Shown here: positions 1 through 64,000 of the stretch, one piece after another
How positions within the stretch are numbered: the first letter of the stretch is position 1
How the letters are laid out: every line of letters begins with the position of its first letter
Source of the DNA: Hyunsoonleella jejuensis
Lineage (GTDB): Bacteria > Bacteroidota > Bacteroidia > Flavobacteriales > Flavobacteriaceae
Assembly (NCBI RefSeq): GCF_900111025.1
Contig: NZ_FOFN01000001.1
Location: 1,178,001-1,242,000 of the forward strand
Length of the DNA stretch: 64,000 nt
Direction: 5' to 3'
Notes under the pieces: model-generated
Told to the model about the DNA's origin: nothing
What the model saw: the letters and a program-made list of their open reading frames with translations, nothing else
Database searches by the model: none
Position numbers and translations under genes: made by a program

Positions 1-21
1 CCGCGGGTTCTTTCATCAATC

Positions 22-49
22 AAAAAACGAACAGTTATGTGTAACTGTT
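22..49 (-). terminator. rpoD rho-independent terminator
   Basis: An 8-bp perfect stem (AACAGTTA / TAACTGTT, loop TGTG) lies just past the rpoD stop codon. Read in the rpoD direction it is followed by a run of six T. This is the usual intrinsic terminator layout. Confidence 0.65.
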
Positions 50-83
50 GTTGTCGTAATTTAGTCGTTACGCCATGGCATAA

Positions 84-947
84 CTATCCTAAATATGTTT
101 TTAATATTTTACTTCTAGACGTATGTTTCAATCTACGAATAGCTTTCTCTTTTATTTGTCTTACACGCTCGCGAGTTAAATCAAATGTTTCACCAATTTC
201 CTCTAAAGTCATTGGGTGTTGGTTGCCTAAACCAAAGTATAAACGAATAACATCTGCTTCACGAGGGGTTAAGGTTTCCAGTGCACGCTCAATTTCTGTA
301 CGCAAAGATTCATGTAATAACTCTTTGTCAGGATTTGGCGATTCACCAGAATTCAATACATCGTATAAGTTAGAATCTTCACCTTCAACTAAAGGTGCAT
401 CCATACTAACGTGACGTCCAGAATTTTTCATAGATTCCTTAACATCGTTAATTGTCATATCCAACTCTTTCGCAATTTCTTCAGCGGAAGGCGGGCGTTC
501 ATGACTTTGCTCCAAGAAAGCAAATGTTTTATTAATCTTGTTAATAGAACCAATTTTGTTCAGCGGTAAACGCACAATTCGTGATTGTTCAGCTAATGCC
601 TGTAGAATTGACTGACGAATCCACCAAACTGCGTACGATATAAACTTAAAACCGCGCGTTTCATCAAAACGTTGTGCAGCTTTAATTAAACCTAAATTAC
701 CTTCATTAATTAAATCTGGTAATGTTAAGCCTTGATTTTGATACTGTTTTGCTACAGAAACCACGAAGCGTAAATTAGCCTTTGTTAGCTTTTCTAAAGC
801 AATTTGATCACCAGCTTTAATACGTTGCGCTAATTCAACTTCTTCATCGGCAGTAATTAAATCTACCTTACCAATTTCCTGTAGATATTTATCTAACGAT
901 GCAGTTTCCCTATTAGTAACCTGCTTCGTAATTTTAAGTTGTCTCAT
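84..947 (-). CDS. rpoD: Primary sigma factor RpoD/SigA
   Basis: Housekeeping sigma-70 factor that directs RNA polymerase to the Bacteroidota -33/-7 promoters. At 287 residues it lacks region 1.1 and the non-conserved insert, which is normal for this phylum. Region 1.2 is near residues 15-46, region 2 near 48-120 ([18 protein letters not shown], then [14 protein letters not shown], the -10-recognition and melting helices), region 3 near 125-200, and the region 4 HTH near 250-282 ([20 protein letters not shown]). An AGGAGA Shine-Dalgarno-like sequence stands eight bases before the ATG, which is noteworthy because flavobacterial genes rarely use one. It is monocistronic, with its own terminator. 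The identification is very secure. Confidence 0.97.
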
Positions 948-1103
948 CTAATGTTCTCCTGTAATTTAATTGTGAAATATGGGTATTCATTAATTATACG
1001 TACAAATACCATATTTTGTTACAAAAAAATTAAAATTTTTATAACACTTTACTATTGAGACACGTAGAATAGACAAAAGTCACAAAACGGAAACATTGTT
1101 GTG

Positions 1104-1478
1104 TTATATTCTGATGAGTTTTTTATTGGTGAGGTTAATATCTTCTAACATGTCTTTTGAAAATTGTATATGCCCCCTAGTGGTTATGAGTCTAAATCTG
1201 TGTGATTTTAGATTACTTAAAGCATTTAAAAATAACCACTTAGATTTTAGTAGTCTAGGTTTTTCAGATTTTAGGCTTATGTCAAAAATATGCTTTCTAC
1301 CTTCTTTTGTTGCCACAATATCTGGAGTTACAGCGATGTCACTCCCTTTTTTGATGTAAGATTTTGGTGTTTCGTACCCATCCATATCCGCCTTAATATT
1401 TTCAAAACCTCTATTTTCTAAATAGTTAATAGAGTTCTCTAGAATATCAGAGTACTTTTCTTTCTCTGTGTAAATCAT
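1104..1478 (-). CDS. Small uncharacterised protein, nuclease-fold-like
   Basis: A 124-residue soluble protein I do not recognise as a named family. It has an N-terminal helix (YSDILENSINYLENRGF), then a strand pattern with TPDIVA near residues 50-55, and HIFDISLK about ten residues later. PD followed by D-x-S-x-K resembles the active-site layout of PD-(D/E)xK nuclease-like folds, but the catalytic lysine would have to be shifted. No signal peptide or membrane segment is seen. It lies at the edge of the accessory block, co-directional with the HTH regulator 80 bp upstream. The opposite-strand ORF is its shadow. It looks like a real gene; the nuclease fold is inference only. Confidence 0.6.
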   Translation of the reverse strand: MIYTEKEKYSDILENSINYLENRGFENIKADMDGYETPKSYIKKGSDIAVTPDIVATKEGRKHIFDISLKSEKPRLLKSKWLFLNALSNLKSHRFRLITTRGHIQFSKDMLEDINLTNKKLIRI

Positions 1479-1556
1479 TTGTCCATTTCATTTAAAGATG
1501 AACTAGTAATATAATGGATAATATGAAAAAATCAAGTTTTTAACAGGGTTTAACGT

Positions 1557-2558
1557 TTATTCAAAATCAAAAGCATCATTATCAATCCTAATGCGTTCCC
1601 TAAGCCTGTTTATTTTTTGATGCATTCTATTGAAGAATAATGAACGGTCCTTTTCTCCTGCATTTACCAAGAGTTTGGAAATACTCATTTGTTTTTCGAA
1701 AAACTCAAACATGAGCTCACAAGTAGGTTGGTGCTCAATTTTAAAATAACTAATTACTGTAAAAGGTGTAAAAAATACTTTTTGGAATGGTGTCTTAACC
1801 ATGATGGTATTGCTCATGGTATGAATATCATTGATATAAAGATTATAGGAGGCTTTAGTTTTAGAATCAATTAGTGATTGCTGTATAGCTTGTTTTTCGA
1901 TGTGCCGAATAACATCTTCTATGTCATCACAAATTTTTAAAGATAATTCTTTAGAAAGTGCACCAGCTTCAAAATAATAGAGTACTTGCTGTAAGGACCC
2001 ATTAATTGTTGTGTTATTCCATATTTCAGTAATATTAATGTCTTTATAGATTTCTCCTAACCTAAATGCACTTTCTAACATTGATTCTGGTATGTTTTTG
2101 ATGAAATCATCGAAAGTAACCTTGTTTCTTGTCATTTCTGGATCAACATCTTTTAACCAGACGTAAATTTTATATCTAGATAAATAGGAGTCCTTTAGAG
2201 TGTGGAATAATGGAATGTCCTTAGCAGAATAAATAATGGAGGCACTTTTTAACTTAGTGAGAGGAAAAACACTATTGTAAGACTGATTTAGCCATATTTC
2301 AAGACCTTTTTTATTATGTATAGGTGGTGACAAATCGGCTAAAATTGTGTTTGGGCTTCCAACTTCAAACAACTTATTAAGCGATATTTTATAGTGTTTT
2401 GCAAGTTTAACGCTTTCTTCTAATGATAAATTTGTTTTTAGATTGATACGACGATAAGCGGCATCATAGCCTATATCCAATACACTGGCTACTTCCTCAG
2501 CAAAAGAAGTGTTATCCTGTGCTCGTTCCTTAAGATACTTGATAAACTGTTCTTGCAT
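1557..2558 (-). CDS. HTH-domain transcriptional regulator (Bacteroidota type)
   Basis: The N-terminal 70 residues form a Cro/C1-like helix-turn-helix (FAEEVASVLDIGYDAAYRRI, then LSLEESVKLAKHYKISLNKLFEV). The remaining 260 residues are mostly helical, with no recognised domain. Proteins of this layout are common single-component regulators in Bacteroidota, but ligands are unknown. The open frame extends 34 codons further upstream; I chose the internal methionine (MQEQFIKYL) because the extra stretch is low-complexity and hydrophobic and the HTH begins right after this start. The product is then 333 residues. It is divergently arranged with the AraC-type regulator and may control itself or the neighbouring operon. 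Confidence 0.8.
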   Translation of the reverse strand: MQEQFIKYLKERAQDNTSFAEEVASVLDIGYDAAYRRINLKTNLSLEESVKLAKHYKISLNKLFEVGSPNTILADLSPPIHNKKGLEIWLNQSYNSVFPLTKLKSASIIYSAKDIPLFHTLKDSYLSRYKIYVWLKDVDPEMTRNKVTFDDFIKNIPESMLESAFRLGEIYKDINITEIWNNTTINGSLQQVLYYFEAGALSKELSLKICDDIEDVIRHIEKQAIQQSLIDSKTKASYNLYINDIHTMSNTIMVKTPFQKVFFTPFTVISYFKIEHQPTCELMFEFFEKQMSISKLLVNAGEKDRSLFFNRMHQKINRLRERIRIDNDAFDFE

Positions 2559-2850
2559 TTTTTCAAAAATTACAAGTTCAAAGGGAGTCAGTTTGTGAAA
2601 ATTAAGAAAATAAATTGAAATATTCGGACAATTTTCACAATAAGCTTTCAAAAATTGCAATTAAATTTGGGTAATTCGATTCGAATTTTGCCATTAACAA
2701 TTAAATTACTAACCATGAAAACTCAAAACCCTAACAAGTCTAGTAAAGTATTTCAATCCATTTTAAAGTTAATAGATAGCTATATCTATTTTGTCCTTGT
2801 AAGTAAAAAAAACAAATCTGAAATTAATTTAAAAGCCTGAAATACTTATA

Positions 2851-2870
2851 TTTAGTAAAATTTTACTAAA
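2851..2870. promoter_or_regulatory. Perfect 20-bp palindrome before AraC-type gene
   Basis: tttagtaaaattttactaaa is identical to its reverse complement, with no spacer. It ends immediately before the GGAAG that precedes the TTG start of the AraC-like regulator. The position suits a dimeric operator, possibly for autoregulation or for the divergent HTH regulator. It could also form an RNA hairpin covering the translation start. Function is inferred. Confidence 0.5.
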
Positions 2871-2875
2871 GGAAG

Positions 2876-4012
2876 TTGGCTTCGATAATAAACTTTTTTC
2901 TAATTGCTGGTGTTATTCAAGGTTTCGCATTTAACCTTGTTACCATGTTTGTCAAAAAAAAATGCGATAAAGTTATTGTCTTCCTAAACTTAACCGTTCT
3001 TTTTATATCTCTCAATAACCTTCAAAGATGGTTAATTGATAATCATTATACTTCTGATTTATTTTTGTTAGAAAATTTACTTATTCCTTGGTATGTCCTT
3101 ATTCTGCCAATGTTTTATGCGTTTACAACACACTTTTTAAAGGTAGAGGATAAGGTAAACGACTTCTTAAAGTTTTCAATAATACTTTTTGTAACTGAAA
3201 TTATTCTTCGTCTTTGTATTATTTCTTATGTGTATTATGAAGTGCCAGATAGAGATGCTTTTTTAATAGAAAGGTACACGATGGTAGAAGATATATTTAA
3301 TTTATTGTACAGTATATTCTTATTTATAAATGCTTGCCTGATTATCTTCAGAAGGCATCATTTAATATCTTACATTTTATCTTATGATGATTTAAACTGG
3401 ATAAAGTGGTTTATAAGAATAGGCACCATTGTTATCATTTTTTGGGCCATAGCTGTGGCTATTAAATCTCTTACCGGAAACGAGGATGCTTATATGTTTT
3501 TAAGGCTAAGTTCATCCATACTTTTATACTGGATAGGTTATCAAGGTTTTTATAAGTATAATGTGCTCAGAGACCGTATAGTTTTAAGAAGCTCAATGGA
3601 AGCTAATCTCATTTCTCTGGAAAATGAGAGTATTAAGATTTCGTCTGATAATGAAGACGATTTTTATAACGAAAAGCATCAAAATGATTTTGATAGGATA
3701 AGAGATTATGTAATTAAAGATAAATTGTATTTAGATCCATTATTAAGTATGGAATCTTTAGCATCTGATCTTGGTATGAGTAAAAGTTATTTCTCAAAAC
3801 TTATAAATTCGTATAGTGACTATAATTTTTCCGACTTCATAAATTCGCTTAGAGTTGAGCAAGCTAAAAAGTTCTTGTCTAACAATGAGTTTAGCGAGTA
3901 CACAATAGTAGCCATAGGTTTAGAATGTGGTTTCAATTCTAAATCTACCTTTTATTCAGCATTTAAAAAATTTACTTCAGAAACCCCTTCAGCCTTCAGA
4001 GATAAGTTTTAG
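2876..4012 (+). CDS. Membrane-anchored AraC-family regulator
   Basis: The N-terminal half (about residues 1-235) holds roughly seven hydrophobic helices. After a charged linker, the C-terminal 100 residues are an AraC-type double HTH (MESLASDLGMSKSYFSKLI, then IVAIGLECGFNSKSTFYSAF). This 7TM-AraC architecture is frequent in Bacteroidota and is thought to sense a signal in or outside the membrane and act on a nearby operon. The start is TTG with GGAAG directly abutting it, so the true start is uncertain; the first helix (INFFLIAGVIQGFAF) looks genuine, so an early start is likely. The operon 120 bp downstream is the obvious target. Confidence 0.85.
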   Translation: MASIINFFLIAGVIQGFAFNLVTMFVKKKCDKVIVFLNLTVLFISLNNLQRWLIDNHYTSDLFLLENLLIPWYVLILPMFYAFTTHFLKVEDKVNDFLKFSIILFVTEIILRLCIISYVYYEVPDRDAFLIERYTMVEDIFNLLYSIFLFINACLIIFRRHHLISYILSYDDLNWIKWFIRIGTIVIIFWAIAVAIKSLTGNEDAYMFLRLSSSILLYWIGYQGFYKYNVLRDRIVLRSSMEANLISLENESIKISSDNEDDFYNEKHQNDFDRIRDYVIKDKLYLDPLLSMESLASDLGMSKSYFSKLINSYSDYNFSDFINSLRVEQAKKFLSNNEFSEYTIVAIGLECGFNSKSTFYSAFKKFTSETPSAFRDKF

Positions 4013-4135
4013 TCTAGATTTTAGTCCGAAATAATCGTTGGACATCCTGTTTTTTGCTTCCTAGACCATATGGGACAATGGTTTTAACATGCTCTAATAG
4101 TTTTACAATCAATTAGAAATCATAAAACTTTAGTC

Positions 4136-4825
4136 ATGATACCAATGTTAATTGTCTACCTCTTAAAGAAGATGAAAAGACATCCATTCTTTTCTAGAAA
4201 ACTGTTATTTATTAAAAAATTAGCAATAAGATTAAAAATCTTTATTGTCTTTTTTATGATTACTACATCATACGCAAATGACAAGAATCCTCTAAAGCAA
4301 ATAAGTTACAACGTCGTGAGAAACAATGTAACTATAGGTACTATTAAAGTGAGTTGCAACACGAAAAGCGATTCTACAATTTATGCTTTAGAAAGTAGTA
4401 TCGATGTAAGATATATTTTGAAATTTAGTATACGTGGAAAGGAAACAGCCATTTATAAAAATGGTGTTTTAATCTACTCTTCAGTTTACCGAAAAGTAAA
4501 TAATAAGGTTAAAGCGAATCACAGCGTAACCTATAAAAATGACAACTATCACTTAGAAGTTGATGGCACTAAAAAAGAATTAGGTTTTAAGGATATTCAG
4601 GATAATTTGGTGATGCTTTATTTTAAAGAGCCAAAAGGTGTAAAGCATATTTATTGCGATAATGTGAAGCGCATGGTAAACCTTGAGTCTTTGGGTAAAG
4701 GTAAGTATAAGGTAGCATTCTCTGATGGTAAGTATAATATCTTTCATTATGAAGATGGTAAGTGTGTAAGAGTTGAAGCTAATAGCTCTTTGTTTAGTGT
4801 AACCTTAATTCCTGCTTCATCATGA
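4136..4825 (+). CDS. DUF6134-like exported protein
   Basis: An N-terminal basic stretch and a hydrophobic segment (about residues 33-46, ending SYAND) form a signal peptide. The mature part is beta-rich and opens with ISYNVVRNNVTIGTIKV, the pattern I associate with DUF6134, a family of unknown function. The start is uncertain: Met1, Met4 and Met13 are all possible, and Met13 leaves a more normal signal length. The last four bases overlap the next gene (ATGA), so it is translationally coupled to the CPBP gene. It is the first gene of a four-gene operon. Confidence 0.65.
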   Translation: MIPMLIVYLLKKMKRHPFFSRKLLFIKKLAIRLKIFIVFFMITTSYANDKNPLKQISYNVVRNNVTIGTIKVSCNTKSDSTIYALESSIDVRYILKFSIRGKETAIYKNGVLIYSSVYRKVNNKVKANHSVTYKNDNYHLEVDGTKKELGFKDIQDNLVMLYFKEPKGVKHIYCDNVKRMVNLESLGKGKYKVAFSDGKYNIFHYEDGKCVRVEANSSLFSVTLIPASS

Positions 4826-5484
4826 TATCAGTAGAAAGTAAATGGACAATCATAGCAATTGTATTCTTTACTTATTTTTTGGTAAGCTGGGTATATAAAA
4901 GATTAGAGGTAGTTAACCTAGAAAAAGCGTTGTTAATTAGAAACGGACTTAGATTGTTAAACTTAAAACATAGTTTGGGTATTGTACTTTTTGGAGTTTT
5001 ATTCTATATCATATTTCCTGAGCTAAGAGACTTAATAACTAATATTGAAGTTCCGCGATTAGAGCTTCTTCTTTCCTTTGTGGTATTGACGATTCTAAGT
5101 GCAATGATTTCGCGAATTTCTGTGAAACGAATTATTCAAACAGAAGGTGGTAATAGCCATTATAAATTTTCTAACGCTTGGTTGTACTTTATAATCCGAT
5201 TTGTATTTCTATTCTGTTATGAGTTCTTTTTTAGAGGTGTGCTACTATTCAGTTTACTGGAATATTTTAATCCTACATATGCTATTACATTAAGTGTTAT
5301 AGCTTATTTAGTTATACACTTATTTGATTCGAAGAAAGAGATTATTGGCGCCATTCCTTTTGGGATAGTCTTATGCATTCTAGCTTATCAAACACAAAGT
5401 ATTTGGTATGTTTTTACAATGCACTTAGCACTTTCTGCAGTTTACGAAATATCAATTTTTTATCATCAAACCTTAAAAACATAA
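4822..5484 (+). CDS. CPBP/CAAX-protease-like membrane protein, degenerate active site
   Basis: A polytopic protein with 6-7 membrane segments. The C-terminal half matches the CPBP (CAAX protease/Abi) fold: motif 1 YEFFFRG (Y133-E134...R138), motif 2 YLVIH (H166), motif 3 MHLALS (H201...S205). The family normally has EExxxR, FxxxH and HxxxN. Here the first glutamate, the catalytic base in characterised Rce1-type enzymes, is Tyr, and the motif 3 Asn is Ser. It may therefore be a non-proteolytic membrane protein. It is coupled to DUF6134 upstream and sits 4 bp from the SDR gene. Confidence 0.75.
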   Translation: MISVESKWTIIAIVFFTYFLVSWVYKRLEVVNLEKALLIRNGLRLLNLKHSLGIVLFGVLFYIIFPELRDLITNIEVPRLELLLSFVVLTILSAMISRISVKRIIQTEGGNSHYKFSNAWLYFIIRFVFLFCYEFFFRGVLLFSLLEYFNPTYAITLSVIAYLVIHLFDSKKEIIGAIPFGIVLCILAYQTQSIWYVFTMHLALSAVYEISIFYHQTLKT

Positions 5485-5488
5485 TATT

Positions 5489-6475
5489 ATGAACGTATTA
5501 CTAACTGGAGCTACAGGGTATGTAGGTCATCAACTGGCTCTAACATTAGCAGAAAAGAAATTTAAAGTACATGCACTGGTACGAGATTTAAATTCTTATA
5601 AAGTTCCTAAGCATGATAATATTGTCTTGTTTAAAGGCGATATCTGTGATTACTCATCAATATTAAAGGCTATTGAGAATTGTGAATATGTATTCCATAC
5701 TGCTGCTTATACCAATTTGAAATGTAGAAATATTGATAACTTCTACAGCACCAATGTGCTAGGTACTGAAAATTTGCTAAAAGCTGCGTTACATCAAAAA
5801 GTTAAAAAAGTTATTTATACCAGTACGTTATCAACGTATGGGCCTTCATATAAACAAGTACCTATTGTAGAAACCCAACCCAGAATTGCGTCATATGCAA
5901 ACGATTATGAGCTTACCAAAAGCATGTCTGAAGAGATTGTTTACAGTTATTCTAAAAAGGGACTTTCGTGTGTTGTACTTAATGTTTCAAAAGTATATGG
6001 TCCAGGTTTAGCTACATTCTCAAATGGTGTCAATAGGTTGATATCAATGTTTGCAAAGAATGATTTTTTAGTAGTGCCAAATAGATTACAAAGTATATCC
6101 AATTATGTATTTATAAAGGATGTTGTAAATGCGCATCTCTTGGCAATGCAAAGTTCAGTGGTATATGGCAGATACATTATTGGAGGAGAAAATGTTAGCT
6201 ACAAACAATTGTTTGCCCTACTTAAGAATTTAACAAAGAGTAAGATTAGAATTGTGAAAATAAATTATTCGGTTATTAAAACACTCTTTTCCATTTCGTC
6301 ATTTTTTCACGCAATTACAAATGCTGCACCATCTATCACACCAAAGATTTTAGATTCACTTTTTGTGAACCGTATTTCTTCCTCCAAAAAAGCGCAAAAG
6401 GAACTAAACTATAAACCTACATCATTACAGGTAGGACTTCAAGAAACGATTCAATTTTTAAAATTATCATCATGA
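5489..6475 (+). CDS. NAD(P)-dependent epimerase/dehydratase (extended SDR)
   Basis: A Rossmann-fold enzyme with TGATGYVG at residues 6-13 (nucleotide-binding loop), GDICD near 50, a conserved Ser at 112, and the catalytic pair Y140/K144 (YELTK). The 328-residue length and motif set fit extended SDRs of the dihydroflavonol-4-reductase / 3-beta-hydroxysteroid dehydrogenase-like group; the substrate cannot be read from sequence. The stop overlaps the ATG of the next SDR by 4 bp, so both are co-translated and may perform consecutive steps on one substrate. Confidence 0.85.
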   Translation: MNVLLTGATGYVGHQLALTLAEKKFKVHALVRDLNSYKVPKHDNIVLFKGDICDYSSILKAIENCEYVFHTAAYTNLKCRNIDNFYSTNVLGTENLLKAALHQKVKKVIYTSTLSTYGPSYKQVPIVETQPRIASYANDYELTKSMSEEIVYSYSKKGLSCVVLNVSKVYGPGLATFSNGVNRLISMFAKNDFLVVPNRLQSISNYVFIKDVVNAHLLAMQSSVVYGRYIIGGENVSYKQLFALLKNLTKSKIRIVKINYSVIKTLFSISSFFHAITNAAPSITPKILDSLFVNRISSSKKAQKELNYKPTSLQVGLQETIQFLKLSS

Positions 6476-7242
6476 AAACATACACTTTAATAACGGGAGC
6501 AAGCACAGGCTTTGGCAAATCATTGGCTATTGAATGTGCAAAACAATCCATGAATCTCATTATAGTTGCATTACCAGATTCTGGTATACAAGAGCTTGGA
6601 GATTTTCTCAAATCTAACTTTAACATAGATGTTTTGGCATTTGAAATGGATTTAAGTACAAAAGAAAATTGCAACCTGCTTTATAAAAATATTAAAGAAG
6701 AAAAAGCCTCCATCAAATATTTAATAAATAATGCAGGGGTATTGAGTAGGGGTTATTTTGAGGATTTATCTGAGGACTATTTCCTTACTCAAATTAATGT
6801 TAATGTAGCAACACCAACTATACTCACCAAATTGTTTATGGAGGATTTTAAGATTAATGCTCCATCAGGAATTTTAAATGTGAGTAGTATGGCAAGTTTT
6901 TTCCATTTACCAAAAAAGCAGGTCTACAGTGGTACAAAAGCATATTTGCTTTCTTTTTCAAAAAGTTTAAGAAAAGAGATAAAGAAATATGGCATATGGG
7001 TGTCTATTGTATGTCCAGGAGGCATGAATACAACTACAGGGTTGTGTCTTCAAAATAGGAAGTTAGGATGGTTTTCTAGAACCTCTATACTAGATCCTGA
7101 AACTGCAGCCAAAGAAACGCTTAAAAGCTTTTTTAATAAAAAGGAGATCATTATTCCTGGAGCTATGAATAAGGTTTTCATGTTTTTGGACAATATCATT
7201 CCAGCGGTCATTAAAAATAGACTTACGGCAAGCGCTGTTTGA
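6472..7242 (+). CDS. Classical SDR-family NAD(P)-dependent oxidoreductase
   Basis: Classical short-chain dehydrogenase of 256 residues: TGASTGFG at 8-15 (cofactor loop), NNAG at 86-89, Ser138/139, and catalytic Y152/K156 (YSGTK), followed by the CPGG loop. The C-terminal tail is hydrophobic (VFMFLDNIIPAVI), as in SDRs that work on membrane or lipid-like substrates. It is the last gene of the operon and overlaps the epimerase-like gene by 4 bp. Substrate unknown. Confidence 0.87.
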   Translation: MKTYTLITGASTGFGKSLAIECAKQSMNLIIVALPDSGIQELGDFLKSNFNIDVLAFEMDLSTKENCNLLYKNIKEEKASIKYLINNAGVLSRGYFEDLSEDYFLTQINVNVATPTILTKLFMEDFKINAPSGILNVSSMASFFHLPKKQVYSGTKAYLLSFSKSLRKEIKKYGIWVSIVCPGGMNTTTGLCLQNRKLGWFSRTSILDPETAAKETLKSFFNKKEIIIPGAMNKVFMFLDNIIPAVIKNRLTASAV

Positions 7243-7355
7243 GTTTGTTAGTGTCCAGATATGTCCTAAATCATCCATGAAATATAATTTCGGACACTAA
7301 TTATATATGGATATGGCAAATTTGTATAAATGAAGTAATTAAAAATAAATTTAAG

Positions 7356-7751
7356 ATGAAGACGCTTTTAATAACACTGGCTTTTATTTGTATATTAGAT
7401 GGGGTTCAGTCACAAAATCAAACACAAGTAACTGATTTTCATTTTTCTGATAACATAACCAATACTTTTAGCGTAGATAATGCACTAAAACTATTTGAGT
7501 GGATAGATTTAGCCATGATACCTCAATTAGGAGGACTTTTTGCTACAACCTTCAATACGGTTGCTCCTAATTTAAAATGGCAAGATTGGTACAACGATTT
7601 TGATTTTGGATTTAATGCACAAGCTGGATGGAAGCCAAATGAAAAAATTAAGATTCAAGCTTTTTATAATATTGGGATGCTAAAGTTTAATAATAATTTG
7701 GGTGAGGCTAGTGGCTATAATTTTAAGATTTCAATCAATTTCAATTTTTAA
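7356..7751 (+). CDS. Exported small protein, outer-membrane-like
   Basis: A 131-residue protein with a clear signal peptide (MKTLLITLAFICILDGVQSQ). The mature part is rich in aromatic residues and ends in alternating hydrophobic residues with a terminal Phe (KISINFNF), as in short beta-barrel or beta-sandwich outer-membrane proteins. I do not recognise the family. It lies about 110 bp after the SDR operon, is co-directional, and is followed after 10 bp by a lipoprotein gene. Confidence 0.6.
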   Translation: MKTLLITLAFICILDGVQSQNQTQVTDFHFSDNITNTFSVDNALKLFEWIDLAMIPQLGGLFATTFNTVAPNLKWQDWYNDFDFGFNAQAGWKPNEKIKIQAFYNIGMLKFNNNLGEASGYNFKISINFNF

Positions 7752-7761
7752 TATTAACAAA

Positions 7762-8289
7762 ATGAAAAAGCTTTTAAACCTTTCTGCCATTTCGCTTGTT
7801 CTAGTAACAGCAGGTTGTAGTAATAATGACGAAATGGAAAACCCAATTGAATATCCAATAAGTGATAAGGGTATAGTTGAAATTAAATATGAAAACCAGC
7901 GGCTTTTATTGCAGAACGCAATTTTCATTACAGAGCGTGGAGATACACCGAGAAATACATTAAGTTTTATTGCCGAAAACTGTGATAAAAAAATAAGTTT
8001 ATCTTTAACGGTGCCATTAACCGAGGGTACTCATACTTTTGGAGATGGTTCGACTTATGGAAGTTTCTATTTATATGATAAGATGGATTGTGTTGAAATT
8101 TTCTCAGACTATTTGTTTGAAAGCAACCGAACTCTTAAAGATCGTTTTATTGCCTCTATAGGATCTATAAATATTGAAGAAATAACCTCAGAAACTGTTA
8201 AAGGAACTTTTGGTTTTAGAGCATATACATTTGATAATGGTTATAGGGTGGTTTTTATTGAAGATGGAAAGTTTGATTTAAAGATATAA
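7762..8289 (+). CDS. Lipoprotein, paralogue of the next gene
   Basis: The start is the methionine of MKKLLNLSAISLVLVTAGC; the frame is open further upstream but overlaps the previous gene. The lipobox VTAGC is followed by SNNDEMEN. Acidic residues just after the lipid cysteine resemble the flavobacterial lipoprotein export signal, which suggests surface exposure. The body is beta-rich. The C-terminus (VKGTFGFRAYTFDNG...EDGKFDLKI) matches the neighbour's GTFEFTAEDG...KEGVFDIQ, so the two are diverged duplicates, probably of the DUF6252-like group. Function unknown. Confidence 0.7.
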   Translation: MKKLLNLSAISLVLVTAGCSNNDEMENPIEYPISDKGIVEIKYENQRLLLQNAIFITERGDTPRNTLSFIAENCDKKISLSLTVPLTEGTHTFGDGSTYGSFYLYDKMDCVEIFSDYLFESNRTLKDRFIASIGSINIEEITSETVKGTFGFRAYTFDNGYRVVFIEDGKFDLKI

Positions 8290-8300
8290 ATTAAAAAACA

Positions 8301-8798
8301 ATGAAAAATGTAATAGTATATGCTATGATAATTGTATGTGTAATGCTTACAAGTTGTAGCAACGATGATAATAATACAGAAGTGTTTAGTAATTTTAAGT
8401 ACGGACGCTTAGAAGCAACCATTAACGGCGAAGAACATATTTCCGGTCCTCTTTATCCAGCACCTTATGACGCCAATAATAACAGTATTGTACTATATTG
8501 TTATAATGGTGTTGTCGAAATAGGAATTACCATAAGAATTCCTCCTGAATTAGGGAGTTATGATATTGGTAAAGATGAAGCTAGTGCAGTATTAACCTAC
8601 GGAGATCCTTTTGATTTTTTTGATCAGAATGATGATGGTCCTACTATCGATTATTTTGCAGTAGAAGGCACTGTGACGGTTTCTGAGATTAATGAAACAA
8701 AAGTTATAGGAACGTTTGAATTTACCGCTGAAGATGGTACAGTTCTAGAACGGCAGAGATCAGTTAAGGAAGGTGTTTTTGATATTCAAAGACAATAG
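8301..8798 (+). CDS. Lipoprotein, DUF6252-like
   Basis: Signal peptide and lipobox MLTSC followed by SNDDNN, an acidic stretch that fits the Bacteroidota surface-lipoprotein export signal. The 165-residue beta-rich body contains EATINGEEH near the start and a conserved C-terminal GTFEFTAEDG...EGVFDIQ shared with the gene 11 bp upstream. It is probably co-transcribed with that gene and is the last gene of the accessory block. Function unknown. Confidence 0.7.
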   Translation: MKNVIVYAMIIVCVMLTSCSNDDNNTEVFSNFKYGRLEATINGEEHISGPLYPAPYDANNNSIVLYCYNGVVEIGITIRIPPELGSYDIGKDEASAVLTYGDPFDFFDQNDDGPTIDYFAVEGTVTVSEINETKVIGTFEFTAEDGTVLERQRSVKEGVFDIQRQ

Positions 8799-9470
8799 CG
8801 TGTTAAAATTATTAAAAAAGCAAATCATGAAAACTTTCAAATTACTTAAAAATGCCGACATTTTTTGAGTCTTCTGTTATGATTCAGATTTGTACAACCG
8901 TATACAAAGCAATATTAAAAATTGTCATATTTTTTTTGTAAAAAAGTAAAAACAAACTCATACAAAAGCCAATAAATTGTAGTTGCAATCAAAGCACATA
9001 GATTTGATATCAACATGTTGTTTAATTGCAGTACGGAAATCCTTAAAAACGTATGATTTTATTGGATTGAATTATACAATTGTGAACTTAGTAATAGCAG
9101 ACCAATAATAGAACCGTATATTAAAGTTTCATTAAAAAATAGAAAATTGCTATTTAATGACAACTAGATGCAAGCCAAATATAGAGTTAAGAACACCAAT
9201 TTTCTTTTTGAAATCCCATTTTTAGTTATTCTTTTAATACCGTATGAAATCTGATTGTTCATCTTTTTTAATTTTTGACAAATTTCACATATTTTTTTCA
9301 TTAAATTTTATTTATATTTTTTTATAAAATTTATAAACTAAAATTATGTGTTGCCTATATAAAAGTTATTCGATAATGCTGAGTGACCCCACGAATATAA
9401 GATAGCAAATACGGAGACGTTTGAAGTAGAAATATAAAAAAACAATTTTGTTGATTGTGTATAAAGCAAA
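8799..9470. other. AT-rich intergenic stretch, no gene seen
   Basis: About 670 bp with stops in all frames. A 13-codon ATG reading frame at 8827 (MKTFKLLKNADIF) resembles the beginning of a gene but is immediately closed. I see no tRNA, long repeat or convincing pseudogene. It marks the boundary between the accessory block and pnp. Confidence 0.5.
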
Positions 9471-9499
9471 AAAAACCGTTTCTATAAGAAACGGTTTTT
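9471..9499 (-). terminator. pnp terminator
   Basis: A 13-bp perfect stem (aaaaaccgtttct / agaaacggttttt) with a 3-base loop sits 20 bp after the pnp stop codon. It is A-rich on one side and T-rich on the other, so it could act in both directions. Confidence 0.85.
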
Positions 9500-9518
9500 A
9501 GTATTTAACTAAAGATTC

Positions 9519-11786
9519 TTAATCTTCCTTCTTATCTTCTCTAGGTTTTCTATCGTCTCTGCGGTTATCACGATTGCGATTATCACGTCCACGATTATCC
9601 CTACCGCGGTTGTCGCGTCCACCACCTCGGTTGTTATCCCTTGGAGGTCTAGGCTGCCAACCTTCTGGCTTTGGTAAAATAGCTTTACGAGACACTTTCT
9701 CTTTGCGTGTTTTTGGGTCAATACCAAAATACTTCACATCAAATATGTCTCCCATGTTTACAACATCAGATACATTTTCTGTACGTTCCCAAGCTAATTC
9801 GCTTACATGCAATAATACTTCATTTCCTGGAGCATCTACATACTCTACAACAGCCCCAAAATCAAGCATTTTAATAACTTTAACTTCGTAAACGCTACCA
9901 ACTTCAGGTTTAAATAACAAAGAATCGATTTTTGCCATAACAGCATCAATACCTTTACTACCAACACCTAAAACTTCTACAATACCTTCTTCAGTAACAG
10001 GGTCCTCATTGATTACTATAGTGGTATCAGTTTCCTTTTGTAATTCTTGAATTACTTTTCCGCCAGGACCAATTAAGGCTCCAATAAATTCATTAGGAAT
10101 ACGCCTAGTTACCATAGTAGGTGCATGATCTTTCACTTCTGCATTTGGTGATGCAATAGTTTCGGTAATCTTGCCTAAAATATGTAAACGTCCTTCTCTT
10201 GCTTGTTTTAAAGCATTTACAAGAATTTCATATGATAATCCTTTCACTTTAATATCCATTTGGCAAGCCGTAATACCGTCAGCAGTACCAGTTACTTTAA
10301 AGTCCATATCTCCTAAATGATCTTCATCACCTAAAATATCAGAAAGTACGGCATATTTTCCAGAATCTACATCGGTAATTAATCCCATAGCAATACCAGA
10401 AACAGGTTTTTTAAGTTGTACACCAGCATCCATCATTGCCATTGTACCAGCACAAACCGTTGCCATAGATGACGAACCATTAGATTCTAAAATCTCTGAA
10501 ACTACTCTTACCGTATAAGGGCAATCTTCTGGCACCATTCCTTTTAAAGCACGTTGCGCTAAATTACCATGCCCAACCTCACGACGAGATGTACCACGAA
10601 TTGGTCTAGCTTCACCTGTAGAAAAAGGAGGGAAGTTATAATGTAAATAGAAACGCTCTTCACCTTCGTAAGATGGCATATCTATTTGGTTCGCCTCTCT
10701 ACTGGTTCCTAAAGTTACAGTAGCTAAAGCTTGAGTTTCCCCACGTGTAAAAATTGCAGAGCCATGTGTAGATGGCAAATAATCAACCTCACACCATATT
10801 GGTCTTATTTCATCAGTTTTTCTACCATCTAAACGTAATCCTTCATCTAAGGTTAAGTTTCTAATAGCCGATTTTTGAGCTTTCGCTACATATTTATGAA
10901 TTAATTTTCCTAATTCTTCCTGCTCTTCTTCAGAAAACGATTCAAAAACTTCTTCTTTTATGTTACTAAAAGCTTCACCACGTTCATGCTTAGCAGATCC
11001 TGCTTTTGCAATGGCATACGTTTTGTCGTAAACCATATCGTGAATTTTCTTTGCTAAATCTTCATCCTCGACTTCTGGCTCATACTCACGTACTTCTTTT
11101 TTACCAAAAGCTTCGGCTAATTTTACTTGAGCAGCACATTGCACTTTAATAGCTTCGTGCGCAAACTTAATAGCATCAGCCATTTCTTCTTCAGAAATCT
11201 CATTCATTTCACCTTCAACCATCATTACAGAATCGGCTGAAGCACCAATCATCATATCGATGTCAGACTCCAATAATTGCGCGCGTGTTGGGTTGATTAC
11301 AAATTCACCATTAATACGACCAACTCTTGCTTCAGAGATTGGGCATTCAAAAGGGAAATCAGATAATTGAATAGCTGCTGAAGCTGCTAAACCTGCCATA
11401 GCATCTGGCATCACTTCATCGTCATGAGACATTAACTGAATCATCACCTGAGTTTCAGAATGGTAATCTTTTGGGAATAACGGACGTAAAACACGGTCTA
11501 CCAAACGCATTGTTAAAACTTCGCCGTCACTTGGTCTAGCTTCTCTTTTAAAGAAACCGCCAGGGTATCTTCCTGCTGCAGCAAATTTTTCTCTGTAGTC
11601 TACCGTTAAAGGTAAAAAGTCTACATCGGCAGCGTGATAGTTGGAAACAACTGTACACAAAAGCATACATTTTCCAGATTGTACAACAACAGAGCCATGG
11701 GCCTGCTTTGCTAATTTTCCGGTTTCAATAGAAATTTCTCTACCGTCACCAAGGTCTATAACCTCTTTAAATGTTTGTGGAATCAT
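9519..11786 (-). CDS. pnp: Polyribonucleotide nucleotidyltransferase (PNPase)
   Basis: A phosphorolytic 3'-5' exoribonuclease in RNA turnover. It has two RNase PH-like domains (about residues 10-145 and 325-550) separated by a helical linker, a KH domain around [15 protein letters not shown] (575-630), and an S1 domain (640-710). The last ~45 residues are a low-complexity tail of RDNRGRDNR repeats ending in charged residues, which likely adds non-specific RNA affinity. It lies downstream of rpsO on the same strand, the classical rpsO-pnp order, separated by a rpsO terminator and a repeat element. Identification secure. Confidence 0.97.
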
Positions 11787-11953
11787 AAATTTTTTCTTGT
11801 AATTTAAGCGTAAATCGGCCTAAATCATATTAAACAATGGTCGTTGTGTTGTGTGTAGTTGTTGTGTGTGCGACTGTAAAGCCTCGACCAATGAAAAACT
11901 ATAATTAGCTTCTTCTAATGCGCGGTTTAAACTCCTACGCTCGAGTTATATTT

Positions 11954-12038
11954 GGGCGTTACCCACAAGGGGTCGGGCTTTTCGCTATATCTTTTTTGAA
12001 GAAAAATCAAAAAAGGATGCCGCTGCAATCCCTAACGC
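11954..12038 (-). repeat. Structured intergenic repeat, copy 1
   Basis: Read on the minus strand it runs GCGTTAGGGATTG, CGGCATCC, a hairpin (ATCCTTTTTTGA / TCAAAAAAGAT), GATATAGCGAAAAGCCCGAC, and GGGTAACGCCC. The outer GCGTTA and TAACGC are inverted repeats. The same ordered boxes recur near 14.64, 39.67 and 61.4 kb. It sits between rpsO and pnp. No coding potential. Confidence 0.7.
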
Positions 12039-12039
12039 A

Positions 12040-12060
12040 ACCCTTCGACAAGCTCAGGGT
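12040..12060 (+). repeat. REP-like palindrome, copy 1
   Basis: CCCTTCGACAAGCTCAGGG is an imperfect palindrome with CCCT/AGGG arms. The core CTTCGAC..GCTCAG recurs at 14660, 35182, 39742 and 61276, with a decayed copy at 33712. It adjoins structured repeat copy 1. Confidence 0.7.
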
Positions 12061-12097
12061 AAAAAGAAAAAAAGAGGCTTACATAATGCAAACCTCT
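12061..12097 (-). terminator. rpsO terminator
   Basis: Read on the minus strand, AGAGG ... CCTCT closes a hairpin that is followed by a T-rich tract (TTTTTTTCTTTTT). It lies just past the rpsO stop codon. Some readthrough into pnp would allow the usual rpsO-pnp co-transcription. Confidence 0.65.
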
Positions 12098-12107
12098 CTT
12101 ATCTTGT

Positions 12108-12377
12108 TTATTTTCTTAATCCTAATTCTTTTACTATGGCACGATATCTTAAGATATCCTTCTTAGTTAAGTAATCTAGTAAAGAGCGACGCTTACCTAC
12201 TAGTTTTACTAACGAACGCTCAGTATTGTAATCTTTACGATTCTTTTTTAAGTGTTCTGTTAAGTGATTAATTCTGTGCGTAAACAACGCAATTTGAGCT
12301 TCTGCAGTACCAGTATCGTTCTTTCCTTTACCGTGTTTTGCGAAAATCTCTTCTTTTACTTCTTTTGTTAAATACAT
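12108..12377 (-). CDS. rpsO: 30S ribosomal protein S15
   Basis: 89 residues, the family's usual length. It contains the S15 signature (GTAEAQIALFTHRINHLTEHLKKN... then RSLVKLVGKRRSLLDYL). S15 binds the central domain of 16S rRNA early in 30S assembly. A CAAATATA (reverse of TATATTTG) about 55 bp upstream fits the -7 promoter element. Identification secure. Confidence 0.98.
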   Translation of the reverse strand: MYLTKEVKEEIFAKHGKGKNDTGTAEAQIALFTHRINHLTEHLKKNRKDYNTERSLVKLVGKRRSLLDYLTKKDILRYRAIVKELGLRK

Positions 12378-12557
12378 GCTAATATTATTGTAAATGATTG
12401 TTATGTACTATGAAAGTCTCTCTTTCAGGCGGCAAATATAGCATCTTTTTTGTATTTAAATGTTTTTTTGTGTAACTTTTCGTTGATTTTAAAGCGTTAC
12501 TTCCCTAAGGTAACTTCTTATTGGCTCTCAAAACAATAACTTGAAGCACTTACATAC

Positions 12558-13718
12558 ATGAAATCACTTTTTCCTCAAGAAAGTTTTCCAGACTCCTACG
12601 ACTCCCTCGAAAAAATTTTCAATAACACATACAATGGTATTGCTATTCTAACATTAGATGGCGATTGGATTAAAGTAAATGATAGTATGTGCGATATGTT
12701 AGGGTATCCTAAAAAGGAGCTCTATAACATGAAGATTGAAAATATTATTTTTAGGGATGATTTAGGTGTGCATGCTGTTAAATATGAACGGTTAATGCAG
12801 GGGAAAATTGATAGATATCGTGTAATGCAACGGTATTTCCATAAAGATGGTTCTGTAATTTGGTTTTTAATCTCTGTATCGCTTATAACTGCCGTTAACG
12901 GAAAACCATCTCAAATGATATGGCAGTTCGCTGATATTACAAGTCGCAAGCTAAATCAAGATAAACTGAAACTAATGTTGCGCGTCGTAAGGGAGCAGAA
13001 TGAAAGATTATCTTCGTTTGCTGGGATTGTTACGCATAATTTACGTTCGCACTCAGGCAACCTCACTACAATTAGGGGATTTATTGAAGAGGAATTTCCC
13101 TGGTTAAAAGACAATGAGAATTTCAATCTACTTTCCAATGCCATTGAAACTTTAGAAGAAACGGTATCGCATCTTACCGAAGTAGCCAAGATAAAACTTG
13201 TAGATGCAAAAGAGCTTGAAACATTAAATCTATATGACTATGTTGAGAAAGCTATTTATAATGTTGCAGCAATAGCTAGAAATACAAAGACGACTATAAT
13301 TAACGATGTAGACGATTCATTATACATAAAAGGAATACCCGCTTACATTGATAGTATAATTCTAAACTTTTTAACCAATGCTATAAAATACCGATCGGAT
13401 GATAGGCAGCCCCAGATTGAGTTAACCTCGAGTATAGAGAATGATTATATAGTATTTAAAATTGCCGATAATGGTATGGGAATAGACTTAGAAAAATATG
13501 GTGATAAGCTATTTCAGCTCTACAAAACCTTTCATACCAATAGAGATTCTATTGGCTTAGGATTGTTTATTACAAAAAACCATATTGAATCAATGGGTGG
13601 CAGAGTAGAAGTTACGAGTGAAGTTAACGTAGGTACTGAGTTTTCAATATTTTTTAAAATGGCAAAAAAAGACTCAGCTACTTCTGCAAGTGCCGAGTCT
13701 AAAATAATAATTAGTTAA
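12558..13718 (+). CDS. PAS-domain sensor histidine kinase
   Basis: A cytosolic two-component kinase with no membrane segments. A PAS domain covers residues ~15-130, with the PAC-type end RYFHKDGSVIWFLISVSLI...WQFADITSRK. The dimerisation helix carries H160 in VTHNLRSHSGN, a variant of the H-box usual in Bacteroidota PAS kinases. The ATPase domain has the N-box NFLTNAIKYR, G1 DNGMGID and G2 GLGLFITK. No response regulator is adjacent, so the partner lies elsewhere. It converges on accD with a 4-bp gap. Confidence 0.9.
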   Translation: MKSLFPQESFPDSYDSLEKIFNNTYNGIAILTLDGDWIKVNDSMCDMLGYPKKELYNMKIENIIFRDDLGVHAVKYERLMQGKIDRYRVMQRYFHKDGSVIWFLISVSLITAVNGKPSQMIWQFADITSRKLNQDKLKLMLRVVREQNERLSSFAGIVTHNLRSHSGNLTTIRGFIEEEFPWLKDNENFNLLSNAIETLEETVSHLTEVAKIKLVDAKELETLNLYDYVEKAIYNVAAIARNTKTTIINDVDDSLYIKGIPAYIDSIILNFLTNAIKYRSDDRQPQIELTSSIENDYIVFKIADNGMGIDLEKYGDKLFQLYKTFHTNRDSIGLGLFITKNHIESMGGRVEVTSEVNVGTEFSIFFKMAKKDSATSASAESKIIIS

Positions 13719-13722
13719 ATAA

Positions 13723-14580
13723 TTATGCTCTTAATGGTTCGTTCAATATCAAATCTAAATATTGATTCACTTTATTTTTTAATTCCTTTCTTACGGTTAT
13801 AAAATCTAGAAAGCCGTGTTCTAGTAAAAATTCAGAAGTTTGAAATCCTTCTGGTAATTCTTTCCCAGTGGTGTCTCTTACAATTCTTGGGCCAGCAAAA
13901 CCAATTAAAGCTCCAGGTTCGCTAATGTTTATGTCTCCTAACATAGCAAAAGAGGCCGTAGTTCCTCCAGTTGTTGGGTCTGTACAAAGTGAAATGTATG
14001 GAATTTTAGCTTCGGCCAATTGCGCTAATTTTACAGAAGTTTTTGCTAATTGCATTAAGGACAAAGCGGCTTCCATCATACGTGCGCCACCAGATTTTGA
14101 AATCACCATTAAAGGAATGTTGTTTTTTAATGAATAGTCTGCTGCACGGGCAATTTTTTCGCCTACAACACTACCCATAGAGCCGCCAATAAATGCAAAA
14201 TCCATACAGGCAACAACTAGATCTTTACCTTTTGATTTTCCAACTGCTGTGCGAACAGCGTCTTTTAGTTTGGTTTTTTCTTGGGCTGCTTTTAAACGCT
14301 CTGGATATTTCTTGGTATCCACAAATTTTAAAGGGTCTTTAGATTCTAGTTTAGCATCTAGTTCTTTAAACTTGTTGTCATCAAAAAGAATTTCAAAATA
14401 TTCTTTACTGCCAATTCTAACGTGGTAACCATCTTCTGGACTTACATAAAAGTTCTGTTCTAATTCTTTAGTGTCAACAATTTTTCCTGTTGGAGATTTA
14501 TACCACAAGCCTTTTGGCGTGTCTTTTTTCTCTTCAGTTTTTGTTTGTATTCCTTTATCTTTTCTTTTAAACCAAGACAT
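13723..14580 (-). CDS. accD: Acetyl-CoA carboxylase carboxyltransferase subunit beta
   Basis: The beta half of the carboxyltransferase that makes malonyl-CoA for fatty acid synthesis. The crotonase-like core has the conserved [23 protein letters not shown] and [13 protein letters not shown] segments. The N-terminal region aligned to the four-cysteine zinc ribbon of E. coli AccD (here [13 protein letters not shown]...[12 protein letters not shown]) contains no cysteine, so this form cannot bind zinc there. I believe that loss is shared by flavobacteria. The subunit is otherwise complete at 285 residues. Confidence 0.95.
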
Positions 14581-14639
14581 ACTATTAAGGGTTTTTAGTT
14601 GGTTTGTTTACAGACTAAAATCTAATTTGGCGATATCTC

Positions 14640-14773
14640 GCGTTAAGGATTGAGGCAAACTTCGACTGCGCTCAGCACAGGTTTGTTAAAGCGCTCTCGA
14701 TTTTTTTATCGAGAAGCGACTACCGAAAGCCTGACGACAAAATTAAACCTTTTTTTAATTTTGGGGTAACGCC
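14640..14773 (+). repeat. Structured intergenic repeat, copy 2
   Basis: Begins GCGTTAAGGATTGAGGCA, contains an inner hairpin CTCGATTTTTTTATCGAG, the box ACCGAAAGCCTGACGAC, a second hairpin AAATTAAA...TTTAATTT, and ends GGGGTAACGCC. A REP-like palindrome (cttcgactgcgctcag, 14660-14675) is nested in its left part. It separates fba from accD. A diverged member of the same family as copies near 11.95 and 39.67 kb. Confidence 0.65.
14660..14675 (+). repeat. REP-like palindrome, copy 2 (nested)
   Basis: cttcgactgcgctcag, the TGC-variant of the core also seen at 61276. It lies inside structured repeat copy 2, so it either inserted there or is a mobile sub-module of the larger repeat. Confidence 0.6.
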
Positions 14774-14831
14774 TTAAGAGTTTTATTGGGTTTTAACTTG
14801 TAATAACCTGTATATTAACAATTTAATCTAA

Positions 14832-14862
14832 AAAAAGGCTTTGCTAGAAGCAAAACCTTTTT
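14832..14862 (-). terminator. fba terminator
   Basis: Hairpin AAAAAGG-c-TTTGC / GCAAA-a-CCTTTTT with a 5-base loop, about 30 bp after the fba stop. A T-tract follows in the fba direction. Confidence 0.75.
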
Positions 14863-14890
14863 AATGTAATTTGTAGTAATTTACCTTATT

Positions 14891-15958
14891 TTATAAGGTG
14901 TTAACATTGTTTAAATCTTCAAATGCCTTTTTAAGTCGTGCTACAAATGTCTTCTCACCTTCACGTAACCAAACTCTTGGGTCGTAGTATTTTTTGTTTG
15001 GCACATCGTCACCGTCAGGATTTCCAATTTGCGCTTTTAGGTACTCAGATTTATCGTTCATGTAATCGCGAATACCACTCATAAAAGCGTATTGTAAGTC
15101 TGTATCAATATTCATTTTAATAACACCGTAGCTAATGCCTTCTCTTATTTCTTCTACTGTAGAACCAGAACCACCATGGAAAACAAAATCGATATGATTA
15201 TGCTCTACGCCATATTTTTTAGTGATATATTCCTGAGAATTTTTTAAAATTTTCGGTGTAAGTTTCACATTTCCTGGTTTGTAAACACCATGAACGTTAC
15301 CAAAAGCTGCTGCAATTGTAAATCTTGGGCTTACTTTACTTAATTCTTCGTAAGCATAGGCAACTTCCTCTGGTTGAGTGTATAGTTTAGAATCGTCAAC
15401 ATCTGTATTATCAACACCATCTTCTTCACCACCTGTTATACCTAACTCTATTTCTAAAGTCATGTCCATTTTAGACATTCTTTCTAGATATTGTTTGCAA
15501 ATTTCAATATTTTCTTCAATTGGTTCTTCCGAAAGGTCAATCATGTGTGAACTGAACAACGACTTGCCAGTTTCTTTATAATGCACTTCGCTTGCGTCTA
15601 ACAAACCATCAATCCAGGGCAACAATTTTTTTGCACAGTGGTCTGTATGTAAAATCACTGTAACACCGTAAGCTTCAGCCAAAGTATGCACATGTTTTGC
15701 TCCGGCAACGGCACCAGCTATGGCTGCTTTTTGTCCGTCGTTGCTTAATCCTTTTCCAGCATTAAACTGTGCGCCGCCATTAGAAAATTGAATGATTACA
15801 GGAGAATTTAAATCTCTTGCTGTTTCTAACACGCCATTTATAGTATCTGAACCTATTACGTTAACTGCAGGTAATGCGTATCCGTTTGCTTTTGCATGGT
15901 TAAAAATTGCTTGAACTTCATCACCCGTAGCCACTCCTGGTTTTATATTATGTGCCAT
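14891..15958 (-). CDS. fbaA: Class II fructose-1,6-bisphosphate aldolase
   Basis: A zinc-dependent aldolase of glycolysis and gluconeogenesis, cleaving fructose-1,6-bisphosphate into glyceraldehyde-3-P and dihydroxyacetone-P. The 355-residue length is that of the E. coli FbaA type. Zinc and substrate motifs visible are VILHTDHCAKK, LEIELGITGGEEDGVDN, NVHGVYKPG and FVFHGGSGST. It is monocistronic, with its own promoter-like element and terminator. Identification secure. Confidence 0.96.
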   Translation of the reverse strand: MAHNIKPGVATGDEVQAIFNHAKANGYALPAVNVIGSDTINGVLETARDLNSPVIIQFSNGGAQFNAGKGLSNDGQKAAIAGAVAGAKHVHTLAEAYGVTVILHTDHCAKKLLPWIDGLLDASEVHYKETGKSLFSSHMIDLSEEPIEENIEICKQYLERMSKMDMTLEIELGITGGEEDGVDNTDVDDSKLYTQPEEVAYAYEELSKVSPRFTIAAAFGNVHGVYKPGNVKLTPKILKNSQEYITKKYGVEHNHIDFVFHGGSGSTVEEIREGISYGVIKMNIDTDLQYAFMSGIRDYMNDKSEYLKAQIGNPDGDDVPNKKYYDPRVWLREGEKTFVARLKKAFEDLNNVNTL

Positions 15959-15991
15959 TGTTTTATTTAATTTGTTTGTTAATTAGAATGT

Positions 15992-16025
15992 CAAAAATAA
16001 TCATTTTTATAGTTTCTATATCAAT
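15992..16025 (-). promoter_or_regulatory. Candidate fba promoter
   Basis: On the minus strand TATTTTTG (15992-15999) matches the Bacteroidota -7 consensus TAnnTTTG. A TTG about 22 bases further upstream can act as the -33 element. It lies 34 bp before the start codon. Confidence 0.5.
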
Positions 16026-16078
16026 GATTTATAATGAAAATAATATTTATTCGCTAAAACGTTATAGTCGGTAAAGGG

Positions 16079-18598
16079 CTAAAAAGGATAATTAATACCA
16101 ATGTTATACACCGCATTTTTAAAATTATAGTCGTTAAACCAACGATTTGCGTCTTGGTAAGATGGGTCGTAGGTTTTAAAGCCAACATCAAAACGAAACA
16201 AGAAAAACCCAAAATCGTAACGCAAGCCAAAACCAGAGCCTACAGCAATATCTTCCAAAGAATTTAAACTAGAGAATGTTGCTCGAGGATCGTCAACATC
16301 ATCCAAAACATTCCAAATGTTTCCAGCATCAATAAATAAAGCACCATTTAAATCGCCAAATAAATTAAATCGTTGTTCGGCACTTAAGGCAATTTTAAGG
16401 TTTGCTTCGTTAAATTCGTTAGTGGTTTCTGAGCTTCCAGGGCCTAAAGCATAGGCTGTCCATGCTCTATTGTCGTTGGCGCCACCTGCAAAGAAACTTT
16501 TTGCAAACGGTATATTGTTAGAGTTGCCATAAGGAATCGCTATTCCAAAAAAACTGCGTATAGCAAATACATTCTTTTTTCCTAAATCCCAACGTTTTAC
16601 ATAATCAAGTTCGGTCTTTATATATTGTGAGAAAGCTACATTTAGTAATTCATATCGGTCTTCACTATCTTTTTCAAGTCCAAGTAATCTAGATGCATTA
16701 GCCAAAAGTGTTCCAGCAGACTCTATTTTAAATCTAAAAATTGAAAAGTTTTCGTCGAGTAAGTTTGTACGGTTGTCTTTAATAAAACTAAAACTTGTGG
16801 ATAGTATTAAGTTGTCTTCAGTTAATCTGTCTTTTCGTTCTCCAATAGCCGATACGCGTCTAAAATCCTCGTCATTTGGTGTTAAACTGGTATTGTTATT
16901 TAATACATCAGTGATAAAAATATCGGTTTCCCCTGTTTCAATATCTAAATCATTCCCGTTATTATAGTTTATTGATCTTGCTATATCATTAAGCCTGCGA
17001 TATGAGGTGCTATAAATATCAAAATAATTATTCACATTTAAGTTCCTAACATATTGTATGTTAAATAAATCGAGTTGATTTGATACTTTTGAAGTAGGTC
17101 TCCAGTTGTAGCTTAAAATACCACTAAGGGCTTGTTTATCAAGTCCTATATTAGTTTGTCCAGAGCCTGATAATGTTATTCTAGTTGAAGGAAACATGTA
17201 TTTAGGTATAATTCTATCGGTATTAAAAGGCGTAAAAAGTCGCGGAATAATCAACCTTAAATCTAATGCTAATTCATTTATGTCAAAAAAAGGATCGCTA
17301 TCTAGCCTATTACCCTCAGAAGAAGAACCAATAGCGGCAGTTCCTGAAATTTCGAAAGTTTCTGCACCTTTAAAAATATTCCTAATCATTAAACTAGGGT
17401 TTATTGAAAATCCAATAGTTTGAATGTTGCTTGTTGAGGCTTCCGTACTGAGGCCGAGACTAAACTTTTTCAAAGGTGTTAAGTAAATATTGGCAGTTAA
17501 AGTAGTATCACTTTCTTCAACATATTTTATATCGGGGTATTTAAAAGTTCTAAGCTCGTTTAAGTGCCTATAAGTGTAGGTTCTATCAATATCCTTGAAT
17601 AAAGAATTAGGTGCTATAAAAATAGCGTCGGTTATAGCCTCTGGTTTATAGCGCATGTCTCCATAACTATAAAGTTTGAAATTGTTAAAGGAAATGGAAT
17701 CTTTTGGTGGTGTTCCTTCATTTTCAAAAGTATGATCGGTGTAAATATTTACATCTTTTACCTTAAATATTTTAAAGGGCTTACGAATAATAGAGTCATG
17801 TGATCTAATTGCTCTATTCTGAATATTAAAACTTACATTAACTTTTTTGTTGGTGCCTATGGTGTCAATTTCTGCGGTAATATAATCTCGTTTAAAATGA
17901 AATAACCCATGGTTACGCAAAAGCCCCGAAATACGTTCGCGTTCTAATTCAAAATTTATGGTTTTATATTGCTCACCTTTTTTTACCAAAGCCCCTTTTT
18001 TAAATCTGGGATATAATGTTTCTACAGCAGGAGATATAATATTTTCTGTTATAGAATCTATTATAAAGGCAGGACCTCTTTCAAAATTATAAGTAACCTC
18101 TGCACGTTTGTTATCTTTTTTGTTAATTTCATAGGTTCCGTTTACATTAAACCATCCATTGTTTATGTAATAATCTTCAATGCGCTTTACCGATCTTTTG
18201 GTTTTGTCTTCACTAACTATAACCGGTGCTTCACCAGTTTTTTTTAACCACTGGTTAAAGTGTAATTTAGACTCCTGCATTTTGAAAAATTGTTTTCGCG
18301 ATAGTAACTTTTTTGCACCTTGCTTACTAGAATCTGCAAGTGTTTTTTCAAGAATGGAATCTAAATTAGGACGGGCCAAGTTGTAAATAAGAAGGCGCAA
18401 TGGTACTTTGCTATTGGGTTTTTGATAGAGTAAACTATTAATAGTTTCAGAATTATCTTTTTTTCCATCAATAACAACTGTATTTTGTGTTAAAAGATGT
18501 TCGTCTTCGGCAACTCGTTTAACCAGGTTGCACGAGGTAAAACAGTTATAAAGTACTATAACAGAAAGTATTTTTATAAAATGTTGTTTCAAATGCAC
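16079..18598 (-). CDS. TamL-type BamA/TamA-family outer-membrane lipoprotein
   Basis: 839 residues. The signal peptide ends with a lipobox (CFTSC, then NLVKRVAEDE), so the N-terminus is lipidated, as in the TamL variant found in Bacteroidota. POTRA-like domains follow (about residues 40-400), and the C-terminal half is an Omp85 16-strand barrel with a terminal Phe (NIGINYPF). It probably works with a TamB homologue in insertion or lipid transport at the outer membrane. It is divergent from the rRNA methylase gene. Family assignment is firm; TamL rather than BamA rests on the lipobox and domain count. Confidence 0.85.
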   Translation of the reverse strand: MHLKQHFIKILSVIVLYNCFTSCNLVKRVAEDEHLLTQNTVVIDGKKDNSETINSLLYQKPNSKVPLRLLIYNLARPNLDSILEKTLADSSKQGAKKLLSRKQFFKMQESKLHFNQWLKKTGEAPVIVSEDKTKRSVKRIEDYYINNGWFNVNGTYEINKKDNKRAEVTYNFERGPAFIIDSITENIISPAVETLYPRFKKGALVKKGEQYKTINFELERERISGLLRNHGLFHFKRDYITAEIDTIGTNKKVNVSFNIQNRAIRSHDSIIRKPFKIFKVKDVNIYTDHTFENEGTPPKDSISFNNFKLYSYGDMRYKPEAITDAIFIAPNSLFKDIDRTYTYRHLNELRTFKYPDIKYVEESDTTLTANIYLTPLKKFSLGLSTEASTSNIQTIGFSINPSLMIRNIFKGAETFEISGTAAIGSSSEGNRLDSDPFFDINELALDLRLIIPRLFTPFNTDRIIPKYMFPSTRITLSGSGQTNIGLDKQALSGILSYNWRPTSKVSNQLDLFNIQYVRNLNVNNYFDIYSTSYRRLNDIARSINYNNGNDLDIETGETDIFITDVLNNNTSLTPNDEDFRRVSAIGERKDRLTEDNLILSTSFSFIKDNRTNLLDENFSIFRFKIESAGTLLANASRLLGLEKDSEDRYELLNVAFSQYIKTELDYVKRWDLGKKNVFAIRSFFGIAIPYGNSNNIPFAKSFFAGGANDNRAWTAYALGPGSSETTNEFNEANLKIALSAEQRFNLFGDLNGALFIDAGNIWNVLDDVDDPRATFSSLNSLEDIAVGSGFGLRYDFGFFLFRFDVGFKTYDPSYQDANRWFNDYNFKNAVYNIGINYPF

Positions 18599-18740
18599 CT
18601 ATAAAAAATCTTTAAAGATTTGTTTTTGAAATTTAACTAAAATTTACTTGGTTTATTTTGTTTCTAATGCCTTCAAAAATACATTATTTCTATTTAAACT
18701 AACCTAGTACTATGCAGGTAAAATAGTTTAGCTTTTTCTT

Positions 18741-18748
18741 TATGTTTG
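18741..18748 (+). promoter_or_regulatory. Candidate -7 element for the RNA methyltransferase
   Basis: TATGTTTG matches TAnnTTTG and lies 18 bp before the chosen ATG. No clear -33 TTTG is seen, so support is moderate. Its position favours the downstream methionine as the real start. Confidence 0.4.
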
Positions 18749-18766
18749 TATAATTATTTTAGACAG

Positions 18767-19492
18767 ATGCTTTCGAAAAACCAAATAAAATATATAAAAC
18801 GTTTAGGTCAAAAAAAAATCAGACATCAAGAAAGGTTGTTTGTGGTTGAAGGGATTAAAACCGTGAACGAACTTTTGCAATCTAATTTTCAGCTTCATTG
18901 TTTATATACGACCGAAAGCTTCAATATTGATGCCAAAAGCGAAAATATAATTTCAGAAAACGACTTAAAGCGTATTAGTTTTTTAAAAACACCAAATAAA
19001 GTTTTGGCTATTTTTAAATTTCCAGAAGAGACTCCAATACAGTTTAACCGCTTAATTGTGGCTCTAGATGATGTGAGGGATCCTGGAAATTTGGGCACTA
19101 TTATAAGGTTATGCGATTGGTTTGGGATTAGGGATTTAGTATGTAGTAGACAAACGGTAGATTGCTATAACCCAAAAGTGTTACAAGCTACAATGGGATC
19201 TATTTCTCGGGTGAGTATTAATTATGTTGATCTAGAACTATTTTTGAGTGAGACGTCGCTTCCTGTTTTTGGGGCTTATATGAACGGTGATAATGTATAT
19301 AAAACAGCTCTTCCTGAGAAAGGAGTTTTGGTGATGGGTAATGAGGCAAATGGTATTTCAAAAGATATTGAAACTCACATCTCAAACAGAATTGCAATTC
19401 CAAGATTTGGAGACTTACAAGCTACCGAGAGTTTAAATGTGGCCACCGCTACGGCAATTTTGTTAAGTGAATTTAAGCGTGGTTTAAACTAG
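18767..19492 (+). CDS. TrmH/SpoU-family RNA 2'-O-methyltransferase
   Basis: A SPOUT-fold RNA methylase. The N-terminal substrate-binding domain starts MLSKNQIKYIKRLGQKKIR and contains RLFVVEGIK. The catalytic domain has the SpoU motifs: DDVRDPGNLGTIIR (motif 1), VLVMGNEANGIS (motif 2), and IPRFGDLQATESLNVATA (motif 3, the knotted SAM site). The start seven codons further up is less likely because the family begins at MLSKNQ. The target nucleotide (23S rRNA or tRNA) cannot be decided. Divergent from tamL. Confidence 0.93.
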   Translation: MLSKNQIKYIKRLGQKKIRHQERLFVVEGIKTVNELLQSNFQLHCLYTTESFNIDAKSENIISENDLKRISFLKTPNKVLAIFKFPEETPIQFNRLIVALDDVRDPGNLGTIIRLCDWFGIRDLVCSRQTVDCYNPKVLQATMGSISRVSINYVDLELFLSETSLPVFGAYMNGDNVYKTALPEKGVLVMGNEANGISKDIETHISNRIAIPRFGDLQATESLNVATATAILLSEFKRGLN

Positions 19493-19601
19493 ATGCCTTT
19501 TTGTTCTGCAATTTGCTAGTAAATTATTCGTTTTATTTTAAAAATGATTAATTAATCTTTCCGATTTTATACTTTAGTGTTCAACTTAAAAAAAAATTGA
19601 A

Positions 19602-20144
19602 ATGAAAAAGTTCCTTTTATTAATTTTAGCTTTAAGTGTTATTGTTGGTTGTAATAATGACGACGATGGGACTACCGAGCCACCATTACAGAGTTTTGAT
19701 TACAACGAAAATTTACTTGGCGATTTGTCAAGTTCAAATAATGCGCCTACTGCACTTGCTTTTGTGGGTGGGCAAAACACCATTACAGCAACCCAATCTT
19801 CTAGTGATGTAGATTATTTCACGTTTACAGTGCCAGCAGGTTACCAATTATCGCAAATTATTGTTGATGATTATATTTCTAATGATGATGCGGGTTTTAT
19901 TGGTATTGTAAATGGCAATACCTTTCCAACCGATGCTGCCAATACTAATGCTAGCGATTTATTGGGAGGGTTAGTATATGGCGTTTCCAATAGGGGAGAC
20001 AATATATTGGGCGATATAGGTGCATTAACTGGCGCACAAGGATTTACAGGGACTTTACCGGAAGGGGATTACAGTATTTGGTTAAACCAAACGGGCGCAG
20101 AGTCAGAGGCTTCCCTTAATTTTATAATTACAAAAATTAATTAA
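19602..20144 (+). CDS. Lipoprotein with PPC-like beta domain
   Basis: A short signal peptide with lipobox VIVGC followed by NNDDDG, a strongly acidic stretch fitting the surface-lipoprotein export signal. The ~150-residue body contains SSSDVDYFTFTVPAGYQLSQI and, near the end, LPEGDYSIWLNQTG, the strand pattern of bacterial pre-peptidase C-terminal (PPC)-type jelly rolls. No catalytic domain is attached. It is probably a surface binding protein. It converges with the porT-like gene (9-bp gap). Confidence 0.65.
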   Translation: MKKFLLLILALSVIVGCNNDDDGTTEPPLQSFDYNENLLGDLSSSNNAPTALAFVGGQNTITATQSSSDVDYFTFTVPAGYQLSQIIVDDYISNDDAGFIGIVNGNTFPTDAANTNASDLLGGLVYGVSNRGDNILGDIGALTGAQGFTGTLPEGDYSIWLNQTGAESEASLNFIITKIN

Positions 20145-20153
20145 CCTATAGAT

Positions 20154-20882
20154 TTACTGAAACGTAAAGTTGATAAATACGCCTCTGGTTTGCATTCTAG
20201 TGATATTGCTTGTCCAGGGACTGTTAGGGTCTTTATCCCTCACGAGTTCATCCCCCATACCAAACAGTCCGCGAATTGATGGCGTGAATTTGAAATTGTA
20301 TAAATAGAAATCTATACCGAACCCCAGTTCATAAAACAACGGACTGCCTTTTGTTCTAAACTGTCCTTTGCTGTTGTCGTCTGGGTTGTTTTCATTACTC
20401 GATAAGTTTATGGCAGTAGAAAATCCTCCAACAATAAACGGTTTAAAATTATTGATGCGTTTGGTAGAAATTTTTAACAAAAGTGGAACGTGTATGTAAG
20501 TAGATTTTACTTCGCGCGTTAAGTCCGATTCCTTAAAATCGACACCTTGAAAGTACTCTTCGCTGTAAAATAAATTTCTGGTAGTAATGAAAAGTCCAGG
20601 CTCTAATCTTAAGTCAATAAAATTATTTACCCGCATATTACCTATAAGACCAACACTAAAACCTGGAGAACGTTCTACATAAATATCACGAAGGTCTTCA
20701 TTGTAGTCAAAATTGAAATCGTAGGTATTAATACCTAAAAAATAACCCCAACGCAAAAATTTAAAGTCTGTAGTGCCTCGGCCTTGATTTGCATCATAAG
20801 TAATTTTTTCTTTCTTAAACAATTGCGCCTGAGTTGTTTGAAAGCTAAATAGTAAAATAAAACCTATTAAGAGATGCTTCAT
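20154..20882 (-). CDS. porT: PorT/SprT-like type IX secretion protein
   Basis: A 242-residue outer-membrane beta-barrel protein with signal peptide MKHLLIGFILLFSFQTTQAQ, many amphipathic strands and a terminal GVFINFTFQ. Length, composition and its place directly behind ubiE/menG (2-bp gap) fit the PorT/SprT protein needed for T9SS secretion and gliding in Bacteroidota. A general porin-family (OMP_b-brl) protein is the alternative. Confidence 0.7.
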   Translation of the reverse strand: MKHLLIGFILLFSFQTTQAQLFKKEKITYDANQGRGTTDFKFLRWGYFLGINTYDFNFDYNEDLRDIYVERSPGFSVGLIGNMRVNNFIDLRLEPGLFITTRNLFYSEEYFQGVDFKESDLTREVKSTYIHVPLLLKISTKRINNFKPFIVGGFSTAINLSSNENNPDDNSKGQFRTKGSPLFYELGFGIDFYLYNFKFTPSIRGLFGMGDELVRDKDPNSPWTSNITRMQTRGVFINFTFQ

Positions 20883-20884
20883 GA

Positions 20885-21628
20885 TTATTTTGACGATTTA
20901 TAAATTGTTGCCACCCCAAAGGTTTGAGGAAAATCTTCAACATTAATAAACCCAATTTCTCGTAAAATATTGTTTAGTGCTTCGCCATAAGGAAACGCAG
21001 AAGCAGATTCACTCAAATACTTATAAGCACTTCTGTCTTTAGAGAAAGCGCGCCCTATTAGTGGCAATATGTTTTTAGAATAAAAATTATAACCCTGTTT
21101 GTATGGTGTTTTAGTGGGGATAGAAGTCTCCAAAATCACAAAAACACCGTTGGGTTTTAAAACTCTTAATATCTCTTTAAGTCCGTTTTTAAGGTTTTCA
21201 AAGTTTCTAACGCCAAAGGCAACCGTTATAGCGTCAAAAGTATTGTCTTCAAACGGCATGTTTTCAGAATCTCCTAAAACCATTTCAATTTTAGAGGATA
21301 ATCCTTTTTTATGAATTTTTTCCTTTCCGATGTCTAGCATACCACTGCTAATATCTAAACCAACTATTTTTTCAGCGTCGGTATCTGCCATAGCTATAGC
21401 TAAATCGCCTGTTCCTGTAGCAATATCAAGAATGGTTTTTGGCGCTTCCGCCTTGACTAAACTTACTACTTTTTTGCGCCATTTTATATCTATTCCAAAT
21501 GATATTACACGGTTTAAGCCATCATAATCTCCAGAAATAGTATCAAACATTTTAGTTACCTGCTCTTTTTTGCTTAGGTCGCTATCTTTATAAGGTTTAA
21601 TTTTAGACAAAGTGCTTTTTTTTGGCAA
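20885..21628 (-). CDS. ubiE: Demethylmenaquinone methyltransferase
   Basis: A class I SAM methyltransferase for the last step of menaquinone synthesis. Motifs are [21 protein letters not shown] (family signature region), the SAM loop [38 protein letters not shown], and a C-terminal segment ending [11 protein letters not shown]. Menaquinone is the electron acceptor of the Nqr complex encoded further along the window. Likely co-transcribed with the porT-like gene. Confidence 0.95.
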
Positions 21629-21723
21629 ACTTACATATTTAAATCATTTTTACCTAAGAAGAAGAACCTAACTGTATGGCAACCATATTCGTAAGATTTA
21701 ATGTTATAATGTAGATTTTATAG

Positions 21724-21731
21724 TATCTTTG
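21724..21731 (+). promoter_or_regulatory. Candidate -7 element for trkA
   Basis: TATCTTTG matches TAnnTTTG and lies 25 bp before the trkA ATG in the 128-bp divergent region shared with ubiE. Confidence 0.45.
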
Positions 21732-21756
21732 TAGCACTTTTTATGATACATAGAAG

Positions 21757-23106
21757 ATGAAAATAATAATTGCTGGAGCTGGTGAAGTTGGATTTCATTT
21801 AGCAAAATTATTGTCCTACGAGTCTCAGGAAATTACGTTAATAGATACAGACAAAGAGAGTTTAACCTACGCTGATACCCATTTAGATATAAAGGTTATT
21901 CGTGGCGATGCAACCTCAATCGCCATTTTACGTGAGGGTAAAGTAGGGTTGTGTGATTTACTCATAGCCGTTACAGCCTCAGAAACTACAAATATTACCA
22001 TTTGTGTATTAGCAAAACAATTGGGTGCAAAGCGAACCATTGCAAGAATTTCTAATACGGAGTTTATTGCCAATAAAGAAGAGGTTGGTTTTACAAGATT
22101 TGGTATTGACGAGTTGATTTCTCCGGAAGCTTTAGCAGCTTCAGAAATTGAATTGTCCTTGAGGCAATCATCTTTTAGTGATACTTACGAATTTGAAGAA
22201 GGTGCCCTTACTATGGCGGGACTTACCCTATCTAAAGAAGCATCTTTCGTTGGTAAAAATGTTAAGGATGCAGCGAAAATATTTCCAGAAATTCATTTTA
22301 TTCCTATTGCTATTCAGCGTCAAGGAACACAGTATACACTAATACCTAGAGGAGATACCATTTTTAAAGAAGGCGATAATGTGGTGTTTATTACTTCGGA
22401 AGGAGGTGCAGAAGAACTATGCAGACTAACGGGAAAAAAGAACACTGAGATAAAAAATGTGATGATTCTTGGTGGTACCGAGATTGGTTTTAAGGCAGCA
22501 AGGGATTTATGTAAAAAAGGGTTTAATATTAAACTTTTAGAAGGCGATAAGGAGCGTGCTTTTGATATTGCCGACCAATTGCCTAACGTATTGGTGATTA
22601 AGAGTGACGGAAGAAAGGTTGATGTTTTAGATGAAGAAAGTATTGGTGATATGGATGCCTTTATAGCTGTAGGCGATAATTCTGAAACCAATATTATGTC
22701 TTGTTTAGTCGCAAAATCTAAAGGTGTAAAAAAATCTATCGCTCTTGTTGAGAATATGGATTATTTTGAATTATCACACTCCATTGGGATTGATACATTG
22801 ATAAATAAAAAGCTCTTAGCTGCAAATAGTATTTTTAGATATATTAGAAAAGGAGAGGTTGTGGCAATGACAAAATTGAGCAACATGAATGCGGAGTTGT
22901 TGGAGTTTGAGGTAATGTCTACGTCTGCCATATGTAATAAATTAATCAAGAATGTAGATTTTCCACGTTCTGCAATTATCGGTGGTGTTATTCGAGGCAA
23001 TGTAGGTTATATTGCTTTAGGAGATTTCAAGATTCAAGAAGGAGATAAGGTCGTGGTATGTAGTTTACTGCGTTCTATAAAAGGTGTTGAGAAATTATTT
23101 CTCTGA
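21757..23106 (+). CDS. trkA: Trk potassium uptake regulatory subunit TrkA
   Basis: A peripheral NAD(H)-binding gating subunit of the Trk K+ channel. It is a tandem duplication: RCK-N 1 (IIAGAGEVGFHLAKLL, residues 3-18), RCK-C 1, RCK-N 2 (IILGGTEIGFKAARDL-like segment near 230), and RCK-C 2. At 449 residues it is full length. It is followed after 14 bp by trkH, so the two form one operon. Confidence 0.96.
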   Translation: MKIIIAGAGEVGFHLAKLLSYESQEITLIDTDKESLTYADTHLDIKVIRGDATSIAILREGKVGLCDLLIAVTASETTNITICVLAKQLGAKRTIARISNTEFIANKEEVGFTRFGIDELISPEALAASEIELSLRQSSFSDTYEFEEGALTMAGLTLSKEASFVGKNVKDAAKIFPEIHFIPIAIQRQGTQYTLIPRGDTIFKEGDNVVFITSEGGAEELCRLTGKKNTEIKNVMILGGTEIGFKAARDLCKKGFNIKLLEGDKERAFDIADQLPNVLVIKSDGRKVDVLDEESIGDMDAFIAVGDNSETNIMSCLVAKSKGVKKSIALVENMDYFELSHSIGIDTLINKKLLAANSIFRYIRKGEVVAMTKLSNMNAELLEFEVMSTSAICNKLIKNVDFPRSAIIGGVIRGNVGYIALGDFKIQEGDKVVVCSLLRSIKGVEKLFL

Positions 23107-23120
23107 AAAACTTCTAACTA

Positions 23121-24614
23121 ATGAGGCTTAATTACAAAATCATTTTTCATTTTTTAGGATTGCTTACTCTGTTTAACGGCGGGTTTATGTTGTTGTCAAC
23201 ATTAGTGAGCTATCTTTATGAAGATGGTGTAACTGGCACATTATCGTTGGCTTCGTTATTAACCTTGGTTTTAGGAGGCGTGGTAATGCTTTTCACGAGA
23301 AAGCATAATAAGGAGATGAATAAGCGCGAAGGTTATATTGTTGTAGCCTTTGGTTGGGTTATAATGGCGCTTACAGGAACATTACCATATGTGGTTACAG
23401 GAAGCATACCAAGTTTCACGAATGCGTTTTTTGAAACCATGTCTGGATACACCACAACTGGTGCTTCAATCTTAAACGATATTGAGGCTATGCCAAAAGG
23501 TATTTTGTTTTGGCGTAGTTTAACCCATTGGATTGGTGGTATGGGTATCATTGTTTTGGCTATTGCCATTCTACCATTGTTAGGTATTGGGGGAATGCAA
23601 ATGTTTGCCGCTGAAGCTCCAGGACCAAGCGCCGACAAATTACACCCAAGAATTACGGATACTGCTAAGCGTTTATGGCTCATATATTTTGGATATACAG
23701 CTGCTGAAACTTTATTGTTAAGCGTTGCGGGAATGTCTTTTTTCGATGCGATTAACCATGCGCTATGTACTGTATCAACAGGTGGTTTTTCTACAAAAAA
23801 CGCAAGTGTAGCTTACTGGAATGGACAGCCTTTGATTCAGTACATTATCATTTTGTTTATGTTTTTAGCAGGAACGAATTTCGTATTGAGTTATTTCGCA
23901 TTTAAGGGTAAGGTACAAAAGGTGATACACGACGAAGAATTTAAGCTATATTTCAAGTTTATTGCAATTTTTACTGCTATAGCTGCGCTTTTAATTTATT
24001 TTAGAGCAGATGTTTCAGTGTCGTCCATAGAGCATCCAATGGTTTGGGGTGAAGGCGAAAGCGCTATTCGGCATGCCTTATTTCAGGTTTTAGCTATCGT
24101 AACAACAACCGGCTTTGTAACCGCTGACTACACACTCTGGACGCCTTTTCTTGTTGTATTCTTTTTTGGTCTCATGTTTTTAGGAGGGTCTGCTGGAAGT
24201 ACATCTGGTGGCGTAAAGGTAGTGCGCCATTTATTGTTGATTAAAAACGGATTTTTAGAATTTAAACGTGCACTACACCCCAGCGCTATTTTACCAGTTC
24301 GCTACAATATGAAAGCCATTTCAGGAGATATTGTATTCAATATATTAGGTTTCTTTATTCTCTACATGCTATCATTTATTATTGGCGCGTTGGTGTTTTC
24401 CATGTTTCAACTAGATTTTGAATCTTCTATAGGTTTAGCAGCCTCTAGTCTAGGAAATGTAGGGCCGGCACTTGGAGATTTTGGTCCTGTAAATAATTAT
24501 GCAGCGTTGCCACCTCTGGCACAATGGTGGGCATCGTTTTTAATGCTCATTGGGCGGTTGGAACTCTTTACCGTTTTGGTATTATTTACACCGTTTTTCT
24601 GGAGGAATAGGTAG
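23121..24614 (+). CDS. trkH: Trk potassium uptake membrane subunit TrkH
   Basis: The channel-like K+ transporter subunit, 497 residues, with four M1-P-M2 repeats. Filter loops are visible: TTGASI, STGGFST, TTTGFVT and SLGNVGPALG. Also present is the GSAGSTSGGVKVVR loop, which is the gating region between repeats 3 and 4 in this family. Co-transcribed with trkA. Possibly involved in osmoadaptation of a marine organism together with the Na+ pump. Confidence 0.96.
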   Translation: MRLNYKIIFHFLGLLTLFNGGFMLLSTLVSYLYEDGVTGTLSLASLLTLVLGGVVMLFTRKHNKEMNKREGYIVVAFGWVIMALTGTLPYVVTGSIPSFTNAFFETMSGYTTTGASILNDIEAMPKGILFWRSLTHWIGGMGIIVLAIAILPLLGIGGMQMFAAEAPGPSADKLHPRITDTAKRLWLIYFGYTAAETLLLSVAGMSFFDAINHALCTVSTGGFSTKNASVAYWNGQPLIQYIIILFMFLAGTNFVLSYFAFKGKVQKVIHDEEFKLYFKFIAIFTAIAALLIYFRADVSVSSIEHPMVWGEGESAIRHALFQVLAIVTTTGFVTADYTLWTPFLVVFFFGLMFLGGSAGSTSGGVKVVRHLLLIKNGFLEFKRALHPSAILPVRYNMKAISGDIVFNILGFFILYMLSFIIGALVFSMFQLDFESSIGLAASSLGNVGPALGDFGPVNNYAALPPLAQWWASFLMLIGRLELFTVLVLFTPFFWRNR

Positions 24615-24777
24615 TAATTTGTTTGAAATATTCGTCTTTCTTATTTTTTGAGAACATCTGAAAAGTTTAATAATCTGATTGTTTTTTATTGATATCTAAT
24701 AAGTTGGAGCACTATTAGTATGTAACAAATTTTAAAGTTGCGCGTCTAGATAGTATAACCAATTAAAATCATCAATC

Positions 24778-25029
24778 ATGGAATTAGTATTAAATTCTGG
24801 TAAATTAGAATCAGTATCATTACTTGAAGAAGATCTTTCAAAACCTTTAGGGTTTTTAAACTCACAATACAAATCTGCTGTAGAAGATAGCCTGAGAGAT
24901 ACATCGTCAAGATCAATTTTTGGATTGAGAAGACGTATTAAAAATTCGCGTTATAACTTTGTATCTGGTATGGAAATAGCCTTAAAGCTATCGGTGTTTT
25001 TAGTGGCTATTATTGCAATATTCAACTAA
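24778..25029 (+). CDS. Small membrane protein, unknown
   Basis: 83 residues: a polar, mostly helical N-terminal two thirds (EDLSKPLGFLNSQYKSAVEDSL...RRRIKNSRYNF) and one C-terminal membrane segment (ALKLSVFLVAIIAIF). I do not recognise the family. The clean start context (atcatcaatcATG) and codon use support a real gene. It is separated by 163 bp from trkH and converges with icd. Confidence 0.55.
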   Translation: MELVLNSGKLESVSLLEEDLSKPLGFLNSQYKSAVEDSLRDTSSRSIFGLRRRIKNSRYNFVSGMEIALKLSVFLVAIIAIFN

Positions 25030-25104
25030 AACATAGAGCCTACAACTTAATGACATTTCGATATAACAATAGAATATCGTTTTGTTTTACGATAGTCTAA
25101 AAAA

Positions 25105-25126
25105 AAAGCTCCTGGATAGGAGCTTT
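25105..25126 (-). terminator. icd terminator
   Basis: A 9-bp perfect stem AAAGCTCCT / AGGAGCTTT with a 4-base loop, followed in the icd direction by a long T run. Confidence 0.85.
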
Positions 25127-25154
25127 AAGATTTAATTATATAGAGTTTAAAATA

Positions 25155-27455
<2,301 letters not shown>

Positions 27456-27576
27456 TTATAAATGAAGTCTATTTCTATGAAAAGCACTTAAGTTCAATAC
27501 AATTAAGATAATTTTAATAACTCTTTCAAAGAATAAGGATTTATTAAGAATTGCGATAACAAAGTATTAAAAAAAC

Positions 27577-27622
27577 AAAAGCCATATCACTAAAGAAATT
27601 AATCTATTTTGACATGGCTTTT
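27577..27622. terminator. Terminator-like hairpin
   Basis: AAAAGCCAT and ATGGCTTTT form a 9-bp perfect stem around a 28-base loop, with A-rich and T-rich flanks. No gene is identified on either side within 200 bp. It might end an unannotated transcript from the intergenic region. Confidence 0.4.
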
Positions 27623-28222
27623 TTGAAATAACTTTACTTCATCTAATTTAGCATAACTACTAAATTCATTTAAGAAATGTCTTAAATGGTTTCGATTTAA
27701 AATCTAGTTATTTCAATGAAACATAATTTTGTGATTTTCAAAATGTATTGACCTATCACTCAATGCTTCAGTAGGTTGTTTTTCATTTTGTTTGATTATG
27801 TAATACACTGCGTGTATTCGCCTCGACCAAACACTGTTCTTTTTAGGCGTTTTAAGCCTTGGTAGAACATTTAATGCTACTTATCTATTCTTAGCAATTT
27901 ACACTGAATCGAACAACCAGTAACATTTAGGCCATTAGTTCTTAATGCAAGCATTTGAACTTTTACCTTGAAAAACAACAATATGTAAAGAACGTTACTT
28001 TATCCGAAATTTAGCGAAAACGTAGATGTTTACCGCTTTAAATCTCTTACCAAGATAGTGAAAAACAATCGAAAGTTTAAGTTTTGTAACAAATTTTATA
28101 TCAACTGGTTATAAACTACATTTATTAACTTTTGTTAATAAGTAAGACTTTATGTTTTTCAATAAGAGGATAGGGGAATCTTTCTATTTAACAGAAAGTT
28201 CCAGAAGAAAATTATCGCTTTG

Positions 28223-28256
28223 TACAAGAGAGCCGTTGCGAAGTGACTCTCTTGTA
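28223..28256. other. Hairpin downstream of aspC
   Basis: TACAAGAGAG and CTCTCTTGTA-type arms (10 bp, one mismatch beyond) flank a 10-base loop about 25 bp after the aspC stop. There is no strong T run, so it may be a 3'-end stabiliser rather than a classical terminator. Confidence 0.4.
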
Positions 28257-28281
28257 TATTACAAAGAAGTAAAGCAGGGTT

Positions 28282-29466
28282 TTAACTAACCGCCGCTTTA
28301 ATACGTTTTACAGCTTCTATAATTTGCTCTTGAGATGCTGCATAAGAAATTCTAATACAGTTAGGATTTCCAAAGGCATCACCGGTTACGGTTGCCACTA
28401 AAGCTTCTTCAAGCAAAAACAACGAAAAATCTGTTGCATTATTTATTTTATGCCCTTTTAAGGTTTTTCCGAAGAAATGTGTTACATCTGGGAATACATA
28501 AAAGGCACCATCAGGCGTATTAGATTTAAAGCCTTCAATATCGCTTAATAAATCCAAAATTAAGTCACGGCGTACTTTAAATTCGTCTATCATGTATTTT
28601 ACACAAGACGGATCTTCGTTTAAGGCTGTAATTACAGCGCGTTGTGCAATACAATTAGCACCACTTGTTGTTTGTCCTTGTAATTTATTGCATGCCCTAG
28701 CAATTTTTTCAGGAGCGCCAATAAACCCAATACGCCATCCTGTCATTGCAAAAGCTTTTGAAACACCATTCACGGTAATAGTTCTATCGTACATTTCATC
28801 AAACTCTGCGATACTCGTGTACGCTTTTCCGTAGTTGATATGTTCGTAAATCTCATCAGAAACTACGTAAATGTTAGGGTGTTTTGCCAAAACATCAACT
28901 AGCGACTGTAATTCTTCCTTGCTGTATACCGAACCACTAGGGTTGCAAGGTGAGCTAAACCACATCATTTTGGTTTTTGGTGTAATAGCAGCTTCTAGCT
29001 GTTCAGCAGTCATTTTAAAATCAGTATCAATTGAAGTTTTTACTTCAACAGGAACACCTTCATTTAATTTTACAATATCGGCATAACTTACCCAGTACGG
29101 ACATGGTAAAATAACCTCGTCGCCAGCATTCAACATCACACCTGCAACATTTGCCAAACATTGTTTTGCACCAGTGGATACTACGATTTGTGCTGGTGTA
29201 TAAGTTAGGTTATTATCGCGCTTAAACTTTTTAATTACGGCTTCTTTCAATTCCCCATAACCATCTACAGGCGTATAAGAATTATAGCCATCATTAATAG
29301 CTTGAATAGCAGCTTCTCTAATAAAATCGGGTACCTTAAAATCTGGTTCTCCTAGGCTTAGGCCTATAATGTCTTTTCCTTCGCCTCTAAGTTCTCTTGC
29401 TTTGGCTGCCATAGCTAATGTGGCAGAAGTGGACATGTTTAAAATCCTGTCTGATAATACTTGCAT
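28282..29466 (-). CDS. aspC: PLP-dependent aminotransferase, aspartate aminotransferase type
   Basis: Fold-type I class I aminotransferase, 394 residues. Visible: LSLGEPDFKVPDFI (substrate arm), STGAKQCLANV, SSPCNPSGSVYS, VVSDEIYEHI, the PLP lysine motif TVNGVSKAFAMTGWRIGF, and a C-terminal CIRISYAAS with the carboxylate-binding Arg. The likely reaction is aspartate/2-oxoglutarate transamination, though Ib-subgroup enzymes can also act on other amino acids. The desaturase gene is 35 bp upstream on the same strand. Confidence 0.92.
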   Translation of the reverse strand: MQVLSDRILNMSTSATLAMAAKARELRGEGKDIIGLSLGEPDFKVPDFIREAAIQAINDGYNSYTPVDGYGELKEAVIKKFKRDNNLTYTPAQIVVSTGAKQCLANVAGVMLNAGDEVILPCPYWVSYADIVKLNEGVPVEVKTSIDTDFKMTAEQLEAAITPKTKMMWFSSPCNPSGSVYSKEELQSLVDVLAKHPNIYVVSDEIYEHINYGKAYTSIAEFDEMYDRTITVNGVSKAFAMTGWRIGFIGAPEKIARACNKLQGQTTSGANCIAQRAVITALNEDPSCVKYMIDEFKVRRDLILDLLSDIEGFKSNTPDGAFYVFPDVTHFFGKTLKGHKINNATDFSLFLLEEALVATVTGDAFGNPNCIRISYAASQEQIIEAVKRIKAAVS

Positions 29467-29501
29467 TTTGGATTCGGTTTGTTTTTGGTCAATAAATAGG
29501 G

Positions 29502-30599
29502 TTACGCTAAACTAGGTTTTTGTCCTAGCGCTTTTAATTGATTGTAGTGTTCTGCAACTGCTTCCCAAAACGTGTTATATTCATTATATGGTAAGCTGAA
29601 TTCTTGCGCAGTTTCTCTAACTATTTTTGCTAATTTACTGTAGTGAATATGGCTAATATGTGCAAATAAATGGTGCTCTACTTGCCTGTTTAAACCACCA
29701 GTATAAAACTCTACAAACCAGCTTTTAGGAGAAAAATTTGACGTTGTAAATAATTGATGAATAGCCCAAGTGTTTTTCATGTTGCCTTGTTCATCAGGCA
29801 TAGGCATTTCAGTATTTGGCATTACATGTGCCAATTGAAAAATCACACTTAAAATAATACCAGCAGTATAATGCATTACAAGAAAACCTATAAGTACTTC
29901 CCACCACTTAAAACCAAGCGCTAAGGGTAATACCACCCAAATGGAATAATATACTATTTTACCAATTATAAGTTTGGTCCATTGTGTTGCCGGATTAGGC
30001 ATTTTACCATATGCTAATTTTCGTTTTAGATATCTATAGGTTTGAATAAAATCGGTAGTAATTGCCCAATTAGCGGTTAAAAAGCCATAAAGGAAAAATG
30101 CATAATATCTTTGATATCTATGGAAACTGTACCATTTTGCATGTTTTGAGAATCTAATAATTCTACCGGCATCGATATCCTCGTCGTGTCCCTGAATATT
30201 TGTATAGGTGTGATGCAGCACATTATGCTGAACCTTCCAATTATAATCATTACCAGCTAAAATATAAATACTGCTTCCCATTAATTTGTTTACCCATTTT
30301 TTACTGGAAAAAGAACCATGGTTAGCGTCGTGCATTACATTCATACCAACACCAGCCATACCAACACCAACTATTACCATGCCTAGTATTTGTGCCCAAC
30401 CAGGTAGGTCGTCTATAGTTAGAATTAAAACCACAGGTACAATTAATAATGAAAACATCACAATGGCTTTTATATATAATTTCCAGTTGCCGGTGCGTTT
30501 TACATTATTCTCTTTAAAGTAGTCGTTTACACGTTTATTTAGGGTCTTAAAGAATTTTGCAGGATCTTTTCTTGAAAATGAAAGTGCTTGCTTACTCAT
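29502..30599 (-). CDS. Membrane fatty acid (acyl-CoA) desaturase
   Basis: A di-iron integral membrane desaturase of 365 residues with no cytochrome b5 domain. The three histidine boxes are HDANH, HNVLHH and QVEHH. A Gln opening the third box is characteristic of front-end (delta-5/6-like) and related bacterial desaturases. Four hydrophobic segments surround the boxes. It introduces double bonds in membrane lipids, a plausible cold-adaptation role. A CAAAGATA (reverse TATCTTTG) about 54 bp upstream could be its -7 element. Confidence 0.9.
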   Translation of the reverse strand: MSKQALSFSRKDPAKFFKTLNKRVNDYFKENNVKRTGNWKLYIKAIVMFSLLIVPVVLILTIDDLPGWAQILGMVIVGVGMAGVGMNVMHDANHGSFSSKKWVNKLMGSSIYILAGNDYNWKVQHNVLHHTYTNIQGHDEDIDAGRIIRFSKHAKWYSFHRYQRYYAFFLYGFLTANWAITTDFIQTYRYLKRKLAYGKMPNPATQWTKLIIGKIVYYSIWVVLPLALGFKWWEVLIGFLVMHYTAGIILSVIFQLAHVMPNTEMPMPDEQGNMKNTWAIHQLFTTSNFSPKSWFVEFYTGGLNRQVEHHLFAHISHIHYSKLAKIVRETAQEFSLPYNEYNTFWEAVAEHYNQLKALGQKPSLA

Positions 30600-30717
30600 A
30601 ATAAATTTAGTTTAATCAATTTGTATAAAATTTAATATAAACATATACATTGCAAAGATATGTATTAATCAATTCAACAAAGAACGTTTTAATGTAAAAA
30701 AATATATGTGAAACCTC

Positions 30718-30725
30718 TATTTTTG
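30718..30725 (+). promoter_or_regulatory. Candidate -7 element for rsmG
   Basis: TATTTTTG matches TAnnTTTG and lies 17 bp before the rsmG ATG. The -33 element is not obvious. Confidence 0.4.
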
Positions 30726-30742
30726 TTTAAAATTTAACATAC

Positions 30743-31372
30743 ATGGAGTTAATTCTTAAATACTTTCCTAATCTTTCAGAGGAACAAATATCTAGATTTC
30801 AGTTGTTAGAGCGCTTATATCAAGATTGGAATTTAAAGATAAATGTAGTGTCTCGTAAGGATATTGATGAATTATATTTAAGACATGTGTTGCACTCGCT
30901 AGCTATAGCCAAAATTATTTCCTTTAAGGATGATACTCAAATTATGGATGTGGGCACTGGTGGTGGGTTTCCTGGAATTCCATTAGCAATTATGTTCCCA
31001 AATTGCAATTTTCACCTTGTAGATAGTATAGCAAAAAAACTAAAAGTAGTTAATGAAGTAACCGAAGGCTTAGGATTAACTAACGTGAGAACCACGCATA
31101 AACGAGTAGAGGAAATTAATGAAACCTACGATTTTATTATAAGTCGCGCCGTTGCTGTAATGCCAACCTTTGTGCATTGGACGAAAGGCAAAATAGCCAA
31201 AAAACAAAATAACGACCTAAAAAATGGTATTTTATACTTAAAAGGAGGCGATTTGAGTGAGGAGCTAAAAAATTATACAACTACTACAATTTATAATTTA
31301 AGCGATTTTTATACGGAAGCTTTTTTTGAAACAAAAAAATTAGTGCACCTGCCACAGAAGTTCACTAAATAG
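30743..31372 (+). CDS. rsmG: 16S rRNA (guanine527-N7)-methyltransferase
   Basis: 209 residues, SAM-dependent. Family signature visible as WNLKINVVSRKD, the SAM loop DVGTGGGFPGIPLAI, HLVDSIAKKLKVVNEV, and the downstream ISRAVAVMPTFVHW. It methylates G527 of 16S rRNA, and its loss gives low-level streptomycin resistance in many bacteria. Divergent from the desaturase, convergent with the TPR pair. Confidence 0.96.
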   Translation: MELILKYFPNLSEEQISRFQLLERLYQDWNLKINVVSRKDIDELYLRHVLHSLAIAKIISFKDDTQIMDVGTGGGFPGIPLAIMFPNCNFHLVDSIAKKLKVVNEVTEGLGLTNVRTTHKRVEEINETYDFIISRAVAVMPTFVHWTKGKIAKKQNNDLKNGILYLKGGDLSEELKNYTTTTIYNLSDFYTEAFFETKKLVHLPQKFTK

Positions 31373-31387
31373 CTTCCTATTTTCTAT

Positions 31388-32368
31388 TTATAAGGTGTTT
31401 AGTTTGTCAAAATAAGCCCCAAAGATAAACCCTTCATTCAGGTTCCAAGTGGTACTATCAAAAAGAGAGATGTCATTAAAGTCATAATCCGGTGCGTAGG
31501 ATATTAATATGTTTTTGGCTTTTTTAAAGCATACCCGCGCCTTATCATATTCGTTGGTGTGATAATAGGCTATAGCTAAACCAACCAAGGCTTCATGGTC
31601 TAAAGAGTTGTAAGAAAGTGTTTCTTTAAAGCGTTCGGCGGCGGTGGTATAGTTTCTAGTAAATAGTTGCGCAATACCAAGGTAAAAATGTGCAGCATCA
31701 TTTTTATTATCCAAGCGTATAGCCATATTAAAATCGGCCATGGCCTTTTTATATTGTTTCATGTCTAGATAAGCCATTCCTCTATTGTAATAGGTATTGG
31801 TATTCTTATCCAGGTTAATACTTTTATTAAAAAACAGTAATGCAAGTCCATAGTGCTTTAGTCCCATTAATGTTTCTGCCATTTGTATGATGATTTCAGG
31901 ATCGTTAGGATAATTGCGCATTAAAAAGTTAAATGAATTTAAGGCTCCTTTATACTCCCCCAAGTGCAGTTGTGTGATTCCTAAATTATAATAGGCCTGA
32001 AAAAAATTACGGTCGAGTTTAATAGCCATACCGTAATCATTTCGAGCGCCTTTAAAATCTTCAATTGCAAACTTAGAATTGCCACGGTTAAAAAAAGAGT
32101 CTGCATCAGGTTTACTAAAAATTACAGTTGTAAAGTCTAACATGGCTCCCCAATGATCTTCTTTGTTTGCTCTGGCAATACCACGATGAAAGTAAGCATC
32201 AAGATTATTTTTATCTAATTGAATGGCTTCAGTAAAAAGTTCAATTTGTTTTTGGGGATCAGTAAGTTTTTTTCCGTGTCTTACTAATTTCTTTGATTGC
32301 CCAAATGTTAGCATGGTACAACCAAGGATGCACCCAAATAATAAACGTGTAAAATAAGACTTATTCAT
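31388..32368 (-). CDS. Exported TPR-repeat protein (copy A)
   Basis: A signal peptide (CILGCTMLTFGQ) is followed by about seven tetratricopeptide repeats, recognisable by recurring AYFHRGIARANK, FFNRGNSKFAIEDFKGA, YNLGITQLHLGEYKGAL and YNRGMAYLDMKQYKKA. It is probably a periplasmic protein-interaction scaffold; no enzyme domain is present. It is a diverged tandem duplicate of the next gene upstream, with the same length, repeat order and start (LVRHGKKLTDPQKQIELFTEA against FVRQALKLNDPEAQIEM). A CAAAAATA three bases before the start leaves the start slightly uncertain. Confidence 0.85.
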   Translation of the reverse strand: MNKSYFTRLLFGCILGCTMLTFGQSKKLVRHGKKLTDPQKQIELFTEAIQLDKNNLDAYFHRGIARANKEDHWGAMLDFTTVIFSKPDADSFFNRGNSKFAIEDFKGARNDYGMAIKLDRNFFQAYYNLGITQLHLGEYKGALNSFNFLMRNYPNDPEIIIQMAETLMGLKHYGLALLFFNKSINLDKNTNTYYNRGMAYLDMKQYKKAMADFNMAIRLDNKNDAAHFYLGIAQLFTRNYTTAAERFKETLSYNSLDHEALVGLAIAYYHTNEYDKARVCFKKAKNILISYAPDYDFNDISLFDSTTWNLNEGFIFGAYFDKLNTL

Positions 32369-32526
32369 AGCAAAAATAACATCAAAAAATTACAAATTAT
32401 GTTTAAACACCTGAATAAGAATCAGGTGTGTGTTATAAAGATACAAAACACATTATTTTTATGCTTATTTTTAAGAGAACTTTTGCAATCTTGAAGTATG
32501 TTTACTGTTAAATTAGAGAGAAAAAA

Positions 32527-33480
32527 TTAGAGTTTACTTAGCCTCTGGTTCATTTCTGTAAATAATGGCTTTTCATTTACTTCCCAATACGTGTCTTCAA
32601 AGGTTGAGATGTCATCATTATTCGAAGAGGGATCTAGGATTTTTTTAGCACGTTCAAATTTTTCTTTAGCCTTATCAAAATCATTTAAGTAATAATATGC
32701 CATGGCTAATCCAAAATAAGCATCATAATCCATTTGATCTTTGTTAGTAGCGAAAGATAGACTTTTTATAGCCGACAGGAAATCACTTAATAAAAATTGA
32801 CTCACTCCTAAATAAAAATAAGCAGGTGTGTTATCGGGGTTTCTTTCTATTGCCTTTAAAAAGTCGTCTTTAGCTTCTTTGTAATAATTTATTTCTAGCA
32901 AAGCATATCCACGATTGTAATAAGATTCACTATCGGGTCTTATTAGAATACAAGCACCAAAATCATCAAAAGCCAATCGGTACTTATTCAATTCCATATA
33001 AGCCAAAGCACGTTGGCTGTAGGATTTATAGTCATTGGGAAAAAAACGAATTACCTTGGTAAAGGCTTCCACAGCACCACTGTAATCCTCTTGCGCAAAC
33101 TTAGCATTGCCTAAATTAAAATAGGCTCCTATTAAATCGGGGTCTAGCTCAACGGCCTTTTCATAGTCAAAAAGTGCGCCTTCATAATCTTCTAGATTAA
33201 ATTTACAATTGCCCCTGTTATAATAGCTATCTGCATCAGGTTCGTAAAAAATTATCTTGGTAAAATCTAAAATGGCGCCTTCATAATCTGCTAAATTATA
33301 TTTGGCAATACCTCTGTAAAATAGCGCATCAAGATGTTTGCTGTCAATATCTAAGGCTTGATTTAGCATTTCTATTTGTGCTTCAGGATCGTTTAGCTTT
33401 AAGGCTTGCCTCACAAATTTTGTTGCTTGCCCCATACTTAGTAGCGGTACAAATAAAAAAACGAGTAATATCTTTTTCAT
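32527..33480 (-). CDS. Exported TPR-repeat protein (copy B)
   Basis: The chosen start is the second methionine (MKKILLVFLFVPLLSMGQ), which gives a proper signal peptide. About seven TPRs follow (ALFYRGIAKYNLADYEGA, YYNRGNCKFNLEDYEGA, AYFNLGNAKFAQEDYSGA, YFYLGVSQFLLSDF). It is a paralogue of the gene 158 bp downstream on the same strand. No catalytic domain, so a role in periplasmic or envelope protein interactions is only inferred. Confidence 0.85.
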   Translation of the reverse strand: MKKILLVFLFVPLLSMGQATKFVRQALKLNDPEAQIEMLNQALDIDSKHLDALFYRGIAKYNLADYEGAILDFTKIIFYEPDADSYYNRGNCKFNLEDYEGALFDYEKAVELDPDLIGAYFNLGNAKFAQEDYSGAVEAFTKVIRFFPNDYKSYSQRALAYMELNKYRLAFDDFGACILIRPDSESYYNRGYALLEINYYKEAKDDFLKAIERNPDNTPAYFYLGVSQFLLSDFLSAIKSLSFATNKDQMDYDAYFGLAMAYYYLNDFDKAKEKFERAKKILDPSSNNDDISTFEDTYWEVNEKPLFTEMNQRLSKL

Positions 33481-33498
33481 ATTTTTTTTAAACGTCAA

Positions 33499-33840
33499 TT
33501 CTTAATAGGTATTGTTTTTAATGGTTTTAAAGTATCAAAAACTATTCCACTAAGATTTAAAACATAAAACTAATGAAATTTTAAACAAGAAGTTAGCCTG
33601 TTAACATAAAAATAATTTGGACATTACCCTCCAAAGGTTGGGTCAGGTTTTACTCATTAATTCTTATTTCATATTTATGAATTCTTGAATATAAATATTT
33701 CGGCTAGAGTTTATCCCGAGCATAGTAGAAGGACTGTCTTTTGCATCTGGGAGCTTCAACAAATGCCTCAACATTTAACGCCAGGTTTGATGGTTATGGC
33801 AAGTGCTTAAATCGTTTTAGGAGTGTTTTTTGGGGGGAGG
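33499..33840. other. Intergenic stretch left of the cassette-like element
   Basis: Non-coding, AT-rich, with one decayed REP-like copy at 33712-33733 and a G-run (TGGGGGGAGG) abutting the element's left end. No gene seen. Confidence 0.45.
33712..33733 (-). repeat. Decayed REP-like palindrome
   Basis: Read on the minus strand, CCTTCTACTATGCTCGGGATA differs from the CCTTCGACTGCGCTCAGGGTA form at only a few positions, so it is probably an older copy of the dispersed palindrome. Confidence 0.45.
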
Positions 33841-34046
33841 TTCGTTTAACGGTCTTGTATATGGCTCGTAGCGTGAAAATTAGCGATTATTTTTCGGTTA
33901 AGCACAAGCCAGATTTTTAAATTTTACTATTGAACTTTTTTAATGGAAATTGTCAAATTTAAAAATTTGGCGACTTTCAAAATATACCTTAACTTCGATT
34001 AAGCAACTCATTAGCTATGAGCTATATATGTTGTTAGGCAATGTTA
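33841..34046 (+). repeat. Left hairpin end of cassette-like element
   Basis: Outer TTCGTTTAACGG, then TATATGGCTCGTAGC (33859-33873), which is 13/15 complementary to GCTATGAGCTATATA near the inner end, and finally TTGTTAGGCAATGTTA. Length ~205 bp. The inner end overlaps the stop codon of the HNH gene. Confidence 0.6.
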
Positions 34047-35114
34047 TTGTATCAATTCAGCATATTCATCAACTTTAGCTCCTTTAGATCTATTACATTT
34101 CCAACAAAGAGTTTGTAAGTTTTCAACTGTCGTTTTCCCGCCCTTACTTACAGGAATAATATGGTCAATTTCCAATAAAAGATTTGGCTCGTTTTCAGTT
34201 CCATTTCCACAATTGCAACATTTATAATCATCTCTTTCCTTTATTAAATCTCTTAAATTAGGCGTCATTAAAGCCCTTTGACCTGCTATACTTTTTCTCC
34301 ACTTAATCTCATCGTTTAGATATTGAACCAATTTATTAAGATTTTCTATGTTTAATTCAATATCGCAAGAAGTCGAACTATAGCCTCCAGCAGATATATA
34401 TTGAAATGTAAATACAGGAATATATGAATCACTTAAATCAATCGATTCAAACCCAAGTTCAGTTGAAAGTCTTTCGTTATGAAATTTTTTAATAAAAAGA
34501 GGTACAGAACTTGAAATATTACTTAAAATTTCTAATTTTTCATTGTATAATAAAACCAATCCATCATCAACAGATAGAAAATCATTTAGAACTTTCTCAA
34601 ATCTTTCTAAAGATTTTTGATCCTTTTTAATGTCAAAATACTTACATAAATATTTTATCGGCTGATTACTTGCATTTTTACACACCGTGGCTGAACAATT
34701 ATAAACATTATTCTCATTTTTAAACTCTTTCCATTCACTCCGACTGTAGTTATAAAGGCTATTATCCGTTAAACTAGCTTCTCCATAATCATAATATTGG
34801 AGATTGAAATAAGAATTTTTTAATTCTTCAATATAATTATTTAAATCATTGCAATTTTGAATATGATTGCTAATACTTTCTTTCAATGATTTAAATTTCT
34901 TGCTTTTAAAATATAAAAGTGGATATATACGTAACCCAATGTAAATTGCTAAACCAAAAAAAACAATCCCTATTACAATTTCCTTATTTTCAACAATTGA
35001 ATTGTAAATGCTAATAAATATTTCAGCAATAAATTCAAATATCTTGTAAAGAATATAAATCGGAATAGCTATTAAAACTAATAATCCTATTATTTTATCA
35101 TCTGATTTAGCCAT
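34044..35114 (-). CDS. Membrane-anchored HNH endonuclease
   Basis: 356 residues. Two N-terminal membrane helices (about 8-30 and 45-66) precede a ~220-residue domain I do not recognise. The C-terminal 69 residues are an HNH nuclease: C299/C302 and C337/C340 as structural zinc ligands, D317-H318, N332 and N341 as the catalytic set (LLEIDHIIPVSKGG...NLQTLCWKCNRSKG). All HNH residues are intact. Membrane anchoring of an HNH nuclease suggests a role against incoming DNA, but that is inference. It is the only gene within the cassette-like element; its stop overlaps the left hairpin. Confidence 0.88.
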   Translation of the reverse strand: MAKSDDKIIGLLVLIAIPIYILYKIFEFIAEIFISIYNSIVENKEIVIGIVFFGLAIYIGLRIYPLLYFKSKKFKSLKESISNHIQNCNDLNNYIEELKNSYFNLQYYDYGEASLTDNSLYNYSRSEWKEFKNENNVYNCSATVCKNASNQPIKYLCKYFDIKKDQKSLERFEKVLNDFLSVDDGLVLLYNEKLEILSNISSSVPLFIKKFHNERLSTELGFESIDLSDSYIPVFTFQYISAGGYSSTSCDIELNIENLNKLVQYLNDEIKWRKSIAGQRALMTPNLRDLIKERDDYKCCNCGNGTENEPNLLLEIDHIIPVSKGGKTTVENLQTLCWKCNRSKGAKVDEYAELIQ

Positions 35115-35137
35115 TCGTTAAATGTTCGATTTAGTCC

Positions 35138-35227
35138 TAATATTGCCTAATGGGGTGACGGATATGCGCCGTTCTCTAATACTTCGACAAGCTCAGCACG
35201 AGGGGCTTATATCCGCCGTTAAACGAA
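35138..35227 (-). repeat. Right hairpin end of cassette-like element
   Basis: Inverted relative to the left end. On the minus strand it runs TTCGTTTAACGGCGGATATAA ... CGCATATCCGTC ... ATTAGGCAATATTA; CGGATAT pairs with ATATCCG. The apex holds a REP-like palindrome (35182-35196). It is about 90 bp, shorter than the left hairpin, and lies 23 bp from the HNH start codon. Confidence 0.6.
35182..35196 (+). repeat. REP-like palindrome, copy 3 (nested)
   Basis: cttcgacaagctcag, identical to the core at 12043-12057. It sits at the apex of the right hairpin of the cassette-like element. Confidence 0.6.
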
Positions 35228-35333
35228 GGTAGGCGAAAATTTTTACAAAGTCAAGTGGTTTATATCAAACCAACTTTATATTTTATGAAAATTTCAATAT
35301 TTCAATTTACATTTGATACATCAATTTTTTTGA

Positions 35334-36020
35334 ATGAATCATTTTCAGCAAACATTACAAAATCCAGTGTGGTATGCCCTGAAGGAAACCCATCAAAAGT
35401 ATGTTGTAGCATACGATGAGGTTAAATTTTACAATCCAAACATTTGCCCATTTGGAGCTTTTCCTAATGCTTCAAAAACCAAAAAGGCCTTAACAGCCTA
35501 TTCAAAATTAACAGATAGCTTTTTTCTAGTTTCAGAAAATGATACACCAGATTTTGATGAACATCATGTGGTTTTAAACCAAAAAATTGAAGGTTGCCAA
35601 ATGGTTTTAAACGACTTAGCCACAGTTGAAATTTCTGAAACCATAGTGCCACTTACCGAAACATATATTCAAGAAATTTACGATTTAATATGGTTGGTAA
35701 TGCCAGGGTATTACAAAAAACGCACGTTTGATATGGGCGATTACTTTGGTATTTTTAAACATGGAAAACTTATAGCAATATCAGGGCAACGTATGCAAAC
35801 TAATGATTTTATAGAAGTAAGTGGCGTGGTAACACACCCAGATTTTACTAGGCAAGGTTTTGCAAAACAGCTCATTACGCATACAGTACAGGAAATTTTA
35901 AAAACTGGTAAACATCCTATTTTGCATACCACCAAAGGTAATCCGGCTATTGGTTTATATGAAAGCTTAGGTTTTCAATTAACCAGAGACATGAATTGGT
36001 GGTGGTTTCGTAGCAAATAA
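35334..36020 (+). CDS. GNAT-family N-acetyltransferase (FR47-like)
   Basis: 228 residues with two parts: an N-terminal half without a clear motif, and a C-terminal FR47/GNAT domain (about 130-228) with SGVVTHPDFTRQGFAKQLI, where RQGFAK is the acetyl-CoA pyrophosphate loop, and a terminal YESLGFQLTRDMNW. It likely acetylates a small molecule; the acceptor is unknown. Convergent with pruA across a strong terminator. Confidence 0.85.
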   Translation: MNHFQQTLQNPVWYALKETHQKYVVAYDEVKFYNPNICPFGAFPNASKTKKALTAYSKLTDSFFLVSENDTPDFDEHHVVLNQKIEGCQMVLNDLATVEISETIVPLTETYIQEIYDLIWLVMPGYYKKRTFDMGDYFGIFKHGKLIAISGQRMQTNDFIEVSGVVTHPDFTRQGFAKQLITHTVQEILKTGKHPILHTTKGNPAIGLYESLGFQLTRDMNWWWFRSK

Positions 36021-36046
36021 GCATTGAATAGATAAAGAAATTAAAA

Positions 36047-36076
36047 AAAGAGACAGCGTGCACAGGCTGTCTCTTT
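36047..36076. terminator. Bidirectional terminator, GNAT/pruA
   Basis: An 11-bp perfect stem AAAGAGACAGC / GCTGTCTCTTT with an 8-base loop between two convergent genes, with a T-run in the pruA direction. Confidence 0.85.
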
Positions 36077-36107
36077 CATAAATTTTAATTTGCTCTCGCA
36101 GCAATAC

Positions 36108-37736
36108 CTATTCTCCTAAAAACGGATATCTATAATCCGTTGGAGTAACAAATGTTTCTTTTATCATTCTAGGTGATATCCAACGCAATAAGTTTTGAGC
36201 GCTACCAGCTTTATCGTTTGTTCCTGATGCTCTGGCACCTCCAAAAGGTTGTTGCCCTACTACGGCACCAGTTGGTTTATCGTTGATGTAGAAGTTACCT
36301 GCACTATTTTGTAATGCCTCTGTTGCCTCAGTAATGGCATATCTATCTTTTGCTAGAATTGCACCAGTTAGAGCATATTCACTTGTGCCGTCAACTAGCT
36401 TTAAGGTTTCGCTGTAAGCGTTATCTTTATATACATAAATAGTGATTACCGGACCAAAAAGTTCAGTACACATCGTTGTGTATTTAGGATTTGAAGTTAC
36501 TAAAACTGTTGGCTCAATAAAATAACCTTTGCTTTTATCATAACCACCGCCTACAAGTATATCAACATCAGCATCGGTTTTGGCTTGGTCTATATATTTC
36601 GCTAGTTTATCAAAAGACCCTTCGTGAATTACCGCCGTAATAAAATTGCCCATATCTTCAGGAGAGCCCATTTTAAAAGACTTAACATCTTCAATAATGA
36701 AATTTTTAACCTCGTTCCAAATACTTTTTGGAATATAAGCGCGAGATGCCGCACTACATTTTTGGCCCTGGAATTCGAAAGCACCACGTGTAATCGCCGT
36801 AGCTACTTGTTTTGGGTTGGCAGATTTATGTGCAACAATAAAATCTTTACCACCAGTTTCTCCAACAATTCTTGGGTAAGTCTTATAGTTATGGATGTTA
36901 TTTCCTATTTGTTTCCAAAGTTCTTTAAATACATGCGTTGATCCTGTAAAGTGTAATCCTGAAAAATCGGGACTAGCCAAAACGGTATTTGTAATCATAA
37001 CAGGATCGCCAAAAACCACATTGATTACTCCTGGAGGCACACCGGCTTCTTCAAAGACATCCATGATCACTTTTGCTGAATATACTTGACTGTCACTAGG
37101 TTTCCAAACTACAACATTGCCCATAAGCGCCATACAAGCAGGCAGATTTCCAGCAATGGCTGTAAAGTTAAAAGGTGTAACGGCATAAGTAAATCCTTCG
37201 AGTGGTCGATATTCTATACGGTTCCAAGCATCACTGGTGCTTTCGGGTTGTTCCATGTATATGTCCGTCATAAACTGTACATTAAAACGTAAGAAATCTA
37301 CAAGCTCACACGCTGCATCAATTTCAGCTTGGTGTATGTTTTTGGACTGCGCAATCATTGTTGCAGCATTAATTTTTGCACGGTAAGGCCCTGCAACCAA
37401 TTCTGCGGCTTTTAAAAAGATACCTGCACGTTGTTCCCATGGCATTTTACTCCATGTTTTTCTCGCTTCTAAAGCCGTAGCGATAGCCTCGTCAATATGT
37501 TTTTGTTCTGCCAAATGATAGGTTCCAACAACGTGTTGATGATCATGAGGAGGCGACATTGTTCTGGTATTTCCAGTGCTAACATTTTTTCCATTAATGT
37601 ATAACGGCACGTCTATTTTGCTATTGAACATAGTTTTGTACATCTCTAAAACAGCAGTGCGTTCTGGTGTTCCAGGGGCATAAGATTTTACAGGTTCATT
37701 AACTGCAATCGGTACATTAAAAAAGCCTTTTCCCAT
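36108..37736 (-). CDS. pruA: L-glutamate gamma-semialdehyde dehydrogenase
   Basis: Delta-1-pyrroline-5-carboxylate dehydrogenase, second step of proline catabolism, oxidising glutamate semialdehyde to glutamate with NAD+. 542 residues, the stand-alone PruA length. ALDH motifs: FNFTAIAGNLP, the catalytic base in VGETGGKDF, the nucleophile in GQKCSAASRAYIP, and QPFGGARASGTNDKAG near the C-terminus. A bifunctional PutA is excluded because the proline dehydrogenase domain is absent. Monocistronic. Confidence 0.96.
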   Translation of the reverse strand: MGKGFFNVPIAVNEPVKSYAPGTPERTAVLEMYKTMFNSKIDVPLYINGKNVSTGNTRTMSPPHDHQHVVGTYHLAEQKHIDEAIATALEARKTWSKMPWEQRAGIFLKAAELVAGPYRAKINAATMIAQSKNIHQAEIDAACELVDFLRFNVQFMTDIYMEQPESTSDAWNRIEYRPLEGFTYAVTPFNFTAIAGNLPACMALMGNVVVWKPSDSQVYSAKVIMDVFEEAGVPPGVINVVFGDPVMITNTVLASPDFSGLHFTGSTHVFKELWKQIGNNIHNYKTYPRIVGETGGKDFIVAHKSANPKQVATAITRGAFEFQGQKCSAASRAYIPKSIWNEVKNFIIEDVKSFKMGSPEDMGNFITAVIHEGSFDKLAKYIDQAKTDADVDILVGGGYDKSKGYFIEPTVLVTSNPKYTTMCTELFGPVITIYVYKDNAYSETLKLVDGTSEYALTGAILAKDRYAITEATEALQNSAGNFYINDKPTGAVVGQQPFGGARASGTNDKAGSAQNLLRWISPRMIKETFVTPTDYRYPFLGE

Positions 37737-37774
37737 TTTTTATATTTTTATTGAATGATCAAAAAATTGAATAG

Positions 37775-37782
37775 CAAATTTA
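37775..37782 (-). promoter_or_regulatory. Candidate -7 element for pruA
   Basis: CAAATTTA is TAAATTTG on the minus strand, matching TAnnTTTG, about 39 bp upstream of the start codon. Confidence 0.4.
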
Positions 37783-37902
37783 CGGATTTAAATAGTATTT
37801 CTATTGGAAACCTCATTTAAAAACGTGGTGAGAATTAGTCAAAAAAGGAGTAAGATTTCTTTATTTTTTGTAAGTTGCCAATTCTTTTTGGACATTATAC
37901 AT

Positions 37903-38628
37903 ATGTGTACAGTAACCATAGCACCAATTAATGAAACCTGTTTTGTTTTAACTTCGAATAGAGACGAAGCACCGAACAGAGCCTCTGCAGCTCCTGAGTT
38001 TTATAATATTAACAATACGCAAGTTTTGTTTCCAGAGGATAAATTGTCTGGTGGCACTTGGATTGGAATAAGTGAAAAAAAACGAGTGATTTGCGTTTTG
38101 AATGGTGGATTTGAAATTCATGAGCGTAAATCATCATATCGATTAAGTAGAGGTGTAGTGGCAAAACATTTTATGGTTGCTGATGCCATTGTTGAAACCA
38201 TTGAGTCTTATAATTTTGACGCCATTGAACCGTTTACTATGGTGATTGCAGATTGGAGTACTACGTTGCAATTTTTTGAATTGGTTTGGGACGGTAATCG
38301 AAAGCACTTTACAGAATTGCCTTTAGAACCAAGAATTTGGTCTTCTTCAACATTGTACGATTCAGCGATGAGAATTAAACGTAAACAATGGTTTGAAGAT
38401 TTTAAATCTGAACACCAGCTCGATAGAGAATCATTGATGACATTTCATAAAACAGCAGGAGCAGGCAATGTAAATTATGGCGCAATAATGGATAGAGGCT
38501 TTGTGAAAACCACAAGCATTACTCAAATTCACAAAAAAACTGAGGTTACAGAGATGCACTATGAAAGTCTTTTAAGCAACCGTCAAACATCTAAAATCTT
38601 CAAAATTCCACAACCCGTTAATGGCTAA
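37903..38628 (+). CDS. NRDE-family protein (TANGO2-like)
   Basis: The frame is open 33 codons further up, but the family starts at Met-Cys, so MCTVTIAPINETCFVLTSNRDE is chosen. Cys2 and the NRDE motif at about 18-23 are the signature of this Ntn-hydrolase-like family, whose eukaryotic member is TANGO2. The biochemical role is unsettled; heme handling has been proposed for some members. 241 residues. Overlaps the next gene by 8 bp, so the pair is co-translated. Confidence 0.88.
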   Translation: MCTVTIAPINETCFVLTSNRDEAPNRASAAPEFYNINNTQVLFPEDKLSGGTWIGISEKKRVICVLNGGFEIHERKSSYRLSRGVVAKHFMVADAIVETIESYNFDAIEPFTMVIADWSTTLQFFELVWDGNRKHFTELPLEPRIWSSSTLYDSAMRIKRKQWFEDFKSEHQLDRESLMTFHKTAGAGNVNYGAIMDRGFVKTTSITQIHKKTEVTEMHYESLLSNRQTSKIFKIPQPVNG

Positions 38629-39613
38629 CACAGGTATTATTTTAACCATGGCATATCCTGAAACCATTGTTATGGTTGCCGATGAATGGTATTCGCCTTT
38701 TTTAAGGTATTTGGGTGTTGGTAAGAAAAACTATTTACGAGCGGGTCATGCGGCGTTGGTGTTGATAGATAAATCCACAGGAATTTTGGAGTACCACGAT
38801 TTTGGGCGCTATATTACGCCAGAACCAAATGGAAGGGTTCGAGGAAAAGACACGGATAATGAGTTAGATTTTCCGTTAGTAGCCAAAATTGAAAATAAAA
38901 CTATTACCAATCTTGATGAAATTTTAGAGTTTTTAGGCACAAACCCCAAACTAACCCATGGTGAAGGAAAATTGGTAGCTTCGGTTTGTAGCGCTGTAGA
39001 TTATAAAAAAGCACGAACTCATATCACCGAAATGCAAAACAGGCATTTTATTCGCTATGCGGCGTTTATTAAGGATGCTTGCAACTGTGCGCGTTTTGTA
39101 ACCGATAGTTTGATTGCTTCTGTTACTGATGCGAAAATTAGGAAGGACCTGATACAATCTAAATGGTTTACACCAAGTACTGTTGGCAATGTGTTACTTG
39201 CTGATACTGAAAATTATGTATATGAAGTCTCTGAAACGGGGCAAACTTCAGAATTTAAAGGTTCTCAAAAAAGTGAAAATGTACGTTACTTTTTAGATAA
39301 GTTAAATGGGCATGAGGTAAATTTTAAAGGAACTTTAGAGCCAAAACCTAACGCTACTATTGTAGAGCATGCCCAATGGTTATCGGGTATTGCAGCAGGC
39401 GCTTGGTTTGAACTACATAAAAATGGAAGTATTGAGATTTATAGGTTTAGACGCATTTCCCCGTATGGCAATGTAGATTGTGATGCCCTTTTTAAGGTAG
39501 AGGATACCTCCTTTAACTATGATTTGTCTTTTGAATTTGTGCATTACTCCAATTGCAAATTTTTTCATGTGAGGCAGGAGCGCAGGGTTTTTAGGTTTGA
39601 GAGGGTTAGTTAA
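38621..39613 (+). CDS. Uncharacterised protein with permuted papain-like motifs
   Basis: 330 residues, no signal peptide. RAGHAALVLID (H43) and CNCARFVTDSL (C156) follow the His-then-Cys order of circularly permuted papain-fold proteins of the LRAT / NlpC-P60 superfamily (compare the NCxxFV motif of LRAT). It may therefore be a cysteine hydrolase or acyltransferase. The C-terminal half (HAQWLSGIAAGAWFEL...YRFRRISPYGNVDCDALF) is unlike anything I can name; a flavobacterial DUF (DUF6695-like) is likely. Translationally coupled to the NRDE gene. Confidence 0.65.
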   Translation: MANTGIILTMAYPETIVMVADEWYSPFLRYLGVGKKNYLRAGHAALVLIDKSTGILEYHDFGRYITPEPNGRVRGKDTDNELDFPLVAKIENKTITNLDEILEFLGTNPKLTHGEGKLVASVCSAVDYKKARTHITEMQNRHFIRYAAFIKDACNCARFVTDSLIASVTDAKIRKDLIQSKWFTPSTVGNVLLADTENYVYEVSETGQTSEFKGSQKSENVRYFLDKLNGHEVNFKGTLEPKPNATIVEHAQWLSGIAAGAWFELHKNGSIEIYRFRRISPYGNVDCDALFKVEDTSFNYDLSFEFVHYSNCKFFHVRQERRVFRFERVS

Positions 39614-39671
39614 TTGTTTTTATGCCTTCCTTACAATGATAGTTTATTCATTAATTTTCTAAGGTTTCTTC

Positions 39672-39772
39672 TGCGTTAGGGATTGAACGGCATGTTTGAG
39701 CTCCTCGAAGAGAGCGAGTAGTGAAAGCCCGACCACTTGCACTGAGCTTGTCGAAGTGTTGTGGTAACGCCC
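39672..39772 (+). repeat. Structured intergenic repeat, copy 3
   Basis: GCGTTAGGGATTG, CGGCATG, a small hairpin (CTCCTCGAAGAGAGCGAG), GTGAAAGCCCGACC, a nested REP-like palindrome within CCACTT...AAGTG..GTGG arms, and GGTAACGCCC. Box order matches copy 1. It fills most of the gap between two convergent genes and its end touches the apaG stop codon. Confidence 0.7.
39742..39756 (-). repeat. REP-like palindrome, copy 4 (nested)
   Basis: CTGAGCTTGTCGAAG, the reverse complement of the core seen at 12043 and 35182. Flanking ACT/AAGT arms extend the stem. Nested in structured repeat copy 3. Confidence 0.6.
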
Positions 39773-40158
39773 TAATTAATAGCGAAAGGCGCACTCAACT
39801 TAAAGGTTGGAATAGCGACTTGAAATTTTTTGGTGGTGGTGAAATTTACCATATTGTAATGCCCTTGCATCGCACCAAAAGGTGAGGTGAGTAAGCATCC
39901 TGAAGTGTAGGTATGCGATTCCCCAGGTTTTAAAACTGGTTTTTTACCAACAACGCCTTCACCTGTTACGGTCTCTAGGTTATTTAAAGCGTCTAGAATT
40001 TCCCAATGGCGTGCGTAGAGCTGTACAGAGTCTTTACTTTGATTTTCTATGGTAATGGTATAACCAAAGGCGTACTGGATTTTATAATTTTTATAAAATG
40101 TGCCCTCGAAAGTAGTTTCGACCGAAATTTTTATGCCTTTTGTTACCTGTTGAACCAT
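39772..40158 (-). CDS. apaG: ApaG domain protein
   Basis: 128 residues with the fibronectin-III-like ApaG fold. Motifs: GIKISVETTFEG, YAFGYTITIENQSKDSVQLYARHW, GEGVVGKKPVLKPGESHTYTSG, and GAMQGHYNM. Often called a Co2+/Mg2+ efflux factor, though the molecular role is not established. It lies downstream of the T9SS plug gene on the same strand (84-bp gap). Confidence 0.93.
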   Translation of the reverse strand: MVQQVTKGIKISVETTFEGTFYKNYKIQYAFGYTITIENQSKDSVQLYARHWEILDALNNLETVTGEGVVGKKPVLKPGESHTYTSGCLLTSPFGAMQGHYNMVNFTTTKKFQVAIPTFKLSAPFAIN

Positions 40159-40242
40159 GTTAAGGATTGATATACAACACTTTTGTGGCGCTAAAATAGG
40201 TATTTTTAAATTTTGAACCTTTAAAAAACCGTTAAATACAGA

Positions 40243-41493
40243 CTAATTGGTGATATTTATCGATGAAACTTCGTTAAACCCAATGATTTTATCGTATCTC
40301 GCCCCTAAATCGCGATAATATACTAATACTTTATAGTTGTTTTCGGTTTGCCAGAAGTTCCCGCTTATGCGTCCTTCATCTAAAGTGCCATCTGCATTTA
40401 CGACTACATATTTGTAATTGTAAAACCCTTGTTTGAGTTTAAAATGGGTTTTATAAATTCTGCCTTCTGGGTAATAATCCATTCTGTTATAATCGTCTAA
40501 TGCATAGTTGTTGTAATTGCCATACACATAAATGGTTTCGCCATTTAGTAGTTCTGGATAGTTTAAGGAAAAATGTACTTCAACATAATCGGCCTCAACC
40601 GAGACATCTTCACGGTCTATGGCTGTTATTTTAAACTGCCCGTTAATATCAGGATTATAGGTATATGGTAACTCCGCCCTAGATCTATTGGTAAACAAGT
40701 AGCTGTGATAAATATCCTCTAGCTTAATGTATTGCACGCCCATTGAAGCGGCTCTTACATCCTTAGTTTCAAAAAATAAATACTCGTTACCACCAGGAAA
40801 AGCGGTTTCATTTACATAGCGATAAATTAATTTATTGCCGATAGTATATTGTGGTTTTATATCAGAAATAGCTGTGTTTAAGTTTCTATTTTGAATGATT
40901 AATGTTTTTATTGTTTGAAGCGGATTGTTAATCTGTGCATTGGTAGAAATTTCAATATCTACAGTTTGCATATAATCAATTGTTTGTACGTCTCTAGAGC
41001 GTTTTATGCTAATGCCTGGAGTAACAATATCTTCATACACCATTAATTTTCTTGAAAACACCAATTCATCATCTCTATCAAATACTGATATAAGGTAATT
41101 GCCCGAAACAGTTAAAGCACGTGTTTGCGCATTTGGAATGCTTAACCTGTAATGCGAATACAATTGAAAGGTGTTGAATGAATTACGATAATCTTGAATT
41201 CTAAAATTATCTACACCAAGCAAGAATTCGGTGCGCACCAAAACAGATTCTGTCCAATCGTAGTTGTAATGTTTGATTTTATAATAAAAATCGGGTTCGT
41301 TTGAAACCAGAGCATCAAACTCTAAATAAAAGGTTTCGCCTAGTTTTATAATTGGTAATTCTCCTAAATCGCTACTGGTGCTTTTGAAGGTAATAGATTT
41401 GATATAATCTGGCGGATTTACTTCTTCTACCTGTGACTGAAGGGATAAAGAGAAAAAAAATACCCCAAAGAGTAAAGAAAATTTACAATGCAT
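40243..41493 (-). CDS. Type IX secretion plug protein (DUF5103)
   Basis: 416 residues with signal peptide (LLFGVFFFSLSLQSQ). All-beta protein with the DUF5103 hallmarks: YIKSITFKS near the N-terminus, FYYKIKHYNYDWTES, SNFQLYSHYRLSIPN-like segment, and the C-terminal GFYNYKYVVVNADGTLDEGRISGNFWQTENNY. In Flavobacterium johnsoniae a DUF5103 protein blocks the periplasmic side of the SprA translocon. It is divergent from the nqr operon. Family assignment secure, exact role by homology. Confidence 0.85.
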   Translation of the reverse strand: MHCKFSLLFGVFFFSLSLQSQVEEVNPPDYIKSITFKSTSSDLGELPIIKLGETFYLEFDALVSNEPDFYYKIKHYNYDWTESVLVRTEFLLGVDNFRIQDYRNSFNTFQLYSHYRLSIPNAQTRALTVSGNYLISVFDRDDELVFSRKLMVYEDIVTPGISIKRSRDVQTIDYMQTVDIEISTNAQINNPLQTIKTLIIQNRNLNTAISDIKPQYTIGNKLIYRYVNETAFPGGNEYLFFETKDVRAASMGVQYIKLEDIYHSYLFTNRSRAELPYTYNPDINGQFKITAIDREDVSVEADYVEVHFSLNYPELLNGETIYVYGNYNNYALDDYNRMDYYPEGRIYKTHFKLKQGFYNYKYVVVNADGTLDEGRISGNFWQTENNYKVLVYYRDLGARYDKIIGFNEVSSINITN

Positions 41494-41573
41494 TCAATTC
41501 ATTTTTGTAAATATAATCAAAATTGATGCCTAAGACTTCATATAATTTAATACTTGTAAATTTCTATTAAATT

Positions 41574-41606
41574 TTTGTGGTAACTATTTTTTAGTTCGTA
41601 TTTTTG
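41574..41606 (+). promoter_or_regulatory. nqr operon promoter
   Basis: TTTG (41574-41577), a 21-base spacer, and TATTTTTG (41599-41606) match both halves of the Bacteroidota sigma-A promoter. Transcription would start near 41612, leaving a ~35-base leader before nqrA. This is the best promoter match in the window. Confidence 0.65.
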
Positions 41607-41646
41607 CACCGATTTTTTTTAGACAACTAATTTCAACAAAGAAAAT

Positions 41647-43002
41647 ATGTCAAACGACATTCGCATTAAGAAAGGTCTAGATATAAAACTTAAAGGAGAA
41701 GCTGAAAAAACCACTGAGACGGCGGTTTTGAGTAACTTTTATGTTTTAAGACCAGAAGACTTCCATGGCGTAATTCCAAAATTAATTTCTAAAGTTGGCA
41801 CGAAAGTAAAGGCAGGAGAACCTGTGTTTTACGACAAATCAAACGAGAATATCAAATTTGTTTCTCCTGTTTCGGGTGAAGTTATTGAGATTGCTCGTGG
41901 TGCTAAACGTAAAATTTTAGAAATAAAAATCCAAGCTGATAAAACACAAACCTATCTAGAGCACGGTAAGTTTGATTTAGGTGCCGCTACACCAGAAGCA
42001 GTAAAGGCCCATTTTTTAGCAGGAGGTTTATGGCCATTTATAAAGCAAAGACCATACGATGTTATTGCAAATCCTGATAAGGCGCCAAAAGCGATTTTTA
42101 TCTCTGGCTATGCAAGTGCACCATTGGCAGCCGATTTAGATTTTACGTTACAAGGAAAAGAAGCGGAGTTGCAAGCTGCGGTTTCTGCTCTTGGGAAATT
42201 AACTGAAGGACAAGTTCACGTGTCTGTTGGTAAAAATTCTAATTCGCCATTAGCTGGTTTATCTGGAGTTACCTTACACAAAGTATCTGGTCCGCATCCA
42301 TCTGGAAATGTTGGAACGTTAATCAATAAAGTAGATCCTGTAAATAAGGGTGAAACCGTTTGGACTGTTAATGCACAAGATTTAGTAATTATTGGTGAAT
42401 TACTCTTAACTGGTAAGTTTAATGCCGAACGCGTTGTGGCTTTGGCAGGTTCTGAAGTAAAAGCACCACGTTATTTTGTTACTAAACTAGGTAGTGAAGT
42501 TGCTACAATGATTTATGACAAAGGGGTTGAGAAAGATGCTAATTCTAGAATTATTTCTGGTAATGTTTTAAGCGGCAAAGAGATTAAACCAGATGGTTAT
42601 TTAGATTACTACAGCAACGTAATAACCATTATTCCAGAAGGTGATGATTATGAGTTGTTTGGATGGAATAAACCTGTGTTTGATAAGGTGTCTACATCAA
42701 GAGCTCTAACTTTTTCTTGGTTAAATCCAAACAAGAAGTATGATTTGAATACCAATACTAACGGAGAGCATCGTGCCTTTGTAACTACCGGAACCTACGA
42801 GGAAGTTTTTCCTTTAGATATTTACCCAATGCAAATTTTGAAAGCTTGTATGTATCAAGATTTAGATGAAATGGAAGCTTTAGGGATGTACGAAGTTGCA
42901 CCAGAAGATTTTGCGTTAACTGAATTTGTATGTGTTTCTAAACAACCGCATCAAAAAATTATAAGAGAAGGTTTAGACTTAATGCTTAAAGAGATAGGAT
43001 AA
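41647..43002 (+). CDS. nqrA: Na+-translocating NADH:quinone reductase subunit A
   Basis: Cytoplasmic subunit, 451 residues, no membrane segments. Contains the N-terminal GLDIKLKGEA, the lipoyl/biotinyl-like hairpin (VKAGEPVFYDKSNENIKFVS), and HKVSGPHPSGNVGTLI, typical of NqrA/RnfC proteins. First gene of the nqrABCDEF operon. Its stop codon shares a base with the nqrB start (TAATG), so the two are translationally coupled. Confidence 0.96.
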   Translation: MSNDIRIKKGLDIKLKGEAEKTTETAVLSNFYVLRPEDFHGVIPKLISKVGTKVKAGEPVFYDKSNENIKFVSPVSGEVIEIARGAKRKILEIKIQADKTQTYLEHGKFDLGAATPEAVKAHFLAGGLWPFIKQRPYDVIANPDKAPKAIFISGYASAPLAADLDFTLQGKEAELQAAVSALGKLTEGQVHVSVGKNSNSPLAGLSGVTLHKVSGPHPSGNVGTLINKVDPVNKGETVWTVNAQDLVIIGELLLTGKFNAERVVALAGSEVKAPRYFVTKLGSEVATMIYDKGVEKDANSRIISGNVLSGKEIKPDGYLDYYSNVITIIPEGDDYELFGWNKPVFDKVSTSRALTFSWLNPNKKYDLNTNTNGEHRAFVTTGTYEEVFPLDIYPMQILKACMYQDLDEMEALGMYEVAPEDFALTEFVCVSKQPHQKIIREGLDLMLKEIG

Positions 43003-44225
43003 TGGGTTTAAAAGAAAAATTACACAATTTTAAAGAAAAGAATAAAGATAAAAAGTGGTTGCCTGCTTTTTCAGCTTTTCATACGTTCTTGTATTTGCCA
43101 AACGAGACTACTCATGGTGGTACACATATTAAGGCTGCGGATGATTTAAAGCGTACCATGAATACAGTTATTATGGCTTTAGTGCCATGTCTTATATTTG
43201 GTATGTTTAACGCAGGATACCAGCATTACCTGGCACTTGGCGAAATAGAATCTGCTAATGGATTTTTGGGAGCTTCGTTTTGGACTATGGATAATTTCAT
43301 CATTGGTTTAACACAAGTATTGCCATTGGTGGTAGTATCTTATGGCGTTGGTTTAGCCGTAGAATTTGTATTTGCAATTATCAAAGGGCATGAGGTAGAG
43401 GAAGGTTACTTGGTAACGGGTATGTTAGTGCCTCTTATCGTTCCTGTTGATATTCCATTATGGATGTTAGCTGTTGCTGTAATATTTGGTGTAGTTATAG
43501 GTAAAGAAGTTTTTGGTGGTACCGGCATGAACATTCTAAATCCAGCATTAACTATTAGAGCTTTCTTATTCTTCGCTTATCCAACATGGATGTCTGGGGA
43601 TAAAGTTTGGGTACACGGTGCTGTAGAAAGAGATAGAATGATTGCAGACGGCGCTAATCTAGATGCCATTTCTGGAGAAACAATTTTAGGGTCTTATGCT
43701 CAAAATAACTCGGTAGTTTATGATTATTGGGATATGTTTTGGGGGATAATACCGGGTTCGGTAGGAGAGACCTCTAAGTTTTTAATAATTATTGGAGCAT
43801 TATTTTTAATCTTTACTAAAGTAGGAAGCTGGAGAATTATTATTTCTACACTTATTGGTGCGTTGGTAATGGGCTTGATTTTTAATGGTGTTGTGGATGC
43901 AGGATGGATTGGAGCGTCGAGCAAATTCTATGGTTTAATGAGTGTTCCTTTTTGGCAACATTTAATTATTGGTAGTATTTTATTTGGCGCAGTTTATATG
44001 GCAACGGATCCTGTAACAGCCTCACAAACAAATAAAGGTAAGTGGATTTACGGTTTCTTAATAGGTTTTATTTCTATTATGATTCGTGTATTCAACCCTG
44101 CATATCCTGAAGGTGTATTTTTAGCCATTCTTCTAATGAATGTTTTTGCACCAACTATAGATCATTACGTAGTTCAAGGGAATGTGAAGAAACGAATGAA
44201 ACGTTTAAAAGTTAAAACAGCTTAA
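43002..44225 (+). CDS. nqrB: Na+-translocating NADH:quinone reductase subunit B
   Basis: Integral membrane subunit, about ten helices, on the Na+ path. The covalent FMN site is the Thr of the S-G-x-T motif: here DAISGETILG with T227, so the flavin-bearing Thr is kept while the usual Ala is Glu. GGTGMNILNPALTIRAFLFFAYP and the C-terminal MATDPVTASQTNKGK are typical of the family. 407 residues. The ApbE encoded near 52.2 kb should attach the flavin. Confidence 0.95.
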   Translation: MGLKEKLHNFKEKNKDKKWLPAFSAFHTFLYLPNETTHGGTHIKAADDLKRTMNTVIMALVPCLIFGMFNAGYQHYLALGEIESANGFLGASFWTMDNFIIGLTQVLPLVVVSYGVGLAVEFVFAIIKGHEVEEGYLVTGMLVPLIVPVDIPLWMLAVAVIFGVVIGKEVFGGTGMNILNPALTIRAFLFFAYPTWMSGDKVWVHGAVERDRMIADGANLDAISGETILGSYAQNNSVVYDYWDMFWGIIPGSVGETSKFLIIIGALFLIFTKVGSWRIIISTLIGALVMGLIFNGVVDAGWIGASSKFYGLMSVPFWQHLIIGSILFGAVYMATDPVTASQTNKGKWIYGFLIGFISIMIRVFNPAYPEGVFLAILLMNVFAPTIDHYVVQGNVKKRMKRLKVKTA

Positions 44226-44227
44226 TT

Positions 44228-45031
44228 ATGGCAATGGATACAGACAAGAATTCGTACACTATAATTTTCGCTATAGCCATGGTTGTGGTTGTAGGATCAT
44301 TACTGGCATTTACAGCCTCATCATTAAAACCTACGATATCAGAAAATGAGCGTATTGAAAAACAACAAAATATCTTATACGCTATGGGTATTAATGAGAA
44401 TGATGAAAGTAGTGCTAATTTTGTAGCAACTACCGAGGCACCGCAATTGTTTACAGAGAACGTATCTGAACAACTTGTATTAGAGTCAAAAGATGGTGAG
44501 ATTATTAGTAAAATGACTGGGCAAGAGTATATGGAAGCTAATAACGGTAAAGAGCCTTATTTAATTGATATTAAAAAGCAAAAAAGTAACGCTAAGGCTG
44601 GAAAATCAAGACTACTGCCACTATTCGTAGGTAATAATAAAGAAGGGAAAAAAGTATATGTAGCTCCTATATATGGTAAAGGTTTATGGGATGCTATTTG
44701 GGGTTACATAGCAATTGATGAGAATATGGTAGTTCAAGGTGCATATTTTGATCATAAGGGAGAAACCCCAGGATTAGGAGCCAATATTAAGCAGCGTTAT
44801 TTTATGGATGATTTTTATGGAGAACATCTACTAACTGAAAACGGAGTTTTTAAGGGTATTACAGTAGCGAAAGGTAATGCAGACCCTAAAAATGAAGATA
44901 AGATGGATAACGAAGTTGATGCTATCGCAGGTGCAACGATTACAGGCGATGGCGTAACAGCCATGATTAAAAGCGATTTAAAGCTGTACAAACCTTATTT
45001 CGATAGTTTAAAATCTCAAAAAACAAATTAA
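44228..45031 (+). CDS. nqrC: Na+-translocating NADH:quinone reductase subunit C
   Basis: One N-terminal membrane helix (YTIIFAIAMVVVVGSLLAF) and a periplasmic FMN domain. The flavinylation motif is DAIAGATITG with T237; the Ser that normally precedes G-A-T is Ala (A234). 267 residues, two bases after nqrB. The FMN is attached in the periplasm by ApbE. Confidence 0.94.
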   Translation: MAMDTDKNSYTIIFAIAMVVVVGSLLAFTASSLKPTISENERIEKQQNILYAMGINENDESSANFVATTEAPQLFTENVSEQLVLESKDGEIISKMTGQEYMEANNGKEPYLIDIKKQKSNAKAGKSRLLPLFVGNNKEGKKVYVAPIYGKGLWDAIWGYIAIDENMVVQGAYFDHKGETPGLGANIKQRYFMDDFYGEHLLTENGVFKGITVAKGNADPKNEDKMDNEVDAIAGATITGDGVTAMIKSDLKLYKPYFDSLKSQKTN

Positions 45032-45032
45032 T

Positions 45033-45677
45033 ATGGGACTTTTATCAAAAAAAGATACAAAATTAATAACAGATCCTTTAGCGGATAATAACCCAATTAC
45101 CATACAAGTTTTAGGTATCTGTTCAGCTCTGGCCATTACGGCAGAGTTAAAGGCATCTATAGTAATGTCTATTTCAGTATTGTTTGTTTTAGGGGTAGGA
45201 AATGTTGTTATTTCTTTAATGAGAAACATTATTCCATCTAAAATTAGAATTATTGTGCAATTAGTCGTTGTTGCGGCATTGGTAATTATTGTAGATCAAG
45301 TTTTAAAAGCATTTGCTTACGAATTAAGTAAAACACTTTCTGTATTCGTCGGGCTTATTATTACCAACTGTATCATTATGGGACGCTTCGAAGCATTTGC
45401 ACTCGGTAATGGGCCATGGCGTTCTTTTTTAGATGGTATAGGTAATGCCGCTGGTTATGGTGCTATATTAATTATAGTAGGCTTTTTTAGAGAACTTTTG
45501 GGTTCTGGAACGCTTTTAGGATTTAAGGTTCTAGGAGACCCGATTGAAAAAACTGGATTGTACGCAATTGGTTATGAGAATAATGGTTTTATGCTTTTGT
45601 CTCCAATGGCTTTAATTGTAGTTGGTATTATTATCTGGGTGCAGCGCACTAAAAACAAAGCATTAATAGAAGATTAG
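45033..45677 (+). CDS. nqrD: Na+-translocating NADH:quinone reductase subunit D
   Basis: Six-helix membrane subunit of 214 residues, homologous to NqrE/RnfE. Visible: KLITDPLADNNPITIQVLGICSALA at the N-terminus (family start), TNCIIMGRFEAFA, and DGIGNAAGYGAILIIVGFFRELLGSGTLLG. Contains one of the conserved Cys residues for the intramembrane iron centre (VLGIC). One base after the nqrC stop. Confidence 0.95.
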   Translation: MGLLSKKDTKLITDPLADNNPITIQVLGICSALAITAELKASIVMSISVLFVLGVGNVVISLMRNIIPSKIRIIVQLVVVAALVIIVDQVLKAFAYELSKTLSVFVGLIITNCIIMGRFEAFALGNGPWRSFLDGIGNAAGYGAILIIVGFFRELLGSGTLLGFKVLGDPIEKTGLYAIGYENNGFMLLSPMALIVVGIIIWVQRTKNKALIED

Positions 45678-45713
45678 TCATAATTCTGAATTCAGAATTT
45701 ATAATTAAAAGGT

Positions 45714-46436
45714 ATGGAACACGTAGAATTATTTTTTAAATCGATATTTATAGATAACATGGTATTTGCCACGTTCTTAGGAATGTGTTCATATTTAGCA
45801 GTATCTAAAAAAGTAAGTACAGCTGTAGGTCTTGGAGCTGCCGTTATATTTGTACTGGCAATTACAGTGCCTTTAAACTGGTTGTTAGACCAGTATTTAC
45901 TACAGCCAGGAGCTTTATCATGGTTGGGTGCAGAATATGCCGACTACGACCTTAGTTTTCTTTCGTTTATCATGTTTATTGCAACTATCGCAACCATGGT
46001 GCAACTCGTAGAAATTGTGGTAGAGAAATTTTCGCCATCCTTATACAACTCTTTAGGGATATTTTTGCCATTGATAGCCGTAAACTGTGCAATCTTAGGA
46101 GGGTCTTTATTTATGCAATCGCGTGAAATTGCAACACTAGGTCTAGCCCTTAATTACGGAGTGGCGTCAGGAATTGGTTGGTTTTTAGCCATTTTAGCAA
46201 TTGCTGCCATTCGTGAGAAAATCAGATATTCAAACGTGCCACCTGCGTTGAGAGGTTTGGGGATTACGTTTATTATCACGGGATTAATGGCCATTGGTTT
46301 TATGAGTTTTGGAGGTATGTTAACAGGTGGAGATGAAGAAGCCGCAAAGGAAGAAAAGACAGCAAAAGTACAAGAGTCTGTTGAAGATTCTGAAAAGGAT
46401 AAAGTAGTAGCTAACAACATCACAATAAATGAGTAA
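45714..46436 (+). CDS. nqrE: Na+-translocating NADH:quinone reductase subunit E
   Basis: Six-helix membrane subunit ([38 protein letters not shown]) with the cysteines shared with NqrD for the membrane iron site. It is 240 residues, some 35-40 longer than usual, because of a hydrophilic acidic/lysine-rich tail ([17 protein letters not shown] onward). The tail is likely disordered and cytoplasmic. Overlaps nqrF by 8 bp. Confidence 0.94.
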
Positions 46437-47745
46437 TATGATATTAGCAGCAGGAACATTAGGAACGGTTTTAGCAACGGTAACGGCTTTTTTAGTTATT
46501 ACCTTGCTATTGGTTGCATTACTGTTATTTGTAAAGCAAAAGTTGTCACCATCAGGTCCGGTAAAGATCACGATAAACGGTGAAAAAGAAATAGAAGTAG
46601 CCTCAGGCGGTACACTATTATCTACTCTTGGGGGAAATAAAATTTTCTTACCATCGGCTTGTGGCGGTGGTGGAACTTGTATCCAATGTGAGTGCCACGT
46701 GCTAGAGGGTGGAGGAGAAGCATTGCCCACAGAGACACCTCATTTTTCAAGAAAGGAATTGCAAGAAGGAGCTCGTTTAGCATGTCAGGTTAAAGTGAAG
46801 CAAGACATGAACATTACTATTCCTGAAGAGGTATTTGGTATTAAGAAATGGGAAGCCACTGTTGTTCGTAATTATAATGTAGCATCATTTATCAAGGAGT
46901 TTGTAGTTGAAATTCCTGAAGATATGGGATATAAAGCCGGAGGCTATATACAAATTGAAATTCCACCATGTGAAATTAAGTATTCTGATATTGATATTAC
47001 GGCACACCCTGAAGAACATGAAACACCGGATAAGTTTCAAGCAGAGTGGGATAAGTTTGGTCTTTGGCCTTTAGTAATGAAAAACAATGAAACAGTAGAA
47101 CGCGCTTACTCTATGGCTTCTTACCCAGCTGAGGGGCGTGAAATTATGCTGAACGTTCGTATTGCAACGCCGCCATGGGATCGAAATAAAAACGGATGGA
47201 TGGATGTTAATCCAGGCGTGGCATCGTCTTATATTTTCGCTCAAAAACCAGGAGATAAAGTAACTATTTCTGGACCTTACGGAGAATTCTTTATCAATGA
47301 GTCCGATAGTGAAATGCTTTATGTTGGAGGTGGTGCAGGTATGGCACCAATGCGTTCGCACTTGTATCATCTTTTCAAAACTGTTAAAACAGGAAGAAAA
47401 GTAACCTATTGGTACGGTGGACGCTCTAAGCGAGAATTGTTTTATATAGACCATTTTAAATCTTTAGAGAAGGACTTCCCTAACTTTAAATTCTACATGG
47501 CACTTTCTGAGCCATTAGAGGAAGATAATTGGAAAGTAAAAGAAGATATAGATGCTCCGGGAGATGGTTTTGTTGGATTTATTCATAATTGTGTTATAGA
47601 TAATTATTTAAGCAAACATGAGTCTCCAGAAGATATAGAATTGTATTTCTGTGGCCCACCGTTAATGAACAAGGCTGTTCAAAAAATGGGAGAGGATTTT
47701 GGTATCCCTGATGAACATATTAGATTTGATGACTTTGGAGGGTAA
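46429..47745 (+). CDS. nqrF: Na+-translocating NADH:quinone reductase subunit F
   Basis: NADH-oxidising subunit, 438 residues. Order: membrane helix (12-35), 2Fe-2S ferredoxin domain ([13 protein letters not shown] with a fourth Cys in RLACQV), FAD domain (RAYSMASYP), and NAD(P)H domain ([30 protein letters not shown]). A second in-frame ATG three codons later (MILAAG) is an equally plausible start. Last gene of the operon, followed by a strong terminator. Confidence 0.96.
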
Positions 47746-47765
47746 TCTTCAAGTATAAATAAATA

Positions 47766-47792
47766 AAAACCAACTCTAATTGAGTTGGTTTT
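47766..47792. terminator. Terminator between nqrF and convergent gene
   Basis: An 11-bp perfect stem AAAACCAACTC / GAGTTGGTTTT, a 5-base loop and T7 after it on the plus strand. The A-run on the other side allows bidirectional use. Confidence 0.88.
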
Positions 47793-47810
47793 TTTATATC
47801 TAGAAGTCAT

Positions 47811-48266
47811 TTAAACTTGCATAAGTTGATATTTGGGTTTATTGTTTTTAACCTCAAATAGCTTCGTATAATCCATTACGTTTTTTACATTGTCTAATTC
47901 ACATAAAAACCTAACCACTTCACATAAGCCATTAAACAGAATATCTTTATCAGTTGGGTTTTTAGGCTTATCATTCTTATGATGTAAAGGTAGTTGAAAG
48001 CCACAAGCCTTTAAAAACGTAGCTTCAATTTGTAGCAATTCTAAAGGCGAGTAGCCACTAAATTTTCGTCCAAAAGTTTGGTGCACTTTGCCAACATAGT
48101 TTAATTCTAAAGCGCCATGATAGTCGGACAGATGGCGCCAACTATCGGTGTTATCCAAAATATTCCCAACAGCACATTGCAGACAATACTCGGGGTTCAA
48201 CGTGTTTTTATGAAATGCGATATAAAGCTTTTTTATGGCCGATTCCATACGAGGGGTAATTTTCAT
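47811..48266 (-). CDS. Conserved flavobacterial protein near nqr, unknown
   Basis: 151 residues, soluble. Motifs: YCLQCAVGNILDN (a CxxC), DSWRHLSDYHGALELNYVGKVHQTFGRKFSGYSPLELLQIEATFL. I recall this as a protein conserved next to nqr genes in Flavobacteriaceae and sometimes mislabelled an Nqr subunit. It shows no ferredoxin or flavin fold. The CxxC could bind metal. Function unknown; convergent with nqrF across a terminator. Confidence 0.7.
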   Translation of the reverse strand: MKITPRMESAIKKLYIAFHKNTLNPEYCLQCAVGNILDNTDSWRHLSDYHGALELNYVGKVHQTFGRKFSGYSPLELLQIEATFLKACGFQLPLHHKNDKPKNPTDKDILFNGLCEVVRFLCELDNVKNVMDYTKLFEVKNNKPKYQLMQV

Positions 48267-48289
48267 AATTGCATTTTAATCTAAAGATA

Positions 48290-48297
48290 CAAAAGTA
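48290..48297 (-). promoter_or_regulatory. Candidate -7 element
   Basis: CAAAAGTA is TACTTTTG on the minus strand, matching TAnnTTTG, 24 bp before the start of the 151-residue protein. Confidence 0.4.
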
Positions 48298-48299
48298 TT

Positions 48300-48389
48300 A
48301 GATAATTTGTCTAATGGCATATTCTAAGTATTTGTTAGAATTGTCCTCAGCCAAAAGTCTTTACAGATAATTCTAAATTATCTAATTAT
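48300..48389 (-). pseudogene. DUF6090 5'-end remnant
   Basis: Read on the minus strand from 48389, this stretch aligns with the first ~90 bases of the adjacent DUF6090 gene at roughly two thirds identity (matching blocks TTTAGAA, CTTTTGGC, AAATACTTAGAATATGCC against AAATACCTAAAATATGCT). It has an altered start (ATA), an in-frame stop and a 1-base deletion, then breaks off. A third, decayed member of the tandem family. Confidence 0.55.
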
Positions 48390-49129
48390 TGATTCAATTC
48401 TGAATTAATTAAAAGGATAAGCTGGTTGGTAGTTTTCAGAATTTTTGAATATTCGGTTATTAATGACTCACTATTAAATGCGGAAAGAATAAAACCATTT
48501 TTATATACCATATTATTCAATAGTAAATTTGCCTGAATGGAATCTAGTTTAATTTTTTCATTTTCTAAGCCTTTTAATGATGTTTCTAGATCTATTGTGG
48601 TAAAGAAGGGGTCGTATAGGTAGCTTTCAAAATCTTGTTGCATTTCATTTTCTATAAAGGCAATCTTTTTAAAGCTTGCCTGCATGTTCTGTATACTATC
48701 TTTAATAGCTTTATTTGAAATAATGGATAGGTTCCCTGAATTTAATAATTCTTGATAGGTATTGTTATGTTGCTCAAACGGATACCAGATCATTACATTC
48801 AAACCTTGTCTATTAAACGCAACTACATCAAATACTTTAGTTTTATTAAAAAACTCTAAAATGCTATCGCTGGATTTAATAGATTTTTCTCTATCTGCAA
48901 TAAAGATTTTGAGCGATGTCAGGTTTAATTTTAAATCCGCTTTAATATTTTCTAAATAGATATGTTCAATGTTTTTTGTTTTTCTGTTTTCATTCCAATT
49001 ATTAATTTGAAGCGCTATTAATATTCCAATCACTACTAAAACAATTTCACCAACAGCATATTTTAGGTATTTACCAACATTACCTTCTGCCAAAAGTTTT
49101 TTTCTAATTTTTCTAAAGAATTTAATCAT
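48386..49129 (-). CDS. DUF6090 membrane protein (copy 1)
   Basis: 247 residues. The conserved N-terminus MIKFFRKIRKKLLAEG...KYAVGEIVLVVIGILIALQ contains one membrane helix, immediately followed by NNWNE, the DUF6090 hallmark. The rest is a helical, charged extramembrane domain. Function unknown; the family is often multi-copy in marine flavobacteria. Tandem with copy 2 upstream; the first ~50 residues of the two are far more alike than the remainder. Confidence 0.82.
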   Translation of the reverse strand: MIKFFRKIRKKLLAEGNVGKYLKYAVGEIVLVVIGILIALQINNWNENRKTKNIEHIYLENIKADLKLNLTSLKIFIADREKSIKSSDSILEFFNKTKVFDVVAFNRQGLNVMIWYPFEQHNNTYQELLNSGNLSIISNKAIKDSIQNMQASFKKIAFIENEMQQDFESYLYDPFFTTIDLETSLKGLENEKIKLDSIQANLLLNNMVYKNGFILSAFNSESLITEYSKILKTTNQLILLINSELNQ

Positions 49130-49190
49130 ACTAGCAGTTATTGAAAATAGTTATTTACTTGTATAAATCTGTTTGCAAATAAAATTAGCT

Positions 49191-50003
49191 TTAAAGATTA
49201 TATTCAGTTTTTAGTAGTCTTATTAAGTTTTCTGCATCATTGAGAATTTCTGGCATTTCATGAAATGCTCGAATACGATATTGGTTTTGAATTAAAATAA
49301 ATTTATTTGTTAATATATTTAAGAGTTCTTCATCAGAGCTTATTAGTTTTAATTCCTTAGCCTTTGAATTTATATATTCTTGAGTTTCAAATAAATTTAA
49401 ATTTGGATCATTGAAATTTTTATTTTCGAGAACTAACATCTCTGAAAAATAGGGTGAATTAAGGTTTATAATGGATGCAATACTCGCATTGGCTTTTTCG
49501 TAATTTGATGAGTCGAATTTAAAATCTTCATCTAAGTGGTAAGAAAACGATTCGTATGCGACCAATCGTTTTTCTAAGCTGTCATTTCTAATATAACGTA
49601 TACTCCCCGAACTTTTTAGCTCTTCAAATGTAGATCTATTCCACTTATATGGGCGATACATTATATCATAGGTGTAAACAAATAAATCAGTATTTGAAAG
49701 GCTATCGCTAGGAGTGCTTAACATATAATTTCTAAGGTTTTCAATTCTGTAAAAACCTTTTTTAGCCTGAAATAAGCTTACCTTCAACATTTCGATGTCA
49801 TTTTTTAAGTCTTGAATGAGTGATCTGGCATAATTGCTTAAACGCCTATTTTCAATTCGATCTTCATTCCAATTGTTGACTTGTAATGCGATTAAAATGC
49901 CAATTACAACCAAAACAATTTCTCCGATGGCGTACTTGATGTATTTAGGAGTATTGCCTGATGTCAAAAGATTTTTACGGATGTTTCTAAAGAATTTAAT
50001 CAT
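49191..50003 (-). CDS. DUF6090 membrane protein (copy 2)
   Basis: Start chosen at MIKFFRNIRKNLL, aligning with copy 1; four codons upstream another Met is in frame. One membrane helix (GEIVLVVIGILIALQ) followed by VNNWNE, then a ~215-residue helical domain that diverges from copy 1. About 60 bp upstream of copy 1 on the same strand, likely one transcript. Function unknown. Confidence 0.82.
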   Translation of the reverse strand: MIKFFRNIRKNLLTSGNTPKYIKYAIGEIVLVVIGILIALQVNNWNEDRIENRRLSNYARSLIQDLKNDIEMLKVSLFQAKKGFYRIENLRNYMLSTPSDSLSNTDLFVYTYDIMYRPYKWNRSTFEELKSSGSIRYIRNDSLEKRLVAYESFSYHLDEDFKFDSSNYEKANASIASIINLNSPYFSEMLVLENKNFNDPNLNLFETQEYINSKAKELKLISSDEELLNILTNKFILIQNQYRIRAFHEMPEILNDAENLIRLLKTEYNL

Positions 50004-50156
50004 GAATAGTTTCAATAGTAAGTAAACCAGATAGAAATAGGTTAGGTGCGTTAATTATCTGAAAAAACACCAATATTACAATGTCTCAGATATCTTTTAA
50101 ATGTACATAATTTTTGTTGTAAATAAGTAAAGACTTACTGTTTTCGTTTTTTCTAT

Positions 50157-50743
50157 ATGCGAAAAATACTTTTTTTACTTTCATTGTTTGTTTTTGCAGT
50201 TTTTATTGCGCTACAGTTTAAGGCTTCAAAACGTAATATTAATGTCTTGGAGCCTGTCTTAAAACATCAAAGACTTTTAAATAAGGAAGGTCTTAGAATA
50301 CAGTCCAGAGTTAATTTACCAAATGGTTATAAACGTGTAGCATATCCAAAAGGTTCTTGTCAAGAGTATTTTAGAAATTATAGGCTCAAACCTTTTGGGG
50401 CTAAAATTATTAACTATGATAATACAGAATATCTATGGCAACAATGGCATATTGGTGTTTTAGACATTCCAGTACCTAAAAATGGATTACCCCAATGTGC
50501 CGACGCTTTAATTAGAATTAGAAGTGAATACTTATGGGATAGGAATAGAAACGAGGCGATAGGATTTATTTGCTTTTTCAAGGTAATACACCTGCACAAA
50601 GTGTGCATTTGGTTAAGAATTTAGAAGAAACTCAAATATCACCATGGTATCATTTAAAAAAGGATGCTATTGTTTCCGTGTCAAACTACACGTTCTATGA
50701 TTCAAAGTTCGTGAGGTTTAAATATGCAAAATTAGTTTTCTAA
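50157..50743 (+). pseudogene. Broken DUF4846 gene
   Basis: The intact first part has a signal peptide (RKILFLLSLFVFAVFIALQ) and the DUF4846 N-terminal pattern (LPNGYKRVAYPKGSCQEYFR, LKPFGAKIINYD, QCADALIRIRSEYLW). After DRNRNEA the frame shifts. The next frame gives YLLFQGNTPAQSVHLVKNLE, then ISPWY, the usual C-terminal DUF4846 motifs. The ~100-residue middle that normally separates these parts is missing. So it carries an internal deletion plus a frameshift; the first frame closes at 50624 and the relic frame at 50743. Confidence 0.7.
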
Positions 50744-51475
50744 TTTGGTAAGTAATTCTTTCCCCAAAGGTTTTCTTGTTGATGCAAGGTGTTTTTTTGC
50801 AGATTTAAAATTACCTTGTTTTAAATAGGACAACGCCAAATAATAATTTGCATCACTTAACAAAGGGAAGGTTTTTTTAGACTGCACGGTGCGCTCTAAA
50901 TAAGGAATGGCATTGGCTTCTTTTTTGTTTGCTAGGTGGGCTACACCTAAAAAATAATTTAGTGTGTCATTTTCAATGTTGTTCTCTATTTGGGTTTTCC
51001 ATATGGCAATAGCAGCACTGTAGTCGCTTTCATTATATCTTCTCATACCTATGTAAAATTCAGAAATAGTATCGCTATTTGTTTTATTTTGCAGTCCAGG
51101 TGCTGGTTTAAAATAGTTATTGTAGAGTTTTTCGTTTTTTGGAGTACTGAAAAACCAAATACTTCCGACAACTAATATTACAGCTGTTGCCGCTGCAATT
51201 CTACTGTATCTTAAAAAACGAGCTTTTTGTTTTTGTGGGGCTACTATATATTTTGTTTTAGAAATTGCCTCTTCAGCTTCTTTACCTTTATTTTTTAAAG
51301 ATTGGGTTTCAGTATCAAAATACTTGGTACGTACTTCTTCAACTTGAGCTTTAAAATCTTCATCAAGATCCAAAAGCCGATTAAAATCATCAAGTTCACG
51401 TGTAGATAGTTCGCCTTTTAGATAGCGTTCTATGGTATCCAGTAGCTCTTGCGGTATGTTATTGTTATTTTGCAA
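50732..51475 (-). CDS. Anti-sigma-like membrane protein with TPRs
   Basis: 247 residues: a cytoplasmic N-terminus (NIPQELLDTIERYLKGELSTREL...FNRLLDLDEDFKAQV) of the kind found in Bacteroidota anti-sigma or zinc-finger-less regulators, one membrane helix (YSRIAAATAVILVVGSIWFF), then periplasmic TPR-like helices. Such proteins usually follow an ECF sigma gene; none is adjacent here. The stop overlaps the DUF4846 relic by 12 bp. Role inferred from architecture. Confidence 0.7.
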   Translation of the reverse strand: MQNNNNIPQELLDTIERYLKGELSTRELDDFNRLLDLDEDFKAQVEEVRTKYFDTETQSLKNKGKEAEEAISKTKYIVAPQKQKARFLRYSRIAAATAVILVVGSIWFFSTPKNEKLYNNYFKPAPGLQNKTNSDTISEFYIGMRRYNESDYSAAIAIWKTQIENNIENDTLNYFLGVAHLANKKEANAIPYLERTVQSKKTFPLLSDANYYLALSYLKQGNFKSAKKHLASTRKPLGKELLTKLEN

Positions 51476-51829
51476 CTTTTAAATGTTTCGGACTTATAAA
51501 ACAATAATCTAAAATTTATATAGGTTTTTTCTGGAGCAATCCTATTTTTTATTCACACATGTATAAACCTGTAACAAGTGTTTTTAGCAAGTAGTGCCGA
51601 AGTAATATATTTTTATAGAAAAAAAGACTAAAATATATACAACTTCATTTTTTATTAAAACGAAATTACAAAACGTTTATTTAACTATATCAAAGCTTGC
51701 GAAGTAAATTTTTATTCGTTTAAACTTTATGTATCCTACCGTTCCTTTACAAGGTTTGTTGCTTTTTTATCTTTAATTTATAAAGCTTTTAAATGTCATC
51801 ATCCTATTAACTTTTAGTATTTTTACAAT
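51476..51829. other. Intergenic stretch, nothing recognised
   Basis: About 350 bp, strongly AT-rich, between divergent genes. Only a possible -7-like TATTTTTA before the 125-residue protein is seen; no ECF sigma gene or remnant that would partner the TPR protein. Confidence 0.4.
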
Positions 51830-52207
51830 ATGAGTAAACCGCTTTCAAAACAGGAGTTACATAATCTTGCAATGAACCATGTTGGAAAAGATTTGGAACA
51901 ACGTGGGTTTGAGTTTGTAGCTATTAATAGTAAACTGAAAAAACATCCACAGTTTGTGTGTATTGATAAAAACAGTCAATATTATTTTGTGGTTGTGCGT
52001 GCTGTTATTCTGCCTGAAAACCCTAATAATTATGACATTGTTTGGATGGAGTCTTTTAAGAAGCATGCTTTTGAAAAAGATGCCAAGGTTTTATATGCAG
52101 GTGTTGGTTTAGGCAATCCTAATGGAGCGGATTTACCTGTTTATTTAAATGAAGATTATTTAATTGAATATAATGGGATTCAATACATAGAATCTAACTT
52201 AAATTAA
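51830..52207 (+). CDS. Conserved protein coupled to apbE, unknown
   Basis: 125 residues, soluble. QELHNLAMNHVGKDLEQRGFEFVAI and HPQFVCIDKNSQYYFVVVRAV show a helix followed by beta strands. I believe relatives are annotated vaguely as Nqr-associated in flavobacteria. It ends directly at the apbE ATG with no spacer, so a link to flavin insertion into Nqr is plausible but unproven. Confidence 0.65.
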   Translation: MSKPLSKQELHNLAMNHVGKDLEQRGFEFVAINSKLKKHPQFVCIDKNSQYYFVVVRAVILPENPNNYDIVWMESFKKHAFEKDAKVLYAGVGLGNPNGADLPVYLNEDYLIEYNGIQYIESNLN

Positions 52208-53191
52208 ATGAAACGAATTTTATTGGTATTAATAGTTATTGGATTTATTTCTTGTAAACAGAATAATACCCGTGTCATAAATAATACTGTAGTACAAGGT
52301 ACAGTGTTTGGAACATACTATAGGGTAACTTACTACTCTAATAAGGATTATCAAAAGGAGTTTGATAGTTTGTTCAATATTATAAACAATTCTTTATCTA
52401 CTTATTTAGAAAACTCAGATATTTCTAAAGTAAATAGAAATGAACTTACCGAAATAGATAATCATTTTAAAAATGTTTTTCAAGCTTCAAAAGTAATTTA
52501 TCACGAAACCAATGGTGCTTTTGATCCTACCATAGGCAATGTAGTGAACGCCTGGAATTTTGGCGCTGAACAAAACAAGTTTTTAACCGATAGTATTACA
52601 ATTGATAGCTTAATGCAATTTGTAGGATTTAATAAAATAAACCTATCAAACAATTCTATTATAAAACCCAAAACGTCATACTTAGAGTTTAACGCTATTG
52701 CTAAAGGATATGCTGTAGACGTTATTTCACAATTTTTAAGTGATAAACGTATAGATAATCACCTAGTAGATATAGGTGGCGAACTTATGGCTAAGGGCAT
52801 TAATGCTCAAAAGAATAAGGAATGGCTAGTTGGCATTGAAAACCCCAATTTTGATGGTACACAATCTACTAATAAAGTAGTAAAGCTTCAGGATGAAGCG
52901 ATGGCCACTTCTGGTACGTACAGAAAATTTAAAATTGATGAAAATGGCAATAGATATGCGCATATTATAGATACTGAAAGTGGGTATCCAAGTAAAACCA
53001 ATTTATTGAGCATTTCGGTGATTGCTAGGGATTGTATGACAGCTGATGCCTATGCTACTGCCTTTAAAACCATGGGCATAGAAAAAGTAAAAACTTTTTT
53101 AAGAGCGCATCCAGAGCTTAAAGTATTTTTGATTTTTGAAAATGAAAATAATGGATTGGAGACTTTAGCTTTAAACGGATTTCCAGAATAA
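52208..53191 (+). CDS. apbE: FAD:protein FMN transferase ApbE
   Basis: Exported lipoprotein (lipobox FISCK) of 327 residues that transfers FMN from FAD onto Thr of target proteins in the periplasm. Motifs: VFGTYYRVTYYS, NAIAKGYAVD, LVDIGGELMAKG, TSGTYRKF, IDTESGYPSKTN and CMTADAYATAFKTMG. NqrB and NqrC in this window carry the expected target threonines. Directly abuts the 125-residue protein gene. Confidence 0.95.
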   Translation: MKRILLVLIVIGFISCKQNNTRVINNTVVQGTVFGTYYRVTYYSNKDYQKEFDSLFNIINNSLSTYLENSDISKVNRNELTEIDNHFKNVFQASKVIYHETNGAFDPTIGNVVNAWNFGAEQNKFLTDSITIDSLMQFVGFNKINLSNNSIIKPKTSYLEFNAIAKGYAVDVISQFLSDKRIDNHLVDIGGELMAKGINAQKNKEWLVGIENPNFDGTQSTNKVVKLQDEAMATSGTYRKFKIDENGNRYAHIIDTESGYPSKTNLLSISVIARDCMTADAYATAFKTMGIEKVKTFLRAHPELKVFLIFENENNGLETLALNGFPE

Positions 53192-53273
53192 TCATTTATG
53201 TTTTATTTGAAACAACAAGACTTTCACTCTATAAGTGTTATTTAGTTGTTTAAAGTTGTTCAGGGTAACTTTT

Positions 53274-54038
53274 TTATTTGAAAACTACTGGAATAATTTC
53301 TCCATTAGCCAAACAATATTTACTTATTTCTTCATCTGAGAGTTTATCGGTATAGTTCACTTCTTCAACTTTGAAACCTATGGAGCGAAGTTTGTCAAAA
53401 TAGTCGCGCCCATATACGCGAACGTGGTCGTACTGTCCAAATATTTCTGCACGTTCTTTTTTGTCAGTTATTGAGTTGTCTTCAAAAGTAGTTTCTCGAT
53501 TTAAATCCTGTGGAATTTGAAAAATACCATATCCGCCAGTCTTCATTACCCGATACAATTCCTGCATCGCTTTAGTATCATCTGGTATGTGCTCTAAAAC
53601 GTGATTGCAAAGTATAACGTCAAATTCATTATCCTTAAAAGGAAGGTTACAAATGTCAGCTTTTACATCTGCAAGTGGAGAATTCAAATCTGTAGTTACA
53701 TAATTTAAATTAGTCATTTTTTCAAAACGCCTGTAAAATGCTTGTTCTGGTGCAAAATGTAATACTTTAAGTTTTTCTGAAAAGAAGTTGGTTTCATGTT
53801 GCAAATACAGCCAAAGCAATCTGTGACGCTCTAAAGATAGCGTAGAAGGCGATAACACATTATTTCGCTGTTTTCCATAACCGTATGGTAAAAATGTTTT
53901 GAAACTTTTGCCATCGATTGGATCGGTGAATGTATTTCCTTTAAGGAAAAAAGCGAATATAGGACGCACTATATAACTGACTCTTATTAAGAAAGGCCTT
54001 GGAACCGTATTTAATATGATTTTGAATAGTTTTTTCAA
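53274..54038 (-). CDS. Class I SAM-dependent methyltransferase
   Basis: 254 residues. The N-terminal ~70 residues contain a hydrophobic stretch and YGYGKQRNNVLSPSTLSLERHRLLWLYL. The Rossmann core has LHFAPEQAF (in place of a glycine-rich SAM loop), ADICNLPFKDNEFDVILCNHVLEHIPDD and YGIFQIPQD. Substrate unknown; similar proteins appear in glycan or lipid biosynthesis. Six bases downstream of the cupin gene, so in the map operon. Confidence 0.88.
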   Translation of the reverse strand: MKKLFKIILNTVPRPFLIRVSYIVRPIFAFFLKGNTFTDPIDGKSFKTFLPYGYGKQRNNVLSPSTLSLERHRLLWLYLQHETNFFSEKLKVLHFAPEQAFYRRFEKMTNLNYVTTDLNSPLADVKADICNLPFKDNEFDVILCNHVLEHIPDDTKAMQELYRVMKTGGYGIFQIPQDLNRETTFEDNSITDKKERAEIFGQYDHVRVYGRDYFDKLRSIGFKVEEVNYTDKLSDEEISKYCLANGEIIPVVFK

Positions 54039-54044
54039 TGGAGA

Positions 54045-54362
54045 TTATTTATAATCTTCACGAACAGGACAAAACGTATCGATTAGAGTACAATCTGTTA
54101 ATGCTCTTGCGCTATGTAATGTATTTGAAGGAATAATGACAATGCTACCTGGTTTTAAGGTTTCAGTTTTCCCATCAATTGTCATTTCTAATTCTCCAGA
54201 AATAACTTGAGACGTTTGCTCGTGCATATGAGAATGTAATGGCATAATTGCTTCTTTATTTATACTCACATAACCTACAGTAAATGAGTTCGAGTGCACA
54301 TATTTTCCAGATACGCCCTCAACTAGTTGTTTACTCGGGATGTGAGATAAGTCTATTTTCAT
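54045..54362 (-). CDS. Small cupin-domain protein
   Basis: 105 residues, a single cupin barrel. Metal motif 1 is seen in MPLHSHMHEQTSQVISGELE and motif 2 in GSIVIIPSNTLHSARA. Likely a metal-dependent sugar/small-molecule binding or isomerising protein; substrate unknown. Its ATG overlaps the last base of map, so it is translationally coupled. Confidence 0.9.
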   Translation of the reverse strand: MKIDLSHIPSKQLVEGVSGKYVHSNSFTVGYVSINKEAIMPLHSHMHEQTSQVISGELEMTIDGKTETLKPGSIVIIPSNTLHSARALTDCTLIDTFCPVREDYK

Positions 54363-55180
54363 TATAACACCAATTCTTTTTGTCGAAACTCATCCTCTTC
54401 GTTGCTTTCAATCCCTAAAGCTTCATAAATATATGCGAATGTAGAAAGTAGCTCAGGTTTGCCATCAACCAAAGCAACATTATGTTCAAAATGTGCCGAT
54501 GGTAAATTATCTAGGGTAGTTATCGTCCAGCCATCCCTATGTTGTTTTATACGTTGGGTTCCCATGTTAATCATGGGCTCTATGGCAACTACCATACCTT
54601 CCACAAATTTTTTACCACGACCTCTACGTCCATAATTTGGCATTTCTGGATCTTCATGCATTTTTTTACCTAAGCCATGGCCTACCAATTCTCTTACTAC
54701 TCCATAACCATGAGCTTCACAATATTGTTGAATTGCATAGCCTACATCACCAACACGATTATTTAATTTAAATTCTCTTATGCCAATATAAAGTGACTCT
54801 TTAGTGATTTTTAAAAGTTGTTCAATTTCAGGCGCAATGTCGCCTACAGCAAACGTATAGGCATGGTCTCCATAAAATTCATTTTTAAGGGCACCACAAT
54901 CTATTGAAATGATATCACCCTCAACCAAAGGGTCGTTATTAGGAATACCATGAACTACTTGTGAATTAGGACTCATGCATAAGGTGTTTGGAAAATCATA
55001 AAGTCCTAAAAACCCTGGTACCGCTCCTTGATCTCTTATACATTCTTCTGCAATTTTATCGAGTTGTAAGGTCGTAACACCTGGTTTAATTGCTTTAGCA
55101 ACCTCGCCTAAAGTTTTAGATACTATGAGCGCGCTTTCGCGCATTAGCTCTATTTCTTCTCTGGTTTTTATTTTAATCAT
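54362..55180 (-). CDS. map: Type I methionine aminopeptidase
   Basis: Removes the initiator methionine from nascent proteins. 272 residues, all five metal ligands visible: DCGALKNEFYGDHAYTF (two Asp), VGHGLGKKMHEDPEMPNYG (His), VVAIEPMINMG (Glu) and a C-terminal SAHFEHNVAL (Glu). First gene of a map-cupin-methyltransferase operon. Identification secure. Confidence 0.97.
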   Translation of the reverse strand: MIKIKTREEIELMRESALIVSKTLGEVAKAIKPGVTTLQLDKIAEECIRDQGAVPGFLGLYDFPNTLCMSPNSQVVHGIPNNDPLVEGDIISIDCGALKNEFYGDHAYTFAVGDIAPEIEQLLKITKESLYIGIREFKLNNRVGDVGYAIQQYCEAHGYGVVRELVGHGLGKKMHEDPEMPNYGRRGRGKKFVEGMVVAIEPMINMGTQRIKQHRDGWTITTLDNLPSAHFEHNVALVDGKPELLSTFAYIYEALGIESNEEDEFRQKELVL

Positions 55181-55197
55181 GCGTATTCAAATATTGG

Positions 55198-55205
55198 CAA
55201 AGATA
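55198..55205 (-). promoter_or_regulatory. Candidate -7 element for map
   Basis: CAAAGATA is TATCTTTG on the minus strand, matching TAnnTTTG and lying 18 bp before the map start. Confidence 0.45.
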
Positions 55206-55302
55206 CTAATTTAAAGCACTAAAAAAATTCGTGAATAACTGACATTTGACAGTCTTTTTGCAATTGTAAATCAATAACTTTACTAAAATAAACCATTTCC
55301 AA

Positions 55303-56568
55303 ATGTATAAAGTTGTTAGTGCTGAAGAAGCTGTAAAAGCTATAAAAAGTAACAGTAGGGTTTATATACAAGCTGCCGCTGCTGCGCCACAATTGCTTAT
55401 TAATGCAATGAGTAATCGTTCCGAAGAACTAAAGAATGTAGAGGTGTGCCATTTACATCTTGAAGGTGAAACGCCATATGCAAATCCAGATTTAAAGGAA
55501 AGTTTTCATGTTAATTCATTTTTTATCGGTAAAAATGTAAGGCATACATTATCGGCGGGCAATGGTTCTTACACACCAGTTTTTTTAAGTGAGTTACCTT
55601 TATTGTTTAAAAGGAATATTTTACCCTTAGATGTTGCTCTTATTCACGTTTCGGTTCCTGATAAGCATGGGTATTGCTCTTTAGGGGTTTCCATTGAGGC
55701 AACTTTGGCTGCTATTGATAATGCTAAAACCGTTATAGCTCAAGTAAATTCGCAAATGCCAAGGACGCATGGTGACGGTATTATTCATTTTTCTGAAATA
55801 GACTTGTTTGTTGAATGCGATGTACCAATACCAACGCATAATTTGGGAGAACCATCAGAGGTTGAAAATAAAATTGGTGATTATGTGGCTGGTTTAATAG
55901 AAGATAGAAGTACCTTGCAAATGGGTATTGGTACTATTCCGAATGCTGTTTTATCTCGCCTGACAAATCATAAGGATTTGGGTTTACATACCGAAATGTT
56001 TTCTGATGGTGTTATAGATTTAATTTTGAATGATGTTATTAACGGAAACTATAAAGGAGTAAATCCAGGTAGAGCACTTTCAACATTTTTAGTGGGTTCA
56101 AAAAAATTATATGATTATGTAGATGATAACCCGTTTGTTGAATTACGGGAATCAGATTATGTTAATGATGTATCAATAATTAAACAAAACCCAAGAATGG
56201 TGGCTATAAATTCGGCTATTGAAGTAGATGTTACAGGTCAGGTTTGTGCAGATTCTATTGGTTCCAAAATGTATTCAGGGGTAGGAGGTCAAATGGATTA
56301 TATACGCGGTGCTTCTCTTAGCGAAGGCGGTAAAGCAATTATCGCTTTGCCTTCAGTAACAAAAAAAGGTATTAGTAGAATTGTGCCTTCTCTAAAACCT
56401 GGGGCGGGCGTTGTAACTACAAGGGCACATGTACATTATATAGTTACAGAATATGGCATCGCCAATTTATATGGTAAAACTATAAAACAGCGCGTTAAAG
56501 CTTTAGTTGACATTGCACACCCCGAACATAGAGCCTCTATAGAAAAAGCTTACTTTGATTTAATTTAG
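55303..56568 (+). CDS. Acetyl-CoA hydrolase/transferase-family CoA transferase
   Basis: 421 residues, family I CoA transferase resembling 4-hydroxybutyrate CoA-transferase. The catalytic glutamate lies in LHTEMFSDGVIDL; GIGTIPNAVL precedes it, and GQVCADSIGSKMYSGVGGQMDYIRGAS is the family hallmark. It transfers CoA between acetyl-CoA and short-chain acids; the acid is undetermined. Convergent with the HAD gene (6-bp gap), divergent from map. Confidence 0.93.
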   Translation: MYKVVSAEEAVKAIKSNSRVYIQAAAAAPQLLINAMSNRSEELKNVEVCHLHLEGETPYANPDLKESFHVNSFFIGKNVRHTLSAGNGSYTPVFLSELPLLFKRNILPLDVALIHVSVPDKHGYCSLGVSIEATLAAIDNAKTVIAQVNSQMPRTHGDGIIHFSEIDLFVECDVPIPTHNLGEPSEVENKIGDYVAGLIEDRSTLQMGIGTIPNAVLSRLTNHKDLGLHTEMFSDGVIDLILNDVINGNYKGVNPGRALSTFLVGSKKLYDYVDDNPFVELRESDYVNDVSIIKQNPRMVAINSAIEVDVTGQVCADSIGSKMYSGVGGQMDYIRGASLSEGGKAIIALPSVTKKGISRIVPSLKPGAGVVTTRAHVHYIVTEYGIANLYGKTIKQRVKALVDIAHPEHRASIEKAYFDLI

Positions 56569-56574
56569 GTATGC

Positions 56575-56985
56575 TTATCTAAAAAAGTCTAAGAAACTCT
56601 TTTTCTTTTTATACTCTAAAGGTTTCGCGTCGCTATTGGTTAAGAGTTGGTAAATTTCTCCCCAACCGTAAAAACCTCCAATGTTTCTATCGTCAATAAA
56701 TATATCTGCGTTTATTTTTCGGCTTATGTCATTAGTGTACTCTTCCTCTGGAAAACTTTTGTTAACAGCATAAAAGCGGATACCGTTATCTTCACAGAAT
56801 TTTACGGCTTCATCTAATTTATCACCACATCTGTAGGTCCATAAAATAAGACGATGTCCTTCTTCTTGCAACTTTTTTAAAGTTTCAAACGCAAACATTT
56901 GTGGCTTTCCAATTCTAGGGTATGCGTCTTCTACAATAGTGCCATCGAAATCAACTGCGATAATAAGGGTGTCCGTAAAATTCAT
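56575..56985 (-). CDS. BT0820-family HAD-type phosphatase
   Basis: 136 residues, minimal HAD fold: nucleophile motif VDFDGTIVEDAYP (DxD), ILWTYRCGD (motif II region) and DIFIDDRNIGGFYGWGEIYQL (motif III/IV acidic pair). Short HADs of this type lack a full cap domain. Likely a small phosphatase; substrate unknown. A CAAAGGTA 23 bp upstream fits the -7 element. Confidence 0.88.
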   Translation of the reverse strand: MNFTDTLIIAVDFDGTIVEDAYPRIGKPQMFAFETLKKLQEEGHRLILWTYRCGDKLDEAVKFCEDNGIRFYAVNKSFPEEEYTNDISRKINADIFIDDRNIGGFYGWGEIYQLLTNSDAKPLEYKKKKSFLDFFR

Positions 56986-57034
56986 TCGATTTAGGGTTTA
57001 TTATGCGCAAAGGTAATTCTTTTTAATAATTTCC

Positions 57035-58552
57035 TTAAATCAAAGGCTGTTGTGTCATAGCTTTAGGTTGTTCAACACCAATAAGTTTTAAAATAGTAGG
57101 AGCGAGGTCACCAAGAATACCATCCTTAATCTCTTTCAAATCTTTATCAATTAAAATAATTGGTACAGGATTGGTAGTGTGCGCAGTATTTGGTGTGCCA
57201 TCAGGATTTATCATGGTTTCGCAGTTTCCATGATCTGCAATCAGCAATGTAGTATAATCATTTTCCAAAGCAGCAGTAACCACCTCTTTTACACATTCGT
57301 CAACAGCTTCACAGGCTTTAATAGCCGCTTCCATATCTCCAGTATGCCCCACCATATCGCCATTGGCAAAATTTAAACATACAAAATCTACTTCCCCTTT
57401 TTTAAGTTCGGGTATTAGTGCATCCTTTAACTCGTAGGCACTCATTTCGGGTTTTAAATCGTAAGTGGCTACTTTTGGGGAATTTCTCAAAATACGTTGC
57501 TCACCTTCAAATGGTTCTTCGCGTCCGCCTGAAAAGAAAAATGTAACATGAGGATATTTTTCGGTTTCAGCAATGCGTATTTGCTTTTTATTGTGTTTCG
57601 CTAAAACGTCACCTAAAGTGTTACTTAGGTTTTCTTTATTAAAAATTACATGTACATTTTTATACTCGTCATTATAATTGGTAAGAGTTACGTAATGTAA
57701 ATCTAGTTTTTCCATATCGTATTCAGGGAAATCCTGTTGCGATAGTACTTCAGTTAATTCGCGACCTCTATCTGTTCTAAAATTGAAGAAAATTATAACA
57801 TCGCCTTCCTTAATATTGGTTACAGGAGTATTATTGTTATCAACAGCAATAATCGGTTTAATAAATTCATCTGTAACATTATTCGCATAGTTGTTTTCTA
57901 TTGAAGCCACAATATCATGAGATGACTCTCCTTTAGCATTTACTAAAGCATCGTAAACCAGTTTAACGCGTTCCCAACGTTTGTCCCTATCCATAGCATA
58001 ATATCGCCCAGAGATAGTTGCAATTTTAGTGTTTGTATTTTTAATATGGTTTTGGAGTTGTTTTACAAAACCAGAGCCAGATTTCGGATCAACATCACGT
58101 CCGTCCGTAAATCCATGAACAAAAGAGTTTTTAACGCCAGCCTCTTCAGCAGCATCAATTAAACCAATAAGGTGATTAATGTGTGAATGTACGCCACCGT
58201 CACTCAGTAAACCTAAAAAGTGTACATCCTTGTGGTTTTCTTTTGCATAGTTAAAAGCATCCACTAAAACGTGCTCCTTATTTAAAGTCTTGTTTTCAAC
58301 GGCTAAATTTACTTTCACCAAATCTTGATATACAATTCGTCCAGCACCAAGATTCATATGTCCAACTTCACTATTTCCCATTTGTCCTTCAGGTAGACCT
58401 ACATGCAATCCGTCTGTTCTTAGGGAAGCGCTAGGGTATTTCGTGTATAAACTATCTATAAAAGGAGTATTTGCATTATCAATTGCAGAAACTTTTGGGT
58501 CAGGAGATTTTCCCCACCCGTCAAGTATCATAAGGATGGTTTTTTTGTTCAT
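57035..58552 (-). CDS. gpmI: 2,3-bisphosphoglycerate-independent phosphoglycerate mutase
   Basis: Glycolytic interconversion of 3- and 2-phosphoglycerate, Mn2+-dependent alkaline phosphatase fold. 505 residues. Catalytic Ser in MGNSEVGHMNLGAGR, GGVHSHINHLIGL, HGFTDGRDVDPKSG, YYAMDRDKRWERV, NFANGDMVGHTGDMEAAI and ADHGNCETMI are all present. Monocistronic, with a good -7 element (CAAAGATA) at 58576. Secure. Confidence 0.97.
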   Translation of the reverse strand: MNKKTILMILDGWGKSPDPKVSAIDNANTPFIDSLYTKYPSASLRTDGLHVGLPEGQMGNSEVGHMNLGAGRIVYQDLVKVNLAVENKTLNKEHVLVDAFNYAKENHKDVHFLGLLSDGGVHSHINHLIGLIDAAEEAGVKNSFVHGFTDGRDVDPKSGSGFVKQLQNHIKNTNTKIATISGRYYAMDRDKRWERVKLVYDALVNAKGESSHDIVASIENNYANNVTDEFIKPIIAVDNNNTPVTNIKEGDVIIFFNFRTDRGRELTEVLSQQDFPEYDMEKLDLHYVTLTNYNDEYKNVHVIFNKENLSNTLGDVLAKHNKKQIRIAETEKYPHVTFFFSGGREEPFEGEQRILRNSPKVATYDLKPEMSAYELKDALIPELKKGEVDFVCLNFANGDMVGHTGDMEAAIKACEAVDECVKEVVTAALENDYTTLLIADHGNCETMINPDGTPNTAHTTNPVPIILIDKDLKEIKDGILGDLAPTILKLIGVEQPKAMTQQPLI

Positions 58553-58575
58553 TTTTCTTGGTTTATTTTAAGCTG

Positions 58576-58583
58576 CAAAGATA
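58576..58583 (-). promoter_or_regulatory. Candidate -7 element for gpmI
   Basis: CAAAGATA (TATCTTTG on the minus strand) 24 bp before the gpmI start, identical to the map -7 element. Confidence 0.5.
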
Positions 58584-58802
58584 AGGATTTTAAAGGGATT
58601 AAAGCCTTAAGCAGATTGAAAATTATAACTAGTTTTGATGTTGATCTTTGGTGCGGTTTTTCGATTGAAAACCCTTAAAAAGTTGTGAATTAAACGTTAA
58701 AAAAATGTTATTTAAGATTTTTTAGTGTAACAATTTAATTTTTATGTCGTCTCTTTAGTATAATCAAAAAACAAATCATTAATCAAATTAAATTCTTTCA
58801 TC

Positions 58803-59198
58803 ATGAAAAAAACAATCATCATTTCTGCAATCGCATTATGCTTTTCAATTGTTAGCGTTAATGCAAAAACGTCATTCGAGCCAACTAAAGTTTACAAAAC
58901 TCAGGCTATTACAAACGTAAACCCGTTTTGTGTTTCTATTGCTAAAGGCGATATTGAAACTGTTAAAAAGTTAATAGAGTTAGGTACAAATGTAAACGAA
59001 CAGTCTAATGGAATGACACCTGCAATGTACGCAGCGAAATTTAATCGATGCGACATTTTAAAACTTTTAATTGAGAATGGTGCTAAACTCAAAGTAAAAT
59101 CTACAAAAGGAATGACAGCGATGAAATATGCCAAATTACATAAGGCTGTTGATGCTGAAAAGGTTTTAGCTGAAGCTTTAGCAAACAAGAAAAAATAA
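58803..59198 (+). CDS. Exported ankyrin-repeat protein
   Basis: 131 residues with signal peptide (IIISAIALCFSIVSVNA). After it, three ankyrin repeats: VSIAKGDIETVKKLIELGTNV, MTPAMYAAKFNRCDILKLLI, and MTAMKYAKLHKAVDAEKVLAEAL. A small periplasmic interaction module; partner unknown. Followed by a strong terminator shared with the convergent protease gene. Confidence 0.88.
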   Translation: MKKTIIISAIALCFSIVSVNAKTSFEPTKVYKTQAITNVNPFCVSIAKGDIETVKKLIELGTNVNEQSNGMTPAMYAAKFNRCDILKLLIENGAKLKVKSTKGMTAMKYAKLHKAVDAEKVLAEALANKKK

Positions 59199-59235
59199 TT
59201 AAAAGCTATTATAATTATTTTGATTTAGTCATGAT

Positions 59236-59258
59236 AAAAGCCCTCATTGAGGGCTTTT
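59236..59258. terminator. Terminator, ankyrin gene / M48 protease
   Basis: A 10-bp perfect stem AAAAGCCCTC / GAGGGCTTTT with a 3-base loop, flanked by T-run on the plus strand and A-run opposite, located between convergent genes. Confidence 0.9.
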
Positions 59259-59264
59259 TTTAGT

Positions 59265-60032
59265 TTACGGCTTTCTATATTTTTCTATAGATTCTTCTAT
59301 TTTTTCAATTCTGTTATCAGGGTCTGGATGCGTGCTTTGAAATTCTGGAACCCGATTGGGTCCTGCGGCTTCTTTTAATATTTTCATTACACCAATCATT
59401 TCTTCTGGGTTGTACCCTGCCCTAATCATAAACCTTACGCCCAAATCATCACTTTCCAACTCATCATCACGCCCATTGGTAAGCAATTTTTGTTGACCAA
59501 TACCACCTACAAGCCCACCCATATCTGCTCCTACAGAACCTGCTGTAGCTAAACCTTGCCAATATTCGCTCTCTGCTATACGTTCTGCACTGTGTCTTCC
59601 TAAAACATGACCAATTTCATGGCCTAAAACTCCAGCTAGTTGGTCTTCGTTTTTTAATTTTTCTAATAGAGCATAGGTTATAAAAATTTGCCCGCCAGGT
59701 AACGCGAAAGCATTAATCGTTCTTGGGTCGTTTAGTAAATGAAATTCGTATTTGTAAGGCGTCTCTCTAGCGATACTACTATTTACCAATTTATTGCCCA
59801 CATTATCAACCAATTCTTGTAATTTAGTGTCAGGATGTAATCCGCCATGTTGTTGTGCCATTTGTGGTGCGCTTTGTAGACCAATGGCTATTTCCTTTTC
59901 GGGTGTCATCGATATAGTTTGCACTCTTCCCGTATAGGGGTTCTCTTCTCGTTGACTGCAACGCTTCAGCACAAAAAATATGGCAATTGCTGCTCCAATA
60001 AGCAGTCTTACTTTAAAATTTCTTCCTCTCAT
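59265..60032 (-). CDS. M48-family metallopeptidase
   Basis: 255 residues. An N-terminal hydrophobic anchor or signal (VRLLIGAAIAIFFVLK) followed by Cys could be lipidated, though KRCSQ is not a good lipobox. The zinc site HEIGHVLGRHSAER (HExxH) and the downstream ELESDDLGVRFM (third ligand Glu) are intact. Related to BepA/YfgC-type periplasmic quality-control proteases. STHPDPDNRIEKI at the end is a family feature. Confidence 0.92.
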   Translation of the reverse strand: MRGRNFKVRLLIGAAIAIFFVLKRCSQREENPYTGRVQTISMTPEKEIAIGLQSAPQMAQQHGGLHPDTKLQELVDNVGNKLVNSSIARETPYKYEFHLLNDPRTINAFALPGGQIFITYALLEKLKNEDQLAGVLGHEIGHVLGRHSAERIAESEYWQGLATAGSVGADMGGLVGGIGQQKLLTNGRDDELESDDLGVRFMIRAGYNPEEMIGVMKILKEAAGPNRVPEFQSTHPDPDNRIEKIEESIEKYRKP

Positions 60033-60115
60033 TTTAGATGGTTTTAGGACAGTAAATTACAAAAAAATGACTTATATGTTTACGACACTTTTAGGTATAA
60101 AATGTCACAATATAT

Positions 60116-60571
60116 TCACGAAATTGATTTGTACATGGTAAAATGTTTACCAATTTCAGGAATATAAAACGGATCTCCCAAAGTTGTATAGCCATTGTTT
60201 TTGTAGAAATTAACGGCAATAATTCTTGCATTGCACCAAATTAATTCAATGTCTTTTTCTTTAAGTAGTTTTTCGCCGTAAGCTAAAATCAATTTACCTA
60301 ACCCTTTGCCCTGAAAATCTTCTAGTATTGCCATTCCGCGAAGCTGGCATTGTAAAGTTTCTTTGAATAAACTATTTCTAGATTTCATAAAAGATGCCAC
60401 GCCGATTATTTGATTCTTGTGGAATACTCCAATATGTATTGTAGTTTTCAAATCATCACCTTTAAAAACACAAGTTTCTAGCGGTCTTCCTTTTCTTAAA
60501 ACAGGATGTCTAACCGGGTAAGTCGTTTTAGCTGATATTTGTTTAATTTTAAAATCTTTAATTTTTGCCAT
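60116..60571 (-). CDS. GNAT-family N-acetyltransferase
   Basis: 151 residues, single GNAT domain. Acetyl-CoA loop QGKGLGKLIL in LRGMAILEDFQGKGLGKLILAYG, then IELIWCNARIIAVNFYKNNGYTTLGDPFYI, the C-terminal family pattern. Acceptor unknown. A second GNAT starts 81 bp away in the opposite direction. Confidence 0.9.
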   Translation of the reverse strand: MAKIKDFKIKQISAKTTYPVRHPVLRKGRPLETCVFKGDDLKTTIHIGVFHKNQIIGVASFMKSRNSLFKETLQCQLRGMAILEDFQGKGLGKLILAYGEKLLKEKDIELIWCNARIIAVNFYKNNGYTTLGDPFYIPEIGKHFTMYKSIS

Positions 60572-60596
60572 TTCAGGTTTTGTTACAAGCCATATT

Positions 60597-60604
60597 CAAA
60601 CTTA
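60597..60604 (-). promoter_or_regulatory. Candidate -7 element for GNAT
   Basis: CAAACTTA reads TAAGTTTG on the minus strand, fitting TAnnTTTG, 26 bp before the start codon. Confidence 0.4.
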
Positions 60605-60652
60605 TTAAATTAATGGTTATCAATTTATGTATCTTCACTTTAAAATTTTTTA

Positions 60653-61078
60653 ATGGAATTTGAATTTAAAATCCTAGATAAAGCCGATATCTTGAAAATT
60701 GTGCCTTTGGTTGAGCAGCTTGATGATTTTAAGGTGCCTAGATCAACATTAGAAGAGCGATTTTTAGAAATGAAACATCAAAATTATGAATGCGCCGTAA
60801 TTTTGGATGGCGAAACTATTATAGGTGTTTGTGGTTTATGGTTTTGTACGCGACATTATGCAGGAAAGAGTGTTGAGGTAGACCATGTTTATATTGAAAA
60901 AGCTTACAGGGGTAAAGGCCTTGGAAAACAGTTTTTTGCGTGGATTTATAATTATGTAGCCTCTAAAGACTGCAATACTGTAGAGTTAAATACGTATGTA
61001 AATAATTATCCTTCTCATAAATTTTACTACAATCAAGGGTTTGAAATTTTAGGTTACCACTTTTTAAAGAAATTATAG
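60653..61078 (+). CDS. GNAT-family N-acetyltransferase
   Basis: 141 residues, single GNAT domain with VDHVYIEKAYRGKGLGKQFFAWI (acetyl-CoA loop RGKGLGK) and the C-terminal FYYNQGFEILGYHFLKK. Resembles small GNATs that modify aminoglycosides, amino acids or proteins, but the acceptor is unknown. Only 48 bp precede the tRNA-Gly gene downstream. Confidence 0.9.
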   Translation: MEFEFKILDKADILKIVPLVEQLDDFKVPRSTLEERFLEMKHQNYECAVILDGETIIGVCGLWFCTRHYAGKSVEVDHVYIEKAYRGKGLGKQFFAWIYNYVASKDCNTVELNTYVNNYPSHKFYYNQGFEILGYHFLKKL

Positions 61079-61126
61079 ATCTTTTTTTGGATAGTTTGGT
61101 AAGGATTATATATTTGTGACGCTAAT

Positions 61127-61199
61127 GCGGGAGTAGCTCAGTTGGTAGAGCGTCAGCCTTCCAAGCTGAATGTCGCCAGTTCGAACCTGGTCTCCCGCT
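61127..61199 (+). tRNA. tRNA-Gly (anticodon TCC)
   Basis: 73 nt cloverleaf: acceptor GCGGGAG/CTCCCGC, D-stem GCTC/GAGC, anticodon stem TCAGC/GCTGA with loop CTTCCAA (anticodon TCC), variable ATGTC, T-arm GCCAG-TTCGAAC-CTGGT, discriminator T. CCA is not encoded. A weak hairpin with T8 follows. Confidence 0.97.
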
Positions 61200-61212
61200 C
61201 TAAAAGCTTCAT
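61183..61212 (+). repeat. Direct repeat over tRNA-Gly 3' end, copy 1
   Basis: The 30-bp stretch from the T-loop (GAACCTGG) through the tRNA end to CTAAAAGCTTCAT recurs identically at 61297-61326. Duplication of a tRNA 3' end is the footprint of tyrosine-recombinase integration, though the 114-bp spacing is too short for a functional element. Confidence 0.65.
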
Positions 61213-61275
61213 TTTAAGGGATGAGGTTTTTTTTCATTAATGGTTTTGAATTTAAGGAAAGTAAGGTGAGAAGTC

Positions 61276-61298
61276 TACCCTGAGCGCAGTCGAAGGGA
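61276..61298 (-). repeat. REP-like palindrome, copy 5
   Basis: CCCTGAGCGCAGTCGAAGGG, the TGC-variant of the REP-like core in reverse orientation. It abuts the second tRNA-Gly 3'-end copy, sharing its GA. Confidence 0.65.
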
Positions 61299-61326
61299 AC
61301 CTGGTCTCCCGCTCTAAAAGCTTCAT
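61297..61326 (+). repeat. Direct repeat over tRNA-Gly 3' end, copy 2
   Basis: Identical 30 bp to 61183-61212, comprising the last 17 tRNA bases and the start of the terminator. The hairpin that follows here (AAAAGCTTCATA / TATGAGGCTTTT) is better than the one after the intact tRNA. Confidence 0.65.
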
Positions 61327-61347
61327 AATAAGATATGAGGCTTTTTT
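61315..61347 (+). terminator. Terminator after tRNA-Gly repeat copy
   Basis: AAAAGCTTCATA pairs with TATGAGGCTTTT (one G-T) around a short loop, followed by T6. Probably the original tRNA-Gly terminator, separated from the gene by the duplication. Confidence 0.6.
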
Positions 61348-61405
61348 AATGTTGTTTTACAAAGAGTACATTAGCTATGGTATGCCGCGGTGCTGGCAGG
61401 TACGT

Positions 61406-61562
61406 GCGGGAGCGATAGAAACGGCATCCTTTTTGCGAAACTGTAAATGCAAAAACCTCTGTTTTTTGAAGCTATTAATTTGAAAGGAAAAAACTTTAAG
61501 GTGCTTACAGGGCGCCTCGCAAAAAGATATAGTGGATAGCGCGGTTTTTATAAAAACCCGCC
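61406..61562 (+). repeat. Structured intergenic repeat, copy 4 (long subtype)
   Basis: GCGGGAGCGATAG, CGGCATCC, then CTTTTTGCGA (61429-61438) pairing perfectly with TCGCAAAAAG (61517-61526) around a 78-base insert, then ATATAGTGGATAGC and a terminator-like GCGG...CCGC hairpin. CGGCATCCTTTTT and AAAAAGATATAG are shared with copy 1. It lies just downstream of pepE and probably ends that transcript. Confidence 0.65.
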
Positions 61563-61569
61563 ATAAAAG

Positions 61570-62277
61570 TTATTTTAAATTAGTTAAGGTTGAACCGCTT
61601 TCAACTTCGTAAGGTGGTTTGTTATATTCAAAAATTCTCGCTGAAAGCGGGCCCTGTAGCGTAATATTATTATCTTCTACTGAAAGCCAACTGCCTTCGC
61701 GTAAGCCTACAACTGGTTGTGAGTTGTAGCAATGAAATTCCTTAATTCGGGTTTCGCGAGTTTCTCCCATATGTGTGCTATTGGTGTCGGGATCTAAATA
61801 GTGCGGATTTATATTAAAAGGCACTAAGCCTAAGGCATTGAAACTTGGGGGGTAAACAATAGGCATATCATTGGTAGTTTTTATGGTAAGGCCGCAAATA
61901 TTGCTACCGGCACTTGTACCTAAATATGGTGTGCCATTGTTAACTGCATTTTTAAGTGGCGCTATTAAATTGTTTTTGTGTAATTGGTTGGCTAGAACAA
62001 AGGTGTTGCCACCGCCCGTAAATATACCTTCGGCATTTTCAATCGCCTCAGAGGGGTTTTTATACGTATGCAGTCCTACTACATTTATGCCAATTTTTGC
62101 AAATGCTTTTTTCGCAACTTCGGTATAATCATCATGAGATATTCCACTAGGTCTCGCGTAAGGCACAAAAACTATGGTTTTTACCTCTTTAAAAAAAACA
62201 GAGAGTTCTTCTATAATATAGTCTAAATAGCTGCTGCCGTGAACAGTAGAGGTGCTGGCAATAATTATATGTTTCAT
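61570..62277 (-). CDS. pepE: Dipeptidase E (peptidase S51)
   Basis: Hydrolyses Asp-X dipeptides, cytosolic serine peptidase related to class I glutamine amidotransferases. 235 residues. The nucleophile elbow YLGTSAGSNICG, the GIFTGGGNTFVL segment and INPHYLDPDTNSTHMGETRETRI match the family. Monocistronic, transcribed toward structured repeat copy 4. Confidence 0.93.
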   Translation of the reverse strand: MKHIIIASTSTVHGSSYLDYIIEELSVFFKEVKTIVFVPYARPSGISHDDYTEVAKKAFAKIGINVVGLHTYKNPSEAIENAEGIFTGGGNTFVLANQLHKNNLIAPLKNAVNNGTPYLGTSAGSNICGLTIKTTNDMPIVYPPSFNALGLVPFNINPHYLDPDTNSTHMGETRETRIKEFHCYNSQPVVGLREGSWLSVEDNNITLQGPLSARIFEYNKPPYEVESGSTLTNLK

Positions 62278-62428
62278 ATTAAAATTAATTGAGCCTAAAG
62301 CTAATTAATTTTTTAACAAATATTAAGAAGAGCATATTTTAGAAAATGAGTTTTAAGTCGTATTTTTAAAGAAAAGAAAGCGTTGCTTGGTGTATATATA
62401 GTAATACTTTTTACTAAAAACCTAACCT

Positions 62429-63232
62429 ATGAGAAAGATTTTATGTGTATTACTGCTATTTAGTATGGCGCATTTTAGTGCTCAAAACTTTACTAGAACC
62501 GATGTTGAGGGTAAGATCGTAGTAGAGCATAACGACGTTTCTGGAATTACAATTTTTAATGCGTCATCTGATAAAGGAACAATAACAGATGTTAACGGCG
62601 AGTTTACTATTGCTGTTATGGAGAACGATGTTATTGAGGTTAGTGCTTTGCAATTTCAAAATTTGAGCTTTAAGGTGAACAAAGCTATTGTCGCTTCTAG
62701 AAATATGAAAATATTTTTGATAGAGGAAATAAATAAGTTAGATGAGATTGTAGTTCGTGCTAAAGGTTTGACAGGAAATTTGGGGACAGATATTGATGGC
62801 TCTAAAACGTTTAATCCCAAATTAGACGCCCTTTATTTTGGTGTGAAACATAGTAGTGAGTATAATTTTGAAACCGATTATAAAACCAAAGTGGTTAATA
62901 TTGGAGATGATATACAACGTAATAGATTTTATAATGGATTGAATATTGTAAACGTTGTTGACCAATTGCTGTTACCCATATTTAGATCGGAAGCTAAGGA
63001 AAAAAAGACTTCAGGAATACCAGAAGTGCCTGCTGAATCCGTTAAATATTATTTCGCTTCAGAATTTTTGGTAGACAATTTTAAGATTCCAGAACATCGA
63101 GTTGAAGATTTTATTGCCTATGTAGAAAGTGGAGATTTTGATTTTACCCTGCTTAATTATGGAAGAGAGCTAGAGTTCCTAGAGTTGTTGAACACGAAGA
63201 GTATAGAGTTTTTAAAAAAGGACAAAGGATAA
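62429..63232 (+). CDS. Exported protein with carboxypeptidase-like regulatory domain
   Basis: 267 residues. Signal peptide (ILCVLLLFSMAHFSAQ), then a beta-sandwich of the CarboxypepD_reg-like type (GITIFNASSDKGTITDVNGEFTIA...VIEVSALQFQNLSFKV, residues ~25-105), as on many Bacteroidota outer-membrane proteins. The downstream LDEIVVRAKGLTGNLGTDIDG and a helical C-terminus follow. No TonB receptor barrel. A paralogue of the next gene. Function unknown. Confidence 0.85.
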   Translation: MRKILCVLLLFSMAHFSAQNFTRTDVEGKIVVEHNDVSGITIFNASSDKGTITDVNGEFTIAVMENDVIEVSALQFQNLSFKVNKAIVASRNMKIFLIEEINKLDEIVVRAKGLTGNLGTDIDGSKTFNPKLDALYFGVKHSSEYNFETDYKTKVVNIGDDIQRNRFYNGLNIVNVVDQLLLPIFRSEAKEKKTSGIPEVPAESVKYYFASEFLVDNFKIPEHRVEDFIAYVESGDFDFTLLNYGRELEFLELLNTKSIEFLKKDKG

Positions 63233-63319
63233 ATCTAGGTGGTTTAACAAAATTTTAGAAGCAATTTTTAATTTGTTTAAGACATTACTCCCGACATTTA
63301 TGGCTTAAAGTATTCACCA

Positions 63320-64000
63320 TTGAAGCCGAAATTGTTTTTTGTTTTTTTATTTTTCTGTAATGCGGCAATGGCACAATATATTGATATTGCTGGAAAGGTA
63401 GAAAGTACGGCCGATATTGAAAATATACATGTTATCAATAAAACAGCTAAAAAATTTACTATAACTGATGCAAGAGGTGTTTTTACAATTCCCGTAAGCT
63501 TAAATGATACCTTGAGTTTTTCTTCGGTTCAGCATGAGCCTAAAATAATAATTGTTTCAAAAGCTATTATAGCTTCAAAAACAGTTACCGTCTTATTGGT
63601 GGAGCAAGTAAACACGCTAAATCAAGTTACCGTTGGAAAAATACTCACGGGAAATTTGAGGTCTGATATTGGAAATGTTGAAGGTAAAGCACCCATAAAT
63701 TTTTATGATTTAGGTATACCTGGCTACACTGGCAAGATTGCAACCCAAAGCGAGCGTCGCCTTTCTGAGGCTGGAGAATTTAAACCTAAAATGTTGCTGG
63801 GGGCATTAACTGGTTCAATACCTTTAAATCCAATTATTAATGGTATAACAGGTAGGACAAAAATGCTCAAAAAAAGAGTAGAGCATGAACGCAACGAAGA
63901 ACTTATTGCTAAAGTAAGAGAAAAGTTTTCAGAAAGTCTATTTAGTATGTATGCACTAGATGAAGCATATAGAATGGATTTTTTCTATTTCTGTGAAATG
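63320..64000 (+). CDS. Paralogous exported protein, cut by window end
   Basis: The frame opens with TTG (LKPKLFFVFLFFCNAAMAQ, a good signal peptide) and stays open to the last base, 227 codons. The same layout as the previous gene: a reg-like sandwich (INKTAKKFTITDARGVFTIP...LSFSSVQHEPKIIIVSKAIIASK), then NQVTVGKILTGNLRSDIGN, matching LTGNLGTDIDG upstream. No ATG is available between the upstream stop and the signal sequence, so TTG initiation is likely. The C-terminus lies outside the window. Confidence 0.75.
   Translation, partial: MKPKLFFVFLFFCNAAMAQYIDIAGKVESTADIENIHVINKTAKKFTITDARGVFTIPVSLNDTLSFSSVQHEPKIIIVSKAIIASKTVTVLLVEQVNTLNQVTVGKILTGNLRSDIGNVEGKAPINFYDLGIPGYTGKIATQSERRLSEAGEFKPKMLLGALTGSIPLNPIINGITGRTKMLKKRVEHERNEELIAKVREKFSESLFSMYALDEAYRMDFFYFCEM

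Follow-up and report, generated by a model that had tools for sequence, protein, structure and literature searches.

The closest described relative of the repeat analysed here is Flavo-1 (Rfam RF01705), which Weinberg et al. 2010 judged, in the accessible text of their paper, to be 'probably' an RNA and 'probably not' cis-regulatory (PMC2864571). Flavo-1 has since been placed in a table of abundant bacterial sRNA families in a 2022 review, with no function given in its available text (PMC9029176), nor is a function stated in the accessible portions of the literature found under the name or the accession. The element described below resembles the published motif in its arm 1, the internal loops of that arm, sequence and Bacteroidetes distribution (PMC2864571, accessible text), and is unlike the RF01705 model in adding an outer stem, a second arm and arm classes B, C and D, which fall outside or below the model. 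Literature searches, with most subscription papers and supplements outside their scope, found no report of the outer stem, the second arm or the change of arm.

The second family of comparable systems comprises the REP/BIME repeats and REPINs. REPs, given as 20-40 bp long, are described in the accessible text of two papers, one covering their foot tags and RAYTs (PMC3733652), the other E. coli REPs close to stop codons (PMC12306157). As described there, these repeats are, like Flavo-1, of high copy number, intergenic, able to fold back, often near stop codons and patchily distributed among species. In contrast, Flavo-1 forms a larger three-way junction, shows no conserved tag at its foot, is not linked to RAYTs and varies in arm class at fixed loci. 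CGTC repeats, which are also reported in Bacteroidetes and said to have no dedicated transposase, differ from Flavo-1, on the accessible description, in being small palindromes by the REP definition of the same source (PMC3733652).

Here we analysed Flavo-1 copies in a window, by which we mean the whole stretch of 64,000 nucleotides of Hyunsoonleella jejuensis (NZ_FOFN01000001.1, positions 1,178,001 to 1,242,000), and in the genomes of related bacteria. On balance, we believe that Flavo-1 copies are probably dispersed, strand-specific foldback DNA elements working like REP/BIME repeats. An initial annotation of the window had left open whether RNA or DNA structure is selected, and the evidence now leans to DNA.

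Copies in the window and their anatomy

An Rfam scan of the window identified the copy at 11.95 kb as Flavo-1 (RF01705; 11967-12041 (-), 57.5 bits), so that the initial annotation, which gave the family no accepted name, was mistaken on this point. The scan also returned 61404-61550 (+) at 42.6 bits, barely above the gathering score of the RF01705 covariance model (42 bits), and returned nothing for the copies at 39.67 and 14.64 kb even at E <= 1; judged by gathering score, the copies at 11.95 and 61.4 kb are thus members of Flavo-1 and those at 14.64 and 39.67 kb are not. R1, an extended covariance model larger than Rfam's, matches all four. The copies at 39.67 and 14.64 kb are therefore Flavo-1 relatives missed by Rfam, and the copy at 61.4 kb is a fourth, absent from a list whose three entries all match R1. 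A hand-made detector, which found one of the four window copies, gave way to the covariance model. The features are as follows.

11952-12040 (-): full element, arm class A; R1 91.9 bits, to be read in the light of its place in the R1 training set; Rfam 57.5 bits; three-way-junction fold
12033-12038 (-): 5' strand of the outer stem, GCGTTA, pairing with 11956-11961; covarying helix 1 and fold
11975-12032 (-): arm 1, class A, the region covered by the Rfam model; Rfam, covariation and fold
11962-11972 (-): arm 2, the short variable hairpin CCCCTTGTGGG; fold
11956-11961 (-): 3' strand of the outer stem, TAACGC; covariation and fold
14638-14776 (+): diverged copy with an insert, in the fba-accD gap; R1 24.4 bits, E 0.001; junction fold with DNA energies
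14660-14675 (+): CTTCGACTGCGCTCAG stretch nested in arm 1 of the 14.64 kb copy; sequence
39671-39774 (+): class D copy between convergent genes; R1 47.0 bits and class script
61404-61565 (+): class A copy with an enlarged loop and outer stem GCGGG/CCCGC; R1 52.7 bits, Rfam 42.6 bits

The coordinates and intergenic location first given for three of the copies are correct, and Pfam confirms their gene neighbours (PNPase, ribosomal S15, class II F_bP_aldolase, carboxyl transferase and ApaG). The 11952-12040 copy lies between rpsO and pnp in the direction of both genes, the 14.64 kb copy runs opposite to both fba and accD, the 3' end of the 39.67 kb copy overlaps the apaG stop codon on the other strand (ORF 39772-40158 (-), Pfam ApaG), and the 61.4 kb copy is found downstream of a tRNA with its 3' end 4 nt from an opposite-strand stop (ORF 61570-62277 (-)). 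The 'same ordered boxes' that had been ascribed to three copies are complete only at 11.95 kb. At 39.67 kb GCGTTAGGGATTG, CGGCAT, AAAGCCCGACC and GGTAACGCCC are present, CATCC and GATATAG are absent, and CACTGAGCTTGTCGAAGTG lies within arm 2; at 14.64 kb GCGTTAAGGATTG, AAAGCCTGAC and GGTAACGCC are present, together with the CTTCGACTGCGCTCAG stretch inside an arm that is D-like by eye and for which the class script returned '?'. The 21-base box of the initial annotation occurs once in the window at up to three mismatches, compared with no occurrence in 100 shuffles.

Conserved sequence extends past the Rfam model in the 30 loci of the window's genome and the 40 of three other genera that were read. 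The element is a three-way junction composed of an outer stem (GCGTTA/TAACGC), arm 1 (the Rfam arm) and arm 2 (a second variable hairpin), that is, a Flavo-1 member with an extension consisting of the outer stem, the second arm and arm classes B, C and D. The outer stem has six pairs, arm 1 carries purine-rich internal loops and, in our reading, a bulged C in classes A and C, and arm 2 varies in sequence and length. At rpsO-pnp, most congeners carrying the element have the same short arm 2 as the 11.95 kb copy. Three features escaped the initial annotation: that the outer stem is a stem, that there is a second arm, and that the arm class changes.

Covariation was assessed in 24 full copies out of 33 picked by length and a recognisable 3' end; those left out were L009 and eight copies of one genome, whose GCTT-type outer stem aligns one base off. 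With a structure of 26 pairs written by hand, 90.1% of cells were paired compared with 76.3% after shuffling, and 15 of the 26 pairs changed on both sides, with few one-sided changes, a result reached in none of 500 shuffles; the number of further pair types was less striking, being matched in 29 of 500. Slid versions of the structure gave at most 50.0% pairing. The covariation covers the outer stem, which falls outside Rfam's model, and an unconstrained fold of the alignment gave the same three-way shape. Outside the 24 copies, the outer stem is swapped with pairing kept (by eye: GGCTT/AAGC, GCATTA/AATGC, GCGCAA/TTGCGC and GCGGG/CCCGC). Folded as RNA, the 11.95 kb copy has the three-way junction as its minimum-energy structure, and its complement folds differently. 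Compared with shuffles, the fold energy is not unusual at 11.95 kb (z -1.17) or at 39.67 kb (z -0.63), where the RNA fold is a different one, and is low at 14.64 kb (z -3.73). One genome (G138) has mostly a short form without arm 2 (TAGCCC...GGGAAATAGCTCC), which also occurs among copies of the window's genome (L001, L002).

The initial annotation had proposed that a covariance model be built from the copies and run against genomes, and had stated that the family would fall if there were neither covariation nor enrichment between genes. This exercise yielded both covariation and genome-wide intergenic copies, which back a dispersed, structured, intergenic family in which pairing is selected. 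Other repeats accompany the element: CTTCGACAAGCTCAG-type stretches lie in or beside three window copies (14660-14675, 39738-39760 and 12041-12060), and other palindromes (CCTGCCGGCAGG, CCTGCAAGG...CCTTGTAGG) are nested as hairpins within arms in relatives.

Abundance, placement and turnover

The window's genome holds at least 79 copies by R1 at E <= 0.01 (150 of 711 candidates scored), compared with 14 RF01705 matches above the Rfam cut-off. Across 12 congeners, the window's genome included, R1 copies number 13-126 per genome. Within a family-wide draw, in which per-genome counts are lower bounds with up to 29 candidates scored each, RF01705 is matched in 96 of 149 genomes at E <= 0.001. Among the matches listed for a strict pattern (at least 80 loci), the named genomes are Flavobacteriaceae, Chryseobacterium and relatives, unnamed Bacteroidetes MAGs and one Mucilaginibacter MAG. 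The strict Flavo-1 core was also matched by one contig of a viral collection (L356, 1837-1895 (-)). The most alike pairs of copies within a genome are 0.82-0.92 identical and have unrelated flanks (three genomes; 20, 17 and 29 copies), and hence these three samples give no indication of a very recent burst.

Placement was examined at 60 loci out of 176 R1 hits in three genomes, 59 of them with neighbours on both sides. Only one of the 60 overlaps an ORF of at least 120 aa by more than 45 nt, which, with the copy number of at least 79, agrees with the high intergenic abundance of REPs. Relative to the element, both neighbours are opposite at 24 of the 59 loci, both in the same direction at 16, convergent at 10 and divergent at 9. 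There is a polarity towards stop codons: in 25 of 34 cases no more than 15 nt separate the 3' end of the element from a stop codon on the opposite strand, whereas a same-strand stop is found within 30 nt of the 5' end in 6 of 26 (p 2e-4). The remaining 9 of the 34 exceed this distance, and many copies face start codons. In the window, the polarity holds at 39.67 and 61.4 kb but not at 14.64 kb, where 114 nt separate the 3' end from the fba stop, or at 11.95 kb, where the 3' end faces a start codon. The sole terminator-like hairpin with a T run in 11786-12400 lies at 12070-12100 (-), between rpsO and the element, and we therefore rejected a role of the rpsO-pnp copy as an intrinsic terminator.

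Whole copies are present in some relatives and absent from others at fixed sites. The rpsO-pnp gap carries the element in 8 of 12 congeners, all eight with an R1 match; it is absent from G002 and G005 as judged by the model and from G001 and G009 as judged by eye, and G002 has a short junction without it. Between sufD and sufS, by-eye reading of the 30 genomes with loci, out of 60, gave six class A copies, one D-like arm, two decayed copies and 21 genomes with none, four of these 21 (G024, G032, G039 and G049) having a gap that the script left undelimited. All six class A copies run opposite to the operon. R1 matches the copy in G000 and six of the eight other positives, the exceptions being G047 and G025, and the element is also found at this site in G003, G136 and G081. 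One genome (G045) has 14 nt here, and another (G062) has those 14 nt plus 78 nt; by eye, this one filled site can be read as flanked by the 4-nt direct repeat ATAG. Together, the patterns at sufD-sufS and rpsO-pnp indicate that some positions are common to several genera and that whole copies are gained or lost. A recent gain in the fba-accD gap was considered and dropped, as relatives that lack a model match still show, by eye, recognisable parts of the 3' half; decay is thus a likelier explanation of the 14.64 kb copy than recent arrival.

Arm class at fixed loci

By motif script, the best 30 copies of the window's genome comprise 11 of class C, 9 of class A, 9 of class B and 1 of class A', class D copies scoring lower and so falling outside the best 30. 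Related species keep the flanks and the second arm but differ in the class of the main arm. Between metH and metF, 10 of the 12 congeners have an R1 match, which in G009 lies at the far end of a gap of 1.5 kb; the other two, G008 and G001, have ~1.07 kb of other DNA with no R1 match. In the nine genomes classed there, G009 not among them, arm 1 is of class A in G000, G010, G007 and G006 (by eye), D in G003, G011 and G002, and B in G004 and G005. Between G007 and G011 the 5' flank is 83% alike, the arm 24% and the 3' side 87%. For G011 and G004 the arm is 46% and the 3' side 99% alike, and the 5' flank is also unlike (45%), so that the difference reaches upstream of the arm in this pair. Arms of the same class can differ as well (G000 and G007, both A, 28%), because the outer hairpin varies.

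Similar comparisons can be made at rpsO-pnp. Here, G010 (A) and G004 (D) are 92% alike in the 5' flank, 34% in the arm and 79% in the second arm and 3' flank, with values of 92, 46 and 76% for G003 (A) and G004 (D) and of 92, 34 and 94% for G003 and G010, both A; G011, outside the parsed comparison, is class D by eye. The short second arm of G004, whose main arm is D, is the same as in G000, G010, G007 and G008, whose main arm is A. The tRNA-side locus near 61.4 kb has class A in G000, B in G004 and C in G005, and in G003 is a degraded remnant without a model match. Between tpiA and prmA, among congeners with closely spaced flanks, six loci in five genomes are B and that of G006 is a decayed D (by eye). 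Two tpiA-prmA loci (L481 and L489) were seen in G007, an assembly 87% complete; the L481 gap is nearly identical to the G001 gap (L480), suggesting that the G007 assembly includes foreign contigs.

Given that the same second arm and flanks are kept, independent insertion at a hot spot is not what would be expected, and copying of the arm fits best. Judging from these alignments, the arm would have been swapped by copying from another dispersed copy, with breakpoints within the conserved boxes. A more ambitious version of this idea, which we offer as speculation and think unlikely as it stands, is that the outer stem, the GGGATTG and AAAGCCCGACC boxes and the second arm of Flavo-1 make up a fixed frame that would accept at least four interchangeable classes of hairpin cassette, moved between copies by a dedicated single-strand DNA mechanism, such that the system would spread arms and not whole elements.

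Working form of the element

The two strands of the element differ. We compared 17 core pairs in 130 distinct copies out of 142 R1 matches, a sample that includes model training copies and orthologous copies. The strand matched by the Rfam model (Rfam strand) has 37 G-T against 14 A-C (p 0.002), and the 40 copies opposite to both neighbours have 11 against 2 (p 0.02), with p values that are too small since the copies are related and not independent. Where both neighbours are opposite, their mRNA would hold the complement, and a structure acting in mRNA would be expected to show an A-C excess. Calculated with DNA energies, 100 of 126 copies, and 33 of the 40 opposite to both neighbours, are more stable as the Rfam strand than as its complement, and the outer stem closes in 70 Rfam strands compared with 44 complements (n=126). 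RNA energies also favour the Rfam strand (87 of 126) and close the outer stem equally often in each (48 and 48), so that folding alone cannot separate RNA from DNA. Since the Rfam strand folds better even where the neighbouring mRNA carries the complement, we favour a foldback DNA element over an sRNA, and infer that single-stranded DNA of the Rfam strand is a likelier working form than a transcript.

Based on these observations, we propose the following model. One defined strand, once single-stranded, would fold into the three-way junction of outer stem, arm 1 and arm 2. Copies occupy intergenic positions, in many cases with the 3' end next to an opposite-strand stop codon, and resemble REP/BIME repeats in being numerous, partly old and gained or lost at individual loci. 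They are probably recognised or copied as single-stranded DNA, the DNA strand and not a transcript presumably being the working form. Finally, arms may change by template switching or gene conversion between dispersed copies at the conserved boxes.

The alternative with most in its favour, though we consider it fairly unlikely, is that Flavo-1 acts in trans as a small RNA, or is a structured part of mRNA leaders or tails, as filed by Rfam, which gives the type of RF01705 as 'Gene; sRNA'. The covariation and the G-T excess fit an RNA of the Rfam strand too, and the sufD-sufS copies persist across several genera. However, at sufD-sufS and in 40 of the 130 copies it is the complement that the mRNA holds, yet the Rfam strand folds better. 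Furthermore, the flavobacterial promoter motif TAnnTTTG is not enriched within 70 nt upstream of the element (10 of 130 copies, 8.4 after shuffling) or in the other direction (4 compared with 6.8), and a promoter borne by the element was accordingly rejected. Published F. psychrophilum data cut both ways: in the accessible text, several 5' transcript regions coincide with Flavo-1 hits, but hits occur both sense and antisense to transcripts without distinction, and many show no transcription, which is inconsistent with one transcript form of Flavo-1 (PMC9723704). The filing of Flavo-1 as an sRNA is not supported here.

We regard it as improbable that Flavo-1 is a classical miniature transposon, the whole element being moved in trans by a transposase of the IS200/IS605, RAYT or another family. 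Presence or absence at fixed sites (rpsO-pnp, sufD-sufS), uneven copy number, the within-genome identity of copies with unrelated flanks and the possible ATAG repeat at the filled sufD-sufS site would all suit such an origin, as would the finding that a match to Y1 transposases (PF01797) tracks Flavo-1 presence (48/59 compared with 48/90, p 0.0005, kinship and genome size ignored). However, among the 33 Flavo-1-rich genomes, defined by ten or more hits, 16 have a Y1 match and 17 have none, and thus Y1 is not needed for high copy number, though its presence correlates. RAYTs (NF047646 above its cut-off) are found in 28 of 149 genomes and in 6 of the 33 rich ones, Flavo-1 being present in 22 of the 28 compared with 74 of the other 121 (p 0.12), and R1 at E <= 0.1 matches nothing in the 30 best NF047646 loci and their flanks of up to 1.5 kb. 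Linkage and co-occurrence both led us to reject RAYT as a mobiliser, and no mobiliser was found among the RAYT and Y1 transposases of the 149 genomes. Copies at some loci are common to several genera, and arm changes within a kept frame would not be predicted from whole-element jumps.

The foot of the element was compared with that of REPs in 59 copies of three genomes taken together. The outer stem begins with GCG and its 3' side is CGCCCAAA; upstream of it all columns from -40 to -2 stay at or below 0.5 bits, and the REP foot tag GTAG/CGTC is thus missing. As both the RAYT and the tag comparisons failed, we do not file Flavo-1 as a REP. A lagging-strand excess, expected of single-strand elements, is here marginal (98 of 170, p 0.055; 37/61, 21/36 and 40/73 in three genomes, by a hand tally that leaves out six hits falling on small contigs in the window's genome), and we do not use it as support.

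Least probable of all, in our view, is that the element acts chiefly on the gene whose stop codon it adjoins, by tuning its translation or the decay of its mRNA, a role that an earlier study proposed for 260 of 496 E. coli REPs, as reported in the accessible text of PMC12306157: the polarity towards opposite-strand stops would agree with it, but the mRNA there holds the complement, which is the less stable of the two strands in 33 of the 40 copies opposite to both neighbours, and the 3' ends beyond 15 nt and the copies facing start codons do not suit it.

If Flavo-1 copies are indeed DNA foldbacks, existing sRNA annotations mislead, and flavobacteria own a REP-like system without the usual transposase. 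Furthermore, the change of arm within a fixed frame would offer a direct route to studying the copying of hairpin DNA between sites of a bacterial genome.

Several other features of the window were recorded in passing. A weak Rfam match to mir-965 at 52697-52770 (+) is surely due to chance (28.8 bits, cut-off 43). Beside the 39.67 kb copy, 38621-39613 (+) encodes a TseH-like domain (PF25218, 222 bits) and a DUF6695 C-terminal domain by Pfam. Before rpsO, at 12375-12440 (-), lies an S15-Flavobacteria ribosomal leader (RF03161, 71.7 bits).
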